Positions 1-64,000 of a stretch of 64,000 nucleotides of DNA are shown here, piece after piece. The first letter of the stretch is position 1, and every line of letters starts with the position of its first letter. This DNA comes from Erythrobacter sp. AP23 (lineage in GTDB: Bacteria; Pseudomonadota; Alphaproteobacteria; Sphingomonadales; Sphingomonadaceae): positions 248,001 to 312,000 of the forward strand of contig NZ_LNBY01000017.1 in the NCBI RefSeq assembly GCF_001542855.1. Direction: 5' to 3'. A program made the translations under genes and the position numbers. The notes under the pieces are model-generated. The model saw only the letters and a list, made by a program, of their open reading frames with translations, was not told where the DNA came from and did not search any database.

Positions 1-25
1 GTGCAAGCGCGTCGCCCGAAAGGAG

Positions 26-57
26 AAGGGGCGGCGCACGAACCGGCACTGCCCCTT
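26..57 (-). terminator. Hairpin downstream of the sodium:solute symporter gene
   Basis: Arms AAGGGGC (26-32) and GCCCCTT (51-57) pair, with a few further imperfect pairs inside. It lies 28 nt past the symporter stop on the minus strand. There is no strong T-run, so terminator function is likely but not certain. Nothing else is seen in 1-84. Confidence 0.45.
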
Positions 58-84
58 CCGTCATGCAACCCTGTCGGGTCGTGT

Positions 85-1860
85 TCAGTGCGCGTGGGCT
101 TCTCCCGCACCACGCGGCACGCGGATCGAATCCACCAGCTTGCGAATGTCCTTCGGAGTGCTCGTCGTCATGCTGGCGACTGCGATGGCGGCGCCGAAAT
201 TGATCAGCATGCCTATCACTCCGATGCCTTCGGGGGAGATACCGAAGAGCCAGTTCTCTGCCGTGTTCGCGGCCGGGTTCATCAGCTTGAAGTATAAGAT
301 GTAACCAAAAGTGAACACGAGCCCCGAGACCATTCCGGCAATGGCTCCTTCCTTGTTCATCGACTTGAAGAAGATGCCCATGAAGATTGCCGGGAAGAGG
401 CTCGATGCTGCAAGTCCGAACGCGAATGCGACGACCTGGGCCACCCATCCTGGCGGGTAGATTCCCAGATAGCCTGCCACCAGGATTGCCGCCGTTGCCG
501 CAATTCTCGCCGCGAGCAGTTCGGTCTTGGCCGATATCTTCGGGGCGAACGTACTCTTGAGCAAGTCGTGGCTGATCGAACTCGAGATCACCAGGAGGAG
601 CCCCGCTGCCGTAGACAAGGCTGCGGCAAGACCGCCAGCCGCCATCAGTGCGACCACCCAGCCTGGCAGATTGGCAATCTCCGGATTGGCGAGAACCATG
701 ATGTCGCGGTCGACATAGACCTCGTTCGCGCTGTCCGGATTCGGCGTGTTCGCAACGACCCGCTCGCCCGATTCACCGGTTTCCCCGGTGAAGACCGGCT
801 TGCCTTCGAACGCGTCGCCGCTGCGATATTGCATCACGCCGTCGCCGTTCTTGTCCTGCCAGGCGATGAGATCGGCGCCTTCCCAGTTGGTGAACCAGCT
901 CTCGGCCTCGCTATATTCGGTTCCGTCGGTCTTGTTGACGAAGTTGTAGATGCCGAACGCGCCCACCGCCGGAGCGGTAGTGTAAAGCATCGCGATGAAA
1001 ACCAACGCCCAGCCTGCCGATTTGCGCGCATCCGATGCCTTGGGCACGGTGAAGAAGCGCACGATCACATGCGGCAGGCCTGCAGTACCGACCATCAAGG
1101 CCATGGTGATGCAGAACATGTCGATCATGCTTTTCGAGCCGGCCGTGTATTGAGTGAAGCCGAGCTCCACGAGCACGTTGTCCAGCTTCTGCAGGACATG
1201 CATCCCCGATCCGTCGTTCAACTCCGAGCCCAGGCCGAGCTGGGGGATCGGGTTGCCGGTCAGCATGAAGCTGATGAAGAATGCGGGAACCATATAGGCG
1301 AAGATCAACACGCAATATTGCGCAACCTGAGTATAGGTTATGCCCTTCATTCCGCCCAGGACGGCGTAAATGAAGACGATCCCCATGCCGATGATCACGC
1401 CCATCGTGATGTCCACCTGCAGGAATTGCGAGAACACGATTCCCACGCCGCGCATCTGCCCGGCGATATAGGTGAAACTGATGAAAATAAGGCAGATCAC
1501 GGCCACGACCCGTGCGGTCTTCGAATAGTATCGCGTGCCGATGAAGTCGGGCACCGTGAACTGGCCGAACTTGCGCAGGTATGGCGCCAGCAACAGGGCC
1601 AGCATGACATAGCCGCCGGTCCACCCCATCAGGTAGACCGACCCATCATAGCCCATGAAGGCGATCAATCCGGCCATCGACAGGAAGCTTGCCGCACTCA
1701 TCCAGTCGGCTGCCGTGGCCATTCCATTGACGACGGGGTTCACTCCGCCGCCGGCGACATAGAAGTCTTTCGTCGAACCCGCTCGGCTCCAGATAGCGAT
1801 GCCGATGTACAGGGCGAAGCTGGCACCGACGAAGAGATAGATCAGGGTTTGCGTTTCCAT
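85..1860 (-). CDS. Sodium:solute symporter (ActP-like, VC_2705 type), large subunit
   Basis: A 591-residue polytopic inner-membrane protein of the SSS family, with an N-terminal helix, the early AGGGVNPVVNGMATAADWMS segment typical of ActP-like acetate/monocarboxylate permeases, and about 13 hydrophobic segments. A hydrophilic insert at roughly residues 310-390 is rich in acidic residues. The protein ends in a His-containing tail. Its start is 13 nt downstream of a DUF4212 gene. That small two-helix protein is the usual partner of this subfamily and the two probably form one transporter. Acetate or another short organic acid, cotransported with Na+, is the likely substrate, but nothing here fixes it. 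The exonuclease and DUF294 genes upstream on the same strand are common neighbours of this symporter. Confidence 0.88.
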   Translation of the reverse strand: METQTLIYLFVGASFALYIGIAIWSRAGSTKDFYVAGGGVNPVVNGMATAADWMSAASFLSMAGLIAFMGYDGSVYLMGWTGGYVMLALLLAPYLRKFGQFTVPDFIGTRYYSKTARVVAVICLIFISFTYIAGQMRGVGIVFSQFLQVDITMGVIIGMGIVFIYAVLGGMKGITYTQVAQYCVLIFAYMVPAFFISFMLTGNPIPQLGLGSELNDGSGMHVLQKLDNVLVELGFTQYTAGSKSMIDMFCITMALMVGTAGLPHVIVRFFTVPKASDARKSAGWALVFIAMLYTTAPAVGAFGIYNFVNKTDGTEYSEAESWFTNWEGADLIAWQDKNGDGVMQYRSGDAFEGKPVFTGETGESGERVVANTPNPDSANEVYVDRDIMVLANPEIANLPGWVVALMAAGGLAAALSTAAGLLLVISSSISHDLLKSTFAPKISAKTELLAARIAATAAILVAGYLGIYPPGWVAQVVAFAFGLAASSLFPAIFMGIFFKSMNKEGAIAGMVSGLVFTFGYILYFKLMNPAANTAENWLFGISPEGIGVIGMLINFGAAIAVASMTTSTPKDIRKLVDSIRVPRGAGEAHAH

Positions 1861-1873
1861 TGCTCAGTCCCCC

Positions 1874-2239
1874 TCAATCGTCGAGATCGTACTTGCGCTC
1901 GATCTGCTTCATACGAACGACGTAGAAGAAGATCAGCGCGATGAAGATGTAGATCGAGCCCTGTTGCGCGAACCAGAAGCCGAGCGGGTATCCGCCGAGC
2001 ATGAACTGGTCGAGGAAGCCTCGGAACAGGATCCCTGCGCCATAGGAACAGGCAAACCATATCGCCATCAGGCCAATGAGCAGGCGGAGGTTTTCGCGCC
2101 AGTATGCGCCTTCGGTCTCGCTTGTTTCGCTGTCGTCGGGATTCCGTGGCATCGGCCCGGAATTTTCTGCGGCCGGATTACCGTCCTCGTCGGGGCTGCC
2201 GTGTCCGCCGGGATCGGTCGGTGAGTTTGAAGTATTCAT
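1874..2239 (-). CDS. DUF4212 small subunit of a sodium:solute symporter
   Basis: 121 residues. The first ~45 are hydrophilic and rich in Asp, Glu, Pro and Gly, which is longer than usual for the family. Two membrane helices follow (about 50-70 and 85-108), with the family signature YWRENLRL before helix 1 and a basic/acidic tail. The ATG is preceded by a good GGGAGGGAC ribosome site. It sits directly upstream of the large SSS permease and is almost certainly cotranscribed with it. The family is known only as the partner of VC_2705-type symporters; its mechanistic role is unresolved. Confidence 0.85.
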   Translation of the reverse strand: MNTSNSPTDPGGHGSPDEDGNPAAENSGPMPRNPDDSETSETEGAYWRENLRLLIGLMAIWFACSYGAGILFRGFLDQFMLGGYPLGFWFAQQGSIYIFIALIFFYVVRMKQIERKYDLDD

Positions 2240-2370
2240 GTCCCTCCCTTTCGCTTGGGCTGGAGACGACGTGCCATTGACGCACGCAATTCTCGAACCA
2301 TCGCCAGCAGGCTACGGCCCTTGCGCGCGGCGAACGAGGGAGACTTTAGTCTTAGAGCCTTTGGAGGTGC

Positions 2371-3045
2371 CTATCGTCTCTCGAGCTGGCCCAGCGTCGC
2401 ATCGGCGGGCAGGCGACTGAGCTGGGCCTGAAACAGTTCGGCGGCAGCGATTGCGTCGGTCAATGCATCATGCGCGCGATATTCGGGCAGGCCGTAACGA
2501 TGCCGACTTGGCCCAAGCCTGTAGGCTTGCGAGCCCACCAGACGCGGCTTGAGGTGTTTTTCCAGTACCAGAGTGCAGATGCCCCATATCGGAACATCGA
2601 CCCCGTAGAGAGCGCGCGTAGCACGTTGGAGGGCATATCGCTCAATCGCCTCTCCATGGGCGACCATTACCCGCCCGGCCAGCATGGCGATCAATTCGGG
2701 TACGACATCGCGCAGCCTCTGTCCGTTGGCGGCGCGCTGTTCCCCGATGCCGTGTATCGTAACCGCGGTATCGTCCAATTCCGCGGAGCTTCGGATATCG
2801 ACCGAATGCGCCTCTTCGAGCGAGATCGTAGTGCCGACGAACGGCACCCACCCCGCCTGCAGGAGATGCGCGTCCTTGCGCAGCCCGTCGAGTTCGAAAT
2901 CGAGGGCGAGATAGGAGGCCTCCGTGGCGCGGCAGTCCCGCTGCGGCCATGCCGCATTGGCGTAGTCGCGCAAGACGGAGTGGTCGCTTTGCCGCAGCGA
3001 TCGCAACGCGCGCTCGAACCGCCACCGGGCGAACATTTCAGGCAA
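2371..3045 (-). CDS. 3'-5' exonuclease of the DnaQ/DEDDh superfamily
   Basis: 224 residues. The first metal-binding motif is in ALDFELDGL (Asp and Glu around residue 48-50). The second region, VAHGEAIERYAL, has Glu where DNA polymerase epsilon subunits have Asp, a pattern common in this stand-alone subgroup. The third motif HDALTDAIAAAEL supplies the His and Asp. The start overlaps the end of the upstream DUF294 gene by 8 nt, indicating translational coupling. This exonuclease/DUF294/symporter trio is a recurring neighbourhood, but the nucleic-acid substrate is unknown. Confidence 0.82.
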   Translation of the reverse strand: MPEMFARWRFERALRSLRQSDHSVLRDYANAAWPQRDCRATEASYLALDFELDGLRKDAHLLQAGWVPFVGTTISLEEAHSVDIRSSAELDDTAVTIHGIGEQRAANGQRLRDVVPELIAMLAGRVMVAHGEAIERYALQRATRALYGVDVPIWGICTLVLEKHLKPRLVGSQAYRLGPSRHRYGLPEYRAHDALTDAIAAAELFQAQLSRLPADATLGQLERR

Positions 3046-4900
3046 TACCGCCGGCGAAATTCCGGCGCAGCGCTTCCAATGCCGATCGGATCAGGGAAAA
3101 CGCGTCCTTGAGATAGTCGCGCTCCAACGGGGATAGCGTATCCGGCGCAATCAGATTGTCCGCCGCCTCGCCGCGCTCGACCTGCCTTGCCTGATGTGCG
3201 ATCCGCATTTCGTTCACCAGAAGCATTGCATCCTCCAGGCTCTGGGCATCGTCGCGATTCATCTTCCCCGCTTGCGCCAGAGCGCGCAGCCGAGCGACGG
3301 TGCCAACCTCGTCCAGACCTGCTGCGAGTGCATGGGTGCGTGCGATATCGATGATCGGCATGATCGCCTGCCGCTTGGCATCGAACACTCTCTGCCCGTC
3401 ATCCGCTGTTTCGAGAACCAGATTGCGAAAAATCCCCAGCGGTACCTTGCTGCGCAATGCATCGCGCGCAAGGTAGCTCACGAACAGCGGGCTGTCCTTG
3501 ACCAGGGCAACGGTTCGCTCGTGCAGCCTGCGCGACAGCGAGGCATCCCCGTGGATGTGGCGCATGTCGAAGAAGATTGTAGCACGCAGGATGCGGTCTT
3601 CATCGGGCCGTGAAATCCACTGCGCGTACCGATCGCACCATCCTGCAAGCGTCTGCCGTTGATCGGCATTCTTCGCCATGATGCCGCCTCTGCAATAGAC
3701 GTATCCGCAATCATCGAGCAGATCGGAAATGCGCGTGCCAAGCTTCTCGAAATAGCTTCCGTCCTTTTCCTCGGTTTCATCTGCGAGCACGAGGCCATTG
3801 TCCTGATCGGAACCGACAAGCTGTTCTTCGCGGGCCAGGGAACCGAACACCACCAGCGCATAACGATTGGGCGGCTCGCCCAGTTCGGCTTCGGCGAGCT
3901 GGGCGGCCTTGCGATGCACGGCTTCGCCCAACGCAGAGGTGAAGCGCATCGCTTGCGCCGCATGCACGCCCGAATCCACCATGACGGTGAAGCTTTCCGG
4001 AATGCGCCTTGCCACCTCGATCAATTCCTTCGGCGTCCGCGCGCGTGCAATCATCACCCCAAGATCGATTGCATTGTTGCCGACCGCAGCAAGAATGTCG
4101 GTGGCGCTCAAAATGCCCGACAGCGCCCCGGCCTCGTCGAGAAGTGGAATGTGGCGAAAGCCGCCACTCGTCATCAGCGCCATCGCTTCGGCGGCGCTGC
4201 TGTCGGTCGACAGGGTAAGTGGCGACGGGGTCATCACATCACCGATCTTGCCCTCAAGCGGTAAACCCGCCGCCACGACACGGTTGCGCAGATCCTTGTC
4301 GGTGAAGATTCCGGTCAGAGCCCCCTCGTCGTAGATCGCGAGCGTACTGACATCGCGCGCGTGCATCAGCTGAACGGCATCGGCGATGGTTGTTTCACTG
4401 GGACATGAAACCGGCATGCTGCGACGGATGAGTTTTCCCGCCATCTCCCGATCGAGTTGGAAGCCCGCTGCCTGCTGACGGTCCTTCAGGGCGTGAGCGA
4501 TCCGCGCGGCTTCGCCTTCCGCGAAAAACTTCCGAAATCGCGGACAGCTATCGCGCAGCGCGTGAAAGCGATCGGCCGGAACCGCATAAAGCAAGGTATC
4601 TTCGATCGCGACCGTCGTGTTGTGCACTTCGCCTCCGCGCAAGAGCGATGGATATGCAAAGGTCGATCCCGTTGCGAGGCGGGCCGTGAGGTCGTTTCCC
4701 GCAAGGCGCAGCTCGACCGCACCTGACCGGACAATGAAGAGGCGATCATTCTGATCCCCGGCGGTAACGATGGCGCTCCCCGATCTGGCGTAGCGAACTT
4801 CGATCGTACGACTGAGAGCAGCGCGTTCGGCGTCCGAAAGCGCCTCGAATGGAGGAGTCCGCTCTAGAAATCCGGCAATTTCCGCAATCTCGACCGTCAT
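3038..4900 (-). CDS. cNMP-binding/CBS/DUF294 nucleotidyltransferase-like regulator
   Basis: 620 residues in four parts. A cyclic-nucleotide-binding-type beta-barrel spans about 15-130. A pair of CBS domains spans about 155-270 and contains TLAIYDEGALTGIFTDKDL. A nucleotidyltransferase-like domain spans about 300-440 and contains FGSLAREEQLVGSDQDNGLV, which keeps the GS and DxD residues of the fold. An all-alpha DUF294 C-terminal part follows. It resembles GlnD-type signalling nucleotidyltransferases. Its position in front of the exonuclease and symporter suggests control of solute transport, which is inference. Upstream, two direct ATCACAT heptamers (4915-4921, 4931-4937) lie 16 nt apart within 40 nt of the ATG and could be a regulatory site. 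Confidence 0.83.
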   Translation of the reverse strand: MTVEIAEIAGFLERTPPFEALSDAERAALSRTIEVRYARSGSAIVTAGDQNDRLFIVRSGAVELRLAGNDLTARLATGSTFAYPSLLRGGEVHNTTVAIEDTLLYAVPADRFHALRDSCPRFRKFFAEGEAARIAHALKDRQQAAGFQLDREMAGKLIRRSMPVSCPSETTIADAVQLMHARDVSTLAIYDEGALTGIFTDKDLRNRVVAAGLPLEGKIGDVMTPSPLTLSTDSSAAEAMALMTSGGFRHIPLLDEAGALSGILSATDILAAVGNNAIDLGVMIARARTPKELIEVARRIPESFTVMVDSGVHAAQAMRFTSALGEAVHRKAAQLAEAELGEPPNRYALVVFGSLAREEQLVGSDQDNGLVLADETEEKDGSYFEKLGTRISDLLDDCGYVYCRGGIMAKNADQRQTLAGWCDRYAQWISRPDEDRILRATIFFDMRHIHGDASLSRRLHERTVALVKDSPLFVSYLARDALRSKVPLGIFRNLVLETADDGQRVFDAKRQAIMPIIDIARTHALAAGLDEVGTVARLRALAQAGKMNRDDAQSLEDAMLLVNEMRIAHQARQVERGEAADNLIAPDTLSPLERDYLKDAFSLIRSALEALRRNFAGGIA

Positions 4901-5058
4901 TTTGCGACTATTACATCACATCTCGTTGCGATCACATTGGACGATCGTATCAAGCCAAAAAACCGGGTCGATCGAAATCGGTCGGGACTTGTATCGATGC
5001 GCATGAATGTCCGGCTCCCCTTGCACCCTTGGCTGCCGCAGCGGACTTTTGATCGCCT

Positions 5059-6771
5059 CTAACAGCGCTCTAGCTGGATACGGCGTTGAATCGATTCGTC
5101 ATCCAGTCCACACCCTTCCAGAACTCTCGCAGCAAGCTGCAGGCTTGCTTCGACCGTTTCGGGAACCGTGGCGGTTGCTCCCACGTCCGACAGGCGATCG
5201 GCCTGACCTTTGTCTCGGGCTCGAACGAATAGTGGAACATGCGGTGCGGCCTCGCGCATGCTCACGGTCAAGGCTTCCGTATTCCTTTCATCCCCGATCG
5301 TTATGACCAGAGCAGTGGCTTGCTTCACCTCGGCGGCTTGCAAAACCTCTATACGAGACGCGTCCCCGTACCGTACCGGCAAGCCTACCGCCCGAGCCTC
5401 GGAGGCCACGGTGGGATCCTTGTCGATCGCGATATATCGAAGGCCTTCCCGATCGAGGATCGAAGCGATCACGCGGCCAACTCTTCCGAAGCCCGCGATT
5501 ACGACATGCCCCTCGAGATCTTCGGCCGGATCGCCGGAACCCGCGGGCAGGGCGGCGGCGCGTTCCTCGAGCCTGCTGCCCAGCTTTCGCGCAAGTCCTT
5601 CCAACGCGGGGGTGAGCACCATGGTCAGGCTGGCGACAATCAGCATGAACTGACCTGTGTCGCCGGGCAGCAATCCAACCGACATCGCGAGGCCTACCAC
5701 GATAAAGGCGAATTCTCCGGCCTGGGCAAGGAGCAGTCCCGCTTCCACCGCGCGATGAAGCGGGGCCTTCCACAGCAGCAGGAGACCCACGTTCAAGGTA
5801 GCCTTGATGGCAAGCAGACCGACCACCGAAGCGGCGATCCAGAAAGGAGAATCCCCCAGGACCCGCCAATCGATACCCATACCGACCGACATGAAGAACA
5901 GGCCGAGCATCAGGCCTTTGAACGGTTCGATATCGACTTCGACCTGGTGCCGATATTCGGTTTCGGCAATCAGCAGTCCCGCGAGGAACGCCCCGAGCGC
6001 CATCGACAGCCCGACCACCCCGGTAATCGCTGCTGTTCCCAAAGCGATCAACAGGATCATTGCCATGAAGGCTTCGCGGCTGCCGGTTTGCGCGATCGTC
6101 CGGAATATGGGCCGCAGCAGCAGGCGGCCCACGGCATAGATGACGATGACCGTCACCGCGGCTTCCGCCAGCGCGATCGCCAGCCCGCCGAACACTCCCT
6201 CGCCGGCCGAAGCCGTGCCGAGGACGCCGACGATGAACAGGATCGGGACGACGGCGAGGTCCTGCATCAGCAGGACCGAAAATGCGAGCCGACCTACGGG
6301 CGTGGTAAGCCGGCTCTTCTCGATCAGCAATTGCATGACGATCGCCGTGGAAGAAAGGGCCAGGCAGGCGCCCAGGACGAGCGCGACGGGCCCCGGATTG
6401 CCCCAGGCATAGGCAATGCCGCCGATGAGCGATCCGGTCAGGATGATCTGCGCACTTCCCAAACCAAAAACGAACCGGCGCATCGACCACAGGCGGTCGA
6501 GCGATAGCTCTAAACCGATTGCGAAGAGGAGAAACACCACGCCAACCTCTGCCAGAGCGCGCACACCATCGAGATCGTCGATCACAAGAAATGCGGCGAG
6601 AGGAACATCGTCCGCCAGCAGCCCCAGACCGAAGGGCCCTATCAGCCCGCCGATGAGCAGATATCCGAGAACCGGACTGACCCTGCGCTGAAGTACGGGA
6701 ACGACGAGACCCGCCACAACGAGGAATACGATGACTTCCCGCAGGTAAGGGATGTGGAGCTGCGATTCCAT
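5059..6771 (-). CDS. KefB-like monovalent cation:proton antiporter (CPA2) with RCK domain
   Basis: 570 residues from the chosen ATG. This start has GGAAGG eight nt upstream; a longer reading from 6822 would add 17 unlikely residues. About 12 membrane helices cover residues 5-380 (Na_H_exchanger family). A cytosolic RCK/TrkA-N domain starts near residue 420, with the nucleotide-binding GFGRVGR motif and Asp-containing IDKD at the end of strand 2. It probably exports K+ or Na+ in exchange for H+ under ligand control. Divergent from a universal stress protein gene 125 nt away, so the two may share stress regulation. Confidence 0.87.
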   Translation of the reverse strand: MESQLHIPYLREVIVFLVVAGLVVPVLQRRVSPVLGYLLIGGLIGPFGLGLLADDVPLAAFLVIDDLDGVRALAEVGVVFLLFAIGLELSLDRLWSMRRFVFGLGSAQIILTGSLIGGIAYAWGNPGPVALVLGACLALSSTAIVMQLLIEKSRLTTPVGRLAFSVLLMQDLAVVPILFIVGVLGTASAGEGVFGGLAIALAEAAVTVIVIYAVGRLLLRPIFRTIAQTGSREAFMAMILLIALGTAAITGVVGLSMALGAFLAGLLIAETEYRHQVEVDIEPFKGLMLGLFFMSVGMGIDWRVLGDSPFWIAASVVGLLAIKATLNVGLLLLWKAPLHRAVEAGLLLAQAGEFAFIVVGLAMSVGLLPGDTGQFMLIVASLTMVLTPALEGLARKLGSRLEERAAALPAGSGDPAEDLEGHVVIAGFGRVGRVIASILDREGLRYIAIDKDPTVASEARAVGLPVRYGDASRIEVLQAAEVKQATALVITIGDERNTEALTVSMREAAPHVPLFVRARDKGQADRLSDVGATATVPETVEASLQLAARVLEGCGLDDESIQRRIQLERC

Positions 6772-6896
6772 TATCGCGACCTTCCGAGAAACGACCGGAC
6801 TTGTCGATACCGCAATGCGCAAATCCCTTGGTCTCGGAAGCCCTGGATGTTAGGAATCCCCGCGCATGGGAAGGGTTGCAACAGTCGAGTAAAGTC

Positions 6897-7709
6897 ATGA
6901 GCAATAAGATTATTGTCGGAACGGATTTTCGAGCAGAGGCTGATCGCGCAATCGATAGAGCGTTGAAGCTGGGCGAAGAGTGGGACTTGGACGTCGTAAT
7001 CGTTCACGCACTCGATCCTTCACTGGGCGAACCGCCGCCGAGGGCGGAACTCGACCGGCGCATGCGCTCCGTGCTTCCCGATCCCGAAATGGAAGTAACG
7101 TTTCGCTATCCGATGGATCGCGCCGATTACGCCATCGCCGGCGTGGCCGAAGAAGAAGATGCGCGGTTGGTCGTGCTTGGCGTGGCCCGGTTCAACAGCC
7201 TGAGAGACTTCTTGCTGGGAACGGCCGTGGACTATGTGATCCGCCATTCCCCGGTCCCAACGCTGGTGGTCAAGAACCGGCCGACCGGGCCCTATCGACG
7301 CATTGTCTGTGCAACGGACTTCTACCCGCCCTCGCGCCATGCGCTGGAAAAAGCGGCGGACCTGTTTCCGGATGCCGATCTGCAGTTGATCCACGCTTAC
7401 CACGTACCGTTCGAAGGGTGGCAAAAAGCGGAATACGTGCGCAAGGACGTCGAAAAGGCCGAGCGGAAGGTTTTCAAGGAATTCATGAATGAGCTTCGCC
7501 CTGAAACGCGGGAGCGAGTAACCCCTCATCTCGTCTACGGCAGTGCTGCAGGGGCGCTGAGAAAGGACATTCGTGATAGCGAGGCAGACTTGCTGGTCTT
7601 GGGAACGCATGGGGAGTCCGCACTCCGGCACGCGACCATCGGCAGCACGGCCAACGAACTGCTCCGCAGTCTTCCGATCGACACGCTCGTTATCAAGAAC
7701 CACGAGTGA
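6897..7709 (+). CDS. Tandem universal stress protein (two Usp domains)
   Basis: 270 residues starting MSNKIIVGTDF; an upstream in-frame ATG at 6801 would add 32 residues that look non-coding. Two Usp folds lie in tandem (about 1-140 and 145-270). The second keeps the full ATP-binding signature G-x2-G-x9-GS (GTHGESALRHATIGST); the first has a degenerate form without the first glycines. Such proteins are cytosolic and bind ATP. The divergent KefB-type antiporter suggests a shared stress or energy-status response. Confidence 0.85.
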   Translation: MSNKIIVGTDFRAEADRAIDRALKLGEEWDLDVVIVHALDPSLGEPPPRAELDRRMRSVLPDPEMEVTFRYPMDRADYAIAGVAEEEDARLVVLGVARFNSLRDFLLGTAVDYVIRHSPVPTLVVKNRPTGPYRRIVCATDFYPPSRHALEKAADLFPDADLQLIHAYHVPFEGWQKAEYVRKDVEKAERKVFKEFMNELRPETRERVTPHLVYGSAAGALRKDIRDSEADLLVLGTHGESALRHATIGSTANELLRSLPIDTLVIKNHE

Positions 7710-7858
7710 CGCGGAGGCCGCATATTTCGGCGCGCGGATGGCCGGCATTTCTTCGCCCTATGCCCTATACGGAATGCGTCGCTGATACCTTTCGCTTCAT
7801 GGCCTGCCCCTTCTGATTGGCGAAGCCAGGCGGGCCCCCGCGCGGTCCTGACCGATAT

Positions 7859-7889
7859 ATCCCGGCTGCGGTGTTCCCGCAGCCGGGAT
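7859..7889. terminator. Strong hairpin between usp and the sugar transporter
   Basis: A perfect 11-bp stem (CCCGGCTGCGG, 7861-7871, with 7877-7887), extended by two A-T pairs, with a TGTTC loop. It sits 39 nt past the stop of the minus-strand MFS gene and 150 nt past usp, so it can serve both convergent genes. Confidence 0.7.
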
Positions 7890-7927
7890 TTGACCTCGAT
7901 GCGTCGATTCAGCCGATGGCAAGCGGG

Positions 7928-9220
7928 TCAGGCGGGACGCCGCGCGAATATGCCGAAACCCGCGATTATCGCGTAGCAGGCAATGGGTAGGACCATTGCG
8001 ACCGCGAGACTGCCACTGACATCGGCCAGCATGCCGTAAAACAGGGGAACCACGGCGCCTCCGAAGATGGCCACGTTGATGATGCCGGAACCATCCGCCG
8101 CGCGCGAACCAAGTTTCTCGCAGGCGAGCGAGAATATGGTGGGGAACATGATCGAGTTCATCAGCCCCACCGCAAGCAGCGCATAAGCCGAGACTTCGCC
8201 CGTCGTCAGTGCACTGATGAGGATGAGCATAATCGAACCGGTGGCATTGAAGGCTAGGATCTTGCCCGGCGAGAAAATCCGCAGGAAGTAGGAGCCGATG
8301 AACCGGCCGACCATCGCTCCGCCCCAGTAGAGGCCGATCATCCAGCCGATCACGCTTTCGGGCTGGTCGAGCACGCGATCCTGCGCGAGGTAATTGATGA
8401 TGATCGAGCCAATCGACACTTCTGCGCCGACATAGAGAAAAATACACAGCGCGCCGTAGCCGAAGCGGCTGCGCTTCAGCAGGTCGAGGCCGGCGAGGCC
8501 GGAGGACGCTTCGTGCTTCTCGCCCTTGAGGCGATTGCGGAACAGCCAGACCGCCAAGGCAACCGATGCGATGAGGATCGCCACGCCGAGGTAACCCTGC
8601 CAGATCGCTTCGCTTTCAGCCTGGCGATAGGCGATGAGCTCGCTGCCGGAAAGATCCGCCGCAGTCACATTTGCCAGACTGCCGAGGATGATCACGGACC
8701 CGGCGATCGGAAAGATGGTCGTGCCGAGCGAATTGAAGGCCTGGGCAAAGGTCAGTCGACTATGAGCCGTTTGCTGAGGGCCGAGAAGGCTGATCAGCGG
8801 ATTGGCCACCACCTGTACGATCACTACGCCGCTGGCGAGAATGAATAGGGCTGCGAGGAATACCCAGTACGTTGCCGTCTGGCTTGCCGGTATGAACATC
8901 AGGCAACCGACCATCATCGTCAGCAGGCCTGCAACCGCGCCGCGCATGTAACCCAGCTTCTTGACCAGCTTTGCTCCGGGAATTCCCACTACGAGATAGG
9001 CGGCGAAGAAGCAGAACTGCACCAACATTGCCTGCGTATAGTTGAGCGTGAACAGCTCTTTCAGCTTCGGGATGAGTACGTCGTTGAGAGAGGTGATACC
9101 GCCAAAGATGAAAAACAGGCCGAAGACGAAATAGTTGAGGCCGGGCGCAACGATCCCGTTGTCATTGTCCTCGATCGGGACCGAATCGGTGCTCGTTGCA
9201 AGATCGGGTGCGAGTGCCAT
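7928..9220 (-). CDS. FucP/GluP-type sugar:H+ symporter (MFS)
   Basis: 430 residues with 12 predicted membrane helices. The first helix region reads NYFVFGLFFIFGGITSLNDVLIPKLKELF, characteristic of the FHS (fucose-glucose/galactose-hexose) branch of MFS. It lies divergent from a GH97 gene and shares with it a promoter region carrying an AACCGGTT palindrome. It most likely imports glucose or the related hexose released by the glycosidases of the locus. Specificity within hexoses cannot be read from sequence. Confidence 0.85.
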   Translation of the reverse strand: MALAPDLATSTDSVPIEDNDNGIVAPGLNYFVFGLFFIFGGITSLNDVLIPKLKELFTLNYTQAMLVQFCFFAAYLVVGIPGAKLVKKLGYMRGAVAGLLTMMVGCLMFIPASQTATYWVFLAALFILASGVVIVQVVANPLISLLGPQQTAHSRLTFAQAFNSLGTTIFPIAGSVIILGSLANVTAADLSGSELIAYRQAESEAIWQGYLGVAILIASVALAVWLFRNRLKGEKHEASSGLAGLDLLKRSRFGYGALCIFLYVGAEVSIGSIIINYLAQDRVLDQPESVIGWMIGLYWGGAMVGRFIGSYFLRIFSPGKILAFNATGSIMLILISALTTGEVSAYALLAVGLMNSIMFPTIFSLACEKLGSRAADGSGIINVAIFGGAVVPLFYGMLADVSGSLAVAMVLPIACYAIIAGFGIFARRPA

Positions 9221-9336
9221 TTAGTTTTCCTCTTTCGATCCGGTGCGCCCTGTCGGCGCCCGGCGATGTTTTCTTCCCTTCGGCCGTGCCGATCGCTCCA
9301 GACATGGCCCCTCTAGAGTCCCGGATAACCAAGAAT

Positions 9337-9350
9337 GTAACCGGTTGCAC
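9337..9350. promoter_or_regulatory. LacI-type operator, copy 1 (MFS/GH97 intergenic)
   Basis: TGTAACCGGTTGCA, a near-perfect palindrome with the central CG step typical of LacI/GalR operators. It lies between the divergent MFS and GH97 genes. Closely related sites occur at 13952-13965 and 19393-19406, all in promoter regions of the glucan locus. Confidence 0.7.
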
Positions 9351-9404
9351 GAATTTTCTGGCGCCCTTCCTGTCGAGGCCCTAGCCTCGCTGCCGGAGGT
9401 GAGA

Positions 9405-11459
9405 ATGACTGAATTTTTGGTGGCCTGCAGATGCTGGACCGTGCTCCTCGCGGCGGGGCTCTTTCTGTGCTTCCCTTCTGCCGACGCGCTCGCCCGGGAA
9501 GACACGACGCTCCGGCAATGCTCTCCCGACGGCCGTCTCTGTTTTGCGCTGACCACCGTCGCTGGAGTACCGACCTATTCGGTCGATCGTGGCGGGGTCC
9601 CGGTGATCGATCCATCGACACTGGGGTTCATGCTGCGTGGCGCGGGGAAATGGGGCGGCGCTATCGAATTGGGCGACGCGGTTCGATCGAGCGTCGACGA
9701 TAGCTGGGAGCAGCCCTGGGGCGAAAACCGGCTCGTCGTGAACCGCTACAGGGAAATGCGCGTCCCGATGGTCGAGCGACGCGCCACTCTGCGCGAAATC
9801 CGGTTGGTTGTGCGTGTGTTCGATCAGGGCCTCGGTTTTCGTTTCGAATTCCCTGCCCAAGACCAGCTAGTCGACGTCACGATCGATGAGGAATTGACCG
9901 AATTTGCAATCGCCGGCGAGGCCGAAGCGTGGTGGATCCCTGGCGGCGAGAGCAACCGTTACGAATATCTCTACAGCCGGACGGCTGCGAAGGAAGTCGG
10001 CACGGCGCACACGCCGATCACTTTCCGCCGGGCCGATGGGCTGCACCTTGCCATCCACGAGGCAGCGCTGGTCGACTATTCGGCATTCTGGCTGCAACGG
10101 ATCGAGGGACAGCGCTTCCGCACGCGTCTCGCGCCGTCCTCGCAACCGTGGAAGGTGCGGCGAGAGGCGCCGTTCGCAACGCCGTGGCGAACGCTTCTTG
10201 TCGGGAAGGACGCACCGGCGCTCTATGCCGCTTCCGACATCATCCTCAACCTCAACGAGCCCAACAGGCTCGGCGATGTGAGTTGGGTCAAGCCACACAA
10301 ATATGTAGGAATTTGGTGGGCGATGCACCTCGATGAATGGAGCTGGAATTCCGGTCCGAAGCATGGTGCGACGACTGCGAATGTACTCGAATACATCGAC
10401 TTTGCTGCGGCACACGGCTTCGGTTCAGTCCTGATCGAAGGCTGGAACGAGGGCTGGTGGAGCGAGAGCGGTCGAAACTTCGAATTCGCGACCGCCTATC
10501 CCGATTTCGACATGGAGCGGGTGGCAGCCTATGCCGCGCAAAAAGACGTTGCCATCATGGGGCATCACGAAACTGCGGGCAATGCCGGACTTTACGAGCG
10601 CCAATTGGAACAGGCGCTCGACTATTACCAGCGACATGGAGTGCATGCGGTCAAGACCGGCTACGTCGCCGACGCGGGCGGGGTGCTACGTGAAGATCCG
10701 GACGGCACCGAGCAATGGGAATATCACGACGGACAGTTCATGGCGCGACACCATGTGCTTGTAGCTCAGCGCGCGGCCGAGCACCGGATCGCGATCAATG
10801 CGCACGAGCCGATCAAGGATACCGGCCTGCGGCGGACCTATCCCAATCTCGTTACGCGCGAAGGCGCGCGCGGTACCGAATACAATGCCTGGGGCGAACC
10901 GCCTAACCCGCCTGAACACGAACCGACCCTGCTCTTCACGCGCATGCTCTCCGGTCCATTCGACCTGACGCCCGGCATCGTCAGCCTGGCCGGGCGTGAC
11001 GGCCGACCGATTCCGAACACGCTCGCGCGCCAGCTCGCCCACTATGTGGTGATCTACTCGCCGCTCCAGATGGCGGCAGACCTGCCGCAAAACTACCGGA
11101 AGCGACCAGATGCGCTCGCATTCATCGAACGGGTCCCGGTCGATTGGGAGCGATCGCGCGTGGTGGCTGGCGACATTGGGGAGTCTGCAGTCGTTGCGCG
11201 CCAGCGCCGCCATGGCTCGGACTGGTGGCTCGGCGGCGTGACCGATGACAGCCGCCGCGAGGTCGCGGTCGATCTGGCGTTCCTTGCGGACGGCAAGGAC
11301 TATACTGCGGAAATCTGGCGCGACGGGCCGGGCGGGGGAATCGATGGTGATCGCTTCGCGATGCTCCGCGAAACTCGTACGGTTACCTCGCGCGACACCT
11401 TGTCGCTGACGATGGAGGCAGGCGGCGGGTTCGCGATGTCGCTGACGCCGATCGACTAG
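9405..11459 (+). CDS. GH97 alpha-glucosidase (SusB-like, inverting type)
   Basis: 684 residues from an ATG with GGAGGTGA immediately upstream; a longer frame from 9243 lacks a ribosome site. A signal peptide of about 30 residues ends near ADALA, so it is periplasmic. The protein has the GH97 N-terminal beta-sandwich followed by a (beta/alpha)8 barrel. Glu468 (HEPIKDTG) and Glu492 (GTEYN) are 24 residues apart, the same spacing as the base/acid pair of Bacteroides SusB; Glu389 in HHETAGN fits the other base. Gly in KTGYVADAG stands where retaining members have the Asp nucleophile, so the inverting mechanism is expected. It probably releases glucose from alpha-glucosides in the periplasm. Confidence 0.88.
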   Translation: MTEFLVACRCWTVLLAAGLFLCFPSADALAREDTTLRQCSPDGRLCFALTTVAGVPTYSVDRGGVPVIDPSTLGFMLRGAGKWGGAIELGDAVRSSVDDSWEQPWGENRLVVNRYREMRVPMVERRATLREIRLVVRVFDQGLGFRFEFPAQDQLVDVTIDEELTEFAIAGEAEAWWIPGGESNRYEYLYSRTAAKEVGTAHTPITFRRADGLHLAIHEAALVDYSAFWLQRIEGQRFRTRLAPSSQPWKVRREAPFATPWRTLLVGKDAPALYAASDIILNLNEPNRLGDVSWVKPHKYVGIWWAMHLDEWSWNSGPKHGATTANVLEYIDFAAAHGFGSVLIEGWNEGWWSESGRNFEFATAYPDFDMERVAAYAAQKDVAIMGHHETAGNAGLYERQLEQALDYYQRHGVHAVKTGYVADAGGVLREDPDGTEQWEYHDGQFMARHHVLVAQRAAEHRIAINAHEPIKDTGLRRTYPNLVTREGARGTEYNAWGEPPNPPEHEPTLLFTRMLSGPFDLTPGIVSLAGRDGRPIPNTLARQLAHYVVIYSPLQMAADLPQNYRKRPDALAFIERVPVDWERSRVVAGDIGESAVVARQRRHGSDWWLGGVTDDSRREVAVDLAFLADGKDYTAEIWRDGPGGGIDGDRFAMLRETRTVTSRDTLSLTMEAGGGFAMSLTPID

Positions 11460-11489
11460 GGCCGGCAGACAGATACGGCCACTTAGTAG

Positions 11490-11521
11490 CCGCGCCCCGA
11501 AGTCTTGAGCTCGGGGCGCGG
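11490..11521. terminator. Convergent terminator between GH97 and GH3 genes
   Basis: An 11-bp perfect stem, CCGCGCCCCGA with TCGGGGCGCGG, with a 10-nt loop, placed between the two converging stops (11459 and 11529). Confidence 0.7.
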
Positions 11522-11528
11522 CGATCGT

Positions 11529-13862
11529 CTACTCGGTGATGGAAAAGGTTACCGGCGTGCTGGCTGCCGCACCGGAGGACGGGGCGATCCACAGCTGGAA
11601 TTCGCCCGGCTCCCATCCATGCGTAATGTCGGCGCGGGTGAAGGCCAGGTCCTCGGGACGCAAAGTGAAGGAAACCGTGCGAGCTTCACCCGGCTGCAGC
11701 ATGACCTTTTCGAAGCCCTTGAGCTCCTGGACGGGCCGGGTGACCGAGCCGACGAGGTCGCGCACATAGAGTTGGACGACTTCTTCGCCCGCGCGGTCGC
11801 CTGTGTTGGTCACGGTAGCGCGCGCGGTGATCGAGCCGCCGGGCCCCATCGATGCGGCGGAGAGGGTTGCTGGCGAGTAGCCGAAGCTCGTGTAGCTGAG
11901 CCCGTATCCGAAACGGTAGAGAGGGTCGTTTGGCGTGTTGAGGTAACGCGAGACGTATTTGGCACCCGGCGCTCCGAGTTCGATCGGGCGCCCCGTGTTC
12001 TTCATGTCGTAATGAATCGGGACCTGGCCGACGTTGCGCGGGAAAGTGACGGGCAGCTTGCCGGAAGGATTGTAGTCGCCGAACAGTACGTCGGCGACTG
12101 CGTGGCCGCCTTGCGTGCCCGGATACCAGGCATGGAGGATGGCATCGACATGCTCGTCTGCCCAGGTGATCGAATTGGGGCGCCCGCTCATCATCACCAG
12201 CACGACCGGCTTGCCGGTCGCGACCAGCTGCTCGAGCAGCGCCTGTTGGTTGCCGGGCAGATCGAGCGAAGTGCGGCTCGCCGCTTCGCCGGTCATGTCC
12301 CATTTCTCGCCCATTGCGGCGACGATCACATCGGATTCTTCCGCCAGGGCAAGCGCTTCGGCGAAGCCGTCGGTCTTGCCTTCGTCGGCAAACTCGTAGC
12401 TTGCACCCTTGGCATAATCGACGCGCACACCGTCGCCGGCGCGCGCCCGCAGACCTTCGAGCACGGTCACCGGTCGGGTTTGCCTGTCGCCGGCAGCGGC
12501 CCAGCTCCCGATCATATCGGGCTTGCTGTCGCCGAGCGGACCGATCACCGCGATCCGGTTGGCGTCGGCGGCGAGGGGTAGCGTGCCGCCTTCGTTCTTC
12601 AGGAGCACCATCGACTTGCGCGCAACGTCGCGCGCCGCATCGAGAAATTCGGGTTTGTAGAGCGTGGCTTGCTGGCGCTCTGCGTCGGCATAGCGATAGG
12701 GGTCTTCGAACAGGCCCAGGCGATACTTCATTTCGAGCACGCGGCGCACGGCGCGATCGATACCGGCCTGGCTGACGCGGCCTTGCTCGACAGAATTCAC
12801 CATGTTTTCCATGAACACTGCGCCCTGCATGTCCATGTCGACGCCGGCATGAAGCGCCTGTTCGCCAGCCTGAGCGAGATTGCGCGCATAACCGTGGGGG
12901 ACCATCTCGTTGATCGAGGTGTAATCCGTAACGACGAAACCGTCGAAACCCCATTCGTCGCGCAGCACGTCGGTCAGCAGGAACCTGCTGCCGCTGGCAG
13001 GTACGCCATCGTACTCGTTGAACGCGGTCATGAAGGTAGCGACTCCCTCGTCGACCGCCGCCTTGAATGGCGGCAGGTAGGTGTCGCGGAGGGTCCGTTC
13101 GGATATGTCGACGGTATGGTAGTCGCGCCCCGCCTGCGCGGCCCCATAGGCGGCGAAATGCTTGGCTGTGGCGAGCACGGTATCGATCGCACCGAGATCG
13201 TCCCCCTGATATCCGCGCACACGTGCCTTCGCGATAAGGCTGCCGAGGAATACGTCTTCGCCGGCGCCCTCCGATCCGCGGCCCCAGCGCGCGTCCCTGC
13301 TCACATCGACCATTGGGGAAAAGGTCCAGTGAATGCCTTCGGCGGAGGCCTCAACTGCGGAAATGCGCGCCGATTCCTCGATTGCATCCAAGTCCCAGCT
13401 GGCGGCTTCGCCGAGCGAGATCGGAAAGATCGTGCGGTGACCGTGAATGACGTCGTAACCGAACAGCAGCGGTATTCCCAACCGCGTCCCTTCGACCGCC
13501 ATAGCCTGCAGGTCGCGCGTGTATTCGGCGGTATAGGCGTTGAAGATCGCGCCCACGCGACCTGCGGCGATGTCCTGCTTGTACCCTTCGCGCATAGTCG
13601 GACCGGTCGATTCCCAGTCGCTTGTCAGCAGCGTAAGCTGGCCGACCTTCTCCTGCAGCGTCATTTTGGCGATCAGTTCGTCGAGGAAGCGATCCATTTC
13701 GGCATCGCGCCTCGCCCAGGCTGGCTCGGCCGATTGGCTCGATGCAAGGGTAGGCGACGACCCCGCATTCGCTTCCCGTTCCGATGCCCCGCTCATAGTC
13801 GCGCAACCGGCTAGTGCCAGGGCGCTTGCGCAGGTCAGCGCGGCTCGGTGCAGTGATCGCAT
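11529..13862 (-). CDS. GH3 beta-glucosidase (BglX-like lipoprotein)
   Basis: 777 residues starting MRSLHRAAL; this ATG has GGGGAGGT five nt upstream, which decides it over a start 15 nt earlier. A lipobox, LALAGC, near residue 20 predicts an acylated, outer-membrane- or periplasm-facing enzyme. Architecture is the standard GH3 barrel, the alpha/beta sandwich, and a C-terminal Fn3-like domain. The nucleophile is Asp313 in VVTDYTSINE, and the AKHFAAYG segment carries conserved Lys-His. It likely trims beta-linked gluco-oligosaccharides produced by the GH144 enzyme. It is divergent from the TonB receptor gene and shares an operator with it. Confidence 0.9.
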   Translation of the reverse strand: MRSLHRAALTCASALALAGCATMSGASEREANAGSSPTLASSQSAEPAWARRDAEMDRFLDELIAKMTLQEKVGQLTLLTSDWESTGPTMREGYKQDIAAGRVGAIFNAYTAEYTRDLQAMAVEGTRLGIPLLFGYDVIHGHRTIFPISLGEAASWDLDAIEESARISAVEASAEGIHWTFSPMVDVSRDARWGRGSEGAGEDVFLGSLIAKARVRGYQGDDLGAIDTVLATAKHFAAYGAAQAGRDYHTVDISERTLRDTYLPPFKAAVDEGVATFMTAFNEYDGVPASGSRFLLTDVLRDEWGFDGFVVTDYTSINEMVPHGYARNLAQAGEQALHAGVDMDMQGAVFMENMVNSVEQGRVSQAGIDRAVRRVLEMKYRLGLFEDPYRYADAERQQATLYKPEFLDAARDVARKSMVLLKNEGGTLPLAADANRIAVIGPLGDSKPDMIGSWAAAGDRQTRPVTVLEGLRARAGDGVRVDYAKGASYEFADEGKTDGFAEALALAEESDVIVAAMGEKWDMTGEAASRTSLDLPGNQQALLEQLVATGKPVVLVMMSGRPNSITWADEHVDAILHAWYPGTQGGHAVADVLFGDYNPSGKLPVTFPRNVGQVPIHYDMKNTGRPIELGAPGAKYVSRYLNTPNDPLYRFGYGLSYTSFGYSPATLSAASMGPGGSITARATVTNTGDRAGEEVVQLYVRDLVGSVTRPVQELKGFEKVMLQPGEARTVSFTLRPEDLAFTRADITHGWEPGEFQLWIAPSSGAAASTPVTFSITE

Positions 13863-13951
13863 GAAATACCTCCCCAAGTGGATTTTCGTTCATAGACCGC
13901 GACGGATCGCGCAGAGGGAATCGCCTCCAAGCCCCATCTATACAGGCAGAA

Positions 13952-13965
13952 TGAAACCGGTTACA
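13952..13965. promoter_or_regulatory. LacI-type operator, copy 2 (GH3/TonB receptor intergenic)
   Basis: TGAAACCGGTTACA, the best match to the palindromic consensus deduced from three sites in the locus. It lies 93 nt before the TonB receptor start and 90 nt from the GH3 start, so one repressor dimer could control both directions. Confidence 0.72.
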
Positions 13966-14057
13966 AGCACACTCGTCAAATGTCGATTCGCTGGCGCTAC
14001 AAACATGTGGCGTACCGACAGAGACCAAGAAACGGTCGTGTTTATGGGGAGGAAGTA

Positions 14058-17027
14058 ATGAGTTCATACCGTCGCACCACTGCTAATCGTGTGGCACGCA
14101 AGCTTGCCGTCGCGCTGGCTACGAGCACCTGCGCATTGTCGCTTACGGTGCCTTTTGCGTCGGCGCTGATGGCGCAGGACACGGCCGGTTCGCTTCGTGG
14201 CACGATTGCCGGGGCCGACGCATCCAGCACCGTTACCGCAATCGAAGTCGGCACCGGCGCCAGCCGCACGGTTCCGGTCGAGGCAGACGGCAGCTATCTT
14301 TTCGCCTCGCTGCGCCCCGGCACCTATCGGCTCGAGGTCACCACTCCCGACGGCATGCGCCAGACCGATGAGTTCGAAGTACGCGTCGCGCAGGATGCGG
14401 TTTTCGATTTCGATCTCGCAGAAGGCCGCCCCGCCGATCCGGGCGTCGCCGCGGCAGACGGCAATGTCATCATCGTAACCGGCGGGCGCGTTCGCGCGGC
14501 CCCGGGTGGGGCGGTCGGCGCCAGCGTCTCGCAGGAACAGATCAAATCGCTTCCACAGACGGACCGCAACTTCCTGTCCTTCGCGGCGCTTTCTCCCGGT
14601 GTCGTCTATCTCGACAGCGAGACCGACAAGGGCATCCAGTCGGGCGCCTCGACCCGCAGCCAGGTCAATGTGTTCATCGATGGGGTGAGCCTCAAGAACA
14701 AGCTGCGCGAAGGCGGCATTGCCGGGCAGCAGAACAGCCGCGGCAATCCCTTCGGGCAGCTGGCGGTTCAGGAATTCCGCGTCCTCACGCAGAATTACAA
14801 AGCCGAGTATGAAGAGGCTGGTTCCGCAATCGTCACTGCGGTGACGAAGTCGGGTACCAATGAATTCCACGGCGAGGCCTTCGCCCAATACACCGACCGC
14901 AGCCTGACCGAGATCGATGTCATCAATGCGCGGCAGGATCTCCCCGAACCGCCGTTCGAGCGCAAGCAATACGGCATTTCGCTGGGCGGTCCGATCATCA
15001 AAGACAAGCTGTTCTTCTTCGCTGCCTACGAGGGCAACGATCAGGATCGCGCGTTCAACGTCATTGCCGGCGGCACGCCTGCCTTGCGCAACCAGTTCGA
15101 GGCCAGCTCCGGTCGTTCGATCGACGAATTCGAAGGGGCCTTCGTCAGCCCGTTCCGCGGCGATTTCTATTTCGGCAAGCTGACGCTGACGCCCGACGAT
15201 CGCCAGATCTTCGACCTGTCTTTCAGCCGCCGCGAAGAAACCGACATCCAGAACTTCGGCGGACAGACCTCGTTCGAGGCAGCCGAGAACAAGAAGAACC
15301 GCGTCGACTCGGGCCTGTTCAAATGGACCTATCAGGGCGACGATTTCACCAACGAATTCAGCGCCAGCATGATCGACTACGTGTTCAATCCCACTTCGAT
15401 CAATCCAGGCCTGCCCCAATTCCAGTACATCGGTGTGCTGACGTTCGGCGGCAAGGATTCGACCCGGCGCGAACAGCAGCAAAGCTACACGATCCGCGAC
15501 GATTTCACCTATTCGGGCCTCGCCGATCATACCATCAAGTTCGGCGCGCGTGTCGAAGTGCTGGATATCGAATTCGATAACCGGGCCTTCGTACAACCGC
15601 GCTATACGTTCTTCGTCGACGATGCGAACAATCTCGATTTCCGCTTCCCGGCGGAAGCGCGGCTGGGCCTTGGCAATTCGCTGATTACCGCGTCGAATAC
15701 CTCCTTGGGCCTCTACATCCAGGACGACTGGCAGGTAACCGACAGGCTCGAGCTCAATCTCGGCGTGCGCTGGGATTACGAGACCAACGGATTCAACAAT
15801 GACTACGTCACGCCGGCAGCCGCCGCCGCCGCATTGCGGGCCCTTCCCTCGACCTTTTATTTCGATCCCGAGGACTACATTACCGACGGGACCGAGCGCG
15901 ACCCATTCATGGGCGCCATTGCGCCGCGTTTCGGGTTTTCCTACGATCTGAGCGGAGATGGCACGACGATCCTGTTTGGCGGGGCGGGGCGCTATTACGA
16001 CCGTAACACCTTCAGCAATACGGTCGACGAGATTGCCCGGCTGCGCAATCCGGTCGGCGTGTTTCGATTCTCGGAAGATGGCTCGCCTCGCAATGGCCTG
16101 CCCACTGTCGCATGGGATCCGAGCTACCTCACCCGCGACGGCCTGATCGCATTGCGCGAAACCTCGACCTCGGGCCTTCCCGAACTGTTTGCAGTGCCGG
16201 AGAATGCCAAGCCGCCCGTGAATGACCAGTTCAGCCTGGGTATTCGCCACCGGTTCGGCGATTGGGAAGCTGCTCTTACCGGCTCCTACCAGCGCGGTCG
16301 CAACGGCTACACGCATCTCTTCGCCACGCGCCGCGACGGCGGACTCGGGAATTGCTGCGATACGTCTCCCGTCGTTCCATTCGGCTTCGCCAATGTCCTG
16401 ATCGGATTCGATGGTCTGGATACGCGGTACAAGGCGCTCTTCGCCACGCTCGACAAGAACTACACCGAAGAGTCGGGCTGGGGTCTGAACATTGCCTACA
16501 CGCTCTCCAAGGGGGAACAGAACGGCAATGACCTGTTCAGTCTCGACGGCACGGTTCCCGATTCCTACGGCTGGCGTGCGCGACCGGGCGACGAACGCCA
16601 TCGCGTGGTCATTTCCGGCCTGGTCGATTTGCCGTGGGGTTTCCGCTTCTCCACTCTCAGCACGTTTGGAAGCGGGCGAGCCTACCAGGTTGTCGATGCG
16701 ACCGACGGCTTCGACAACGGACAGCTACGGATCACATCCGCCTATCCCGAAAAGACCTGTGTCGATGGTGTATTCCAGTTCTGCGAGGTCAATCTGACCC
16801 TGGCCAAATTCATCGAGTTCGGCGACGATCGGGAAATCGAGCTTGCGGTCGACTTGCTCAACGCTTTCGATAACCCGAACTATTCTGGATTCGACGGCTT
16901 CTTCAACAGCGTCGACCCGCTCGATCCGGCAAACGGGGAATTCAATCCGCAAACCAACAGGTACAACGCCAGCTCCATTCTGACCCTACCCCGCAGGATC
17001 CAGTTCCGCGCCGCGGTGCGGTTCTAG
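14058..17027 (+). CDS. Oar-type TonB-dependent receptor with carboxypeptidase-regulatory-like domain
   Basis: 989 residues from an ATG preceded by GGGGAGGAAG. A Sec signal peptide of about 40 residues ends near ALMAQ. A CarboxypepD_reg-like beta domain (about 45-115) is followed by a TonB-box-like DGNVIIVTG, a plug domain (about 150-270) and a long outer-membrane barrel ending in aromatic/basic VRF. It should import oligosaccharides across the outer membrane with TonB energy. No SusD partner is present, as is normal in Sphingomonadales. GH144 follows downstream on the same strand after two hairpins. Confidence 0.9.
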   Translation: MSSYRRTTANRVARKLAVALATSTCALSLTVPFASALMAQDTAGSLRGTIAGADASSTVTAIEVGTGASRTVPVEADGSYLFASLRPGTYRLEVTTPDGMRQTDEFEVRVAQDAVFDFDLAEGRPADPGVAAADGNVIIVTGGRVRAAPGGAVGASVSQEQIKSLPQTDRNFLSFAALSPGVVYLDSETDKGIQSGASTRSQVNVFIDGVSLKNKLREGGIAGQQNSRGNPFGQLAVQEFRVLTQNYKAEYEEAGSAIVTAVTKSGTNEFHGEAFAQYTDRSLTEIDVINARQDLPEPPFERKQYGISLGGPIIKDKLFFFAAYEGNDQDRAFNVIAGGTPALRNQFEASSGRSIDEFEGAFVSPFRGDFYFGKLTLTPDDRQIFDLSFSRREETDIQNFGGQTSFEAAENKKNRVDSGLFKWTYQGDDFTNEFSASMIDYVFNPTSINPGLPQFQYIGVLTFGGKDSTRREQQQSYTIRDDFTYSGLADHTIKFGARVEVLDIEFDNRAFVQPRYTFFVDDANNLDFRFPAEARLGLGNSLITASNTSLGLYIQDDWQVTDRLELNLGVRWDYETNGFNNDYVTPAAAAAALRALPSTFYFDPEDYITDGTERDPFMGAIAPRFGFSYDLSGDGTTILFGGAGRYYDRNTFSNTVDEIARLRNPVGVFRFSEDGSPRNGLPTVAWDPSYLTRDGLIALRETSTSGLPELFAVPENAKPPVNDQFSLGIRHRFGDWEAALTGSYQRGRNGYTHLFATRRDGGLGNCCDTSPVVPFGFANVLIGFDGLDTRYKALFATLDKNYTEESGWGLNIAYTLSKGEQNGNDLFSLDGTVPDSYGWRARPGDERHRVVISGLVDLPWGFRFSTLSTFGSGRAYQVVDATDGFDNGQLRITSAYPEKTCVDGVFQFCEVNLTLAKFIEFGDDREIELAVDLLNAFDNPNYSGFDGFFNSVDPLDPANGEFNPQTNRYNASSILTLPRRIQFRAAVRF

Positions 17028-17037
17028 GGCTAAGCCG

Positions 17038-17091
17038 CCCGAGGGAGATACCGCCCTCGGGTCGCGCGTGGCAGGGGAAACCCTGCCACGC
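17038..17091 (+). promoter_or_regulatory. Two tandem intercistronic hairpins between TonB receptor and GH144 genes
   Basis: Hairpin 1: CCCGAGGG (17038-17045) with CCCTCGGG (17054-17061). Hairpin 2: GCGTGGCAGGG (17066-17076), GAAA tetraloop, CCCTGCCACGC (17081-17091). Neither is followed by a T-run. They fill the 96-nt gap between the genes and may attenuate transcription or stabilise the upstream mRNA end. Confidence 0.6.
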
Positions 17092-17123
17092 CTCGCGTTC
17101 ACTACAAATAGGGCAAGCATCTG

Positions 17124-18617
17124 ATGAAAACGCTGCGTCTTCTGGCTCCACTGGCAATCGCGCTCGCAACTTCCGCCTGTCTGCAGCCGGCAGTAGAGAG
17201 GGTTGCCGCCAAGCCTGCGGACGTCGCCGATGCCTCGGAGGTTGAAGCGTTTTCCGAAGATCTCACCCTTCGCACATTCACTTACTTCTGGGAAACGACC
17301 GACACGGAACGGTGCCTTGCACCCGATCGCTGGCCCACGCGCACGTTTTCTTCGATCGCGGCAACGGGATTTGCCCTGACCGCGTATGGGATAGGGGCCG
17401 AACGGGGTTACGTATCCCGTGAAGCCGCAGCACTGCGCACACGCGATTGCCTCGCCGTCTACTGGAACGCGCCGCAAGGACCGGAAGCTTCGGACACTAC
17501 CGGATACAAGGGCTTCTTCTATCACTTCCTCAAATATGAGGACGGGACGCGCTACAAGACCGTTGAATTGTCGACCGTCGATACGACGCTCTTCCTTGGC
17601 GGCGCGCTGTTTGCGCAAAGCTATTTCGATCGTGACAATGCCGTCGAAGCGGAAATTCGCGATCTCGCCGAGAAGATCTATCGCCGGGTCGAATGGGATT
17701 GGGCGCAGCGCAACACCACCGGAACCGAGGCAATCAACCTTGCCAATTCGCATGCGATCACCATGGGTTGGTATCCCGAGAAGGGTTGGGAAAAGGCCGA
17801 TTGGGTCGGCTACAACGAAGGCATGCTGGTATATGTGCTGGCGCTGGCTTCGCCGACCCACCCGGTGGGGAAGGATGCCTGGGACAAAGGCTGGGCACGA
17901 AAGCTCGAAGAGGATTGGGGCACCTATTACGGCTACGAGCATCTGCAGTTCGAGCCGATGTTCGGCCATCAATATAGCCATGTCTGGATCGATTTTCGCG
18001 GAATCCAGGACGATTTCATGCGCGAAAAGGGCATCGACTATTTCGAGAACAGCCGCCGCGCCACGCTAAGCCAGCGCGCGTATGGTGCGGACAATCCCAA
18101 TAACTGGAAGGATTACAGCGCCGATATCTGGGGATGGACCGCTTCCGACGGACCGGCCGGATCGTCTGGCGAATATGCGGTCAATGGCAAGCCGCGCGAT
18201 TTCATGACCTATTCCGCACGGGGCGTCAGCAGTTTGCGAGTTGTCGACGATGGCACCATCGTCCCGACGGCGGCCGGTGGTTCGATCCCGTTTGCGCCCG
18301 AGGTCACCATACCCGCCTTGATGAAGATGAAAGTGAAATACGGGGATCGCTTCTATACCGACTACGGTTTCAAAGACGCGATCAATCCCAGCTTCACCTT
18401 CGTCGAGGAAGGATCGACCACCGGCGAGACGGATCCGGTCAGAGGCTGGGTGGCGAATGACCATCTCGGAATAGACCAGGGGCCGATTCTCGCGATGATG
18501 GAAAACCACCGCAGTGAACTGGTGTGGGACACGATGCGCAAGAATCCGCACATTCGGCGAGGCCTTGAAAGGATAGGCTTTACGGGCGGTTGGCTTGAGA
18601 CCGAACAGGTCGAATAG
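17124..18617 (+). CDS. GH144/'glucoamylase family' lipoprotein (putative beta-1,2-glucanase)
   Basis: 497 residues. Signal peptide with lipobox ATSAC (Cys about residue 19). The rest matches the PF10091-type (alpha/alpha)6 domain: an N-terminal RTFTYFWE, a middle NEGMLVYVLALASPTH and FGHQYSHVWIDFRG, and a C-terminal NDHLGIDQGPILAMMENHRS. The family includes characterised endo-beta-1,2-glucanases (GH144), although database names often say glucoamylase. With a GH3 enzyme and TonB receptor beside it, cleavage of beta-1,2-glucan at the cell surface or periplasm is the leading hypothesis. Activity on other glucans is not excluded. Confidence 0.8.
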   Translation: MKTLRLLAPLAIALATSACLQPAVERVAAKPADVADASEVEAFSEDLTLRTFTYFWETTDTERCLAPDRWPTRTFSSIAATGFALTAYGIGAERGYVSREAAALRTRDCLAVYWNAPQGPEASDTTGYKGFFYHFLKYEDGTRYKTVELSTVDTTLFLGGALFAQSYFDRDNAVEAEIRDLAEKIYRRVEWDWAQRNTTGTEAINLANSHAITMGWYPEKGWEKADWVGYNEGMLVYVLALASPTHPVGKDAWDKGWARKLEEDWGTYYGYEHLQFEPMFGHQYSHVWIDFRGIQDDFMREKGIDYFENSRRATLSQRAYGADNPNNWKDYSADIWGWTASDGPAGSSGEYAVNGKPRDFMTYSARGVSSLRVVDDGTIVPTAAGGSIPFAPEVTIPALMKMKVKYGDRFYTDYGFKDAINPSFTFVEEGSTTGETDPVRGWVANDHLGIDQGPILAMMENHRSELVWDTMRKNPHIRRGLERIGFTGGWLETEQVE

Positions 18618-18621
18618 CGGG

Positions 18622-19374
18622 TCATTCCTTCTTTCGGGCGCGCCGCTGCGACAGAAGCCACAGATAGAGAGCCGGATCCTCATAGGCAGGATCCCACGCG
18701 TTGTGACCCAGATCGGGATAGATCGTCAGTCGACTGATCCGCCCCCCGCAATTCCTGATTGCCCGCGCCATGGCAAAGCTGCCTTCGGGCGGGACGACGT
18801 CATCGCGGTCGCCATGAAGCGCCCAGACAGGCGTATCTACGAGCTGGCATGCGGTCTGCGGATCGCCTGTGCCGGCAACTGGTGCAAGCGCGGCAAAACG
18901 CTCAGGGCTGTGCGCGCCCCAGCGCCAAGTGGCATGGGCTCCGCGACTGAGCCCGGTAAGGTACACACGGTCGGAATCGATCGGCAATGTAGCGAGCGCA
19001 TGATCGAGGATGGCCTCGAGCTTGCCGATCTCCCAGTCCTGATCGGCGGGGAGCAAGGGAGAGATCAGGATGAAGGGAAAGCCCGGCTCCAGCTCGGCAT
19101 GTTTTGGAGGTCCATGGACCTTCACCTTGTCGATGTCGTCGCCGCGTTCGCCCGAACCGTGCAAGAAAATCATCAGCGGCCAGGTTTCTGTGCCGTCCGC
19201 AGCTTCGGGAACGAACAATTGGTAGCGATAGCCGCCCGTTTCGACACTCTGCTGAGGGTATTGCCCCGAAATCAGGGGCGCCCGCTCCGCGGCGGCCGTA
19301 GGTACGCCGATGCATGCCGCGAGAAGCAATAGCGCGCTCGTTGGTGGCGTGATCTTCCCGTCCAATCTCGGCAT
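18622..19374 (-). CDS. Secreted alpha/beta-hydrolase (esterase/PHB-depolymerase-like)
   Basis: 250 residues with an N-terminal signal peptide ending near TAAAE and a GGAGGGCGGAG ribosome site. The catalytic triad is readable: Ser in GLSRGAH, Asp in HGDRDD and His in LGHNAWD. The oxyanion region is LHGSGERG. This is the 'predicted peptidase/phospholipase' branch often found in polysaccharide loci, where it may deacylate glycans. It converges on the GH144 gene with 4 nt between stops, and carries an operator 19 nt upstream of its start. Confidence 0.82.
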   Translation of the reverse strand: MPRLDGKITPPTSALLLLAACIGVPTAAAERAPLISGQYPQQSVETGGYRYQLFVPEAADGTETWPLMIFLHGSGERGDDIDKVKVHGPPKHAELEPGFPFILISPLLPADQDWEIGKLEAILDHALATLPIDSDRVYLTGLSRGAHATWRWGAHSPERFAALAPVAGTGDPQTACQLVDTPVWALHGDRDDVVPPEGSFAMARAIRNCGGRISRLTIYPDLGHNAWDPAYEDPALYLWLLSQRRARKKE

Positions 19375-19392
19375 AGACTCCGCCCTCCAAAA

Positions 19393-19406
19393 AGAAATCG
19401 GTTACA
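19393..19406. promoter_or_regulatory. LacI-type operator, copy 3 (upstream of esterase)
   Basis: AGAAATCGGTTACA, matching copies 1 and 2 in the right half-site and diverged in the left. It starts 19 nt upstream of the esterase ATG, a typical repression position. Confidence 0.55.
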
Positions 19407-19456
19407 TTTGCTAGGCGGCTTGAGACAGGGTCGTCAAACGTTCTGTCGGTCCACCG

Positions 19457-20452
19457 CTATTCGCCCGCCGCGGTCGAACCTCGGACGGCGAGGGTAGGGG
19501 CGATGATCAGGCTGTCGTCCTGATCCAGCTCTTCACCCTTCATCATACGCAACATCATGAGGGCAGCTGTCGAGCCCAGTCGCGTGATATCCGAATGCAC
19601 GGTCGTGAGCCCCGGAGAAACGTAGCGCGCCAGCGGGATGTCGTCGAAACCGGCGACGAGCAGATCTTCCCCGATCTTGCGGCCCGACGTGCGCATTTCG
19701 GTCATGAAATCGACCGCCATGATATCGTTGCCGGCAAAGACAGCGTCGAATGGTATATCGCCATTCAGCAGCAGTCGTGCAGCTTTTCTGCCGGCATCCT
19801 CGCGGAAATCGCCCGGAAGGATTAGCGGGCTGCTCTCTCCCAGCCGCTCGAGCAGTACGTCGCAATAGCCACGCTGGCGTTCGCGCGCATCCCTATTGCT
19901 GGCCGGGCCGGCTATATGAACGATCTTGGTCGCCCCGCGTTCGATCAAATGCTCGGTAACGAGGCGCGCTCCCGCATAATTATCTACTGCAACGAACGGG
20001 GTTCTGCCGTCATTTGCGTGGGCATTCATCAGCACGGTGGGAATATCGCGCGTTACCGCCTCGATGTCATCGGCCTGCGAATTGGGTGGCATCACCAGCA
20101 AGCCGTCCACCCTGCCGCGCATCGCGCGTATCGCAAGCACCGTTTCATCAGCACTGCCATGCATGTTACCCAGCAAGAGGTTCTTGCCGGCACCATGCGT
20201 GACCATGTCGATGCCGCGAACTATTTCCGAGAAAAACTCACCGAACAAGTCGGGCAGGATAACTCCGATTGTATCGGTCTTGCGGCGGGTCAGGCTCCGG
20301 GCCCCGCTGTGGGGGACGTAATTCAGCTCTTCTGCGGCGGCTTCGATTTTCTTGCGCGTCTTTGCAGTCACGACCGACAGACCATTGAGGGCGCGGGACG
20401 CCGTTGCGACCGACACTCCTGCAGCCTTAGCAACGTCCCTAATGGTTACCAT
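19457..20452 (-). CDS. LacI/GalR-family transcriptional regulator of the glucan locus
   Basis: 331 residues. The N-terminal helix-turn-helix is TIRDVAKAAGVSVATASRALNG, followed by the hinge and a periplasmic-binding-like effector domain (about 60-330). Its recognition helix is of the class that binds palindromes with a central CG, matching the three AACCGGTT-type sites in this locus. It most likely represses the MFS, GH97, GH3, TonB receptor, GH144 and esterase genes until a sugar effector binds. No copy of the site was found before its own gene, so autoregulation is not evident. Confidence 0.88.
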   Translation of the reverse strand: MVTIRDVAKAAGVSVATASRALNGLSVVTAKTRKKIEAAAEELNYVPHSGARSLTRRKTDTIGVILPDLFGEFFSEIVRGIDMVTHGAGKNLLLGNMHGSADETVLAIRAMRGRVDGLLVMPPNSQADDIEAVTRDIPTVLMNAHANDGRTPFVAVDNYAGARLVTEHLIERGATKIVHIAGPASNRDARERQRGYCDVLLERLGESSPLILPGDFREDAGRKAARLLLNGDIPFDAVFAGNDIMAVDFMTEMRTSGRKIGEDLLVAGFDDIPLARYVSPGLTTVHSDITRLGSTAALMMLRMMKGEELDQDDSLIIAPTLAVRGSTAAGE

Positions 20453-20771
20453 TTGCCCACCACCTACTTGAGATCCTCGGGTTAATTGAATTGCGAAGGA
20501 CAGCCCACGGGATCTGGTATGTAGAACGCCGATCTAGCATGCGAGGATAAATTCCGGAAACACCGACTCGAGTTCGAAATTCACAGTCGCAGATAATGTA
20601 TTTTCGGGAGTGAGGTGATCGAATTCATTGCCGGATCGAATGATACCGCAGTGTCGACAGTGGACGGGATCGGAGCGCCGCAGCCTCGCATGCTGATGCC
20701 GCCCGGACGGTTCTTCCGATCCAGGTGGGTGTCCGTCGCCATTTTCTGCCGGGCCAGGAAGGGTACCGCTC
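20453..20771. other. Spacer between LacI regulator and NUDIX gene
   Basis: 319 nt. It must hold the lacI-type promoter on its left side. On the minus strand a frame stays open through most of it and would encode a short peptide with a VHCRHCG motif. A second frame gives a 53-codon ORF starting MATDTH. Neither has a ribosome site, so no gene is called. Confidence 0.4.
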
Positions 20772-21554
20772 TCACCCTCTTGCAACGCTCTCCAAGGGCT
20801 CGCCTGTAACCGGATAGCCGAGGTCCTCACCGATTTCGAGCCATCTCGCGCCGCCGCGCTCGCCCATATAGGGCGTGATGGTGCGAACCGGAATGGCCTC
20901 GGCCTGCGCTTTCGCCTCGGCGAAGCTGTCGAACAGCGCAAGCCGCTCGAGATTGCGGCGCGTGGGGAAGATGACCTTGATGTCGCCTCTCTCCGCCGCG
21001 TCGAGCGCGCCTTGGGCGGTGGTCCAGAAAAGATGCGTGTTTTCAGACAGATCGGCTTCGATCTCGACCGCGCCGGTGCCGAGATCGGCGAGATAGAAGC
21101 GGGTATCGTAGACGCGCGGAATGCGCTCGTTCTTGGGATACCAGCGAGCGAAGGGGACCAGCTGGTCGAGGTCGAGCTGCCAGCCGAAATGATCGAGCAC
21201 CGGAGCGAGTTCGCCGGTTTCCTGCAAGAAGTTGCGGGCTGCGCGCGCCTTTCGCGCATCGATGGCGCCGGACAAGCCGATCGCCAGCCCGGTTTCCTCC
21301 AGCGTTTCGCGCACCACCGCGACTTGGTGCGCCGCCTCTTCCGGATCGAGCGGGCCACCCATGCCGGCACCGAGCTCGAAATCCGCGGGGTCTACACGGC
21401 CGCCGGGGAACACAGCCATGCCGCCCGCGAAAACCATCTCGCGCGAGCGGATCGTCATCAGGATTTGAGGGGGGCCGCCCTGGGGTGCGTTCCGGAAGAT
21501 GACTACGGTTGCTGCGGGTATGCCCTCGGGCCCCACGTCGGATTGTTCAGTCAT
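20772..21554 (-). CDS. NUDIX hydrolase (NUDT19/CoA-pyrophosphatase-like branch)
   Basis: 260 residues. The NUDIX core is recognisable in PGGRVDPAD followed, after a loop insertion, by VVRETLEETGL; the glutamates of the REx2EE helix are present, but the first part of the box has an insertion and one-residue offset. The insertion type resembles NUDT19-like acyl-CoA hydrolases. It is cytosolic and hydrolyses a nucleoside-diphosphate-linked substrate. Substrate not determinable. It appears monocistronic. Confidence 0.78.
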   Translation of the reverse strand: MTEQSDVGPEGIPAATVVIFRNAPQGGPPQILMTIRSREMVFAGGMAVFPGGRVDPADFELGAGMGGPLDPEEAAHQVAVVRETLEETGLAIGLSGAIDARKARAARNFLQETGELAPVLDHFGWQLDLDQLVPFARWYPKNERIPRVYDTRFYLADLGTGAVEIEADLSENTHLFWTTAQGALDAAERGDIKVIFPTRRNLERLALFDSFAEAKAQAEAIPVRTITPYMGERGGARWLEIGEDLGYPVTGEPLESVARG

Positions 21555-21873
21555 TGGGATGTTGTGGCGAGCGGCGGGCGGCTTGCCAAGGAGAAACCGG
21601 AACCACGGTGTCGGCGGATTTTACACTAAGCACTGCGGTGAAAATCGCTTTAACCATAGAAACCCGCGAATTCGGACATTTGGGAAGGTTTGGCACGCGG
21701 CATGCAGGTACCTCCGTGTCCCGTTCAAGTCTTCGACGGGGGCGCGTCGCAAAGGTCTCCGAACACCGCGCCCGCAGACATATAAAGGCCCGCCCGGCTG
21801 TCTCTCCGGGCGGGCCTTTCCCGTTCTGGTTGTGATCTGTATCGAGGCAGGCGGAAGGCGCGTGCGCGAACGT
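21555..21873. other. Spacer between NUDIX and grxD
   Basis: 319 nt containing the NUDIX promoter side and a strong terminator (listed separately). A short GTTCAAGTC stretch near 21724 recalls a tRNA T-arm, but no cloverleaf can be drawn. No ORF with a ribosome site is seen. Confidence 0.5.
21784..21819. terminator. Strong hairpin terminator downstream of grxD
   Basis: A 14-bp perfect stem, AAAGGCCCGCCCGG (21784-21797) with CCGGGCGGGCCTTT (21806-21819), and an 8-nt loop. The A/T ends make it usable in both directions. It is 55 nt past the grxD stop and closes the leuC-grxD gene run. Confidence 0.8.
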
Positions 21874-22206
21874 TCAGCCTTCGGCCTTGGCGACCTGCTT
21901 TTCATCCATCATCTGCTGGAGCTCGCCGGCTTCGAACATTTCCATCATGATGTCGCTGCCGCCGACGAATTCGCCCTTTACATAGAGCTGGGGGATGGTC
22001 GGCCAGTCCGAATAGGCCTTGATGCCCTGGCGGATTTCCATGTCCTGCAAGACGTCGACGCTGTCGTAGGCGACGCCGCAATGGTCGAGAATGGCTACCG
22101 CGCGGCTCGAGAAACCGCATTGCGGGAACAGCGGGGTGCCCTTCATGAAGAGGACGACGTCGTTTCCGCCGACGATATCGGCAATGCGCTGGTTGGTGTC
22201 GGACAT
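21874..22206 (-). CDS. grxD: Monothiol glutaredoxin Grx4 (Fe-S carrier)
   Basis: 110 residues, the usual length. Active site CGFS at residues 30-33, WPTIPQLYV with the cis-Pro loop, and GGSDIMMEM at the glutathione site. Monothiol glutaredoxins of this class bind a glutathione-ligated [2Fe-2S] cluster and work with BolA proteins. The bolA gene is immediately upstream, 38 nt away, which supports that partnership in Fe-S delivery in the cytosol. Confidence 0.93.
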
Positions 22207-22244
22207 TGGGTCCGTCCTTTATGCTGAATTCGGTGTGTGGAGAA

Positions 22245-22478
22245 TCAGGTGGGGGCTTGCGTGGTCAGTTGCAAGGCGTGAAGTTCGCCGCCCATGCGTC
22301 CGCCCAATGCGTCGTAGACCAGCTTATGCTGCTTGACGCGCGTCAGCCCTGCAAATTGCGGGGCGGTGACCTTGGCCGCCCAGTGATCGTTGTCGCCCGC
22401 GAGGTCGCGCATCTCGACCGTTGCGCCCGGAAGCGCCTCCTCGATCAGCGCGACGATGTCTTCGGCGGCCATCGGCAT
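22245..22478 (-). CDS. bolA: BolA family protein
   Basis: 77 residues from the ATG at 22478; a second ATG two codons later is equally possible, and longer readings run into the preceding gene. It contains the BolA core with LPGATVEMRDLAGDNDHWAAKV and the conserved FAGLTRVKQHKLVY segment carrying the His ligand. It pairs with the Grx4 encoded directly downstream in Fe-S cluster transfer. Starts 5 nt after the DUF1476 stop. Confidence 0.9.
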   Translation of the reverse strand: MPMAAEDIVALIEEALPGATVEMRDLAGDNDHWAAKVTAPQFAGLTRVKQHKLVYDALGGRMGGELHALQLTTQAPT

Positions 22479-22483
22479 GTCGG

Positions 22484-22810
22484 TCAGTCCCGATCGGTCA
22501 TGAACTGGCGGCGCGCTTCGATTGCGCATTGCTCCAGCTTGGCGCGAATGTCGGCCTCGCTGACATCGCATTCGGCAGCTGTCAGGTCGCCAAGCAGCTT
22601 GCGGATCACGTCTTCATCGCCCGCTTCTTCGAAATCGGCCTGGACGACCGCCTTCTTGTAGGCGTCGGTTTCCTCTTCGGTCAGGCCCATCAGGCTGGCG
22701 GCCCATTCGCCGACCAGCCGGTTGCGGCGCGCGGCGATCTTGAAGGCGTTTTCCTCGTCGAAGGCGAACTTGGCTTCCTCGCCGCGTTCGCGATCCTTGA
22801 AATCGGTCAT
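22484..22810 (-). CDS. F1-ATPase inhibitor subunit zeta (DUF1476)
   Basis: 108 residues starting MTDFKDRERGEEAKFAFDEE, the highly conserved N-terminus of the alphaproteobacterial zeta subunit. In Paracoccus this N-terminal segment inserts into F1 and blocks ATP hydrolysis. The rest forms a four-helix bundle. Cytosolic. In the same gene run as bolA and grxD. Confidence 0.92.
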   Translation of the reverse strand: MTDFKDRERGEEAKFAFDEENAFKIAARRNRLVGEWAASLMGLTEEETDAYKKAVVQADFEEAGDEDVIRKLLGDLTAAECDVSEADIRAKLEQCAIEARRQFMTDRD

Positions 22811-22876
22811 GGTGGTCCTCTCGGGATCGAATCTCGGGGGCCGGAATAGGCGTGCGCCGCGCACGAAACAAGGGAT

Positions 22877-22950
22877 GAGTCCCCACCAAGGCAGGGACCT
22901 CGATCGGATTGGCGCCAAATAGCCCGAGGTTCCCGCCTTCGCGGGAACTC
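22877..22950. repeat. Palindromic intergenic element (two related ~25-bp arms)
   Basis: Plus strand: GAGTCCCCACCAAGGCAGGG (22877-22896) and, inverted, the related arm ending GCGGGAACTC (22950). The right arm itself folds into GTTCCCGC-CTTC-GCGGGAAC (22929-22948). The whole 74 nt can form one long imperfect hairpin. It looks like a dispersed repeat in the only sizeable gap of this gene run, between the quinone reductase and zeta genes. Confidence 0.6.
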
Positions 22951-22955
22951 ACCGA

Positions 22956-23954
22956 CTATTCCATTACGACGACGAGCTTGCCGATCGCGCCGCGGTTTTC
23001 CAGCTTCGCAATGGCTTCGTGCGCGCGCTCGATCGGATAGGTCTCGCTGACCAACGGGTCGATCTTGCCCGCCTTCCACAGGTCGAACAGTTCTGCGATG
23101 TTCTTCTGGTTGCGTTCCGGCTCGCGCGCGGTGAACGCGCCCCAGAAGACACCGCGAATGTCGCAGCTCTTCAGCAGGGTGAGATTGAGTGGCATCTTGG
23201 CAATCCCTGCGGGGAAGCCGATCACCAGGAAACGGCCTTCCCAGGCGATCGCGCGCAGTGCGGGTTCGGAATAGTCGCCGCCGACGATATCGTAGACGAT
23301 ATCCGCGCCATTCGGGCCGACGGCAGCCTTGAACTCGTTGGCAAGCTGCTTGGAGTTGTCCTTGTCGAACGGAGCGCGCGGATAGATCACGACTTCATCC
23401 GCACCGTGCTTCTTTGCGACGTCGCCCTTCTCCTCGGTCGAGACGGCAGCGACGACCTTGCAGCCATAGGCCTTGGCCAATTCGACTGCAGAGAGGCCGA
23501 CTCCGCCCGCCGCGCCGAGGACGAGGACGGTTTCGCCTTCCTCGATGTCGCCGCGATCCTTGAGGCCGTGGATGGTGGTGCCGTAGGTCATCAGCAGCGC
23601 GCTGGCTTTCACCAGGTCGATCCCCTCGGGCACCTTGAACAGGCGCGCGGCGGCAACCGCGACCTTTTCCTGCAACCCGCCATTGCCGATACCGCACATG
23701 ACCTTGTCGCCCACGGCGAAGCCTTCGACACCATCGCCCAGTGCCTCGATCGTACCGGAAACTTCACCGCCCGGCGCGAAGGGGCGGGGCGGTTTGAACT
23801 GGTACTTATCGCGGATGATCAGCGTATCGGGAAAGTTGATTGCGCAGGCCGCGACCTTGACCAAGACCTCGCCCTTGCCGGGGGTGGGTTCGTCGATTTC
23901 CTCTACAACGAGGGTTTCGGGACCACCGACTTCCTTAGAAAGGACTGCCTTCAC
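22956..23954 (-). CDS. NADPH:quinone oxidoreductase family protein (MDR superfamily, zinc-free)
   Basis: 332 residues. GroES-like N-terminal domain with [15 protein letters not shown], then a Rossmann domain with the dinucleotide loop [16 protein letters not shown]. It lacks the structural and catalytic zinc ligands of alcohol dehydrogenases, which fits QOR/crotonyl-CoA-reductase-like members. The ATG overlaps the leuD stop by 4 nt (ATGA), so it is translationally coupled to leuD. Confidence 0.85.
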
Positions 23955-24556
23955 GCTGCATCTCTCCTGCTTGGTTTATCGAGCCAGGGCAAGGTGCCCT
24001 CGCGCATCTGTTCGTGCTTTGTAACTGCGCTTTCGCTGCCGAGCGTGAGGCCGATCTCGTCGAGCCCTTCGAGCAGGCAGCGCTTGCGGAACGGGTCGAC
24101 TTGGAATTCGAACCGGTCCTGAAACGGCGTTGTGACGACCTGGTTTTCCAGATCGATGGCGATCGGATGATCCTTCGCGACCTCGAGCAGACGGTCGACC
24201 TGTTCCTGCGGCAGTTCGACCGCGAGGATGCCGTTCTTGAAGGCATTGCCCGCGAAAATGTCCGAAAAGCTCGGAGCGATGACTGCGGTCAGACCCATGT
24301 CGAGCATGGCCCAGGCGGCATGTTCGCGGCTCGACCCGCAACCGAAATTGTCGCCCGCGATCAGGATCGGAGCATTTGCGAAATCTTCCAAGTCGAAGGG
24401 ATTGCCGGGGGTCGCGCGGATGGTTTCGAACGCGCCCTTGCCGAGCCCTTCGCGGCTCACGGTCTTCAGCCAGTGGGCGGGAATGATGACATCGGTGTCG
24501 ATGTTCTTGAGGCCCAGCGGGATCGCGCGGCCCTCGATCGTGGAAACGGCCTGCAT
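23951..24556 (-). CDS. leuD: 3-isopropylmalate dehydratase small subunit
   Basis: 201 residues, normal length. Contains [14 protein letters not shown] near the N-terminus and [15 protein letters not shown], the swivelling-domain signature of LeuD. It completes isopropylmalate isomerase with LeuC encoded upstream at 25579-27030 (leucine biosynthesis, second step). Its ATG is fused to the preceding stop as TAATG, so translation is coupled to the lactonase-like gene rather than directly to leuC. Confidence 0.95.
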
Positions 24557-25392
24557 TATCGCGCGCTTTCCGGGAAGGTGGGGAGGCGGACGAGATGACG
24601 CGGGTCGTGCTGGATCACGATCGTTGCGTCGAGATTGTCGGCCATCTGGTTGAAGCGGTGGAACGAAGCGAGCGTGTCGGCGCGGTCGGTGTTGAACACG
24701 GGAACCCCCTTGTTCTCGATCTGCTCTTCGAAGTGGTAGAGGTCGCCGGTGAGCATGTAGGTCCCCGATTGCGGTAGCTCGACCACCAGCGCCTTATGGC
24801 CCGGCGTGTGCCCATGCATCGCGACCATGCGCACCGAACCATCGCCGAAAACATCGTGATCGCCAGCAATGCGGGTAACTTTACCCTCGGCACCCTCCGC
24901 CAACCAAGGCGCGAGCTGGGCGCGGGTCGCTTCCATCCGGCCAGAGGTAACTGCTTCGGCATCGCCGCGCCCGATCAGCAGTTCGGCATCGGGAAACTCG
25001 GCGGCCTGGCCTATATGGTCGTCATGATAGTGGCTGACACCGATATAGGTGATATCGGAAGCGGCCACTTCGATTTCGGCGAGCTGTTCGGCAATGGTCT
25101 TTTCGACGCTGAGCGTGAAGACCCATTGGGTCGCGCTGGTACCCCTGAGCGCAGCGGGCAAGCCCGCGTCCCACAGCAGATACCTGTCGCCATTGCGGAT
25201 GAGATAGCAACTGTCGGTCAGCGTGCGCGGCTCGCCATCGTAGAGATGCGTGTCTGAAAACGGCGCGGTATCGCTGAGTTCGATCGTGCCGCAATCGAGC
25301 CGCCACATTTCGATATTGGGTGTCTCCTGCGCGGCGGCAGGTGTAGCAGAACCTGCCAGCAACGCGGCTAGCAGGATGGTTCTCGGCGCCAT
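24556..25392 (-). CDS. Secreted metallo-beta-lactamase-fold hydrolase (AHL-lactonase-like family)
   Basis: 278 residues from an ATG with GGGGGAGAGAG upstream. A Sec signal peptide is cut near PAAAQ, so the enzyme is periplasmic or released. The MBL metal motif is intact: HYHDDH (121-126), a later GHTPGH and the bridging Asp in LTGDLYH, plus a final His in IQHDPRH. The layout matches the 'N-acyl homoserine lactonase family', but no luxI or luxR gene is present in the window, so a signalling role is unproven. It lies between leuC and leuD, an unusual position. Confidence 0.82.
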
Positions 25393-25418
25393 GTCTCTCT
25401 CCCCCGTAATGCGCGACC

Positions 25419-25565
25419 TCAATCGGTTTCGGGATTTTCCCCCGAGGGAATCGGACCCGGTTGCTTCGGGGCCTTCTTCCTCTCTTTGCGCTTGTTCGCG
25501 TAGAGCAGCGCGGCGGCAACGGCGGCGGAGCCGATGGCTCCGGCAATCTTGAGCTTGTTCGTCAT
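25419..25565 (-). CDS. Small single-helix membrane protein between leuC and the lactonase gene
   Basis: 48 residues: MTNKLKIAGAIGSAAVAAA then LLYANKRKERKKAPK and a short acidic tail. One N-terminal membrane helix with a strongly basic cytosolic juxtamembrane stretch. Starts 13 nt after leuC and ends 26 nt before the lactonase, so cotranscription is clear. No family recognised. Confidence 0.7.
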   Translation of the reverse strand: MTNKLKIAGAIGSAAVAAALLYANKRKERKKAPKQPGPIPSGENPETD

Positions 25566-25578
25566 GCCGCTTCAATGG

Positions 25579-27030
25579 TCAGCCGCCGTCGGCTTGGCAA
25601 GGGGCGAGCTTGCGTACATCGGCCAAGCGCCCGGTGACTGCGGCGGCAGCGGCCATGGCGGGGCTGACCAGGTGGGTGCGCGACCCGGGTCCCTGCCGGC
25701 CGACGAAATTGCGGTTGCTGGTCGAGGCGCAGCGCTCGCCTGGCGGTACCTTGTCTGGGTTCATCGCTAGGCAGGCCGAACAGCCCGGCTCGCGCCATTC
25801 GAAACCGGCCTCGGTGAAGATTCGGTCTATGCCTTCCTCTTCCGCCTGCTTCTTGACCAGGCCCGATCCCGGCACGACGATCGCCCAGCGCACGCCCGGC
25901 GCTATCGTGCGGCCTGCAAGCACTTCGGCGGCAGAGCGCAGGTCCTCGATCCGGCTGTTGGTGCAGCTACCGATGAAAATGTTCTCGACCGGGATGTCCT
26001 CGATCAGGGTGCCGGGAACGAGGCCCATGTAATCGAGGCTTTTTCGCGCGGCTTCCCGCTTGGAAGTATCGGCGAAGCTTTCGGGGTCCGGCACGCGCCC
26101 GCCCACGGGGACGACGTCCTCGGGGCTCGTGCCCCAGCTCACGGTCGGCTCGACATTGGCGGCGTCGATCACGACGCTCTTGTCGAACACCGCGCCTTCG
26201 TCGGTTGCGAGCGAGCGCCACCATGCGACGGCGCGGTCCCAGTCCTCGCCCTTGGGGGCGTAGGGACGGCCCTTTAGATAGGCGAAGACCTTGTCGTCCG
26301 GCGCGATCAGCCCGGCCCGTGCCCCGCCTTCGATGCTCATGTTGCAGACCGTCAGGCGCCCCTCGACGCTCATCTCCTCGAACACGCGGCCGCGGTACTC
26401 GATGACGTGGCCGGTACCGCCGGCAGTGCCGATTTCGCCGATGATGTGGAGTATCAGGTCCTTCGGCGTGACGCCCGGACCGAGCGAGCCTTCGACCCGC
26501 ACTTCCATCGATTTCGACTGACGCAGCTGCAGGGTCTGGGTGGCCAGTACGTGCTCGACCTCGCTGGTGCCGATTCCGAAAGCGAGCGCGCCGACGCCGC
26601 CATGCGCGGCGGTGTGGCTGTCGCCACAGACGATCGTCGCACCGGGAAGCGAGAAGCCCTGCTCGGGCCCCACCACGTGAACAATTCCCTGCGCGAGGGC
26701 GATGGCGTCGATGTAATCAATGCCGAATTCGGGCGCATTGCGTTCGAGGGCGGCAAGCTGCGCGGCGCTCTGCTCGTCCTCGATCGGCAGGCGCGAACCA
26801 TCGGCGGCCACGCGCGGCGTGGTCGGCAGATTGTGGTCGGGAACGGCCAACGTCAGATCGGGGCGCCGCACCTTGCGTCCTGCAAGACGCAGAGCCTCGA
26901 AAGCCTGCGGGCTGGTGACTTCGTGAACGAGGTGGCGGTCGATATAGATCAGGCAGGTGCCGTCATCGAGCCGTTCGACGACGTGGCTGTCCCAGATCTT
27001 CTCGTACAATGTGCGCGGTTTGCTGGCCAT
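25579..27030 (-). CDS. leuC: 3-isopropylmalate dehydratase large subunit
   Basis: 483 residues from the ATG at [13 protein letters not shown]; an in-frame ATG 45 nt earlier adds non-family residues. Aconitase-fold signatures are present: [31 protein letters not shown] and [12 protein letters not shown], which supply the three cysteine ligands of the [4Fe-4S] cluster. First gene of the minus-strand run ending at grxD. Confidence 0.96.
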
Positions 27031-27121
27031 CGCGGTGAAGTGTGCGGCAGCTTTGCCACGCCTGCAAAAAGGCAAATCCAGAGTCTTCCAAACTTAACCT
27101 TTCTCTGCTTTATTGACACTT

Positions 27122-27547
27122 ATGTCAGCAAAGCCGTTTTCCTTTCCGATCAAGGTCCTGCCGGACGATATCGATTTCATGGGGCACGTGAACAATGCGC
27201 GCTACCTGAACTGGGTGCAGGACACGGTCCTGGCGCACTGGCAGAAACTGGCCCCTGCGGACGAGGTGGCGAGCAAGGCCTGGGTCGCGCTCAAGCACGA
27301 GATCACGTATCGCAAGCCTGCTTTTCTCGACGACGAGGTGATTGCCGAAACGGTGCTCGAAAAGATCGCCGGGGCGCGCAGCTTCTACAATACGGTGATC
27401 CGCCGCGGCGAAGACGTGCTCGCCGAGGTCAAGAGCATGTGGTGCTGCATCGATGCGGAAAGCCTGCGTCCGGCGCGGATCAGCCGCGACGTTGCAGAGA
27501 CTTTCTTCGGCCTCCCTCGCAAGCAGAAGCCCTACGCAGGCGAATAA
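27122..27547 (+). CDS. Hotdog-fold acyl-CoA thioesterase (YbgC/4HBT type)
   Basis: 141 residues from ATG 27122; a TTG three codons earlier is possible. The catalytic region DIDFMGHVNNARYLNWVQ is the classic 4HBT motif, with Asp as the active residue. Cytosolic hydrolysis of an acyl-CoA, substrate unknown. Divergent from leuC with about 90 nt between; crtZ follows 42 nt downstream. Confidence 0.85.
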   Translation: MSAKPFSFPIKVLPDDIDFMGHVNNARYLNWVQDTVLAHWQKLAPADEVASKAWVALKHEITYRKPAFLDDEVIAETVLEKIAGARSFYNTVIRRGEDVLAEVKSMWCCIDAESLRPARISRDVAETFFGLPRKQKPYAGE

Positions 27548-27589
27548 GACGCTGCGGGCAGGCTTTGCCTGCGAAGCGACAGCCACTAT

Positions 27590-28117
27590 ATGGGCAGCAT
27601 GGATTTCCTCGTTCCCGCCCTGATTGTCCTTGCCACCGTCATCGCAATGGAATGGGTCGCCTGGGCGAGCCACAAATACATCATGCACGGCTTCGGCTGG
27701 AGCTGGCACCGCGACCATCATGAGCCGCATGAAAAATTGCTCGAGAAGAACGACCTCTATGCGATTGTCGGAGCGGTTATGAGCATTTCGATGTTCGCCC
27801 TGGGCAGCCCTTTGGTCGCTGGCGAGCTGGCATGGTGGCCCGCCACATGGATCGGTCTCGGCATTCTGTTCTACGGGATCATCTATACGCTGGTCCATGA
27901 CGGCCTCGTCCACCAACGCTATTTCCGCTGGGTGCCGAAGAGAGGTTATGCCAAGCGGTTGGTGCAGGCGCACAAGCTGCATCATGCGACTATCGGCAAG
28001 GAAGGCGGGGTAAGCTTCGGTTTTCTGCTAGCCCGCGATCCGGCGAAACTGAAGGCGGACCTGCGGCGCCAACGCGATGCAGGCATTGCCATCGTACGCG
28101 AAAGCGCAGGAGCCTGA
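27590..28117 (+). CDS. crtZ: Beta-carotene 3-hydroxylase
   Basis: 175 residues (172 from a second ATG at 27599; no clear ribosome site separates them). Four membrane segments and all di-iron histidine motifs of the fatty-acid-hydroxylase superfamily: HKYIMHG, HRDHHEPH, HDGLVHQR and HKLHH. It converts beta-carotene to zeaxanthin in the membrane, in line with the yellow pigmentation of Erythrobacteraceae. No other carotenoid gene is near. The next ORF follows in the same frame, two codons after the TGA stop. Confidence 0.93.
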   Translation: MGSMDFLVPALIVLATVIAMEWVAWASHKYIMHGFGWSWHRDHHEPHEKLLEKNDLYAIVGAVMSISMFALGSPLVAGELAWWPATWIGLGILFYGIIYTLVHDGLVHQRYFRWVPKRGYAKRLVQAHKLHHATIGKEGGVSFGFLLARDPAKLKADLRRQRDAGIAIVRESAGA

Positions 28118-28120
28118 GCC

Positions 28121-28531
28121 ATTACGGGCCGGCTCGACCTGACCGGCGAGTGGGGCGGATCTTTCAGCTATCCCTGTGGCGAGGCCACCACGCCATTTCG
28201 TGCGCGGATCGTAGAGACCGCCGGCCGCTTTGTCGGCTCGCTTATCGAGCCCGACCTCTATCGCGCAGGGGAGACTGTTGGCGCCGAGTTCATCGGGCAT
28301 CGGTCGGACCGCGCAGTCGATTTTACCAAATCCTATGTCGACCCGCCGCAGGGCTACAAGAACCCTGTCGATTACGTCGGGCAGCTTTCGCCGGACGGTT
28401 CGAGCATTAGCGGCATATGGAGCCTGCTGAAAATGAACGGCACGTTCGAAATGCAGCGCGAGCAGGGGCGCGGCGAAACGGAAGAGGCCGAAACCGCTGC
28501 GACGGTTCCGGCCTCCGGCATGTTGTTCTGA
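28121..28531 (+). CDS. Conserved-looking soluble protein with apparent ATT start
   Basis: 136 codons reading TGRLDLTGEWGGSFSY near the start and ending with an Ala/Glu-rich tail and PASGMLF. It is in frame with crtZ, separated only by TGA-GCC. There is no ATG, GTG or TTG in frame until past residue 95. Only ATT at 28121, or a CTG five codons on, could start it. From memory, similar short beta-rich sphingomonad proteins begin MTGxLDLxGEW, so ATT occupies the place of the normal ATG. It may use a rare ATT start, be made by stop readthrough of crtZ, be a recently silenced gene, or hold a sequencing error. Function unknown. Confidence 0.6.
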   Translation: MTGRLDLTGEWGGSFSYPCGEATTPFRARIVETAGRFVGSLIEPDLYRAGETVGAEFIGHRSDRAVDFTKSYVDPPQGYKNPVDYVGQLSPDGSSISGIWSLLKMNGTFEMQREQGRGETEEAETAATVPASGMLF

Positions 28532-28543
28532 GATCGATCCGCC

Positions 28544-28702
28544 TTAGCGGGCGTAGTTGACGTAAAGCCCGTGGATCAGGCCGGGAATGAACCCGAGCAG
28601 CGTGAGCACAAGGTTCAGAAGCGTCGTCCCGCCTAGTCCGTGCTTCATCGCTACGCCCAGCGGCGGCAGAAGGATCGTGGCGATAAGAATGAGGATTGCC
28701 AT
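28544..28702 (-). CDS. YqaE/Pmp3 family small membrane protein
   Basis: 52 residues with two hydrophobic helices: MAILILIATILLPPLGVAMK and LNLVLTLLGFIPGLIHGLYV. This is the full Pmp3/UPF0057 pattern, linked in other organisms to membrane potential and stress. The ATG is chosen because longer readings add sequence overlapping the upstream gene. Last gene of the minus-strand run that begins at the psp operon. Confidence 0.88.
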   Translation of the reverse strand: MAILILIATILLPPLGVAMKHGLGGTTLLNLVLTLLGFIPGLIHGLYVNYAR

Positions 28703-28776
28703 TCGGAATGTCCTTTCGTCAGCCCTCCCGTCGTTCGAACAACCAACGGCTTGAATACCAACGGGTTCCGAAGGCG

Positions 28777-29127
28777 TTATTCGTTGCGCGTGGCGATCCA
28801 GGTGCCGCAGATCACGAGGATCGCGATCGAAATCCAGTACCAGGGGTGGCCGAGCGTGTACCAGGTGAATGCCGCTCCGACGGACATCGCTCCGATCGCC
28901 ATGATCTTGGCGCGTCGGTTGATCGCCCGCCGCTCGCGCCAGTCGAGAACCTGCGGACCCCAATGCGGATGGTCGAGGATCTTCCGTTCGAGCTCCGGGC
29001 TCGAGCGAGCGAAAAAAAAGACGGCAAGCAACAGGAACGGTACGGTCGGCATGATCGGCAGCGCTGCCCCGATGGCGCCGAGGCCGACGGCGAGGAAGCC
29101 GAGACCCTTGTAGACGGGCCGCTTCAT
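28777..29127 (-). CDS. YbaN family (DUF454) inner-membrane protein
   Basis: 116 residues from ATG 29127, one nt past the sufE stop. Pattern of the family: an N-terminal KGLGFLAVGLGAIGAALPIMPTVPF helix with the conserved P-x-x-P-x-x-P-F loop, FFFARSSPELERK, and two C-terminal helices. Function unknown across bacteria. Confidence 0.85.
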   Translation of the reverse strand: MKRPVYKGLGFLAVGLGAIGAALPIMPTVPFLLLAVFFFARSSPELERKILDHPHWGPQVLDWRERRAINRRAKIMAIGAMSVGAAFTWYTLGHPWYWISIAILVICGTWIATRNE

Positions 29128-29128
29128 T

Positions 29129-29536
29129 CTATCCCGCCGCGATCCGCGCGGCATGCTCCTTCACCAGCGCGATCATGTTCGGCACGCCCTGCGTGCGATT
29201 GCTAGAAAGCTGGTTTCTGAGATCGAACGGTTCGAGTTCGGCGGCAATGTCCATCTTCGCAACGTCGCGTGCGGGACGGTCCTGCACTGCGGAAATTATC
29301 AGCGCGACGATACCCTTGGTGATTGCCGCATTGCTGTCGGCGAGGAAATGCAGCCTGTCATTGTCGCTGGTAGGATAGACCCAGACCTGGGCACTGCAGC
29401 CGCGCACCAGCGTGGCATCGGTCTTGAGGGCATCGGGCATAGGCTCGAGATCGCGGCCCAATTCGATTAGCAGGCGATAGCGTTCATCGCCCTCGAGAAA
29501 CTCGTATTCTTCGGCAATATCGGAAAGTGTGCGCAT
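29129..29536 (-). CDS. sufE: SufE cysteine desulfurase activator
   Basis: 135 residues. The sulfur-accepting Cys47 sits in LVRGCSAQVWV, the diagnostic SufE motif, followed by the conserved ADSNAAITKGIVALI region and an N-terminal helix. It takes persulfide from SufS during Fe-S cluster assembly in the cytosol. No other suf genes are in the window. Begins 41 nt after the last small gene of the psp run. Confidence 0.92.
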   Translation of the reverse strand: MRTLSDIAEEYEFLEGDERYRLLIELGRDLEPMPDALKTDATLVRGCSAQVWVYPTSDNDRLHFLADSNAAITKGIVALIISAVQDRPARDVAKMDIAAELEPFDLRNQLSSNRTQGVPNMIALVKEHAARIAAG

Positions 29537-29577
29537 GGCGCGCCCTTAGCGGGCAGGTCGGCAGGCGTCCATCGGCC

Positions 29578-29754
29578 TCAGCCGGACAGACCGCCGGGGC
29601 GGGTGAAAGCGTAATAGACCACGTAGAACCATCCGAAGAAACCGTGGATCGCGGCCCAGATGATCGACTGGTGCAAGCTCCAGCTGATCGCCACCGCAAT
29701 GGCGCTGCCCAGACCAATCCCTGCGCGCGCGGCATCGGTACGCACGACGGTCAA
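29578..29754 (-). CDS. Small two-helix membrane protein with TTG start
   Basis: 58 residues beginning (L/M)TVVRTDAARAGIGLG, with a first helix in AIAVAISWSLHQSIIWAAIHG and a second in FFGWFYVVYYAF. The start codon is TTG overlapping the previous gene's TGA (TTGA), the same coupled style as the genes upstream. No ATG or GTG alternative keeps the first helix. Looks conserved in style but not recognised. Confidence 0.65.
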   Translation of the reverse strand: MTVVRTDAARAGIGLGSAIAVAISWSLHQSIIWAAIHGFFGWFYVVYYAFTRPGGLSG

Positions 29755-29993
29755 AGATCGACTCCGCTCGCGATGGCTTCGAGCTTCTTGATCCGCTCCT
29801 TCAGGTCGGCCAATTCGATACGGGCTGCGCCGATCGAAGAACCGCTGTCTTGGTCCGTGCCGGTGCGATCCTGTTCTAGCTGCTGACGCTTGAGCGCCAG
29901 CCAGCCATGCCAGGCCCGCAGCAGGGCCGCAGCGACAATGGTCAGTCCGACCAGCGAAGCGCCTGCGATTATCATAGTCGGTTCGAACATCAC
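29751..29993 (-). CDS. PspB-like small membrane/coiled-coil protein, array member 6
   Basis: 80 residues. One N-terminal membrane helix (about 6-27), a polar linker, then a short coiled coil ending LADLKERIKKLEAIASGVDL. This is a shortened form of the C-terminal LER(I)-x-T/S module carried by the upstream genes; the EIxxLR end is missing. Separated from the previous array gene by 28 nt. The most diverged or truncated copy. Confidence 0.7.
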   Translation of the reverse strand: MMFEPTMIIAGASLVGLTIVAAALLRAWHGWLALKRQQLEQDRTGTDQDSGSSIGAARIELADLKERIKKLEAIASGVDL

Positions 29994-30021
29994 CTCATGT
30001 CCTCCTTGAACCTTGCCGTCC

Positions 30022-30309
30022 TCAATCCGCCTGCTTGTCGCGCAGGGCCTCGATCTCGGAGGCGATTCGTTTCGTTTCGCGCGCGTCGACCGAATTGCGT
30101 TCGGTTGCGATACGCTCGAGTACCTTTATCCTCTCGCGCAGCTCCTCGATCTCGCGCTGCGCTTCCGTATCCGTCGCCTGACCGGCGTAGCTCTCGTTGC
30201 CTTCCTTGTCGGTCAGGATGCCGCGTTCGTTGCGATGCCTCACCCTGGATATCTGGACGATGCCCCAGACCACGATCGCGATGATGGCTACGATCACCCA
30301 ACCGCTCAT
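30022..30309 (-). CDS. PspB-like small membrane/coiled-coil protein, array member 5
   Basis: 95 residues. N-terminal helix WVIVAIIAIVVWGIVQI, basic VRHRNER, a linker, and a coiled coil REIEELRERIKVLERIATER followed after a spacer by IASEIEALRDKQ. It has the shared C-terminal module with an insertion in the middle. Its start overlaps the stop of member 4's neighbour frame by 4 nt, giving translational coupling. Confidence 0.75.
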   Translation of the reverse strand: MSGWVIVAIIAIVVWGIVQISRVRHRNERGILTDKEGNESYAGQATDTEAQREIEELRERIKVLERIATERNSVDARETKRIASEIEALRDKQAD

Positions 30310-30620
30310 CGTGCGCGCTCCCGCTGGCTTGTCAGATCCTCGATCTCCTGCAGGTCGCGTAGCTGCTCGATCTGAGCGGTGAGATTGTGATTGCCGTCGG
30401 TGGCGATCCGCTCCAGCACGCGAACCCGCTCTTCAAGCTTGGCGTAGTCGGCGCTGCCCTTGCCGATCTGATCGGCCTTGGCCTGCTCGATCTGCGCCTT
30501 AAGCTCCAGCTTGCGCTCGTCATGACGGACCACGCGGCGATGGATGACGTGGGCGGTCAGTAGCGCCATCGTCACGATCGTGATGATGAAGCCGAAAATA
30601 AGGATCAGGTCGCCATCCAT
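30306..30620 (-). CDS. PspB-like small membrane/coiled-coil protein, array member 4
   Basis: 104 residues. N-terminal helix LILIFGFIITIVTMALLTAHVI, a strongly charged helical region (RHDERKLELKAQIEQAKADQ), then KLEERVRVLERIATDGNHNL and TAQIEQLRDLQEIED. Overlaps member 5 by 4 nt and abuts member 3 by 1 nt. The N-terminus lies outside or in the membrane and the coiled coil in the cytosol, by analogy with PspB. Confidence 0.77.
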   Translation of the reverse strand: MDGDLILIFGFIITIVTMALLTAHVIHRRVVRHDERKLELKAQIEQAKADQIGKGSADYAKLEERVRVLERIATDGNHNLTAQIEQLRDLQEIEDLTSQRERAR

Positions 30621-30931
30621 CAGTTGGTTTCCTTGCCATCGCGCAGGCGGTCGATCTCATGCGTCAGATGGTAACCGCTATCGGTCACGATCCGTTCGAC
30701 ATTGCCGAGCCGATCCTTGAGCGAGCCGAGTTCGGCACGCAATTCGGCATTTTCCTGAGTGAGCAGCTTGACCCGCTCGACCGCTTGGTCGGTCTTGGGG
30801 TAGACCGCCTTGCCCCAGCTGTTCTCCAGCGGATAGCCGTTCTTGACGCGGATCCAGGTGTTGGCGATCCAGGCGAGCGATATGGCAATCACTCCGCCGA
30901 TAACGGTCGTTTCGGTGATGAATTCCATCAC
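30620..30931 (-). CDS. PspB-like small membrane/coiled-coil protein, array member 3
   Basis: 103 residues. N-terminal helix TVIGGVIAISLAWIANTWI, then RVKNGYPLENSWGKAV, closely paralleling member 2 (RAKHGYSLEDEWGGK). Next comes a heptad-rich LLTQENAELRAELGSLKDRL and the C-terminal module VERIVTDSGYHLTHEIDRLRD. Overlaps member 2's stop by 4 nt. Members 2 and 3 look like the most recent duplication of the array. Confidence 0.78.
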   Translation of the reverse strand: MMEFITETTVIGGVIAISLAWIANTWIRVKNGYPLENSWGKAVYPKTDQAVERVKLLTQENAELRAELGSLKDRLGNVERIVTDSGYHLTHEIDRLRDGKETN

Positions 30932-31269
30932 GCTTTCTCCCCTGTCTTGATGTCCAACGGCATACCGGTACCGTCTGCAGCCGGCCTGTCGCGCAGCGCC
31001 TCGATCTCGTCGTGCAGCGAATAACCTCGGTCGGTGACGATCTTCTCCAGCACGACCATGCGATCCTGCATGGTATCGAGCTTCTCGTGCAGCGCGCGGT
31101 TTTCCTCACGCAGACGTTTGGTCTCGCTAGTGTCGGCGCGTTCGGTCTTGCCGCCCCACTCGTCTTCGAGCGAGTAGCCGTGCTTGGCGCGGATCCAGTT
31201 GTTGATCAGCCAACCACCGGTGCTCAGCGCGATTATCGCGATCACGAATTCGGGGCCACCCCAGTTCAT
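30928..31269 (-). CDS. PspB-like small membrane/coiled-coil protein, array member 2
   Basis: 113 residues. N-terminal helix PEFVIAIIALSTGGWLINNWI, the RAKHGYSLEDEWGG segment shared with member 3, coiled coil KRLREENRALHEKLDTMQDR, and the C-terminal module LEKIVTDRGYSLHDEIEALRD with a short tail MPLDIKTGEKA. The tail is almost repeated in member 1 (TPLEIKQGEKA). Overlaps member 1 by 4 nt. Confidence 0.78.
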   Translation of the reverse strand: MNWGGPEFVIAIIALSTGGWLINNWIRAKHGYSLEDEWGGKTERADTSETKRLREENRALHEKLDTMQDRMVVLEKIVTDRGYSLHDEIEALRDRPAADGTGMPLDIKTGEKA

Positions 31270-31574
31270 TGCGCTTTCTCTCCCTGTTTTATTTCGAGCG
31301 GAGTGCCGGTTCCTTGGTCGTCGACCTTGCGTTGATCGCGAAGGGCCTCGATCTGGGTTGCAATGTCATAGCCGCGGTCGGTTACGATGCGTTCGAGTAC
31401 CTGAACCCTCTGTTCCAGTTCGGTGACGCGACTGGCGTATTGCGCGGCCTTTTCGGAACTGGCTTCGGCGGTGGCAGCGATGCGCTTTTCTTCCAGCTTG
31501 CGGTTGTTCACCAGCCAGATGATGCCAAGCACCATGATGAAGGGCGCCAACGGTATGAGTATTTCCAGTCCCAT
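31266..31574 (-). CDS. PspB-like small membrane/coiled-coil protein, array member 1
   Basis: 102 residues. N-terminal helix LEILIPLAPFIMVLGIIWLV, charged helix, coiled coil VTELEQRVQVLERIVTDRGY then IATQIEALRDQRK, and a tail GTPLEIKQGEKAQ. It follows pspC by 26 nt. Clearest match to the shared module. Compared with E. coli PspB, it is longer and has the extra EIxxLR segment after the coiled coil. Confidence 0.8.
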   Translation of the reverse strand: MGLEILIPLAPFIMVLGIIWLVNNRKLEEKRIAATAEASSEKAAQYASRVTELEQRVQVLERIVTDRGYDIATQIEALRDQRKVDDQGTGTPLEIKQGEKAQ

Positions 31575-31600
31575 GCGCGTATATCCCGTCCGTTCGTGTC

Positions 31601-31978
31601 TTAGCGAAGCCGTTCGATCTCGGCGGTCAGGCGCGGATTGCTGCTGACGTAGAAGGTTTCCACTTCAGCCAGGCGACGGTCGACATCCTTCATGCGGGCA
31701 CGGATTTCGCGTGCCGTGCGCTTCGGATTCTGCCGCACGCGCTGCCAATAGTTCTGCTCTTCACGATCGACATAGAGATGCGCAGGCTTCTTGTTCAGCA
31801 GCAGGCCGGCGATGAAATAGAACGGGATAGTCGAACCGCCGCTCATGAAGGTCAGGCCGAGAAAGCCGAGGCGCACCCAGAAAGCGTTGACACCGGTGTA
31901 GTCCGCGATGCCCGAGCAGACGCCCATCAACTTTGCATTCTGCTTGTCGCGGTAAAGCGTTGTGCGGGGACTGTTCAC
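31601..31978 (-). CDS. pspC: Phage shock protein C
   Basis: 125 residues. The PspC domain spans about 8-70: LYRDKQNAKLMGVCSGIADY, the WVRLGFLGLTF helix and PFYFIAGLLLNKKP. It is followed by a cytosolic tail that ends VETFYVSSNPRLTAEIERLR, matching the module of the downstream small proteins. PspC, with PspB, senses membrane stress and releases PspF from PspA. Overlaps the pspB stop by 4 nt. Confidence 0.92.
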   Translation of the reverse strand: MNSPRTTLYRDKQNAKLMGVCSGIADYTGVNAFWVRLGFLGLTFMSGGSTIPFYFIAGLLLNKKPAHLYVDREEQNYWQRVRQNPKRTAREIRARMKDVDRRLAEVETFYVSSNPRLTAEIERLR

Positions 31979-32271
31979 TGGCTGGCTCCTTTTTTCTCGG
32001 CCATCAGCTGCTCGAGTTCGCGCAGCTGCTGATTGTCCTGCTCGCTGTCGTGGACGAGGCGCGCGGGCTTGAATTCGGGATTGTCGCTGGCGACCAGGCG
32101 CTCGACCGTGTCCATCCGGTCGTCGAGGCGTTTGGCGAGGCTGTAGAGCTCCTCCAGCAGAGCCTCGTCATCGGTGGTGATGGTTGCCGAGGTCTTCCAT
32201 TTGGTGATGTAGTGGAGGATGATCCACGGTAAGCCGATGAATATGGCTACGATTGCAAAAATCTCTTCCAC
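31975..32271 (-). CDS. pspB: Phage shock protein B
   Basis: 98 residues, longer than the 74 of E. coli. N-terminal helix IFAIVAIFIGLPWIILHYI with the WIxLHY signature of PspB, then a coiled coil ALLEELYSLAKRLDDRMDTVERLVASDNPEF, and an additional C-terminal helix after HDSEQDNQQ. It starts 3 nt after pspA. Inner-membrane partner of PspC. Confidence 0.92.
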   Translation of the reverse strand: MEEIFAIVAIFIGLPWIILHYITKWKTSATITTDDEALLEELYSLAKRLDDRMDTVERLVASDNPEFKPARLVHDSEQDNQQLRELEQLMAEKKGASQ

Positions 32272-32274
32272 GGA

Positions 32275-32964
32275 TCAGTCCTCCTTGTCGGCGCTGCTTT
32301 TGCCGAGCGCCTTTTTCATCTGTTCGAGTTCGTCATCGATCGCGTCGGCACCTTCCAGTGCCGCGATCTCGTCCGACAGGCTCGGCTTGTCCGACTTGTC
32401 GGCAATGCTCAGCGCATCCGCGCGGCCCTCGGCATAATCGACGCGGCGTTCGAGCTGGTCGAACCGGTTGAGCGCATCGTCGACGCGTTCGTTGGTCATC
32501 AGGCTGCGCAGCTTGACGCGGTTTTCCGCGCTTTCGAGCCGGGCGGCGATGGCGGTCTGGCGGCTGCGGGCCTCGCGTAGGCGATTCTGCAGCTTCTGGA
32601 TGTCCTGCTCGTAGGCGCGCAGTGCGTCGTCGAGTACGGCAATCTCCTGCTTGAGCTGCTCGCTCATGTCGGCCGCTTTCTTCTTTTCGACGAGTGCGGC
32701 GCGAGCGAGATCTTCGCGGTCCTTGGAGATGGCGAGCTGCGCCTTCTCGTTCCAGTCCGCCTGCAGCTTGTCGAGCTTGACCGTATGGCGATGCATCTCC
32801 TTCTGGTCGGCGATCGTGCGCGCCGCGCTGGCGCGGACTTCGACCAGCGTTTCCTCCATTTCGAGGATGATCATGCGGATCATCTTCTGGGGGTCGTCCG
32901 CTTTGTCGAGCATGTCGTTAAAATTGGCGGCGATGATATCGCGGGTGCGGCTGAAAATGCCCAT
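32275..32964 (-). CDS. pspA: Phage shock protein A (PspA/IM30, ESCRT-III fold)
   Basis: 229 residues from MGIFSRTRDIIAANFNDMLD, the normal PspA start, with GGAG eight nt upstream. The amphipathic N-terminal helix is followed by long coiled coils typical of PspA: DDPQKMIRMIILEMEETLVEVR, the Ala/Glu-rich middle, and a C-terminal helix EQMKKALGKSSADKED. It binds stressed membranes and inhibits PspF. The frame stays open for another 69 codons upstream to an ATG (33171) that overlaps the stop of the preceding small gene, so a longer form is possible. Confidence 0.93.
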   Translation of the reverse strand: MGIFSRTRDIIAANFNDMLDKADDPQKMIRMIILEMEETLVEVRASAARTIADQKEMHRHTVKLDKLQADWNEKAQLAISKDREDLARAALVEKKKAADMSEQLKQEIAVLDDALRAYEQDIQKLQNRLREARSRQTAIAARLESAENRVKLRSLMTNERVDDALNRFDQLERRVDYAEGRADALSIADKSDKPSLSDEIAALEGADAIDDELEQMKKALGKSSADKED

Positions 32965-33167
32965 CAATGGTGCTCCACTGGAGAAAAAGTCGGATCCCTT
33001 GGACCGTCCGCCATCGCGGGTGGGAGTCGGCGAGCGGCGCAGCCGTTCTACCTCTTCCTCGATCCGCGACAAGCGGGGGCGGGCCGGAGAGTCGTCGGCA
33101 TCGCTGCCGTGGGGACTGTCGGGGGAGCGACGCTCCGGCCCAAGGGGATCATGGTCGGGAGGCAGGG

Positions 33168-33320
33168 TCATGCGATCTCGACCTGTTCGTATGCGGCCAT
33201 AATCGGCGTGGGTGCAGTAACCGCGATCTGCGAGCTCAGCAGGACGAAAGTGCCCATCGCCGCGATGCTGGCGATTGCGGCCTGTCCGAGCTGGCTGCGG
33301 AAGAAGCTGCGGTTGTACAT
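33168..33320 (-). CDS. Small membrane protein leading the psp operon
   Basis: 50 residues: MYNRSFFRSQLGQAAIASIA then a hydrophobic stretch AMGTFVLLSSQIAV and a tail MAAYEQVEIA. The ATG has an excellent GGGAGGTAA ribosome site and lies about 40 nt after the predicted sigma-54 start point, so it is the first gene of the psp transcript. Its TGA overlaps an ATG (ATGA) in frame with pspA. No family recognised; role in the psp response is inference from position. Confidence 0.75.
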   Translation of the reverse strand: MYNRSFFRSQLGQAAIASIAAMGTFVLLSSQIAVTAPTPIMAAYEQVEIA

Positions 33321-33371
33321 CTGGGTTACCTCCCTTGGGGCCGATTGGCCGATTGCTGTTGTACCATATTT

Positions 33372-33387
33372 AGCAAGTGCCATGCCA
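33372..33387 (-). promoter_or_regulatory. Sigma-54 (-24/-12) promoter of the psp operon
   Basis: On the minus strand TGGCATGGCACTTGCT, against consensus TGGCACG-N4-TTGCW. The GG and GC doublets are exactly 10 nt apart. Predicted start near 33361, ~40 nt before the first psp ATG. The activator PspF is encoded divergently. Confidence 0.8.
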
Positions 33388-33429
33388 AACCCGGAAAACG
33401 GCAGAAAACCGTGCCTTTCGGACAATTCG

Positions 33430-33446
33430 ACCAACGACATGTTGGT
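33430..33446. promoter_or_regulatory. Inverted repeat, candidate PspF upstream activating site
   Basis: ACCAAC-GACAT-GTTGGT, perfect 6-bp arms, about 45 nt upstream of the -24 element and 40 nt before pspF. Position fits an enhancer site for a sigma-54 activator and possible autoregulation of pspF. Sequence match to known PspF sites was not testable. Confidence 0.5.
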
Positions 33447-33486
33447 TTGATTGCCAAGTATCGGGAAAAATTCCTATCTCTTGGCT

Positions 33487-34509
33487 ATGGAGCGGGAAAA
33501 TCAGTTTATCGGTCAGTCGGGCGCCTTCCTCGATGCGGTCGAGCGCGCCAGCCGTGCAGCGCCCATGCGGCGCCCCGTGCTCGTCATCGGGGAGCGCGGG
33601 ACCGGCAAGGAACTGATTGCCGAACGCTTGCATCGCCTTTCCACCCGCTGGGACGAACCTCTGGTCGTCATGAACTGCGCCGCGTTGCCCGAAACGCTGA
33701 TCGAGGCCGAGCTGTTCGGGCACGAGGCGGGTGCATTTACCGGTGCTACCAGAGTCCGCGCCGGAAGATTCGAAGAAGCCGACAAGGGGACGCTATTTCT
33801 CGACGAACTGGGTACTTTGTCGATGGGTGCCCAGGAAAGGCTGCTCCGTGCCGTGGAATATGGCGAGGTAACGCGGATCGGCTCGAGTCGCCCCACACGT
33901 GTCGATGTACGTATCGTTGCTGCGACGAACGAGGATCTTCCGGCCAAGGCTGCGCGCGGCGATTTCCGCGCCGACCTGCTCGACCGGCTCAGCTTCGAGG
34001 TCATCACTCTGCCTCCCTTACGCGTGCGCGAGGGCGATGTCGCGGTTCTGGCGGATTATTTCGGGCGCCGCATGGCAGCCGAACTGGGGTGGGAAGGCTG
34101 GCCCGGCTTCGCGCCGCATGTCGCCGAACAGCTCGAGAAACACGACTGGCCCGGCAACGTCCGGGAATTGCGCAATGTCGTCGAACGGGCGATCTATCGC
34201 TGGGACGATTGGGATCAGCCGATCGGACATGTAATCTTCGACCCCTTCGACAGCCCATGGAAGCCCAAGGGCCTGCCGGTGCCGGCAAGCAAGGCGCCAA
34301 GTGCAGCACAGGTCGCGCCTAAACCGGCCGCTCCCGATTTCGATGGGATCGACGATTTGCGTGCTGCGGTCGATACGCACGAAAGGGCGATCGTCGAATA
34401 TGCGCTCGGCAAGCATCGCTGGAATCAGCGGCAGACCGCCAAGGCGCTGGGGCTGACCTACGACCAGCTGCGTCATTGCATCAAGAAACACGCGCTCGCG
34501 GAGGATTGA
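33487..34509 (+). CDS. pspF: PspF, sigma-54-dependent activator of the psp operon
   Basis: 340 residues from ATG 33487. No receiver or sensor domain; it begins directly with the AAA+ domain. Walker A GERGTGKE (35-42), the sigma-54-contacting GAFTGA loop (82-87) and Walker B GTLFLDE (101-107) are intact. C-terminal Fis-type helix-turn-helix around NQRQTAKALGLTYDQLRHCIKK, preceded by an Ala/Pro linker. Divergent from the psp operon as in enterobacteria. Normally held inactive by PspA. Confidence 0.93.
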   Translation: MERENQFIGQSGAFLDAVERASRAAPMRRPVLVIGERGTGKELIAERLHRLSTRWDEPLVVMNCAALPETLIEAELFGHEAGAFTGATRVRAGRFEEADKGTLFLDELGTLSMGAQERLLRAVEYGEVTRIGSSRPTRVDVRIVAATNEDLPAKAARGDFRADLLDRLSFEVITLPPLRVREGDVAVLADYFGRRMAAELGWEGWPGFAPHVAEQLEKHDWPGNVRELRNVVERAIYRWDDWDQPIGHVIFDPFDSPWKPKGLPVPASKAPSAAQVAPKPAAPDFDGIDDLRAAVDTHERAIVEYALGKHRWNQRQTAKALGLTYDQLRHCIKKHALAED

Positions 34510-34527
34510 GGCCGGGCGAGGTAGGCG

Positions 34528-34563
34528 TTGACACGGCCAATATTTCGATTATTCTTGAAATAT
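34528..34563 (+). promoter_or_regulatory. arsR promoter with overlapping operator; leaderless start
   Basis: TTGACA (34528-34533), 16-nt spacer, TATTCT (34550-34555), placing the transcription start about at the arsR ATG (34562). The palindrome ATATTTC (34540-34546) / GAAATAT (34557-34563) spans the -10 region and start codon, a normal place for an ArsR autorepressor. No ribosome site precedes the ATG. Confidence 0.65.
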
Positions 34564-34888
34564 GGAAACGACCGAACCCAAGTTAGTTGATGAGGAAATG
34601 GTGAAGCGCCTGTCCGCGCTTGCCCACGACCATCGGCTGGCAATCTTTCGCGTGCTCGTTCGGGCCGGGACGACCGGACTGTCCGCGGGCAGCATTTCGG
34701 AAAAGCTCGACCTGCCTCCAAGTTCGCTGTCATTCCATATCTCGAATTTGCGCAATGCCGGGCTGGTGAGCGACGAGCGTGTCGGCCGATCCATCGTCTA
34801 CCGTGCCGATTTCACCGCGATGGCGGGGCTGGTGGCCTATCTCAACGAAAACTGCTGCGCCGACGATCCCCTCGGTTCTTGCGCTTGA
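34562..34888 (+). CDS. arsR: ArsR-family metalloregulator
   Basis: 108 residues with the winged-helix core LSALAHDHRLAIFRVLVRAG and recognition helix PPSSLSFHISNLRNAGLV. The Cys cluster is at the C-terminus (ENCCADDPLGSCA) rather than in the DNA-binding helix, where E. coli ArsR has it. C-terminal cysteines are known in other As(III)/MAs(III)-sensing ArsR types. It heads a three-gene operon with arsI and an aquaporin and probably represses it until arsenical binds. Confidence 0.86.
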   Translation: METTEPKLVDEEMVKRLSALAHDHRLAIFRVLVRAGTTGLSAGSISEKLDLPPSSLSFHISNLRNAGLVSDERVGRSIVYRADFTAMAGLVAYLNENCCADDPLGSCA

Positions 34889-34907
34889 TCGTTCAGGAGA
34901 AATTCCC

Positions 34908-35330
34908 ATGCGTATTCACATCAGCCTGACGGCAGAAGATCTCGACGCTGCCAGGGCTTTCTATACGGCTCTTTTCGATCACTCGCCGACGTTGGAACGC
35001 GAGGGCTATCTCCAATGGCTGCTCGACGAGCCGCGGGTCAACTTCGTGGTCGAGAAAGGCTGCGGCACGCCGGGACTCTCGCATCTCGGTGTCCAGGCCG
35101 AGAGCGAAGGCGAACTCGACACCCAGTTCGCACGCGTTGCCAATACGCACGCCGCAGTGATCGACGAGGGCGAGACCCAATGCTGTTACGCGCGCTCGAC
35201 CAAGAACTGGACCAGCGATCCGTCGGGCATACGCTGGGAGAGTTTCCTGACGCACGAGCGCACCGGCGATTATGGCCAAGCCTTCGTTCCCGAAACCGAT
35301 AAGGGCGCGGTGGCGAATGGCTGCTGTTGA
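34908..35330 (+). CDS. arsI: ArsI/CadI-type C-As lyase (VOC-fold dioxygenase)
   Basis: 140 residues from MRIHISLTAED with AGGAGA upstream. Vicinal-oxygen-chelate fold. Candidate Fe(II) ligands are His4, His59 and Glu111. The substrate-binding cysteine pair Cys92-Cys93 lies in the family-specific GETQCCYARSTKNW loop, followed by TSDPSGIRWE. ArsI enzymes cleave methylarsenite to arsenite. A further Cys pair ends the protein (NGCC). Lies 19 nt after arsR and overlaps the aquaporin gene by 14 nt. Confidence 0.87.
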   Translation: MRIHISLTAEDLDAARAFYTALFDHSPTLEREGYLQWLLDEPRVNFVVEKGCGTPGLSHLGVQAESEGELDTQFARVANTHAAVIDEGETQCCYARSTKNWTSDPSGIRWESFLTHERTGDYGQAFVPETDKGAVANGCC

Positions 35331-36009
35331 AGCGGAGCCGTCCTCGCTCCATCGCCAACTCGGTGCCGAGGCGCTCGGCAGTTTTTTCCTCTTTGCAACC
35401 GTCGTCGGCTCCGGGATTATGGGAGAGGCGCTGGCGGACGGTAACATCGCCATAGCATTGCTGGGCAACACGATCGCCACCGGTGCGATCCTGTTTGTGC
35501 TGATCGCCGCGCTTGCGCCGGTATCGGGCGCGCACTTCAATCCGGCGGTTACGCTGGTCTTCGCGCTGCGGCGGGAGATCCCCCTAGGTGCTGCCTTGCT
35601 GTTCGTGGCGGCGCAACTGGCGGGGGGCATGATCGGCGTGTGGACCGCGCACGTCATGTTCGATGCGCCGGTGTTCCAGTTGAGCGAGAACATCCGGACC
35701 GGCCGGGGGCAATGGTTGGGCGAGGGGATCGCCACTTTCGGCCTGCTGTTCACGATCCTCGGTTGCCTGCGCTCGCGCCCCGACTGGGTGGCGCCGGGAG
35801 TGGGGCTGTTCATCGCGGCAGGCTATTGGTTTACCAGTTCGACCAGCTTCGCCAATCCGGCGATCACCGTGGGGCGCGCCTTCACCAACAGCTTTTCGGG
35901 CATCGCGCCAGCCGACGTTCTCGGCTTCGTCCTCGCGCAATTCGCCGGCGCCATTCTCGCCTGGCTCGCCTGCCGCTGGCTGTTCGCCGAAAATCAGCGA
36001 TTGCAATAG
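35317..36009 (+). CDS. Aquaglyceroporin/MIP family channel in arsenic operon (AqpS-like)
   Basis: 230 residues from MAAVEAEPSS. Six membrane helices with both half-helix motifs: HFNPAVT (NPA 75-77) and FANPAITVGRAFT (NPA 180-182). In alphaproteobacteria such channels replace ArsB and let trivalent arsenicals leave the cell. Being directly behind arsI fits a route in which methylarsenite is demethylated and arsenite exits. The frame also opens earlier (35272) inside arsI, but 35317 matches family N-termini. Confidence 0.85.
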   Translation: MAAVEAEPSSLHRQLGAEALGSFFLFATVVGSGIMGEALADGNIAIALLGNTIATGAILFVLIAALAPVSGAHFNPAVTLVFALRREIPLGAALLFVAAQLAGGMIGVWTAHVMFDAPVFQLSENIRTGRGQWLGEGIATFGLLFTILGCLRSRPDWVAPGVGLFIAAGYWFTSSTSFANPAITVGRAFTNSFSGIAPADVLGFVLAQFAGAILAWLACRWLFAENQRLQ

Positions 36010-36128
36010 CGTCTGGCCCCGACTATATCGCTGCTCATCCCGACATTGTCGCGACACTGGAGGGGCTGGCGCCGCGAGGGGCCGGCACGAAACGCCATTG
36101 TCGCATCAGGTGCGTATTTGGAGACTGA

Positions 36129-36686
36129 ATGGCCGATCTGGACCGCTTGACCGAAGTGATCGAACCCGAGGCGAAGGCGCTCGGTTTCGAACTCGTGCGG
36201 GTCAAGATGATGCCTTCCGAAGCCGGCGATGGCGGGGAGGCGCTGCAGATCATGGCCGAGGATCCCGCCACCGGCCAGCTGGTGATCGAACAATGCGCCG
36301 CGCTCTCGCGCCGCGTATCCGAGCGGATCGACGTTATCGAGGAAGCCGGTGAAGTCCTCATCGAAGGCGCCTACCACCTCGAAGTCTCCTCGCCCGGCAT
36401 CGACCGCCCCCTTACCCGTGCGAAGGATTTCGCCGACTGGGCCGGGCACGAAGCCAAGGTCTCGATGGCCAAGGGCTATGACGGCCAGCGTAGCCTGCGC
36501 GGCGAACTCAAGGGCATCGATGGCGAGATGGTTACGATCGATGACCGCAAGGCGGGGGAGGTTTCCGTCCCTCGCGACCAGATCCACTCGGCGAAACTCG
36601 TTCTGACCGACGAGCTGATCGCCGCCACCCAGCCGCTCGATACGAGCGGTGCCGAAGACATCGAAGAAGAAAAGGCAGACGACTGA
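36129..36686 (+). CDS. rimP: Ribosome maturation factor RimP
   Basis: 185 residues, GGAG eight nt before the ATG. N-terminal domain with LGFELVRVKM and HLEVSSPGIDRPLTRAKDF, the RimP signature, then an SH3-like C-terminal domain. Needed for 30S subunit maturation. First gene of the rimP-nusA-ylxR-infB operon; stop and nusA start overlap (TGATG). Confidence 0.94.
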   Translation: MADLDRLTEVIEPEAKALGFELVRVKMMPSEAGDGGEALQIMAEDPATGQLVIEQCAALSRRVSERIDVIEEAGEVLIEGAYHLEVSSPGIDRPLTRAKDFADWAGHEAKVSMAKGYDGQRSLRGELKGIDGEMVTIDDRKAGEVSVPRDQIHSAKLVLTDELIAATQPLDTSGAEDIEEEKADD

Positions 36687-38347
36687 TGGCCAGTGCCATT
36701 TCCGCCAACAAGGCTGAACTCCTCGCGATCGCAAACTCGGTCGCCTCGGAAAAGATGATCGACAAGGCGATCGTCATCGAGGCGATGGAAGAAGCGATCC
36801 AGAAATCTGCCCGCAACCGTTACGGCGCGGAGAACGATATCCGCGCCAAGCTCGATCCGCAAACCGGCGATCTGCGTCTGTGGCGCGTCGTCGAGGTCGT
36901 GGAAGAGGTCGAGGACTACTTCAAGCAGGTCGATCTCAAGGCCGCGCAGAAGCTCCAGGACGATGCCAAGATCGGCGACTTCATCGTCGATCCGCTACCG
37001 CCGGTCGATCTTGGCCGCATCGACGCGCAGAGCGCCAAGCAGGTGATCTTCCAGAAGGTCCGCGATGCCGAGCGTGAACGCCAGTACGAGGAATTCAAGG
37101 ACCGCGCGGGCGAAGTCATCACCGGCGTGATCAAGTCGGTCGAATTCGGCCACGTGATCGTCAATCTCGGCCGTGCCGAAGGTGTTATCCGCCGCGACCA
37201 GCAGATCCCGCGCGAAGCCGCCCGTGTCGGCGAGCGCGTCCGCGCGCTGATCACCAAGGTCGAGCGCAACAACCGCGGCCCGCAGATCTTCTTGTCTCGC
37301 GCGCACCCCGACTTCATGCGCAAGCTGTTCGCGCAGGAAGTGCCCGAAATCTACGACGGCATCATCGAGATCAAGGCCGCCGCCCGCGATCCGGGCAGCC
37401 GCGCCAAGATCGGCGTGATCAGCCATGACAGCTCGATCGATCCTGTCGGCGCCTGCGTCGGTATGAAGGGCAGCCGCGTGCAGGCCGTCGTGCAGGAACT
37501 GCAGGGCGAGAAGATCGACATCATACCCTGGTCTGAAGATGGCGCGACCTTCATCGTCAACGCGCTTCAGCCAGCCACCGTCAGCCGCGTCGTCCTCGAC
37601 GAGGAAGACGGCCGCATCGAAGTCGTCGTGCCCGACGACCAGCTTTCGCTCGCCATCGGTCGCCGCGGCCAGAACGTGCGTCTCGCCAGCCAGCTGACCG
37701 GCAACCAGATCGACATCATGACCGAGGAAGAAGCCTCGGAGAAGCGCCAGAAGGAATTCGCCGAGCGCTCGAAGATGTTCGAAGAGGAACTCGACGTCGA
37801 CGAAACGCTGTCGCAGCTGCTCGTCGCCGAAGGCTTCGCCGAGCTGGAAGAAGTCGCCTATGTCGAGCTGGAAGAACTCGCCGGCATCGAAGGCTTCGAC
37901 GAAGAACTGGCCGAGGAACTGCAGAGCCGTGCAAAGGAAGCGATCGATCGCCAGGAAGCCGCGCACCGCGAGGCGCGCCGTGAACTCGGCGTCGAGGACG
38001 ATCTCGCAGAGCTGCCGCACTTGACCGAGGCCATGCTGGTCACGCTGGGCAAGGCCGGGCTCAAGACGCTCGACGACGTGGCGGACCTCGCCACCGACGA
38101 GCTGATCCAGAAGAAGCGCGAAGCCCCGCGTCGCCGCAACAATGCCGATGGCCCGCCGATGCGGCGCCCCTCGGTCCGCGAGCAGGACAAGGGTGGCGTG
38201 CTGGGCGAATACGGCCTGACCGAAGAGCAGGGCAACGAGATCATCATGGCTGCCCGCGCGCATTGGTTCGAAGACGAAGAGGAAGCTCCGGCCCCTGCCG
38301 AGACGACCGACACGCAGGAGGCCGCCGATGCGGACTCCACCCAATGA
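36686..38347 (+). CDS. nusA: Transcription termination/antitermination protein NusA
   Basis: 553 residues. N-terminal RNA-polymerase-binding domain (1-125), S1 domain (about 135-200, [21 protein letters not shown]), two KH domains (about 205-345, with [19 protein letters not shown] and [15 protein letters not shown]), and an acidic helix-hairpin-helix C-terminal part, normal for alphaproteobacteria. Couples transcription pausing, termination and translation. Overlaps ylxR by 20 nt. Confidence 0.97.
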
Positions 38348-39068
38348 GCGCCTGACGTCCGACATCGCTGAAACCCCGCGGCCCCGTAAAGCGGAGCCCG
38401 TCAAGTCCTGTCCGGAACGGCGCTGCATCCTTTCCGGAAAGACGGCGCCGCGCGAAACACTCGTCCGGCTGGTCGCTTCGCCGGCAGGTCTGGTCCTGCC
38501 CGACGCACAGGAAAAGGCGCCCGGTCGCGGTGCCTGGATCGGCGTTTCGCGCGAGGAACTCGCCGAGGCGCAGGCTGCCGGTAAGCTGAAGGGTGCGCTG
38601 TCGCGGTCCTTCAAGAGTGGCGAGCTCGAATTGCCCTCTACATTGCCGCAGATGGTCGAGGATGCGCTGACCCGCACCTTGCTCGACCGGCTGGGGCTCG
38701 AAATGCGCGTGGGAAGCCTTATCTTGGGGACCCAGCGCATTGCCGAAGCAGCGCGCGGCGGGGCGATTACCCTGCTGCTACATGCCAGCGACGCGAGCGA
38801 GGATGGACGCAAGAAGCTCGACCAGGCCTGGCGCGTCGGGCGCGAGGCGGAAGGATCGGGCGAGCGCGGTCTCGAACTCCCTCTGGACCGGAACGCTTTG
38901 TCTGTGGCATTGGGCCGCGACAATGTCGTCCACTTGGCGCTGGCCGACGATGCATCGGCCGCCAGGGTCATCAAGCCCCTGACGCGCCTCATGCATTATC
39001 TGGGGCACACCTTCCCGGCCGGCACGGCTCGCGCGGATCTGCGCGCCGACGACGATTTGAACGATTGA
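38328..39068 (+). CDS. YlxR (DUF448) protein with C-terminal L7Ae-like domain
   Basis: 246 residues. YlxR domain about 25-105 with CPERRCILSGKTAPRETLVRLV and PGRGAWIGVSREEL. After a linker, an L7Ae-type RNA-binding domain about 120-235 (LILGTQRIAEAARGGAITLLLHASDAS). This fused form is usual in alphaproteobacteria, while firmicutes encode the two parts separately. Probably an RNA-binding partner of NusA/IF2 functions. Confidence 0.88.
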   Translation: MRTPPNERLTSDIAETPRPRKAEPVKSCPERRCILSGKTAPRETLVRLVASPAGLVLPDAQEKAPGRGAWIGVSREELAEAQAAGKLKGALSRSFKSGELELPSTLPQMVEDALTRTLLDRLGLEMRVGSLILGTQRIAEAARGGAITLLLHASDASEDGRKKLDQAWRVGREAEGSGERGLELPLDRNALSVALGRDNVVHLALADDASAARVIKPLTRLMHYLGHTFPAGTARADLRADDDLND

Positions 39069-39089
39069 GACGAAGAGAAACGAGCAAGA

Positions 39090-41600
<2,511 letters not shown>

Positions 41601-41617
41601 GCGGGGGCTGAGGACGT

Positions 41618-42049
41618 ATGGCGAGAATCTACGAACGCAGGCGCTCGCCTTCGTCCGAGCTCATGGGCAGCGAGTTCGTCTCTTTCGACGCAGAGAAGGG
41701 CGAACTCACCTGTCGCTATACCCCGCCGCCAAGCTTCGCTTCCCCGCGCGGCGCGGTGCAGGGCGGGCTGATCGCGGGTTTCCTCGACGAGGTGATGGGC
41801 GGCGCGTTGTTGGCTGTCACCGAAGCGCGATTTGGTGAGACCGAACAGCGCCTGCCGCTCAACCTCGATATGAACCTCACTTTCCTGCGCATGGTCCCGA
41901 TGGAAACCATCACCGCCAAGGGGCGCGTGGTGAAGGCCGGCAAGCGGGTGGCCTTTCTCGAAGGCGAATTGCTCGACAAAGAGGGCAACCTCCTCGCGCG
42001 CGCAACGTCCAGCGCCATTCCCACGCCCGTACCCGGAGTGAACGATTGA
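41618..42049 (+). CDS. PaaI-family hotdog thioesterase, copy 1
   Basis: 143 residues. Hotdog core with [28 protein letters not shown], the PaaI/YdiI-type active-site region with Asp at the helix, then LNLDMNLTFLRMVPMETITAKGRVVK. Hydrolyses an unidentified acyl-CoA. Directly downstream of infB and coupled to a paralogue by a TGATG junction. Confidence 0.82.
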   Translation: MARIYERRRSPSSELMGSEFVSFDAEKGELTCRYTPPPSFASPRGAVQGGLIAGFLDEVMGGALLAVTEARFGETEQRLPLNLDMNLTFLRMVPMETITAKGRVVKAGKRVAFLEGELLDKEGNLLARATSSAIPTPVPGVND

Positions 42050-42459
42050 TGATTTCGGAACAGGCGCTGGCCGCACCGCATGCGGAAACGATGGGCGTCC
42101 AATTCGATCGTTTCGACAAGGAGCGTGAAGAGATAACCTTGCGCTTCCGCGCGCCGGAAAGCTTCGTCACGCCGCGCGGCAGCGTGCAGGGCGGACTGGT
42201 CGCGGGCTTTCTCGACGAGGTCATGGGCTGGGCGCATGTCTGGGCGACAGACCAGGCCGAAGCGCCGCTCAATCTCGAAATCTCGATGAGCTTGCTCAAG
42301 CCGGTGATGGCAGGACCGCTTATCGGCAAGGGTCGTGTCGTGCGCCGCGGGCGCAAGGTGATCTTCCTCGAAGGCGAGCTGTTCGACGAGGCGGGCAAGC
42401 TGCTCGCCCGTGCCACCAGCACCGCCATTCCCACGCCGCGTCCGACCGGAGAAAGCTGA
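42049..42459 (+). CDS. PaaI-family hotdog thioesterase, copy 2
   Basis: 136 residues. The same core as the preceding gene ([68 protein letters not shown]) and the same IPTP ending, so the two are tandem duplicates. Its ATG overlaps the first copy's TGA, and its own TGA overlaps the rbfA start. Placed inside an otherwise translation-dedicated operon. Confidence 0.82.
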
Positions 42460-42860
42460 TGGCCCACAACCGATCCACCCCCGAACAGCAATCGGTCCGC
42501 GTCCTCAAGGTGGGTGAGCGCGTGCGACATATCCTTTCCGAACTGCTCGCACGCGGCGAGGCGCATGACGATGTGCTCTCGGCCAGCAATATCGCGGTGA
42601 CCGAAGTACGGATGACGCCGGACCTGCGCAATGCGAAAGCCTATGTGAAGCCCTTGCTGGGCGAGGACGAGGCCGTGGTGCTCAAGGCGCTGCGGACCAA
42701 CACGGCTTTCTTCCAGAAAGAGGTCGCCCAGCGCCTCGGCCTCAAATTCGCGCCGCGCCTCAATTTCCAGCCCGATGAGAGCTTCGACGAAGCCGACCGG
42801 ATCGAGAAGCTGCTCAACGACCCCAAGGTTGTACGCGATCTCGACGATGACGAAGGGTGA
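42459..42860 (+). CDS. rbfA: Ribosome-binding factor A
   Basis: 133 residues, KH-like fold with [43 protein letters not shown] and [20 protein letters not shown] 16S rRNA maturation and cold-adaptation factor. Last gene of the operon; ends 3 nt from the convergent YceI gene. Confidence 0.95.
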
Positions 42861-42863
42861 CGA

Positions 42864-43439
42864 TCAGCCCGGCACCATCCGCGCACGCAAGCTGATGTCG
42901 ACCTTGTTGCCGACGATGATCTGGTAGCTCGTCATCCCGTAGTCGCGGCGATCGATCGTCATCTCACCGGTGAAGCCGATCGCCTCTCCGGGCGAAGCGG
43001 TGAGCGGATCCCGGTCGAATTCCACTTCGAGAACCTGCGGCAGGGTCACCCCGCGCGCCGTCAGCTCGCCTGCTACAATCCCACGTGTCGCGCTCTCGAG
43101 ATTCAGCGAGCGACCGACGAAGCGTATTTCCGGATAGCGCTCGACCCAGAAGAACTTCTCACCGCGCAGGCGCCTGAGCGTAGTGCGATCCGGCGCCTCG
43201 AGCGCCGTGGCGTCGAAGGTCACATCGATCACCGCGCGTTCGGGCTCTCCCGGAACGATCTGGACGGTGCCTTCCATCTCCGGAAAGCGCGCCGTCTTGC
43301 TGGCCAGTCCGAAGAACGCGACTTTCGCCGTAACGTCGCTTCCCATGGCATCGAGCGTGAAACTGAGCGGAGCGGCGGTGTTCGCAAGCGCAAACAGCGC
43401 TAGCCACGGCAGCAGGACCAGGCGGATGGGCCACGACAT
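42864..43439 (-). CDS. YceI family periplasmic lipid-binding-type protein
   Basis: 191 residues with a signal peptide ending near TAAPLSF. YceI lipocalin-like beta-barrel: FTLDAMGSDVTAKVAFFGL, a PEIRFVGRSL strand and the FTGEMTIDRRDYGM motif. Members bind polyisoprenoids or similar lipids in the periplasm. Converges with rbfA, 3 nt apart. Confidence 0.85.
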   Translation of the reverse strand: MSWPIRLVLLPWLALFALANTAAPLSFTLDAMGSDVTAKVAFFGLASKTARFPEMEGTVQIVPGEPERAVIDVTFDATALEAPDRTTLRRLRGEKFFWVERYPEIRFVGRSLNLESATRGIVAGELTARGVTLPQVLEVEFDRDPLTASPGEAIGFTGEMTIDRRDYGMTSYQIIVGNKVDISLRARMVPG

Positions 43440-43516
43440 TCGGGTCTCCCTCCCTTCCTATACGGACGAGGGAGCCCGATGGTTACGCCCGGCGAATGAA
43501 TCGGGCGTCGCGCCCG

Positions 43517-45136
43517 TCAGTTCGCCGGCTGGATTTCGGCGACTGCCGCGGTCGGCGCTTCCATGAACACCTCTGCCCCCGGACCAAGCGGCAGGTCGAG
43601 CACCACCCAGCCGATGGTCATGGCAAGGCCGGAAATCAGCAGCCCGACCGAATAGGGCAGCATGGTCGCAGCCAGGCTGCCGAGGCCGAAGTCCTTCTGC
43701 CAGCGTTGGCAGAAGATCAGGATCAGCGGGAAATAGACCATCAGCGGAGTGATGATGTTGGTCGCCCCGTCACCCACGCGATAGGCGGCAGTGGCCATTT
43801 CGGGAGTTATGCCAAGCAGCATCAGCATCGGCACCAGCACGGGCGAGAGCAGCGCCCACTTGGCGCTGGCCGAACCGACGAAGATGTTGAGCAGCGCCGA
43901 GACGAGGATGATCGCGGCCAGCAGCGCCCATGCGGGCAACCCGCTGTTGCCGAGGAAATCGGCGCCGTTGACCGCCAGGATCAGGCCGAGATTCGACCAG
44001 GCGAACATGGCGACAAAATGCGCCGCGGCGAAGGCCAGGACGAGATAATAGGCGAGGTCCTCCATCGCGCCGGCCATCATCTTCACGAGATCGCGATGGT
44101 CCCCGATCGTGCCCGCCGCCTTGCCATAGGCCCAGCCAGCAAGAAGGAACAGCAGGAAGAAGCCGGCGACGAGGCTCTGGTAGAAGGGCGTCAACCGGGC
44201 CTCGGCCGAGGCTTCCTCGTCGATCAGCGGGGTGCCCGGCCCCAGCGTGAAGAACAGCCACAGGCCGACGACGAAGAGCACGGCCAGCCCGGCCCAGCGC
44301 AGGCCCTTGCGCTCGCCCTCGCTCAGCGCGCGATCGCCATCGGACACTTCGCCCTGCTGCTCGGGCGACACGGCATTGCCCGCCATCTCGGGGTTCCAGG
44401 GCCCCAGGCGCGGCTCGATGATCTTGTCGGTCACCCACCAGATCACCGGCAGGAAGACGAAGGTCATCGCGGCGATGAAGTACCAATTGCCCGCGATGTT
44501 GGCGGTAAAGTCGCCGAAGACTGTTTCGACCGCTGCCTCGGTTATCCCGAACAACAGCGCGTCGAGCTGGCCGGGCAGGAGATTGGCCGAAAAGCCGCCC
44601 GAAACGCCCGCGAATGCGGCCGCGATGCCCGCCACAGGGTGTCGCCCAGCGGCGTGAAAGATGATGCCCGCCAGCGGGATCAACACCACATAGGCGGCGT
44701 CGGCGGCCAGATTGCCCATCATGCCGACCAGCGTGACGATGGGTGTCAGCAGGAAAGTGGGTGCATTGCGCACGCCGGCGCGCATGGCGGTGCCGAACAG
44801 GCCGGCGCGTTCGGCGACGCCTGCACCGAGCATGACAACGAGCACGTAGCCGAGCGGATGGAAGTGGGTGAAGGTCTCGGGCATGTCGACCCACAGCCGC
44901 TGGATATTCTCCGCGCTGAGCAGGCTGACCGCGCTGATGATCGTGGCCGCCCCCGTATCGGGATCGACTTCGGTAGGATGCGCGGCCGATAGGCCAGCAA
45001 GGCTGGCGAGCACCGAAATGACGACGAGGATCGCGATCAGCCAGAAGAACAAAAAGACCGGATCGGGCAGCTTGTTGCCGCTCCTTTCGATCCAGCCGAG
45101 AATTCCGTTCTGTGTCGCGCCAGTCGCTTCCGCCAT
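43517..45136 (-). CDS. AbgT family transporter
   Basis: 539 residues from MAEATGATQNGILGWIE (an ATG 48 nt earlier is possible). Starts with the family pattern GWIERSGNKLPDPVFLFFWL, has about 11-13 helices, and contains SANLLPGQLDALLFG and FVGSASAKWALLSPVLVPMLMLLG. AbgT proteins carry p-aminobenzoyl-glutamate or act as sulfonamide exporters using proton motive force. Substrate here unknown. Divergent from tdk. Confidence 0.9.
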   Translation of the reverse strand: MAEATGATQNGILGWIERSGNKLPDPVFLFFWLIAILVVISVLASLAGLSAAHPTEVDPDTGAATIISAVSLLSAENIQRLWVDMPETFTHFHPLGYVLVVMLGAGVAERAGLFGTAMRAGVRNAPTFLLTPIVTLVGMMGNLAADAAYVVLIPLAGIIFHAAGRHPVAGIAAAFAGVSGGFSANLLPGQLDALLFGITEAAVETVFGDFTANIAGNWYFIAAMTFVFLPVIWWVTDKIIEPRLGPWNPEMAGNAVSPEQQGEVSDGDRALSEGERKGLRWAGLAVLFVVGLWLFFTLGPGTPLIDEEASAEARLTPFYQSLVAGFFLLFLLAGWAYGKAAGTIGDHRDLVKMMAGAMEDLAYYLVLAFAAAHFVAMFAWSNLGLILAVNGADFLGNSGLPAWALLAAIILVSALLNIFVGSASAKWALLSPVLVPMLMLLGITPEMATAAYRVGDGATNIITPLMVYFPLILIFCQRWQKDFGLGSLAATMLPYSVGLLISGLAMTIGWVVLDLPLGPGAEVFMEAPTAAVAEIQPAN

Positions 45137-45280
45137 CGCCGTGTCCCTGCCAATTCCTTCTGGATCTTCTGCAGGCGCTACCATTGGTCGTCGCGTCTGT
45201 CGCCATGCTTAACGGTGCTTGTGGAGAAGTGCTGCCGGACAGACTCGCCGGGGTGCGCGAAGGGCGCTAGCGACGGGGCG

Positions 45281-45859
45281 ATGGCGAAGCTCTATTTCTA
45301 CTATGCGAGCATGAATGCGGGCAAGAGCAGCACGCTGCTGCAGACGGCTTTCAACTATGGCGAGCGCGGCATGCGCGTGTCGCTGTGGACGGCAGCGCTC
45401 GACGACCGGCCCGGCTTCGGCGCGATTTCGAGCCGGATCGGCCTGGCGAGCGATGCGCACCGCTATGAGGCGGATACCGACATCGAGGCGCGCGTGCTGG
45501 CCGACCATGGCGAGGACCCGATCGCCTGTGTGCTGGTGGACGAAGCGCAATTCCTCACCACCGAGCAGGTCTGGCAGCTGGCCCGACTGGCCGACGATGC
45601 CGGGATCCCGGTGCTGTGTTACGGCCTGCGCACCGATTTCCAGGGCGAGCTCTTTCCAGGCTCCGCCGCGCTGCTCGGCATTGCCGATGCGCTGGTGGAG
45701 ATGAAGGCGGTATGCGATTGCGGGCGCAAGGCGACGATGAATTTGCGCGTCGATGCCGAGGGCAAGGCGGTCAGCGAGGGCGCGCAGACGGAAATCGGCG
45801 GCAACGATCGCTATGTCGCCATGTGCCGCAAGCATTTCCGCGAAGCGCTGGCGGGCTGA
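45281..45859 (+). CDS. tdk: Thymidine kinase
   Basis: 192 residues from MAKLYFYYASMNAGKSSTLLQT, containing the P-loop. DEAQFLT is the Walker B region, followed by YGLRTDFQGE (lasso). Zinc ligands CDCG and MCRKHF near the C-terminus. Type II TK, salvage of thymidine. The frame continues upstream to 45215, but only this ATG matches the family start. Confidence 0.94.
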   Translation: MAKLYFYYASMNAGKSSTLLQTAFNYGERGMRVSLWTAALDDRPGFGAISSRIGLASDAHRYEADTDIEARVLADHGEDPIACVLVDEAQFLTTEQVWQLARLADDAGIPVLCYGLRTDFQGELFPGSAALLGIADALVEMKAVCDCGRKATMNLRVDAEGKAVSEGAQTEIGGNDRYVAMCRKHFREALAG

Positions 45860-45884
45860 CGCTGCGCTTCCTATCTAGCCCGCC

Positions 45885-46577
45885 ATGACCGAAACGCTCC
45901 TGCTCGCGGTGATCCTGATCCCGTGCCTGATCATTGCCATCGTCTTTCACGAGGTCGCGCATGGCTGGACCGCGCTCGCGCTGGGCGATCCCACCGCCAA
46001 GGAACAGAAGCGCCTCTCGCTCAATCCGATCCGTCACGTCGACCCGATCGGCACGCTGCTGGTGCCGGGTGCGCTGGCGCTGTTCGGCGGGCCGATCTTC
46101 GGCTGGGCCAAGCCGGTTCCGGTACGCGGCGACCGGCTGCGCGACCCGCGCTTCGGCATGGTGGCGGTGGCAGCGGCCGGGCCGGGCACGAACCTGCTGC
46201 TGGCCTTCGTCGGGGCACTGCTGTTCGGCGCCATCTCCGGCGCATTCATAGCCGCCGACAGCATGCCGCCCGAATGGCTGCTGACGGCAGGCGGCATGTT
46301 CATTCTCATCAACGTCTTCCTCGCGCTGTTCAACCTGCTGCCAATCCCGCCCTTCGATGGCTCGCACATCGTCGGTGGTCTGCTGCCGCGCCAATGGGCG
46401 AGCAACTGGCAGAAGCTGCAATCGCTCGGCATGCTCTTTTTCATCGTACTGATCGCGGCAACCTGGGCTTTCCCCGACAGCGGGCTAATCGAGAACACGG
46501 TCCTTCCGCCAGTGCTGTGGTTGCAGGAACGCTATTTCGAGCTTGCCGAATGGGTCGCGCGTGGGATCGCGGCATGA
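45885..46577 (+). CDS. Site-2 protease family membrane metalloprotease (rhomboid-unrelated, M50)
   Basis: 230 residues, about six helices. Zinc site HEVAHGW near residue 22-28 and the third ligand in NLLPIPPFDGSHI. This is the short, PDZ-less 'Zn-dependent protease' group. Intramembrane cleavage of an unknown target. Its TGA overlaps the truB ATG by 4 nt. Confidence 0.88.
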   Translation: MTETLLLAVILIPCLIIAIVFHEVAHGWTALALGDPTAKEQKRLSLNPIRHVDPIGTLLVPGALALFGGPIFGWAKPVPVRGDRLRDPRFGMVAVAAAGPGTNLLLAFVGALLFGAISGAFIAADSMPPEWLLTAGGMFILINVFLALFNLLPIPPFDGSHIVGGLLPRQWASNWQKLQSLGMLFFIVLIAATWAFPDSGLIENTVLPPVLWLQERYFELAEWVARGIAA

Positions 46578-47572
46578 GCGAGAAGAAACCCGCGCCCCAC
46601 GGCTGGCTGATACTCGACAAGCCGCGCGGGCTCGGTTCGACGCAGGCTGTGTCAGCCGTCAAGCGCGTGCTGCGGCAGAGAGGCTATGCCAAGACCAAGG
46701 TTGGCCATGGCGGGACGCTCGATCCGCTCGCCGAAGGCGTGCTACCGATTGCGCTGGGCGAGGCAACCAAGCTCGCGGGGCGGATGCTCGATTCCGACAA
46801 GATCTACGCCTTCACCATCCAGTTCGGCGAGGAGACCGATACGCTCGATACCGAAGGCGAGGTCATCGAGCGCAGCGACCGCCGCCCTCCGATGGCCGCC
46901 ATTGCCGCGGTGCTGGAGCACTTCACCGGCGATATCGAACAGGTCCCGCCCGCCTATTCCGCGGTGAAAATCGACGGCAAGCGCGCCTACGACCGGGCGA
47001 GGGCAGGCGAGGAAGTCGCGATGAAGACCCGCGCGGTCACGATCCATTCGCTCGGCTTCGAAAGCGAGCGCGAGGATGCCGAACTGCGTTCCGCCTTCGC
47101 AACCACCGCTGGCCGGCCCGATCCCTACGATCCGCAGGCGCCACTCGAGCTCGCCGACAGCGTTACGCTGGTCGCTCACGTTTCCAAGGGGACGTACATC
47201 CGCTCGCTTGCACGGGATATCGCACGCGCGCTTGGAACGGTGGGGCACGTCACCTACCTCAGGCGCATCAAGGCCGGCCCGTTCCGCGAGGAACAGGCGA
47301 TTTCGCTGGACAAGCTGGAGGAAATCGCTAAGGGCGCGCCCATCGAAAACCTTCTCCTGCCGCTCGAGGCGGGACTGGACGACATCCCGGTCCTTATCCT
47401 CGATCCCGACAGCGCGCAGGCGGTCCGCCAGGGCCGGGTACTGTCGGAGCTGCCCCACACCGACGGGCTCCACCTCGCCACGCTGCACGACGTGCCCGTG
47501 GCCCTGATGGAACTCGACGGAGGTACGGCCAAGGTCGTGCGGGGCTTCAACATCCCGGATGTCGCGGAGTAG
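46574..47572 (+). CDS. truB: tRNA pseudouridine(55) synthase TruB
   Basis: 332 residues. [17 protein letters not shown] at the N-terminus and the catalytic Asp in [20 protein letters not shown]. Also [18 protein letters not shown] and [17 protein letters not shown]. Makes pseudouridine 55 in the tRNA T-loop. Ends 5 nt before rpsO. Confidence 0.96.
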
Positions 47573-47577
47573 AATAC

Positions 47578-47847
47578 ATGTCGGTTACCGCCGAGAAAAA
47601 AGCTGAGATCATCAAGGACAATGCGCAGGCCAAGGGCGACACCGGTTCGCCGGAAGTCCAGGTCGCGATCCTGACCGAGCGCATTCGCAACCTGACCGAG
47701 CATTTCAAGTCCAACCACAAGGACAACCACTCGCGTCGCGGTCTCCTGATGATGGTCAACAAGCGCCGTAACCTGCTCGCCTATCTCAAGAAGACGGATG
47801 TCGAGCGGTACAATGCGCTGATCCAGAAGCTGGGTCTTCGCAAGTAA
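47578..47847 (+). CDS. rpsO: 30S ribosomal protein S15
   Basis: 89 residues, exact S15 length, with [39 protein letters not shown] and the C-terminal LGLRK. truB-rpsO-pnp is the classic gene order. A terminator follows 9 nt after the stop. Confidence 0.98.
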
Positions 47848-47855
47848 GAGTTTCT

Positions 47856-47887
47856 CGAAGGGGCGGCTCAGGCCGCCCCTTCGTTTA
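47856..47887 (+). terminator. rpsO terminator
   Basis: A perfect 12-bp stem CGAAGGGGCGGC (47856-47867), TCAG loop, GCCGCCCCTTCG (47872-47883), followed by TTTA. Typical intrinsic terminator between rpsO and pnp. Confidence 0.85.
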
Positions 47888-47978
47888 TCCGGCAACCGCG
47901 CAATCCGGCGCGGGGTCGGCAAATGGAGGCAGGATAAGCCTCGAACCGGACCGGGACGGCATACCCGGCACTGTAGGC

Positions 47979-48004
47979 CCCGCACCGCAATAAGGCCGTG
48001 CGGG
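47979..48004 (+). promoter_or_regulatory. Leader hairpin before pnp
   Basis: CCCGCAC (47979-47985) pairs with GTGCGGG (47998-48004) 16 nt before the pnp ATG. E. coli pnp is autoregulated through a leader stem-loop; whether this shorter hairpin does the same is inference. Confidence 0.35.
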
Positions 48005-48020
48005 TTCATAAGGAAAATAC

Positions 48021-50300
48021 ATGTTCGACACGAAAACCGTATCGCTGGAGTGGGGCGGAAAGACCCTCACTCTGGAAACCGGCCGCATCGCCCGTCAGGC
48101 TGACGGCGCCGTTCTGGCTACCTATGGCGAAACCGTGGTGCTGTGCGCCGTGACCGCCGCCAAGAGTGTACGCGAAGGGCAGGACTTCTTCCCGCTCACC
48201 GTCCACTACCAGGAAAAGTTCTCCGCTGCGGGCCGCATCCCGGGCGGCTTCTTCAAGCGCGAAGGCCGCGCGACGGAGAAGGAAACGCTGACCTCCCGCC
48301 TGATCGACCGCCCCGTGCGTCCGCTCTTCCCGGAAGGTTTCTACAACGAAATCAACGTCATCGCGCAGGTTCTGTCTTATGACGGCGAAACCGAACCCGA
48401 TATCGTCGCGATGATTGCCGCATCGGCCGCGCTGACCATCTCGGGCGTTCCCTTCATGGGTCCGATCGGCGCCGCCCGCGTCGGCTTCAAGAACGGCGAA
48501 TACGTCCTCAACCCGAGCCTCGAAGACGCGCTTAGCGAAGACGGTCGCCTGGACCTCGTCGTCGCCGCGACGCAGGACGCGGTCATGATGGTCGAATCCG
48601 AAGCCAAGGAACTGACCGAAGAGGAAATGCTCGGCGCCGTCATGTTCGCGCATGAGGAAAGCCGCAAGGTCATCGGTGCGATCATCGACCTCGCCGAACA
48701 GGCCGCCAAGGATCCGTGGGAACTCGAGCCCGTCGAAGACAAGACCGCCAAGCTCGAGAAGCTGCGCGGCGTCATCGGTGCGGACCTCGAAGCCGCCTAC
48801 AAGATCACCGACAAGTCGGCACGTCAGGATGCGGTCAACGCAGCCCGCGAAAAGGCACGCGAAGCCTTTGCCGACCTGGCCGAGAGCGATCCGGCCGAAT
48901 ATCTCGGCACGCTCAAGCTGGTGAAGAAGCTCGAAAGCGACATCGTACGCGGTTCGATCCTGAAGGACGGCACGCGTATCGACGGCCGCAAGCTCGATCA
49001 GGTTCGCCCGATCGAGGCGATGGTCGGCCTGCTTCCGCGGACCCATGGTTCGGCGCTGTTCACGCGTGGTGAAACGCAGGCGATCTGCACCACCACGCTG
49101 GGCACCAAGGATGCCGAGCAGATGATCGACGGCCTCGAAGGCCTGTCGTACAATCACTTCATGCTGCACTATAACTTCCCGCCCTATTCGGTCGGCGAAG
49201 TTGGCCGCTTCGGCTTCACGAGCCGCCGCGAAACCGGCCACGGCAAGCTCGCATGGCGCGCGCTGCACCCGGTGCTGCCCGATCATGAAGACTTTCCCTA
49301 CACCATCCGCATCCTGTCGGACATCACCGAGTCGAACGGCTCGAGCTCGATGGCGACCGTCTGCGGCGGCTGTCTGTCGATGATGGACGCAGGCGTTCCG
49401 ATCGAGCGTCCGGTGTCGGGTATCGCCATGGGCCTGATCCTCGAAGGCGAAGATTTCGCGGTCCTGTCGGACATCCTGGGTGACGAAGACCACCTCGGCG
49501 ACATGGACTTCAAGGTCGCCGGTTCGGAAGCTGGGATCACCTCGCTCCAGATGGACATCAAGGTTGCCGGCATCACGCAGGAAATCATGAAGACCGCGCT
49601 CGAACAGGCGAAGGCCGGCCGTGCGCACATCCTGGGTGAAATGTCGAAGGCCCTTACCGGTGCCCGCACCGAAGTGTCCAAGCACGCCCCGCGCATCGAG
49701 ACCATGCAGATCGACAAGTCGAAGATCCGCGACGTCATCGGCACGGGCGGCAAGGTGATCCGCGAGATCGTCGCCGAAACCGGTGCCAAGGTCGACATCG
49801 ACGACGAGGGTGTGATCAAGATCAGCTCTTCTAACGCCGACGAGATCGAGGCCGCCAAGAAGTGGATCGAAGGCATCGTCGAGGAAGCCGAAGTCGGCAA
49901 GATCTACACCGGCAAGGTCGTGAACATCGTCGATTTCGGCGCATTCGTGAACTTCATGGGCGGCAAGGACGGTCTCGTCCACGTCTCCGAAATGAAGAAC
50001 GAGCGGGTCGAAAAGCCGACCGACGTCGTTTCGGAAGGCCAGGAAGTGAAGGTCAAGGTCCTCGAGATCGACCAGCGCGGCAAGGTTCGCCTGTCGATGC
50101 GCGTGGTCGACCAGGAAACCGGCGAAGAGCTGGAAGACACCCGCCCGCCGCGCGAACCGCGCGGTGACAAGGGTGGCCGTGGCCGTGGCGGCGATCGTCG
50201 CGGTGGCCGTGGCGGCCCGCGTCGCGATCGCGATCGCGATGGCGGCGGCAAGCGGGACGGGGGCGGTGAAGCCCACGTGCCCGACTTCCTGAAGGACTGA
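48021..50300 (+). CDS. pnp: Polyribonucleotide nucleotidyltransferase (PNPase)
   Basis: 759 residues. Two RNase PH domains (about 10-230 and 310-545; [20 protein letters not shown] at the active site of the second), a helical linker, a KH domain (about 555-615, [19 protein letters not shown]) and an S1 domain (about 625-695). The Arg/Gly/Asp-rich tail (about 710-745) is longer than in E. coli. 3'-5' phosphorolytic RNA decay. Confidence 0.97.
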
Positions 50301-50320
50301 TCCTTCGCTAGTCAGTAACG

Positions 50321-50350
50321 AAGGGGTCGCGGGTCCGCCTGCGGCCCCTT
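50321..50350 (+). terminator. Hairpin after pnp
   Basis: AAGGGGTCGC (50321-50330) pairs with GCGGCCCCTT (50341-50350) with one mismatch, followed by TTG. Moderate terminator between pnp and the next gene. Confidence 0.6.
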
Positions 50351-50369
50351 TGCTTTGGAGAATACGAGA

Positions 50370-51050
50370 ATGCTGCCCCGCGAAACCCTGGCAACCGCGC
50401 AAGTTCCCGATGGCGAAACGCTGACGCTGGTTAGCCACGGTCGCGATTTCATCATCATGCTCGGGCGCGACGAGCTGATGGGGACGCGGATGCAATTTTC
50501 CGAAGAACAGCTCGCGGTGCTGACGCTGGCAGAGCTTGAAGCCGCCAATCCGCGTGTGCTGATCGGCGGTTACGGAATGGGCTTCACCTATCGCGCCACG
50601 CTCGACAAGCTGCCCGACACAGGCTCGGTCACCGTGGCCGAGATCGTGCCCGAAATTCTCGAATGGGCCGAGGGCCCGCTGGCGCATCTGACCGGCGAGA
50701 GCCTGTCCGACCCGCGCGGGCAGGTCGTTATCTGCGACGTTGCGGCGCTGATCGACGATGCGAACGACGGCACGACCGAAAAGTACGATGCCATCCTGCT
50801 CGACGTCGACAACGGCCCGGACGGCATCGTGCGCGACGCGAACTACCGGATCTATTCCAAGACCGGTCTTGGCAAGGCCCGCGATGCGCTCAGGCCCGGC
50901 GGCATCCTTGCAGTCTGGTCCGCCGCGCCCGACCACAAGTTCACCGTCCGCCTCAAAGAGAGCGGGTTCGATGTCGAGGTGCGCGAGGTGCGTGCGCGGC
51001 CCAACAACAAGGGGCCGCGCCACACGATCTGGTTCGCCCGCAAGCGCTAG
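50370..51050 (+). CDS. Spermidine-synthase-like SAM-binding protein
   Basis: 226 residues from ATG 50370, with GGAG nine nt upstream. Rossmann-type methyltransferase fold: VLIGGYGMGFTYRATL (SAM loop), VTVAEIVPEILEW (acidic end of strand 2) and YDAILLDVDNGPDGIV at the active-site region. The C-terminal PNNKGPRHTIWFA is typical of this short, non-SpeE group. Substrate unknown. Confidence 0.8.
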   Translation: MLPRETLATAQVPDGETLTLVSHGRDFIIMLGRDELMGTRMQFSEEQLAVLTLAELEAANPRVLIGGYGMGFTYRATLDKLPDTGSVTVAEIVPEILEWAEGPLAHLTGESLSDPRGQVVICDVAALIDDANDGTTEKYDAILLDVDNGPDGIVRDANYRIYSKTGLGKARDALRPGGILAVWSAAPDHKFTVRLKESGFDVEVREVRARPNNKGPRHTIWFARKR

Positions 51051-51060
51051 ACAGCCCGCG

Positions 51061-51582
51061 TCAGGCCTTGATGCGGACCCGGCCCATGAAGTCCATCTTG
51101 CCGACCGGTACGCCCTTCATGCGCAGGATGTTGTAGGCGGTTGCGCAGTGGAAATAGAAATTGGGCTGGCTGAAACTGAGCAGGAAGTCCTCGGCCGTGA
51201 AGTTCATCCCTGTGTCCTTGAATTCGAACCGCATCGGCCGGCCGACCCAGCCTTCCATCTCGTCTTCGGTAAGCGCCTTCATCGCCTCGACCGCGCCGGC
51301 CAGCTTGGCGCGCAAATCCTCGAAGGTCGACGGCGGCGGATTGAGGTCGGGCGAATAAACGCCCTTGCGCACGCCCTCGATCGAGCCCTGCGTGTGCTCG
51401 GCGACGCATTTCACCTGGTAGGACCACGGCAACATGTCCTCGAACACGCGGGCATCGATGAATTCGTCATGGCCGCAGTCATGTTCGGCGCACCATTTTT
51501 CGGCTGTGTCGATCAGGTGATTGGCAGTGCCGAGCATTTGCAGGGCGCTGGGAACGTAGGCGGCATGTAGCGACAGGGGCAT
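51061..51582 (-). CDS. DUF1993 family protein
   Basis: 173 residues. DinB-like four-helix fold typical of DUF1993: SALQMLGTANHLIDTAEKW, MLPWSYQVKCVAEHTQG, and the C-terminal FSQPNFYFHCATAYNILRMKGVPVGKMDFMG, highly conserved in the family. Function unknown; possible metal ligands are His residues on three helices. Confidence 0.88.
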   Translation of the reverse strand: MPLSLHAAYVPSALQMLGTANHLIDTAEKWCAEHDCGHDEFIDARVFEDMLPWSYQVKCVAEHTQGSIEGVRKGVYSPDLNPPPSTFEDLRAKLAGAVEAMKALTEDEMEGWVGRPMRFEFKDTGMNFTAEDFLLSFSQPNFYFHCATAYNILRMKGVPVGKMDFMGRVRIKA

Positions 51583-51606
51583 CGTTCATTCTCCCGTGGA
51601 AATGAA

Positions 51607-51638
51607 AAGGCCCGGCGGTCGCGCGACTGCCGGGCCTT
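51607..51638 (-). terminator. gcrA terminator
   Basis: AAGGCCCGGC (51607-51616) and GCCGGGCCTT (51629-51638), with the interior GTCG/CGAC also able to pair. Lies 14 nt past the gcrA stop. Confidence 0.75.
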
Positions 51639-51651
51639 GCTTGTGTTTGTC

Positions 51652-52329
51652 TTAGCGTACCCGCGGGCCGCCGAAGGGCAACGGCGGAGGGGGGCGGCGT
51701 GCACCGCGCGGCAGCTGCGCCTGATAGGCCCGGCCGCAATGCTCGACGCAATAGGGAAAGCCGGGGTTCACGGCCTCGCCGCAGAAATGGAAATCGGGTT
51801 CGCCCGGATGGCCCATCGGCCAGCGGCAGACCTTGTCCGACAGATCGAGCAGGCTGGTCTTGTCGGCGATCTCGGGACTCGGCTTGGCCGGCACCAGGCG
51901 GCGCGGCGGAGCCGGCGGGATGGGGGCCTGCTGGTCGCCCGGGCCCTGACGCAGGAAGCCGCCGGGACCGACCGAAACGATCTTCGGAAGATCGGCGTTC
52001 TTGTTTGGCAGGGGTTGCGATGGGATTGCGGCATCCTGCCTGGGTGCGGGCGCGGCGGTGGGCTTGGCTGGAGCCGCGGGCGCAGGCTTGGCAGCCGGCT
52101 TCGCCGCTTTCTTGGCGACCGGCTTCGGAGCGGGCTTGGCCTTGGCCGGAGCCTTCTTCTTCTCGTTGGCCTTGACCGGCGAGGGCCGCGACTTGAGGCC
52201 GAGGCGATGCGCTTTGCCGATCACGGCATTGCGGCTGACCCCGCCCAGTTCCTCGGCAATCTGGCTGGCGGTCGATCCGCCTTCCCACATTTTCTTAAGC
52301 GTTGCGATCCGTTCGTCGGTCCAGCTCAT
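51652..52329 (-). CDS. gcrA: GcrA cell-cycle regulator
   Basis: 225 residues. N-terminal helix-turn-helix MSWTDERIATLKKMWEGGST and ASQIAEELGGVSRNAVIGKAHRLGL, nearly invariant in GcrA. A Lys/Ala/Pro-rich linker (about 50-110) follows. The Cys-containing C-terminal part CRWPMGHPGEPDFHFCGE and YCVEHCGRAYQ binds sigma-70 region 2. In Caulobacter it activates promoters methylated by CcrM. A diagnostic alphaproteobacterial gene. Confidence 0.96.
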   Translation of the reverse strand: MSWTDERIATLKKMWEGGSTASQIAEELGGVSRNAVIGKAHRLGLKSRPSPVKANEKKKAPAKAKPAPKPVAKKAAKPAAKPAPAAPAKPTAAPAPRQDAAIPSQPLPNKNADLPKIVSVGPGGFLRQGPGDQQAPIPPAPPRRLVPAKPSPEIADKTSLLDLSDKVCRWPMGHPGEPDFHFCGEAVNPGFPYCVEHCGRAYQAQLPRGARRPPPPLPFGGPRVR

Positions 52330-52400
52330 ATGCAGTCCTGTATCTCGTGTCTCGACGCCGCGGCTTGCATGCCGTGGCGCTTGGGCCTAGTCGCGCCCCA

Positions 52401-53300
52401 ATGGTCGATCAAGCCCAGCCCGTATCGCCCGGAAGCGAACACCCGGACGCCTCCTTCGTAGAGGATAATGCCGGAGGGGAGGGCCGGTTTCCGCCGCGGG
52501 GACGCCCGGTGATCCGCGGGATCAACGGGATTGGCCTGTGGAGCCTCTATATGAAGGAGGTGAGGCGGTTTCTCAAGGTCCAGACGCAGACAATCTGGGC
52601 TCCGGCCGTCACGACGCTGCTTTTTCTGGTCATCTTTTCGGTCGCGCTGGGTCGTGGTGGGCGCGAAGTGCTCGGCGCCAACTTCCCGACCTTCGTTGCG
52701 CCGGGGCTGATCGCCATGGCGATGATGCAGAATGCGTTCGCCAATTCGAGCTTTTCGCTGCTCGCAGGCAAGATCCAGGGGACCATCATCGACCTGCTGA
52801 TGCCGCCCCTGTCCGAAGGCGAACTGATGGGCGGGATCGTAGGTGCCGCGATCACCCGTGCCGTCGCGGTGGGATTCGTCGTCGCAGGTGCCATGCTTCT
52901 CTATCCCGGTGTCAGCCTGGCCATGGCCGCGCCTTGGGCGGTGGTCTGGTTCGGATTGATGGGGGCGGTGATGCTTTCGCTGCTGGGCTTGCTCGCCTCG
53001 GTCTGGGCGGAAAAGTTCGATCACAACGCTGCAGTCACGAACTTCGTCATCGCCCCGCTGGCGATGCTGTCGGGCACCTTCTACATTATCGACCGGCTGG
53101 CCCCCGCTTTCCAGGCAGTAAGCCGGGCCAATCCCTTCTTCTACGTGATCTCGGGCTTCCGCTACGGCTTCCTCGGCCAAAGCGATATCGGTGACAGCGC
53201 GGCGGTGATGGTAGCCGGCATCGGACTGCTCGTGTTCAATGCGCTGCTCGCATTGGGCACGTACAAGCTTCTGAAATCGGGCTGGAAGATCAAGAACTGA
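52401..53300 (+). CDS. ABC-2 type transporter permease
   Basis: 299 residues from ATG 52401; a GTG at 52509 is an alternative start closer to the first helix. Six membrane helices with the ABC2_membrane pattern: LYMKEVRRFLKVQTQTIWAPAVTTLLF, the NFPTFVAPGLIAMAMMQNAFAN loop and ANPFFYVISGFRYGF. Exports an unknown compound (lipid, polysaccharide or drug). No ATPase gene is adjacent. Confidence 0.87.
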   Translation: MVDQAQPVSPGSEHPDASFVEDNAGGEGRFPPRGRPVIRGINGIGLWSLYMKEVRRFLKVQTQTIWAPAVTTLLFLVIFSVALGRGGREVLGANFPTFVAPGLIAMAMMQNAFANSSFSLLAGKIQGTIIDLLMPPLSEGELMGGIVGAAITRAVAVGFVVAGAMLLYPGVSLAMAAPWAVVWFGLMGAVMLSLLGLLASVWAEKFDHNAAVTNFVIAPLAMLSGTFYIIDRLAPAFQAVSRANPFFYVISGFRYGFLGQSDIGDSAAVMVAGIGLLVFNALLALGTYKLLKSGWKIKN

Positions 53301-53313
53301 ACGCTTTTAGCGA

Positions 53314-53694
53314 TCAGTGCGTCATGCTCCGCCGCATGCGATAGCGGCCGTTTTCGAATTGCTCGAAATACTGGTGCACATCGGGGTGCGAGACCGGGCC
53401 CGAGATCGAATCGGTCACCAGATTCTGCTGGCTGACATAGGCGACGTAGTCGCTATCGTCGCTTTCGGCGAGGAGGTGGTAGAAGGGCTGGTTGCGATCG
53501 GGCCGGATATCCTCTGGGATTGCCTCGTACCATTCGTCGCTATTGGCGAAGACAGGGTCGATATCGAAGATCACGCCGCGGAAGTCGAACACGCGATGTT
53601 TGACCACATCGCCAATGGCGAAGCGGCTTTTGACGCGGCGCGGGGCATCGATGGTGCGACCGGCCTGGGCGGAGAAATATTGTGCACGATCCAT
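53314..53694 (-). CDS. hspQ: HspQ / YccV-like hemimethylated-DNA-binding domain protein
   Basis: 126 residues. Core VKSRFAIGDVVKHRVFDFRGVIFDIDPVFANSDEWY and QPFYHLLAESDDSDYVAYVSQQNLV, the YccV/HspQ fold. In E. coli HspQ binds hemimethylated oriC and acts as a Lon specificity factor. Converges with the ABC permease. Confidence 0.9.
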   Translation of the reverse strand: MDRAQYFSAQAGRTIDAPRRVKSRFAIGDVVKHRVFDFRGVIFDIDPVFANSDEWYEAIPEDIRPDRNQPFYHLLAESDDSDYVAYVSQQNLVTDSISGPVSHPDVHQYFEQFENGRYRMRRSMTH

Positions 53695-53855
53695 GGGAAG
53701 CGAGGATATGGGGTGCTTGTGCGCGCTTACAATGGCCTCGCGGCATCGATCCCCCGAAATCTCGCGAAAAGGGGCTTGGCAAGGCGGGGGCGCTCGGCTA
53801 ATCGGCGCGCTCGCTTCGACCGGGGCTCAAGGCCCCCAAGCGCACCCCAAATAGC

Positions 53856-53945
53856 GGAGAGGTGGCAGAGAGGTCGAATGCGCCGCACTCGAAATGCGGT
53901 ATACGGGCAACCGTATCGTGGGTTCGAATCCCACCCTCTCCGCCA
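53856..53945 (+). tRNA. tRNA-Ser(CGA)
   Basis: Acceptor GGAGAGG (53856-53862) pairs with CCTCTCC (53935-53941), then discriminator G and encoded CCA (53943-53945). Anticodon stem CCGCA/TGCGG with loop CTCGAAA gives anticodon CGA, reading UCG. The long variable arm TACGGGCAACCGTA is typical of serine tRNAs, and the T-arm GTGGGTTCGAATCCCAC is perfect. Confidence 0.97.
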
Positions 53946-54030
53946 CCTATCCTGAGCACCGGTCTAAAGCTACAGGCCTTCTGCGCAAGGCCGCGGAACA
54001 GGCCGATCTCTTCGCTCCAAGCCGTGACAG
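53946..54030. other. Left flank of the IS remnant
   Basis: 85 nt between the tRNA and the IS end. The plus strand reads LRKAAEQADLFAPSRDRAL in an open frame with coding-like codons, so it may be a scrap of a gene cut by the insertion. No duplicated tRNA 3' end was found that would mark an integrated island. Confidence 0.35.
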
Positions 54031-54868
54031 GGCACTCTCAGAGCAAATGCACCTGATCGACGGATGATGCGGTGAGGATAGGGCGTTGAGATGCCCAGAC
54101 CTAGGAAACCAGCTAGCCCGTTTCGGTACTTCAACTCATCGCCCGAGGTGATCCGCCTCGTTGTGATGATGTATGTCTGCCTCCACTGAGCTTGCGGAAC
54201 GTTGAGGACCTGCTCGCCGAGAGGGGGGCGACATTTTTTACGAAACTGTACGGCACTGGTGGAACAGGTTCGGTCTGCTGTTTGCCGCGGACGTAAGGCG
54301 ACAACGGATCAACCGCATGCGCGGCTTTAGACATTGGCGCCGGCATCTCGACGAGATGAACGTGAAGCTCAACGGCGAGATCGTCTACCTGTGGCGAGCA
54401 GTAGACCAAGAAGGTGAAGTGCTGGAGAGCTATGTCTTAAAGACCAGGGACAAGAAGGCAGCTCTCATCTTCATGAAGAAGGCCATGAAGCGATATGGTA
54501 AGATAGGGGCCATCACCACCGACGGCCTTCGCTCCTACAAGGCAGCGATGGACGAGCTGGGCAACAGGGACAAGCAAGAGATCGGCCGCTGGACTAACAA
54601 CCGAGTCGAGAACCCGCAGTTACACTTTCGACGACGAGAGAGGACGATGCTCAGGTTCAGGCAGATGAAGAGCTTGCAAAGTTTGCGTCGGTCAATGCCA
54701 ATGTCCACAACCACCTCAACCAAGACCGCCACCTGATCGATAGAGAGACCTGCAAGACCCGCCCCTCAGCCGCTCTGGCCGAGTGGCAGAACCCCATGGC
54801 TTGATCGAGCACGCGGATAGGGGACAGTTTGCCAAGTGAAGACGAGTTAGCGTAAGACTGACAGCACC
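54031..54868 (+). mobile_element. Decayed IS6-family insertion sequence
   Basis: About 838 bp. Candidate terminal inverted repeats: GGCACTCTCAG (54031-54041) and the complement of CTGACAGCACC (54858-54868), matching at most positions. Between them lies one transposase gene broken by frameshifts. No 8-bp target duplication is seen at the ends (CGTGACAG versus GTTTTCAT), consistent with an old or rearranged insertion. Confidence 0.75.
54091..54804 (+). pseudogene. IS6-family transposase, frameshifted
   Basis: The gene starts MPRPRKPASPFRYFNSSPEV and reads to MMYVCLH, then hits TGA. The frame resumes as PLSLRNVEDLLAERGGDIFYETV, then after another shift RHWWNRFGLLFAADVRRQRI through HLDEMNVKLNGEIVYLWRAVDQEG (containing one catalytic Asp), TTDGLRSY (second Asp) and NNRVEN (Glu). 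A last shift at SLQ/KFASVNANVHNHL leads to the normal end LAEWQNPMA. Catalytic DDE residues remain, but at least three indels prevent full-length product. Total length equals an intact IS6 transposase. Confidence 0.88.
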
Positions 54869-55245
54869 GTTTTCATCCATGTACTGAACAATCTTGCGAG
54901 GCTCGGCAGGAGCAAGGGCGTGCCTTATTTCACCCACAAGGGGTAGGCCGGTAAATGTGCACCCGATCGGTGCAAGTATCGCCTTGACGAGAGCCTCGCG
55001 ATCGATCGGCTCAACAGGAGGGTCTACCAGAAGGGAGCGCCGCATCTCCCCCTGGATTGCGACGATACCGGATCGACAAAGTTCATGACGGACTGTGGTG
55101 CCCAGTTCCGGTCCTCTGCGACCTGATCGAATGTTTTTTCGTTCGGATCCGGTTCGATAGCGACGCATAGGAATTCAACCGGCTTCAACAGGCGCACTCG
55201 CACCAGAGTCTGGGGAGGAACAAGAAGACCGAGCCAGTCGCCCAA
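54869..55245 (-). pseudogene. Fragment of an unidentified gene cut by the IS
   Basis: Reading toward the IS: TTG start candidate at 55245, LGDWLGLLVPPQTLVRV, RLLKPVEFLCVAIEPDPNEK, TFDQVAEDRNWAPQSVMNFV. Then a frameshift near 55075 to GIVAIQGEMRRSLLVDPPVE, PIDREALVKAILAPIGCTFT, GLPLVGEIRHALAPAEPRKI and VQYMDENG at the IS border. Codon use looks coding in both pieces. No family recognised. The 3' part was not found on the other side of the IS. Confidence 0.45.
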
Positions 55246-55310
55246 ATCTGTCGATCGAGTGGAATGCTGTTTACCGACAGGTCCAGTGTCGCTGGTCGGT
55301 AGGGAAGGAA

Positions 55311-55325
55311 GCCGCGAAAGCGGAC
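55311..55325 (+). repeat. 15-bp repeat, copy A
   Basis: GCCGCGAAAGCGGAC. Copy B at 59830-59844 differs at one base. The two lie just outside the four-gene operon 55351-59602. A weaker inverted relative occurs near 62570-62582. Confidence 0.4.
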
Positions 55326-55350
55326 AGAAGAGCGCCGCTGTGACGATTGT

Positions 55351-56769
55351 CTATTTCGACCCTTCCAACAGCTCAAATTCCATTGCATCGAGCTCGTTGC
55401 GATCGAGCATCTGCCCAGCTGCGATCACCGCCCATGGACGACGCAAGGTAGCGAGTCCTTCAAGCGGATTGGCGTCGAGCAATATTAAGTCTGCGCGACG
55501 CCCCGCAGCAATTGTGCCATCCTGATCTGCCAGGCGGAAGAAGCGCGGTGGGGCAACGGTTGCCGTGTAGAGCGCTTCGCGCAGGGTCAGGCCGATCTCG
55601 ACGTAGAGGTCGAGCTCATCGAGCAGCGAGAAGCCGTGGAACAGATACGGATTTGCGAATGAGGCATCGCTCGAGGCGAGGATCGGCACGCCCGCGCGGT
55701 GCGCCATCAAGAAAGTCCTGCGATCGAGCGCGATGCTTTCCCTTGCCAGTGAGCGCACCTCGTCGGTCATCGCCTCCAACCTGAAATCCGGCTTGCCCCA
55801 TGCTTCGCGCACGGTTTCAGGAAGCATTCGCATACGCGGCGTGTCGGCATTGGGCCAGTTCCCGAGGTAGAAATCTGCGACGACAAGCGTGGGGCTTACG
55901 TGGAGATCGGCCTCAGCAATATCTGCCAGGATCGCTGCGCATCGCGCCTCATCCCAGGTTTCAAGAATGATCCGATTGCGCGATGCCATGATCGCGAACA
56001 CCTCGTCACGCGGAGCGCCCGCAGCCATCGCGGTGCGCAAGGCGTCGAGCATCGCCTCCTCCTCGGTCGAACAGGCCATCGGAATACGCCCGAAATGCTC
56101 CATCCCGTCCTGGCCCGCTTCAATCGCGGTTCGCAAAGCAACCCGTTCGGGAATGTGACCGACAAGCTGAAGGCGTGCATCTTCGGATGCTTCGGCAAGC
56201 GCGAGATAGCTTGGCTCATCGAGCATCGAATAAGACTTCACCGCAGCCCAGTCTTCATCGGAAATGCGCGCGACAACCGATCGGGCCTCCTCGGGTGTGT
56301 CGGCGAGGAACATTCCGGGCCACGAGCCGGGGCTCGCGTCCACCCATGCGCCAGAAAGCACCAGCCTTGGACCGAGCACTTCGCCTGCCTCAACTCTCGT
56401 TTGAAGAGCCTGTTGCTCGGCAATCGGCCACAGCGCGCCCATGTCGCGTACGCCGGTCACGCCGTTTATGAGATAGAGCGGAAAGGAAGTGTCCGGTTCG
56501 GTGGCGGAGGAGAATATGTGGACATGGCTGTCCCATAGGCCGGGGATCAGGAAACGTCCCTCCACATCGATCCGCTCTGCCTCTTCGCTGACAGATACCT
56601 CAGGGCCGACTGCCGTGATACGCGTGCCCTCGATCAAAATGGACTGGCCCTGGCTGAGTGTGCCCTCCTCGATATCGACGAGCGTCACATTGGTCAGGAG
56701 CACGTCCGCCCGCGCTTGGGGCGAGGCCGCAACGAATAGACCGATTAGGGCTAGGATTATCGTTCTCAT
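55351..56769 (-). CDS. Secreted amidohydrolase-family metalloenzyme
   Basis: 472 residues with a signal peptide ending near QARADV. TIM-barrel amidohydrolase: HVHIF after strand 1, a candidate carboxylated Lys in AAVKSYSML, His in LVGHIPERV and DGMEHFGRI, and the catalytic Asp in ILASSDASFANPYLF. The flanking beta-sandwich (TLVDIEEGTLSQGQSILIEGTRI) and the C-terminal GRRADLILLDANPLEGL are typical of imidazolonepropionase/prolidase-like members. Possibly a periplasmic peptidase or lactam/urethane hydrolase. Overlaps the upstream oxidoreductase gene by 4 nt. Confidence 0.85.
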   Translation of the reverse strand: MRTIILALIGLFVAASPQARADVLLTNVTLVDIEEGTLSQGQSILIEGTRITAVGPEVSVSEEAERIDVEGRFLIPGLWDSHVHIFSSATEPDTSFPLYLINGVTGVRDMGALWPIAEQQALQTRVEAGEVLGPRLVLSGAWVDASPGSWPGMFLADTPEEARSVVARISDEDWAAVKSYSMLDEPSYLALAEASEDARLQLVGHIPERVALRTAIEAGQDGMEHFGRIPMACSTEEEAMLDALRTAMAAGAPRDEVFAIMASRNRIILETWDEARCAAILADIAEADLHVSPTLVVADFYLGNWPNADTPRMRMLPETVREAWGKPDFRLEAMTDEVRSLARESIALDRRTFLMAHRAGVPILASSDASFANPYLFHGFSLLDELDLYVEIGLTLREALYTATVAPPRFFRLADQDGTIAAGRRADLILLDANPLEGLATLRRPWAVIAAGQMLDRNELDAMEFELLEGSK

Positions 56770-57782
56770 CGCGTGCTTACTCTCATCACCAGTTTACCTT
56801 GTACCTCGCCTGCTTCTACCCGCTCATGTGCGCGGGGCACATCCGCTAGCGACACGACTTCGGCGATGGCGGGATCGATCCGTCCCTCAGCCAGCATCGA
56901 AAAGAGCACGGCGAGGTCTTCATGAAACCATTCAGGATGCGCGCGCCGCATCGCGCCGATAGAATAGAAGGCGGTGGCATGACCATTGGGCAGCCAGTCC
57001 CACAGCTTGAGTTTGACGAAGTCGAGCGGGATAGAGCCGCCGCGTCCCAGCACCTCGTTCTGGAAACCAAAGGCAATGAGCATGCCGCCGGGCTTCAGCG
57101 CATGGAGCGAGCGCGACAAACTATCGCCTCCGAGCGGATCGAACACGAAATCCACACCTTCGCCCACCCCCGCGCGGAGTGCCGCCTCTGCGTCGGGCGC
57201 GTCAGCGTCGATCGGTCTGGCACCTAACTTGCGGATCAATTCGCATTTGGCGGCCACATCGGTGCCGAAAGCTGTGATTCCGGCATCGTGCGCCAATTGC
57301 AACATTACAGTGCCCACCGCACCGCCGGCACCGTGGACAAGAATGCTCTGCCCCGCCTGCGCTCGCGCGACCCGGTGGAGCATCTGATAGGGCGTAACTG
57401 CCGATAGGATCATTGCGAGCGCATCCTCATCCGCCACGCCATCGGGCACGCGGGTCAGACGCTCGGCTGGAAGGCAGATATACTCGGAATAGGCGCCGAT
57501 GGTGGTGAGGTCGGCCACCCGCTCGCCTACGGCCGAGCCCTCGACACCCTCGCCGAGCGCATCGACCACGCCGACTATGTCGTATCCCGGCACAAAAGGG
57601 GGCTTCTTCTTTACGTCCGGATACATCCCCTTGCGGATCATCACATCAGTGAAGGCAGCGCTGGTGACGAGTACACGCACTCGCACATCTCCCACCTGAG
57701 GCTCGGGCAAATCCTCAACGGTCTGCAACTCCAGCATTTCGGGGCCACCGAATCCGGTCAGCATGACTTGGGTGTGGGACAT
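56766..57782 (-). CDS. MDR-family zinc-independent oxidoreductase (quinone-reductase-like)
   Basis: 338 residues. GroES-like domain with PFVPGYDIVGVVDALGEGVEG, Rossmann domain with SILVHGAGGAVGTVMLQLAHDAG, and FVFDPLGGDSLSRSLHALKPGG. It lacks the zinc-binding cysteines and probably reduces an enone or quinone with NADPH. It resembles synaptic vesicle protein VAT-1-like reductases. Second gene-pair partner of the amidohydrolase by ATGA overlap; 39 nt after the alpha/beta hydrolase. Confidence 0.83.
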   Translation of the reverse strand: MSHTQVMLTGFGGPEMLELQTVEDLPEPQVGDVRVRVLVTSAAFTDVMIRKGMYPDVKKKPPFVPGYDIVGVVDALGEGVEGSAVGERVADLTTIGAYSEYICLPAERLTRVPDGVADEDALAMILSAVTPYQMLHRVARAQAGQSILVHGAGGAVGTVMLQLAHDAGITAFGTDVAAKCELIRKLGARPIDADAPDAEAALRAGVGEGVDFVFDPLGGDSLSRSLHALKPGGMLIAFGFQNEVLGRGGSIPLDFVKLKLWDWLPNGHATAFYSIGAMRRAHPEWFHEDLAVLFSMLAEGRIDPAIAEVVSLADVPRAHERVEAGEVQGKLVMRVSTR

Positions 57783-57821
57783 TCTAACTTCTCCTTTAGT
57801 CGGATCAGAAAGACTTTGCGG

Positions 57822-58775
57822 TCATTCTTCTGCTTCAAGAAATTGGTCGATCTTCGCTCGTAACTCGGCATGGTGGCCGAGCAGCAGGTGGCCCCCGCGA
57901 TCGAATGCTACGAAACGGGCATGGGGAATCCGGTTCTGCAGTTCCTCGGCGATGGCCAAGGGGTTCAGACTGTCGTCTCTGGCGTGCACCACCAGCGTCG
58001 GTGCACTGATTCCTTCGAGATCGTAGGTCGCTTCGGGATCGGTCGCAGCGCCTTCGTTGCCAATTCCGACAAGCCGGTCCGAGGCAGGAATGAAACCGTC
58101 CACCAGGCGATCAACGAATTGCACTTCCTCGACCGGGAGACCTTCAAGCAATTCCGGGCGCGCGTCGAAAGCGCTGCGCACGTGGCCAGGCGCAATCCTT
58201 GTCAATGCCCGATACACCGCGTCATTGCCGAGCAAAGCTGAGTAAGCCCAAGTCGGTATCGGTCGGTCATCGACCTCGGCGCTAAAGGGCGCAATAGGAG
58301 CGGACGATAAGAGGACGAGCCGGTCGGTCCGATCGGGAAACATCTCCGCGAATTTGAGCGCAGGAGGAACGCCGCCCGACATGGCCAGGATACTCACGCG
58401 CTGCAGACCGAGCTCATCAAGCAGATCCAAAAACGCCTCCGCTTGCGCCTCGGTCGACGGATCGGGCGGCATGGCGCTGCCGAGGTAACCGAAGCGCGAT
58501 ATAGCGATGAAACGATGGGCATCGCCGCCCATGGCCTCTGCCAGCAGCCGCCCCTGATCAAACCCACCACCCGCGCCGTGGATCACCAGCACCGGTGGGC
58601 CTTCACCCCAGCTGACGTACTCGGTCTGCCCGTAACGAGTTTCAGCAAGCGAGCGCTCCGCCGCGAGTTCGGACCTACGCGTGTCGGCTGCGCGGTTGCC
58701 GAGGATTGAGACGGTCGTGCCCAGAACAACCAGACCGCCGATGATCGCCACTCCGATGTGCCAGCGCCGCATCAT
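57822..58775 (-). CDS. Membrane-anchored alpha/beta hydrolase
   Basis: 317 residues. N-terminal helix IGVAIIGGLVVLGTTVSI acts as signal anchor. Alpha/beta-hydrolase core with LVIHGAGGGFDQGR (oxyanion), nucleophile Ser in ILAMSGGVPP, Asp in VVHARDDSLNP and His in DRGGHLLLGHH. All triad residues present. Likely hydrolyses an ester or similar bond at the periplasmic face. Lies 2 nt after the preceding gene. Confidence 0.83.
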   Translation of the reverse strand: MMRRWHIGVAIIGGLVVLGTTVSILGNRAADTRRSELAAERSLAETRYGQTEYVSWGEGPPVLVIHGAGGGFDQGRLLAEAMGGDAHRFIAISRFGYLGSAMPPDPSTEAQAEAFLDLLDELGLQRVSILAMSGGVPPALKFAEMFPDRTDRLVLLSSAPIAPFSAEVDDRPIPTWAYSALLGNDAVYRALTRIAPGHVRSAFDARPELLEGLPVEEVQFVDRLVDGFIPASDRLVGIGNEGAATDPEATYDLEGISAPTLVVHARDDSLNPLAIAEELQNRIPHARFVAFDRGGHLLLGHHAELRAKIDQFLEAEE

Positions 58776-58777
58776 GG

Positions 58778-59602
58778 CTAGCGCGCTTCGTAGTGAGTGA
58801 GGCGCAAATGGCCGTAGGCGAAGGGGCCTTCGGGCAGGTGCCAGATGGCGTTTCCCTCGCTGGCAAGGCGCCAGCCAGCGAACTCGCGATAATTGTCCAG
58901 CGGCGTGGTCCAGCGGGTCACGGTAAGGCTGCCGTCCGTCTCCAGCATGCCGCGGTCCTGGGACACGAAATCAATGAGCTCGCCCGCCTCATTGAAGATC
59001 AGCTCCGCGCTAACTGTGTTGGCGCCCAGCGTGAACGAGACCTTGGCGTGCCTATCATCCTCCTCAGTCCAGCTCAGCCGCTCATCGGCGAGCCGCGAGG
59101 GTGCGAAGAAGGCGAGATCGTTCAGGATGGTGACGGTTTCGGTTCGGGTCAGCTTGGGCCCGCCAATATCGATCACATTGGCGATTCCGGCGAGACGAAC
59201 ACGCATCGTCGCCTGATCGTGATTGAAATCGTGCAGCACGGCGACGGGCAGGCCCTTCATTCTCGTCTTCATGAAGAACAGCCGATGCGGGACGTCGAAG
59301 CGCTCGTACTGGACTACTGGCCCAGTCATTCCTGGCTCGTCGGGGGCGTCGTACATCGCAGCATCGAAATGCATGACAATCTCGGTCACGACCGGGCGAC
59401 CGATGGAACCGGTGAGTTCGATGTAGCGCTGGACCGGTTCAGGAAGGTGATCGATGTCCGTCTCGGTCAACAATTGTGGTTCCGCCAGCGGTTCTGCAGC
59501 GGCCTCTGCCCGACGCTGGTCGAAAGCGCGCGACAGGCTCGTCGACCAGATATAGAGAGCGCCACCAACAGCGATCAGCGCGGCAGCACCCAGAAACCAC
59601 AT
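58778..59602 (-). CDS. DUF6544/DUF6920-like membrane-anchored protein
   Basis: 274 residues. N-terminal helix FLGAAALIAVGGALYIWSTS, then the family pattern LPEPVQRYIELTG, a beta-rich body with RFDVPHRLFFMKTRMKGLPVAVLHDF and a C-terminal REFAGWRLASEGNAIWHLPEGPFAYGHLRL. Family of unknown function, often near hydrolases. First gene of the four-gene minus-strand operon. Confidence 0.75.
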   Translation of the reverse strand: MWFLGAAALIAVGGALYIWSTSLSRAFDQRRAEAAAEPLAEPQLLTETDIDHLPEPVQRYIELTGSIGRPVVTEIVMHFDAAMYDAPDEPGMTGPVVQYERFDVPHRLFFMKTRMKGLPVAVLHDFNHDQATMRVRLAGIANVIDIGGPKLTRTETVTILNDLAFFAPSRLADERLSWTEEDDRHAKVSFTLGANTVSAELIFNEAGELIDFVSQDRGMLETDGSLTVTRWTTPLDNYREFAGWRLASEGNAIWHLPEGPFAYGHLRLTHYEAR

Positions 59603-59807
59603 AATCGCCTTCCTCCTGATCGGGGATTACCTCAAAGACCAATTCCAATCAGACGTACTCGAGCGGGCAAAGGCGAATCAGGGCATTGCTACTCGCCAAT
59701 CGAGACTGTCGGAATCTACCAGAAAGGCGGCTTGTTTCGTTGATCGGGGTCAAAGCGCCAGAATGTAAGGTGACCAATGGCGCGCAGCTTTTGGGGCGGT
59801 AAGCTGC

Positions 59808-60009
59808 CAGTCCACTAATGAGTGGGCGCGCCGCGAAAGCCGACGTTCGGCCACCGCCCTTAGCTTCGGCCGGCTAGACCCGGTCATCCCGTCTGCCGAT
59901 GGGCGGATCGCGCCGACTACATTGCCGAGATTGATCGCCACATCGAGATGGCGCTTTCTGCCCAAGGGGCCGGCTTTCCAGGTTGGCTAAACTCGCTGTT
60001 AGTGGACTG
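59808..60009. repeat. 202-bp segment bounded by 11-bp inverted repeats
   Basis: CAGTCCACTAA (59808-59818) and TTAGTGGACTG (59999-60009), perfect complements. It could be a small non-autonomous element or the scar of one. No flanking target duplication is obvious. Confidence 0.4.
59830..59844 (+). repeat. 15-bp repeat, copy B
   Basis: GCCGCGAAAGCCGAC, one mismatch to copy A at 55311-55325 and in the same orientation. Followed by GTTCGG. Confidence 0.4.
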
Positions 60010-60108
60010 ACTGAAGCACGCAGACCGATTTCCAAGTGAAGGATGTGACGTTCGCCCTTCGCTTTCGACTGCGGTTAGGGATACATCGGCAATCCGACTT
60101 GTTTTGGC

Positions 60109-62256
60109 ATGAGTTGCGTGACTTCTTCAATCGGCATGAAAGGGATGATCATAGCCCCTGCGAACGATACCGAGAGCGACAAGAAGCTCGCGAAAAGCCT
60201 TAAGCTGTTCGACGTCTATGCCGTCGCAACCGGGGCCATGTTCTCGTCCGGCCTGTTTCTGCTGCCCGGTATCGCAGCGGCCCAGACCGGTAATTCCGTC
60301 TACCTCGCATATATGGTCGCCGGATTTCTGATCTTGCCGGCTATGGTCTGCATGGCAGAACTTTCGACCGCCATGCCCCGCTCGGGCGGAGCCTACTTTT
60401 TCCTCGATCGCAGTATGGGCCCTATGATGGGGATGATTGGCGGTGTGGGCTCCTGGATCGCAACCGTTTTCAAGAGTGCCTTCGCCCTCGTAGGTATGGG
60501 GGCCTATCTCGCACTCTACATTGATCTGCCGATCACGATCACCGCCGTGGTGCTGACGATTGCGTTCGGCGTGCTAAACGTTCTCGGCGCTAAGGAAACC
60601 ACGCTCCTACAGCGTATCCTCGTCGGGACGCTGGTGATCATCCTGACTGCTTTCATCGTCGTGGGACTGTCACGCACGGGCGTTTCCGACGTTTTTTCAC
60701 CTGACCCCGCCTACGGGGCTTTCTTCCGGGAAGGGTTTGGTGGGTTCATCACCACGATCGGGCTTGTATTCGTTTCCTACGCCGGTCTTACCAAGGTCGC
60801 CAGCGTATCCGAGGAAATCGAAAATCCTGATCGAAACATACCGCTCGGAATGGTCCTGTCGCTGATTACGGCCACTTCGATCTATACGCTCGGCGCTCTG
60901 CTGATCGTCACAGCTTTGCCTCCTGATGAGCTGTTCGACAGCCTGACACCAGTCGCGGATGCAGGCGAGGTGTTCCTCGGCTGGATACCCTACGATCTTG
61001 GGATTGCACTCCTCGTTGTTGCAGCGGTCGCTGCGTTCGCTTCCACCGGCAATGCCGGCATCCTGTCCGCCTCACGCTATCCGTTCGCCATGGCCAAGGA
61101 CAAACTGGTTCATGCCAAACTTGGAGAATTGGGGCGCGGCGGCACTCCCGTCATCGCAATCGGCGTGACAGTCCTCACCATGGTGCTGGTCTTGCTCGTG
61201 TTCGACGTGGAATCGGTTGCGAAGCTGGCCAGCGCGTTTCAATTGCTCCTGTTCGGCCTTCTCTGCCTTGCCGTCATCGTGATGCGGGAGAGCCAGATCG
61301 ACAGTTACCGACCTGGATACAGGGTTCCGCTCTACCCGTGGACGCCGATTGCGGGCTTTCTCCTTTCATTCTGGCTCATTCTGGAAATGGGCGCGGTGTC
61401 AATCCTGTTCACGGCTGCCCTCGCAATTGCCTGCGGGGTCTACTTCCAGGCCTATGCCTCGAAGCGGGTGAAACGCCGCGGGGCGATCTATCACATGCAT
61501 CGCCACTTGGGGCATCACACCTATGAGGGCATAGAACACGAACTGACATCCATCGTGCATGAGAAAACGCAGCCCGAGAATCTCAGGTACGAAAGCCTCG
61601 TAGGCCGCGCCGCATTCGTCGATTATGGCGAAGGTCGGTTCGACAGCGCGCGCTTGAGTAGAGAACTGTCAGAGATTGCACAGAACGAGTTCGGGCTGGA
61701 TGAGAAGGTCGCGCAATCGATTTTCGAAGGCGATCGGATGGACGTGCGTGCCATTCGCCCTAACATGTATCTGGCCTACAAGATCATCCCCGACATCGAC
61801 GAATCCCAGCTCGCCATTTTCAGGTTTAGCGGAAGCGCTACAGTGGCCGTGACGGGGGCGCGCAAGGTCCACACACTGATGTACCTCCTATTGCCCGAAG
61901 AACCGGTCGGGCTCGATCTGCGTATCGTAGGACACCTTGCGGAGGTGGCGCAAAGCGACAACTTCGAGGAACGCTGGCTGGCGGCCACCCAAAGGGAAGA
62001 AATCAATCGCATACTAGCGCGCGACGACCACGTCTTTCGAAGCGAGGTTTCAAGAATACCGGTTCTGGCTGCGCAGAAAGGGGCAAGGCTCGAAGAGATC
62101 AAGTGGCCAGGAACCTGCCTTATCATGACTGTCGAGAGGGATGGCGAACTGATAATCGCAAGGCCAGATCTGCAATTGCGGGAAACCGACATTGTATCGG
62201 TTCTGGGCGAGCCTGAGGATCTTGGGCTGCTATATGATGTAAGCTCAATCGAGTGA
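60109..62256 (+). CDS. APC-family permease fused to EIIA-like and TrkA-C regulatory domains
   Basis: 715 residues. Residues ~35-450 form 12 helices of an amino-acid/polyamine/organocation permease (TGAMFSSGLFLLPGIAA, SVSEEIENPDRNIPLG). Residues ~490-630 resemble a PTS EIIA type-2 fold (LRIVGHLAEVAQSDNFEERWL), but the place of the phosphorylated His reads AIRPNM, so it is probably non-catalytic. Residues ~640-715 match TrkA-C/RCK-C (EIKWPGTCLIMTVERDGELI). The start is uncertain: ATGs at 60109, 60136 and 60145 are all possible and none has a good ribosome site. Ligand-gated solute transport is likely. Confidence 0.82.
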   Translation: MSCVTSSIGMKGMIIAPANDTESDKKLAKSLKLFDVYAVATGAMFSSGLFLLPGIAAAQTGNSVYLAYMVAGFLILPAMVCMAELSTAMPRSGGAYFFLDRSMGPMMGMIGGVGSWIATVFKSAFALVGMGAYLALYIDLPITITAVVLTIAFGVLNVLGAKETTLLQRILVGTLVIILTAFIVVGLSRTGVSDVFSPDPAYGAFFREGFGGFITTIGLVFVSYAGLTKVASVSEEIENPDRNIPLGMVLSLITATSIYTLGALLIVTALPPDELFDSLTPVADAGEVFLGWIPYDLGIALLVVAAVAAFASTGNAGILSASRYPFAMAKDKLVHAKLGELGRGGTPVIAIGVTVLTMVLVLLVFDVESVAKLASAFQLLLFGLLCLAVIVMRESQIDSYRPGYRVPLYPWTPIAGFLLSFWLILEMGAVSILFTAALAIACGVYFQAYASKRVKRRGAIYHMHRHLGHHTYEGIEHELTSIVHEKTQPENLRYESLVGRAAFVDYGEGRFDSARLSRELSEIAQNEFGLDEKVAQSIFEGDRMDVRAIRPNMYLAYKIIPDIDESQLAIFRFSGSATVAVTGARKVHTLMYLLLPEEPVGLDLRIVGHLAEVAQSDNFEERWLAATQREEINRILARDDHVFRSEVSRIPVLAAQKGARLEEIKWPGTCLIMTVERDGELIIARPDLQLRETDIVSVLGEPEDLGLLYDVSSIE

Positions 62257-62637
62257 CTTGCGGATGGCAGGCAAGAAGGGGAACGACAACTTTCTAAGGG
62301 TTTTCGCTAATCTTCAAATTAGAGAATACTTGCATCTATAAAAGAAGGGGTAGGAGTTATGGAGCCGGGACCGCCGAAGAGGCGCAAACCCAGGAAGTTT
62401 TATTGGTTCCTGGGTGCAATTGTCGCTTTTTCGGCATTAGCAGTTTCTGGCTTAGGTTAACTCAATCGCATCGGGCTCACAAAGCCGGCGGCCCCGGGGG
62501 CCGGAAAGCGAAACGGCGGCGTCTAGGCTCGCACGCAGCCTCGATAGATGACCTGAATGGGGGCGCAGAGCCGACTTTCGGTCTGAGAAACGTTGCGGTT
62601 AGATTGACGGCACCGCCACGGGCTTCACCGATAGAGA
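62257..62637. other. Spacer after the APC permease
   Basis: 381 nt. Contains the 33-codon ORF (listed) and, at 62470-62637, GC-rich sequence with a diverged inverted relative of the 15-bp repeat (CCGACTTTCGG). No further ORF with a ribosome site. Confidence 0.45.
62359..62460 (+). CDS. 33-residue putative membrane peptide
   Basis: MEPGPPKRRKPRKFYWFLG then AIVAFSALAVSGLG and TAA. A very basic N-terminus followed by one hydrophobic helix, the form of a small inner-membrane protein. AAGGGG lies eight nt before the ATG and AGGAG two nt before. Not recognised. Could be real or a chance ORF. Confidence 0.45.
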   Translation: MEPGPPKRRKPRKFYWFLGAIVAFSALAVSGLG

Positions 62638-64000
62638 TCAGATCGCCGTGAACCGCCGCCAGTTGCCGCGGTCGAAGATCACTTCCCGCGCGCAATTGTG
62701 TCCTGGCGCGCCGGTTACTCCACCGCCGGGATGCGTACCCGCTCCGCACATGTAGAGGCCCTTTACCGGCCCGCGATAGCTCCCATGCCCGAGCACGGGC
62801 CGTGCGGACCACAGCTGGTCGAGGCTCATCTGGCCGTGCATGATATCGCCGCCGACGAGACCAAACTTGCGGTAGAGGCCCTTGGGACTGAGTACCTGCC
62901 GCCCGAGGATCGATGCCCGAAAGCCGGGGGCATGCGCCTCGACCGTATCGATGATCGCGTCTGCGGCGGCATCCTCCTCCTCGTCCCAATCGCGATCATC
63001 GGGAAGGGTTGGGGCGAATTGCTGGCAGAACAGGCTGGCGACATGCTGGCCCGGCGGAGCGAGGCTATCGTCGACCGTGCTCGGGATCAGCATCTCGACG
63101 ATCGGCTTCTTCGACCAGCCATGTGCCTTGGCGTCGAGGAAGGCCCGGTCCATGTAGCCGAGGGTGGGCGCTATGATGATGCCCGATTGGTGGTGCTCGC
63201 CGGGTTCGGGAAGAGCGGTGAAACGCGGCAGTTCGGACAGCGCGACGTTCATGCGGAAGGTGCCACCGGCGGCCTTGTATCCGTGCATCCGCCGGCGGAA
63301 ATCCTCGGGCTGGTGCGCCGCGTCCAGCATCTTGCCGTAGAGCAGCATGGGGCCGACGTTGGCGATGACGCGCGTGGCGGCAATTTCCTCGCCGCTTTCG
63401 AGCTTTACGCCGGCGACCGTATCGCCATCGACCAGCACTTGTGCGACCGGCGCTTCGAGGCTGATCTCGACCCCGCTTTGGCGGCAGACATCGGCCATGA
63501 TCTGGGTAATCGTGCCCATGCCACCAACGCAATGTCCCCAGGCGCCCTTCTTGCCGTTCACCTCGCCGAAGACGTGGTGAAGCAGGACATAGGCACTGCC
63601 CGGCGTGTCGGGCGATGCGTAATTGCCGACCACTGCGTCGAAGCCGAAGGCGGCTTTGACCGCGTCGTTCTCGAACCACTGTCCAAGGAAGCTGGTCGCC
63701 GATTTGGTGAACAGGTCGAGAATGTCGCGCTTGGCTGCCAGATCGAGGCGCGAAATGCCCCAGCCCTGCGATGCGCCCGCGATCAGCGTGCGCAATCCCT
63801 CGCCGACATTGGGCGGCGATTTCAGCGCCAGGTCGCGCAGCACTTGGGCAACGCCTTCGAGCGCATCGTAATAGGCGGGCAAGGCCTCGGCATCGGCTTG
63901 CGAGAAGCGGGCAAACTCGGCCTGCGTCCGCTTCAGCCCGCCGCCGAGCTTGAGATAGCCGCCATCCTCCTGCGGCAGGAAGTTCGAGATCGGCCGCTCG
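62638..64000 (-). CDS. FAD-dependent oxidoreductase, PYROXD2/phytoene-desaturase-like (5' end outside window)
   Basis: Partial, 454 codons present; the N-terminal FAD-binding GxGxxG part lies beyond 64000. The reading frame runs open to the window edge (upstream part reads ERPISNFLPQEDGGYLKLGGG), so an internal TTG near 63882 is not the start. Contains GGMGTITQIMADVCRQSGVEI, a second FAD region, and the C-terminal GLYMCGAGTHPGGGVTGAPGHNCAREVIF. That C-terminus is diagnostic of this CrtI-related COG1233 group. Probably not a carotenoid desaturase, since the family mostly acts on other lipophilic substrates. Confidence 0.87.
   Translation of the reverse strand, partial: ERPISNFLPQEDGGYLKLGGGLKRTQAEFARFSQADAEALPAYYDALEGVAQVLRDLALKSPPNVGEGLRTLIAGASQGWGISRLDLAAKRDILDLFTKSATSFLGQWFENDAVKAAFGFDAVVGNYASPDTPGSAYVLLHHVFGEVNGKKGAWGHCVGGMGTITQIMADVCRQSGVEISLEAPVAQVLVDGDTVAGVKLESGEEIAATRVIANVGPMLLYGKMLDAAHQPEDFRRRMHGYKAAGGTFRMNVALSELPRFTALPEPGEHHQSGIIIAPTLGYMDRAFLDAKAHGWSKKPIVEMLIPSTVDDSLAPPGQHVASLFCQQFAPTLPDDRDWDEEEDAAADAIIDTVEAHAPGFRASILGRQVLSPKGLYRKFGLVGGDIMHGQMSLDQLWSARPVLGHGSYRGPVKGLYMCGAGTHPGGGVTGAPGHNCAREVIFDRGNWRRFTAI

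Follow-up and report, generated by a model that had tools for sequence, protein, structure and literature searches.

PspA is an ESCRT-III-like protein, a bacterial relative of ESCRT-III, and we know of no settled account of the route by which it reaches the right place on the membrane. PspB and PspC of the gamma-proteobacteria sit together in an inner-membrane complex, and in the switched-on state PspA is bound by the C-terminal cytoplasmic domain of PspC and PspF is freed, as described in the accessible part of PMC5596341. In E. coli, according to the accessible part of PMC3068692, the interaction with PspA requires the leucine zipper of PspC, the topology is debated, and no binding of PspA by PspB was seen. 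The report closest to the locus analyzed here is PMC11237479, which in its accessible text devotes a single sentence to 'PspB duplicates' in psp operons, with AOL22920.1 as the example. These duplicates resemble our locus in that some psp operons hold more PspB-type genes than the usual one, but that text is silent on the size of an array, on family and tail relation, and on distribution or class structure. The array is likewise undescribed in the accessible parts of PMC11237479, PMC9239133, PMC3068692, PMC5596341, PMC3495753, PMC8645129 and PMC7064620, and a search of the open-licence PMC literature (supplements aside) found no description of the array, of its tail or of its distribution. We therefore rate the array as a variant of the known Psp system, made of a protein family for which no description was found in open-licence PMC.

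The window, i.e., the whole 64,000-nt stretch of DNA that was analyzed, comes from a genome of 3.4 Mb in 20 contigs. A plus-strand gene (33451..34509, an ORF and gene call with a likely start at 33487) would code for a sigma54 enhancer-binding protein and is divergent from the psp genes; it is termed pspF-like from its sequence and position, and at most relatives a gene of similar length likewise runs in the other direction upstream of pspA. All the features that follow are on the minus strand. A sigma54-type promoter-like site, TGGCATGGCACTTGCT, is located upstream of the operon (33372..33387) and starts 423 nt before the start of the PspA core. The first ORF past this site (33168..33320) codes for 50 hydrophobic amino acids and has an ATGA overlap with the N-extended form of pspA; an ORF of 45-60 aa occupies this position in 26 of the 67 gene-called loci of the family. 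The pspA gene (32275..33171) has a core (32275-32964; TIGR02977 279.1 bits, cut-off 242.95) and an in-frame reading of 298 aa, which adds a 69-aa N-terminal extension. Then come pspB (31975..32271; TIGR02976 91.7 bits, cut-off 51.7; Pfam PspB 73 bits, cut-off 25.6) and pspC (31601..31978; TIGR02978 124.2 bits, cut-off 104), whose product carries the C-terminal module RLAEVETFYVSSNPRLTAEIERLR in a tail that is matched by the profiles described below.

Past pspA-pspB-pspC there are six short genes, here termed ladder genes, whose products have a single N-terminal membrane helix each, as a preliminary description of this DNA had claimed with the right coordinates. They are M1 (class B, 31266..31574, 102 aa), M2 (class A, A1, 30928..31269, 113 aa, with the motif NNWIRAKHGYSLEDEWG), M3 (class A, A2, 30620..30931, 103 aa), M4 (class E, 30306..30620, 104 aa), M5 (class D, 30022..30309, 95 aa) and M6 (class C, the conserved last gene, 29751..29993, 80 aa, or 79 aa from an inner ATG). 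Upstream of the array pspB and pspC overlap by 4 nt, and 26 nt separate pspC from M1. Inside it, overlaps are found at four of the five junctions, in line with the mostly 4-nt or 1-nt overlaps reported earlier: M1/M2 by 4 nt, M2/M3 by 4 nt (GTG) or 1 nt (ATG), M3/M4 by 1 nt and M4/M5 by 4 nt, with a gap of 28-31 nt at M5/M6. M6 overlaps the next ORF by 4 nt, and 3' of it lie a 58-aa ORF, then a gene that looks like sufE and others. In the window these genes thus have the features of a psp operon, i.e., one strand, overlapping or close genes and a single sigma54-type site upstream.

The preliminary description had also proposed that members 1-5 end in a common module that is more than generic coiled-coil similarity. 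A held-out profile was built from 152 ladder proteins encoded at loci of other genera, which had initially been selected by a window-based profile, but no genus sequence was among them. When this profile was searched against the 661 ORFs of the window, M1 to M5 were matched with 68-95 bits (E 6.1e-27, 1e-28, 1.8e-28, 5.6e-22 and 3.1e-20, respectively), followed by M6 (E 1.4e-6), PspC (6e-5) and PspB (0.0023), and beyond these there was no match at E<=1 among the 661 ORFs. A six-frame search of the whole genome with profile A3 (17 rows, M1-M5 included) gave six places at E<=0.01, namely M1-M5 and the PspC tail. In the class outside the family, profile A4 matched 1 of 284 genomes at E<=1e-6, and in the phylum 4 of 144 genomes were matched; here the best first-look candidates were scored per genome (at most 18 in the class and 34 in the phylum), so that misses are possible. 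The module consensus from 235 aligned members is R..VLERIVTD....LA.EIE.LR, with column entropies of 0.0 (to one decimal) for R, E and the last L, 0.1 for T and I, and 0.3 for D. These positions are invariant only to rounding, and the plain motif is absent from 6 of 294 proteins, including L082_1, which has N for the conserved E. The conserved T and D sit in the turn between the two halves of the module, of which M6 has only the first. M6 was nevertheless matched by a held-out class-C profile (E 2.7e-35), and class C aligned with the other classes by hhalign with E 1.3e-8 over 53 columns.

Several members weakly match unrelated coiled-coil families, as would be seen if the resemblance were that of any coiled coil and the genes coded for unrelated small membrane proteins. 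For M1-M5 we reject this explanation, which is extremely improbable, because the specificity of the held-out and whole-genome profiles would then differ; the single match among the class genomes outside the family and the T and D conserved in the turn also argue against it, and for M6 it is opposed by the held-out and class-C matches. The module of members 1-5 is hence real beyond chance, but it is not peculiar to them, as it also forms the tail of PspC.

This bears on the earlier term 'PspB-like'. With PspB (TIGR02976, PF06667) the ladder proteins share size, one N-terminal membrane helix, a coiled coil and the place in the operon, but the six stay below the curated cut-offs and M1-M5 add the second half of a PspC-type module. 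Against TIGR02976 and PF06667 (cut-offs 51.7 and 25.6 bits), M1 scored 30.0 and 22.2 bits and M4 12.4 and 12.5 bits; M5 (15.7 bits) and M2 (10.4 bits) gave rows with TIGR02976 only, and no row at E<=1 was obtained with either model for M3 and M6. TIGR02978 (cut-off 104) gave 21 bits for M3 and 17.4 bits for M4, and M1-M6 pass no NCBIfam cut-off, the best scores being those of M1 to PspB and of M3 and M4 to PspC. With PspC (TIGR02978) they share membrane anchoring, the operon and a C-terminal module of the form R..(V/M)E..(V)T(D/S)......L..E(I/F)..L behind a coiled coil, which M1-M5 have in full and M6 by half; they differ from it in having one membrane helix, in scoring under the TIGR02978 cut-off and in lacking the N-terminal domain with two membrane segments (PF04024, no match in M1-M6 at E<=1). 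In hhalign comparisons the alignment of the ladder with PspC extended to the PspC C-terminus (E 3.2e-8 within the family and 3.3e-6 outside), but that with PspB stopped before the second half of the module (E 6.4e-9 outside the family and 1.3e-5 inside), and therefore the full tail is considered to be of the PspC type; PspA, a coiled-coil protein of the same operon used as control, gave E 0.0087 over 19 columns. Gamma-type PspC proteins have C-terminal ends such as METYVTSREYQLNKEISRL, and PspC tails outside the family resemble MEAYMTSKRFKLERELRALED. The ladder profile also matches PspC and PspB proteins in genomes outside the class, and a weak match was seen at the PspC position in 19/19 congeners, where PspC is identified by coordinates in the window and by its place elsewhere. 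The earlier term thus holds for homologous single-pass proteins of a psp operon, but not for the tail, and none of the six reaches the PspB cut-off; judged from their sequences, the ladder proteins are a PspB architecture with a PspC tail.

Among 294 ladder proteins of 64 loci, which were pre-chosen by length and a looser hydropathy filter, a strong N-terminal helix was detected in 280 by hydropathy (M2, with 1.56, is slightly below the threshold of 1.6) and a more positive side after the helix in 266. From this charge bias the proteins are judged to be single-pass inner-membrane proteins with the N-terminus out and the C-terminus in. AF2 modelling of M2 and PspC gave helices only, with low confidence (pLDDT 67 and 66), the M2 model having a helix at 6-29, a linker and a helix at 48-93; the M2 and PspC profiles gave no match under E 0.2 among solved structures.

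A PspC-type tail carried by several single-pass proteins of one operon would most simply provide extra docks for PspA that mix with PspB/PspC. By analogy with PspC of the gamma-proteobacteria, we give close to an even chance to the array providing several docks at the membrane, for PspA or for PspB/PspC; that the ladder tails bind PspA is a step that we infer from tail homology. When the operon is switched on, the ladder proteins would be made together with PspA, and their tails would act as that of PspC, binding PspA and, when idle, PspB/PspC. PspA would then be brought to damaged membrane, and away from PspF, by several kinds of dock. As each class has its own membrane helix and linker, the docks would come to lie in different oligomers or in different membrane surroundings, and M6, with its half tail, may cap or silence the assembly.

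The main rival of docking is a PspB-like silencing or sensing role. Here the ladder would consist of regulators of the PspB type that silence or activate PspC via the coiled coil, with every membrane helix tuned to its own lipid or protein signal; this is the wider range of sensed membrane signals that the preliminary description suggested, next to a possible hetero-oligomeric coiled-coil belt with PspC. Silencing of this kind is nearly as plausible as PspA docking because, by E-value, the fit of the coiled-coil half to PspB (6.4e-9 outside the family) is no worse than that to PspC, and binding of PspA by PspB was not found in E. coli; the architecture and topology are those of PspB, and one study cited in PMC5596341 states in its title that cytoplasmic PspB-PspC interactions silence the response. 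In addition, the N-terminal parts diverge between paralogues of the genus (identity 0.15, against 0.47 for the module, n=146), but are kept within orthologues of classes B, E and D (0.56, 0.50 and 0.37, with 0.76-0.86 for the module). However, this reading has no known signal, and the second half of the PspC-type tail is conserved in M1-M5 and is not obviously needed by a silencer, so that we regard diversified sensors as rather unlikely.

The classes themselves bear on a further explanation. In the tree, class A had a support of 0.991, B of 0.937, C of 0.996 and E of 0.856, with one outlying member of another label in each of classes A and B, and class D grouped with F, G and others (0.873). 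The order of the window, B-A-A-E-D-C, was found exactly at 8 of the 19 congeneric loci (the window counted), one A was missing at 7, and the order was otherwise different at 4. Concerted evolution or gene conversion of the tails was tried and rejected, as identity within minus between genomes was 0.002 in the genus and 0.000 in the family. Shared C-terminal peptides past the module were also observed in classes B and A1. The median dN/dS (simple Nei-Gojobori, congener pairs with pS 0.05-0.72) was 0.09 for PspA, 0.12 for PspB, 0.18 for PspC and 0.20-0.36 for the ladder classes, from which the ladder genes are taken as real and constrained, but faster-evolving. These higher values, together with a number of ladder genes that (minus the last gene) varies from 3-5 in the 19 congeners to 1-8 across two sets of family loci, would suit a structural, mixed coiled-coil hetero-oligomer with PspB/PspC that mainly stabilizes the membrane or PspC, with no separate docking or sensing, and whose copy number drifts by duplication and loss. 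We consider this improbable, since neutral drift of copy number is unlike classes that are old, separate (A, B, C and E, support 0.856-0.996) and unhomogenized inside genomes. The main classes are separate old lineages under purifying selection, and the six genes are members of one protein family that has expanded within the psp operon in this lineage.

Returning to docking, we tentatively propose, as something possible but not the likeliest outcome, that the Psp response has been rebuilt in this family: about 2-9 receptors with the same tail and different anchors would dock PspA at several kinds of membrane site, a conserved half-tail protein would cap or silence them, and the PspC tail would be a portable module. 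Several PspC-type tails on different anchors in one natural operon would allow a direct test of the role of the tail and of whether the anchor decides the place, and the differing gene numbers among relatives suggest that an array of docks for membrane repair has expanded here in a form open to testing.

The family meant here is GTDB Sphingomonadaceae, which includes the Erythrobacter-Qipengyuania group and, as a further relative, Zymomonas mobilis. At E<=1e-4, profile A3 matched 136/136 genomes of the family. In the other families of the order it matched 46 of 61, some of these perhaps via PspB or the PspC tail only; at most the best 26 first-look candidates were scored in each of these 136 + 61 genomes, and misses are possible. 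The 68 psp loci examined in the family have the order pspB-pspC-(1 to 7 ladder genes)-last gene. Ladder genes and pspC were present at 68 of 68 family loci, the last gene (class C) at 64 and a recognized pspB at 62. These counts come from a recount with no gap limit, a limit of 150 nt having lost ladders at, e.g., L070, L072, L084, L099 and L100; in the gap-limited survey the PspA call was absent at L091. The 91 psp loci surveyed were hand-picked among the matches listed, best PspA scores first, and are not a random sample: they comprise all 18 listed congeners, followed by one to a few loci from each further genus, and some genera of the family (several) had no place among the matches listed. 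L106_1, a second PspB-like gene from another family, was omitted from the ladder profiles. A set of 80 named loci (80 of 494 relatives) has class C throughout by construction, because the loci were found through class C; the 77 of them that reach pspA and pspC (L195, L206 and L215, with no pspA in reach, are excluded) all have 2-8 ladder genes, with eight in Croceibacterium salegens and Altererythrobacter segetis.

In 19 congeneric genomes 113/113 profile matches (E<=0.01) fell within about 3.3 kb of pspA. When 24 other genera of the family were sampled with one genome each, 101 of 103 matches were in the psp cluster, where the neighboring pspA was confirmed on fetched DNA in five of the 24 genomes and taken from a list of pspA positions in the rest; in the two exceptions the module is on a soluble zinc-ribbon-like protein. 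Matches at E<=0.01 were obtained with 7998 of 8000 scored candidates, and the named ones among the matches listed are mostly 'hypothetical protein', so that recognition of the ladder family would give a family assignment to many such proteins.

The tie to pspABC implied by the preliminary description therefore stands in the family, but it loosens in other families of the order. At 24 psp loci of those families one ladder gene was found at 3 (L114, L116 and L117) and none at 21. In 29 of 32 genomes a match with E<1e-10 lay on another contig or >40 kb from pspA, 'away from pspA' often meaning another contig of a draft genome, and in 6 of the 32 a match lay beside pspA. These distant relatives speak against a strict tie of the ladder family to psp, and a scatter without pspABC, which the preliminary description had named as an argument against its own reading, is thus partly seen outside the family. 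At 20 such places where the DNA was read they are single or paired genes for ~74-90 aa, four directly 3' of a rpoD-like gene and several near flagellin-like genes, both names being given from a reading of the sequence. The orphan ~74-aa proteins share with the ladder a near full-length profile match (E 1e-26 over 75 columns), but they are away from pspA at these 20 places and most stop with the EIDxL of the module; none of the 6 tried reaches any curated cut-off. A strict sigma54 site was found at 1 of 27 orphans, and their membership in the PspF regulon is thus unsupported. As most relatives in other families are distant and strict sites are so rare among the orphans, the module can work outside the operon, which counts against the docking reading, as does its presence on the soluble zinc-ribbon-like protein. 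In family f8 the psp copies group with the f8 orphans (node supports 0.33-0.90), which, with the commonness of distant relatives, suggests that the ladder family was recruited into the psp operon, possibly more than once.

Inside the family the sigma54-type site recurs. Of 68 loci, 47 have a strict pattern within 700 bases before the PspA core, where mononucleotide shuffles predict 0.3; one of these sites (L040) is only 112 nt before the core and within a possible N-extension. No strict site was found upstream at the other 21 of these loci, and inside the operon the strict pattern was found at 0/68. In Zymomonas mobilis, as far as the accessible parts of PMC3495753 and PMC8645129 report, pspA, pspB and pspC are up under ethanol stress, and on xylose the same three genes are up together with the small gene ZMO1062.

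At the downstream end of the array, the last of the six small ladder proteins (M6) is followed on the - strand by a hydrophobic ORF of 58 aa (29578-29754), which overlaps M6 by 4 nt. An ORF of 57-59 aa with the same 4-nt overlap was observed in 11 of the 18 loci from genomes of the window's genus, and a scan of the 58-aa ORF against the Pfam and NCBIfam protein families returned no match at E<=1. The upstream end of the operon also carries a short hydrophobic ORF, in this case of 50 aa (33168-33320, - strand), located between the sigma54-type site and pspA. This ORF shares an ATGA overlap with an N-extended reading of pspA, i.e., a possible extension of 69 aa (32965-33171, - strand) from a putative alternative start. 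Among the gene-called family loci, 26 of 67 had an ORF of 45-60 aa at the equivalent position, and in 20 of 67 PspA was called, from putative starts, about 60-100 residues above 225. In PMC8645129, Zymomonas ZMO1062 is designated "pspD"; by its number, ZMO1062 adjoins pspA.

M1 and M2, which belong to ladder lineages B and A1, respectively, share a further C-terminal peptide beyond the module, the tail common to M1-M5 and PspC (GTGTPLEIKQGEKA in M1, 31266-31310; GTGMPLDIKTGEKA in M2, 30928-30970; both on the - strand). Of the 63 class B proteins, 28 have a similar G..(V/T)PL end, as do 12 of the 20 in class A1; elsewhere it was observed in 2 of 57 proteins of lineage A2 and in one other.

Outside psp, the module was found at the end of a soluble zinc-ribbon-like protein (CPKCRGRMTQG...) in two genera (locus L250, 2728-3117, and locus L251, 2813-3205). 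Ladder relatives away from pspA were also detected: within the order but in a different family, four genomes (L135-L138) have a ladder-like gene directly downstream of an rpoD-like gene, and three genomes of a single family outside the class (L258, L259 and L260) carry one relative each, of 80-96 aa. In genus g12, all eight genomes examined (e.g., G092, G098 and G131) have two pspA-like genes, and in G092 the second is also adjoined by a weak match to the ladder profile (C2:445276).
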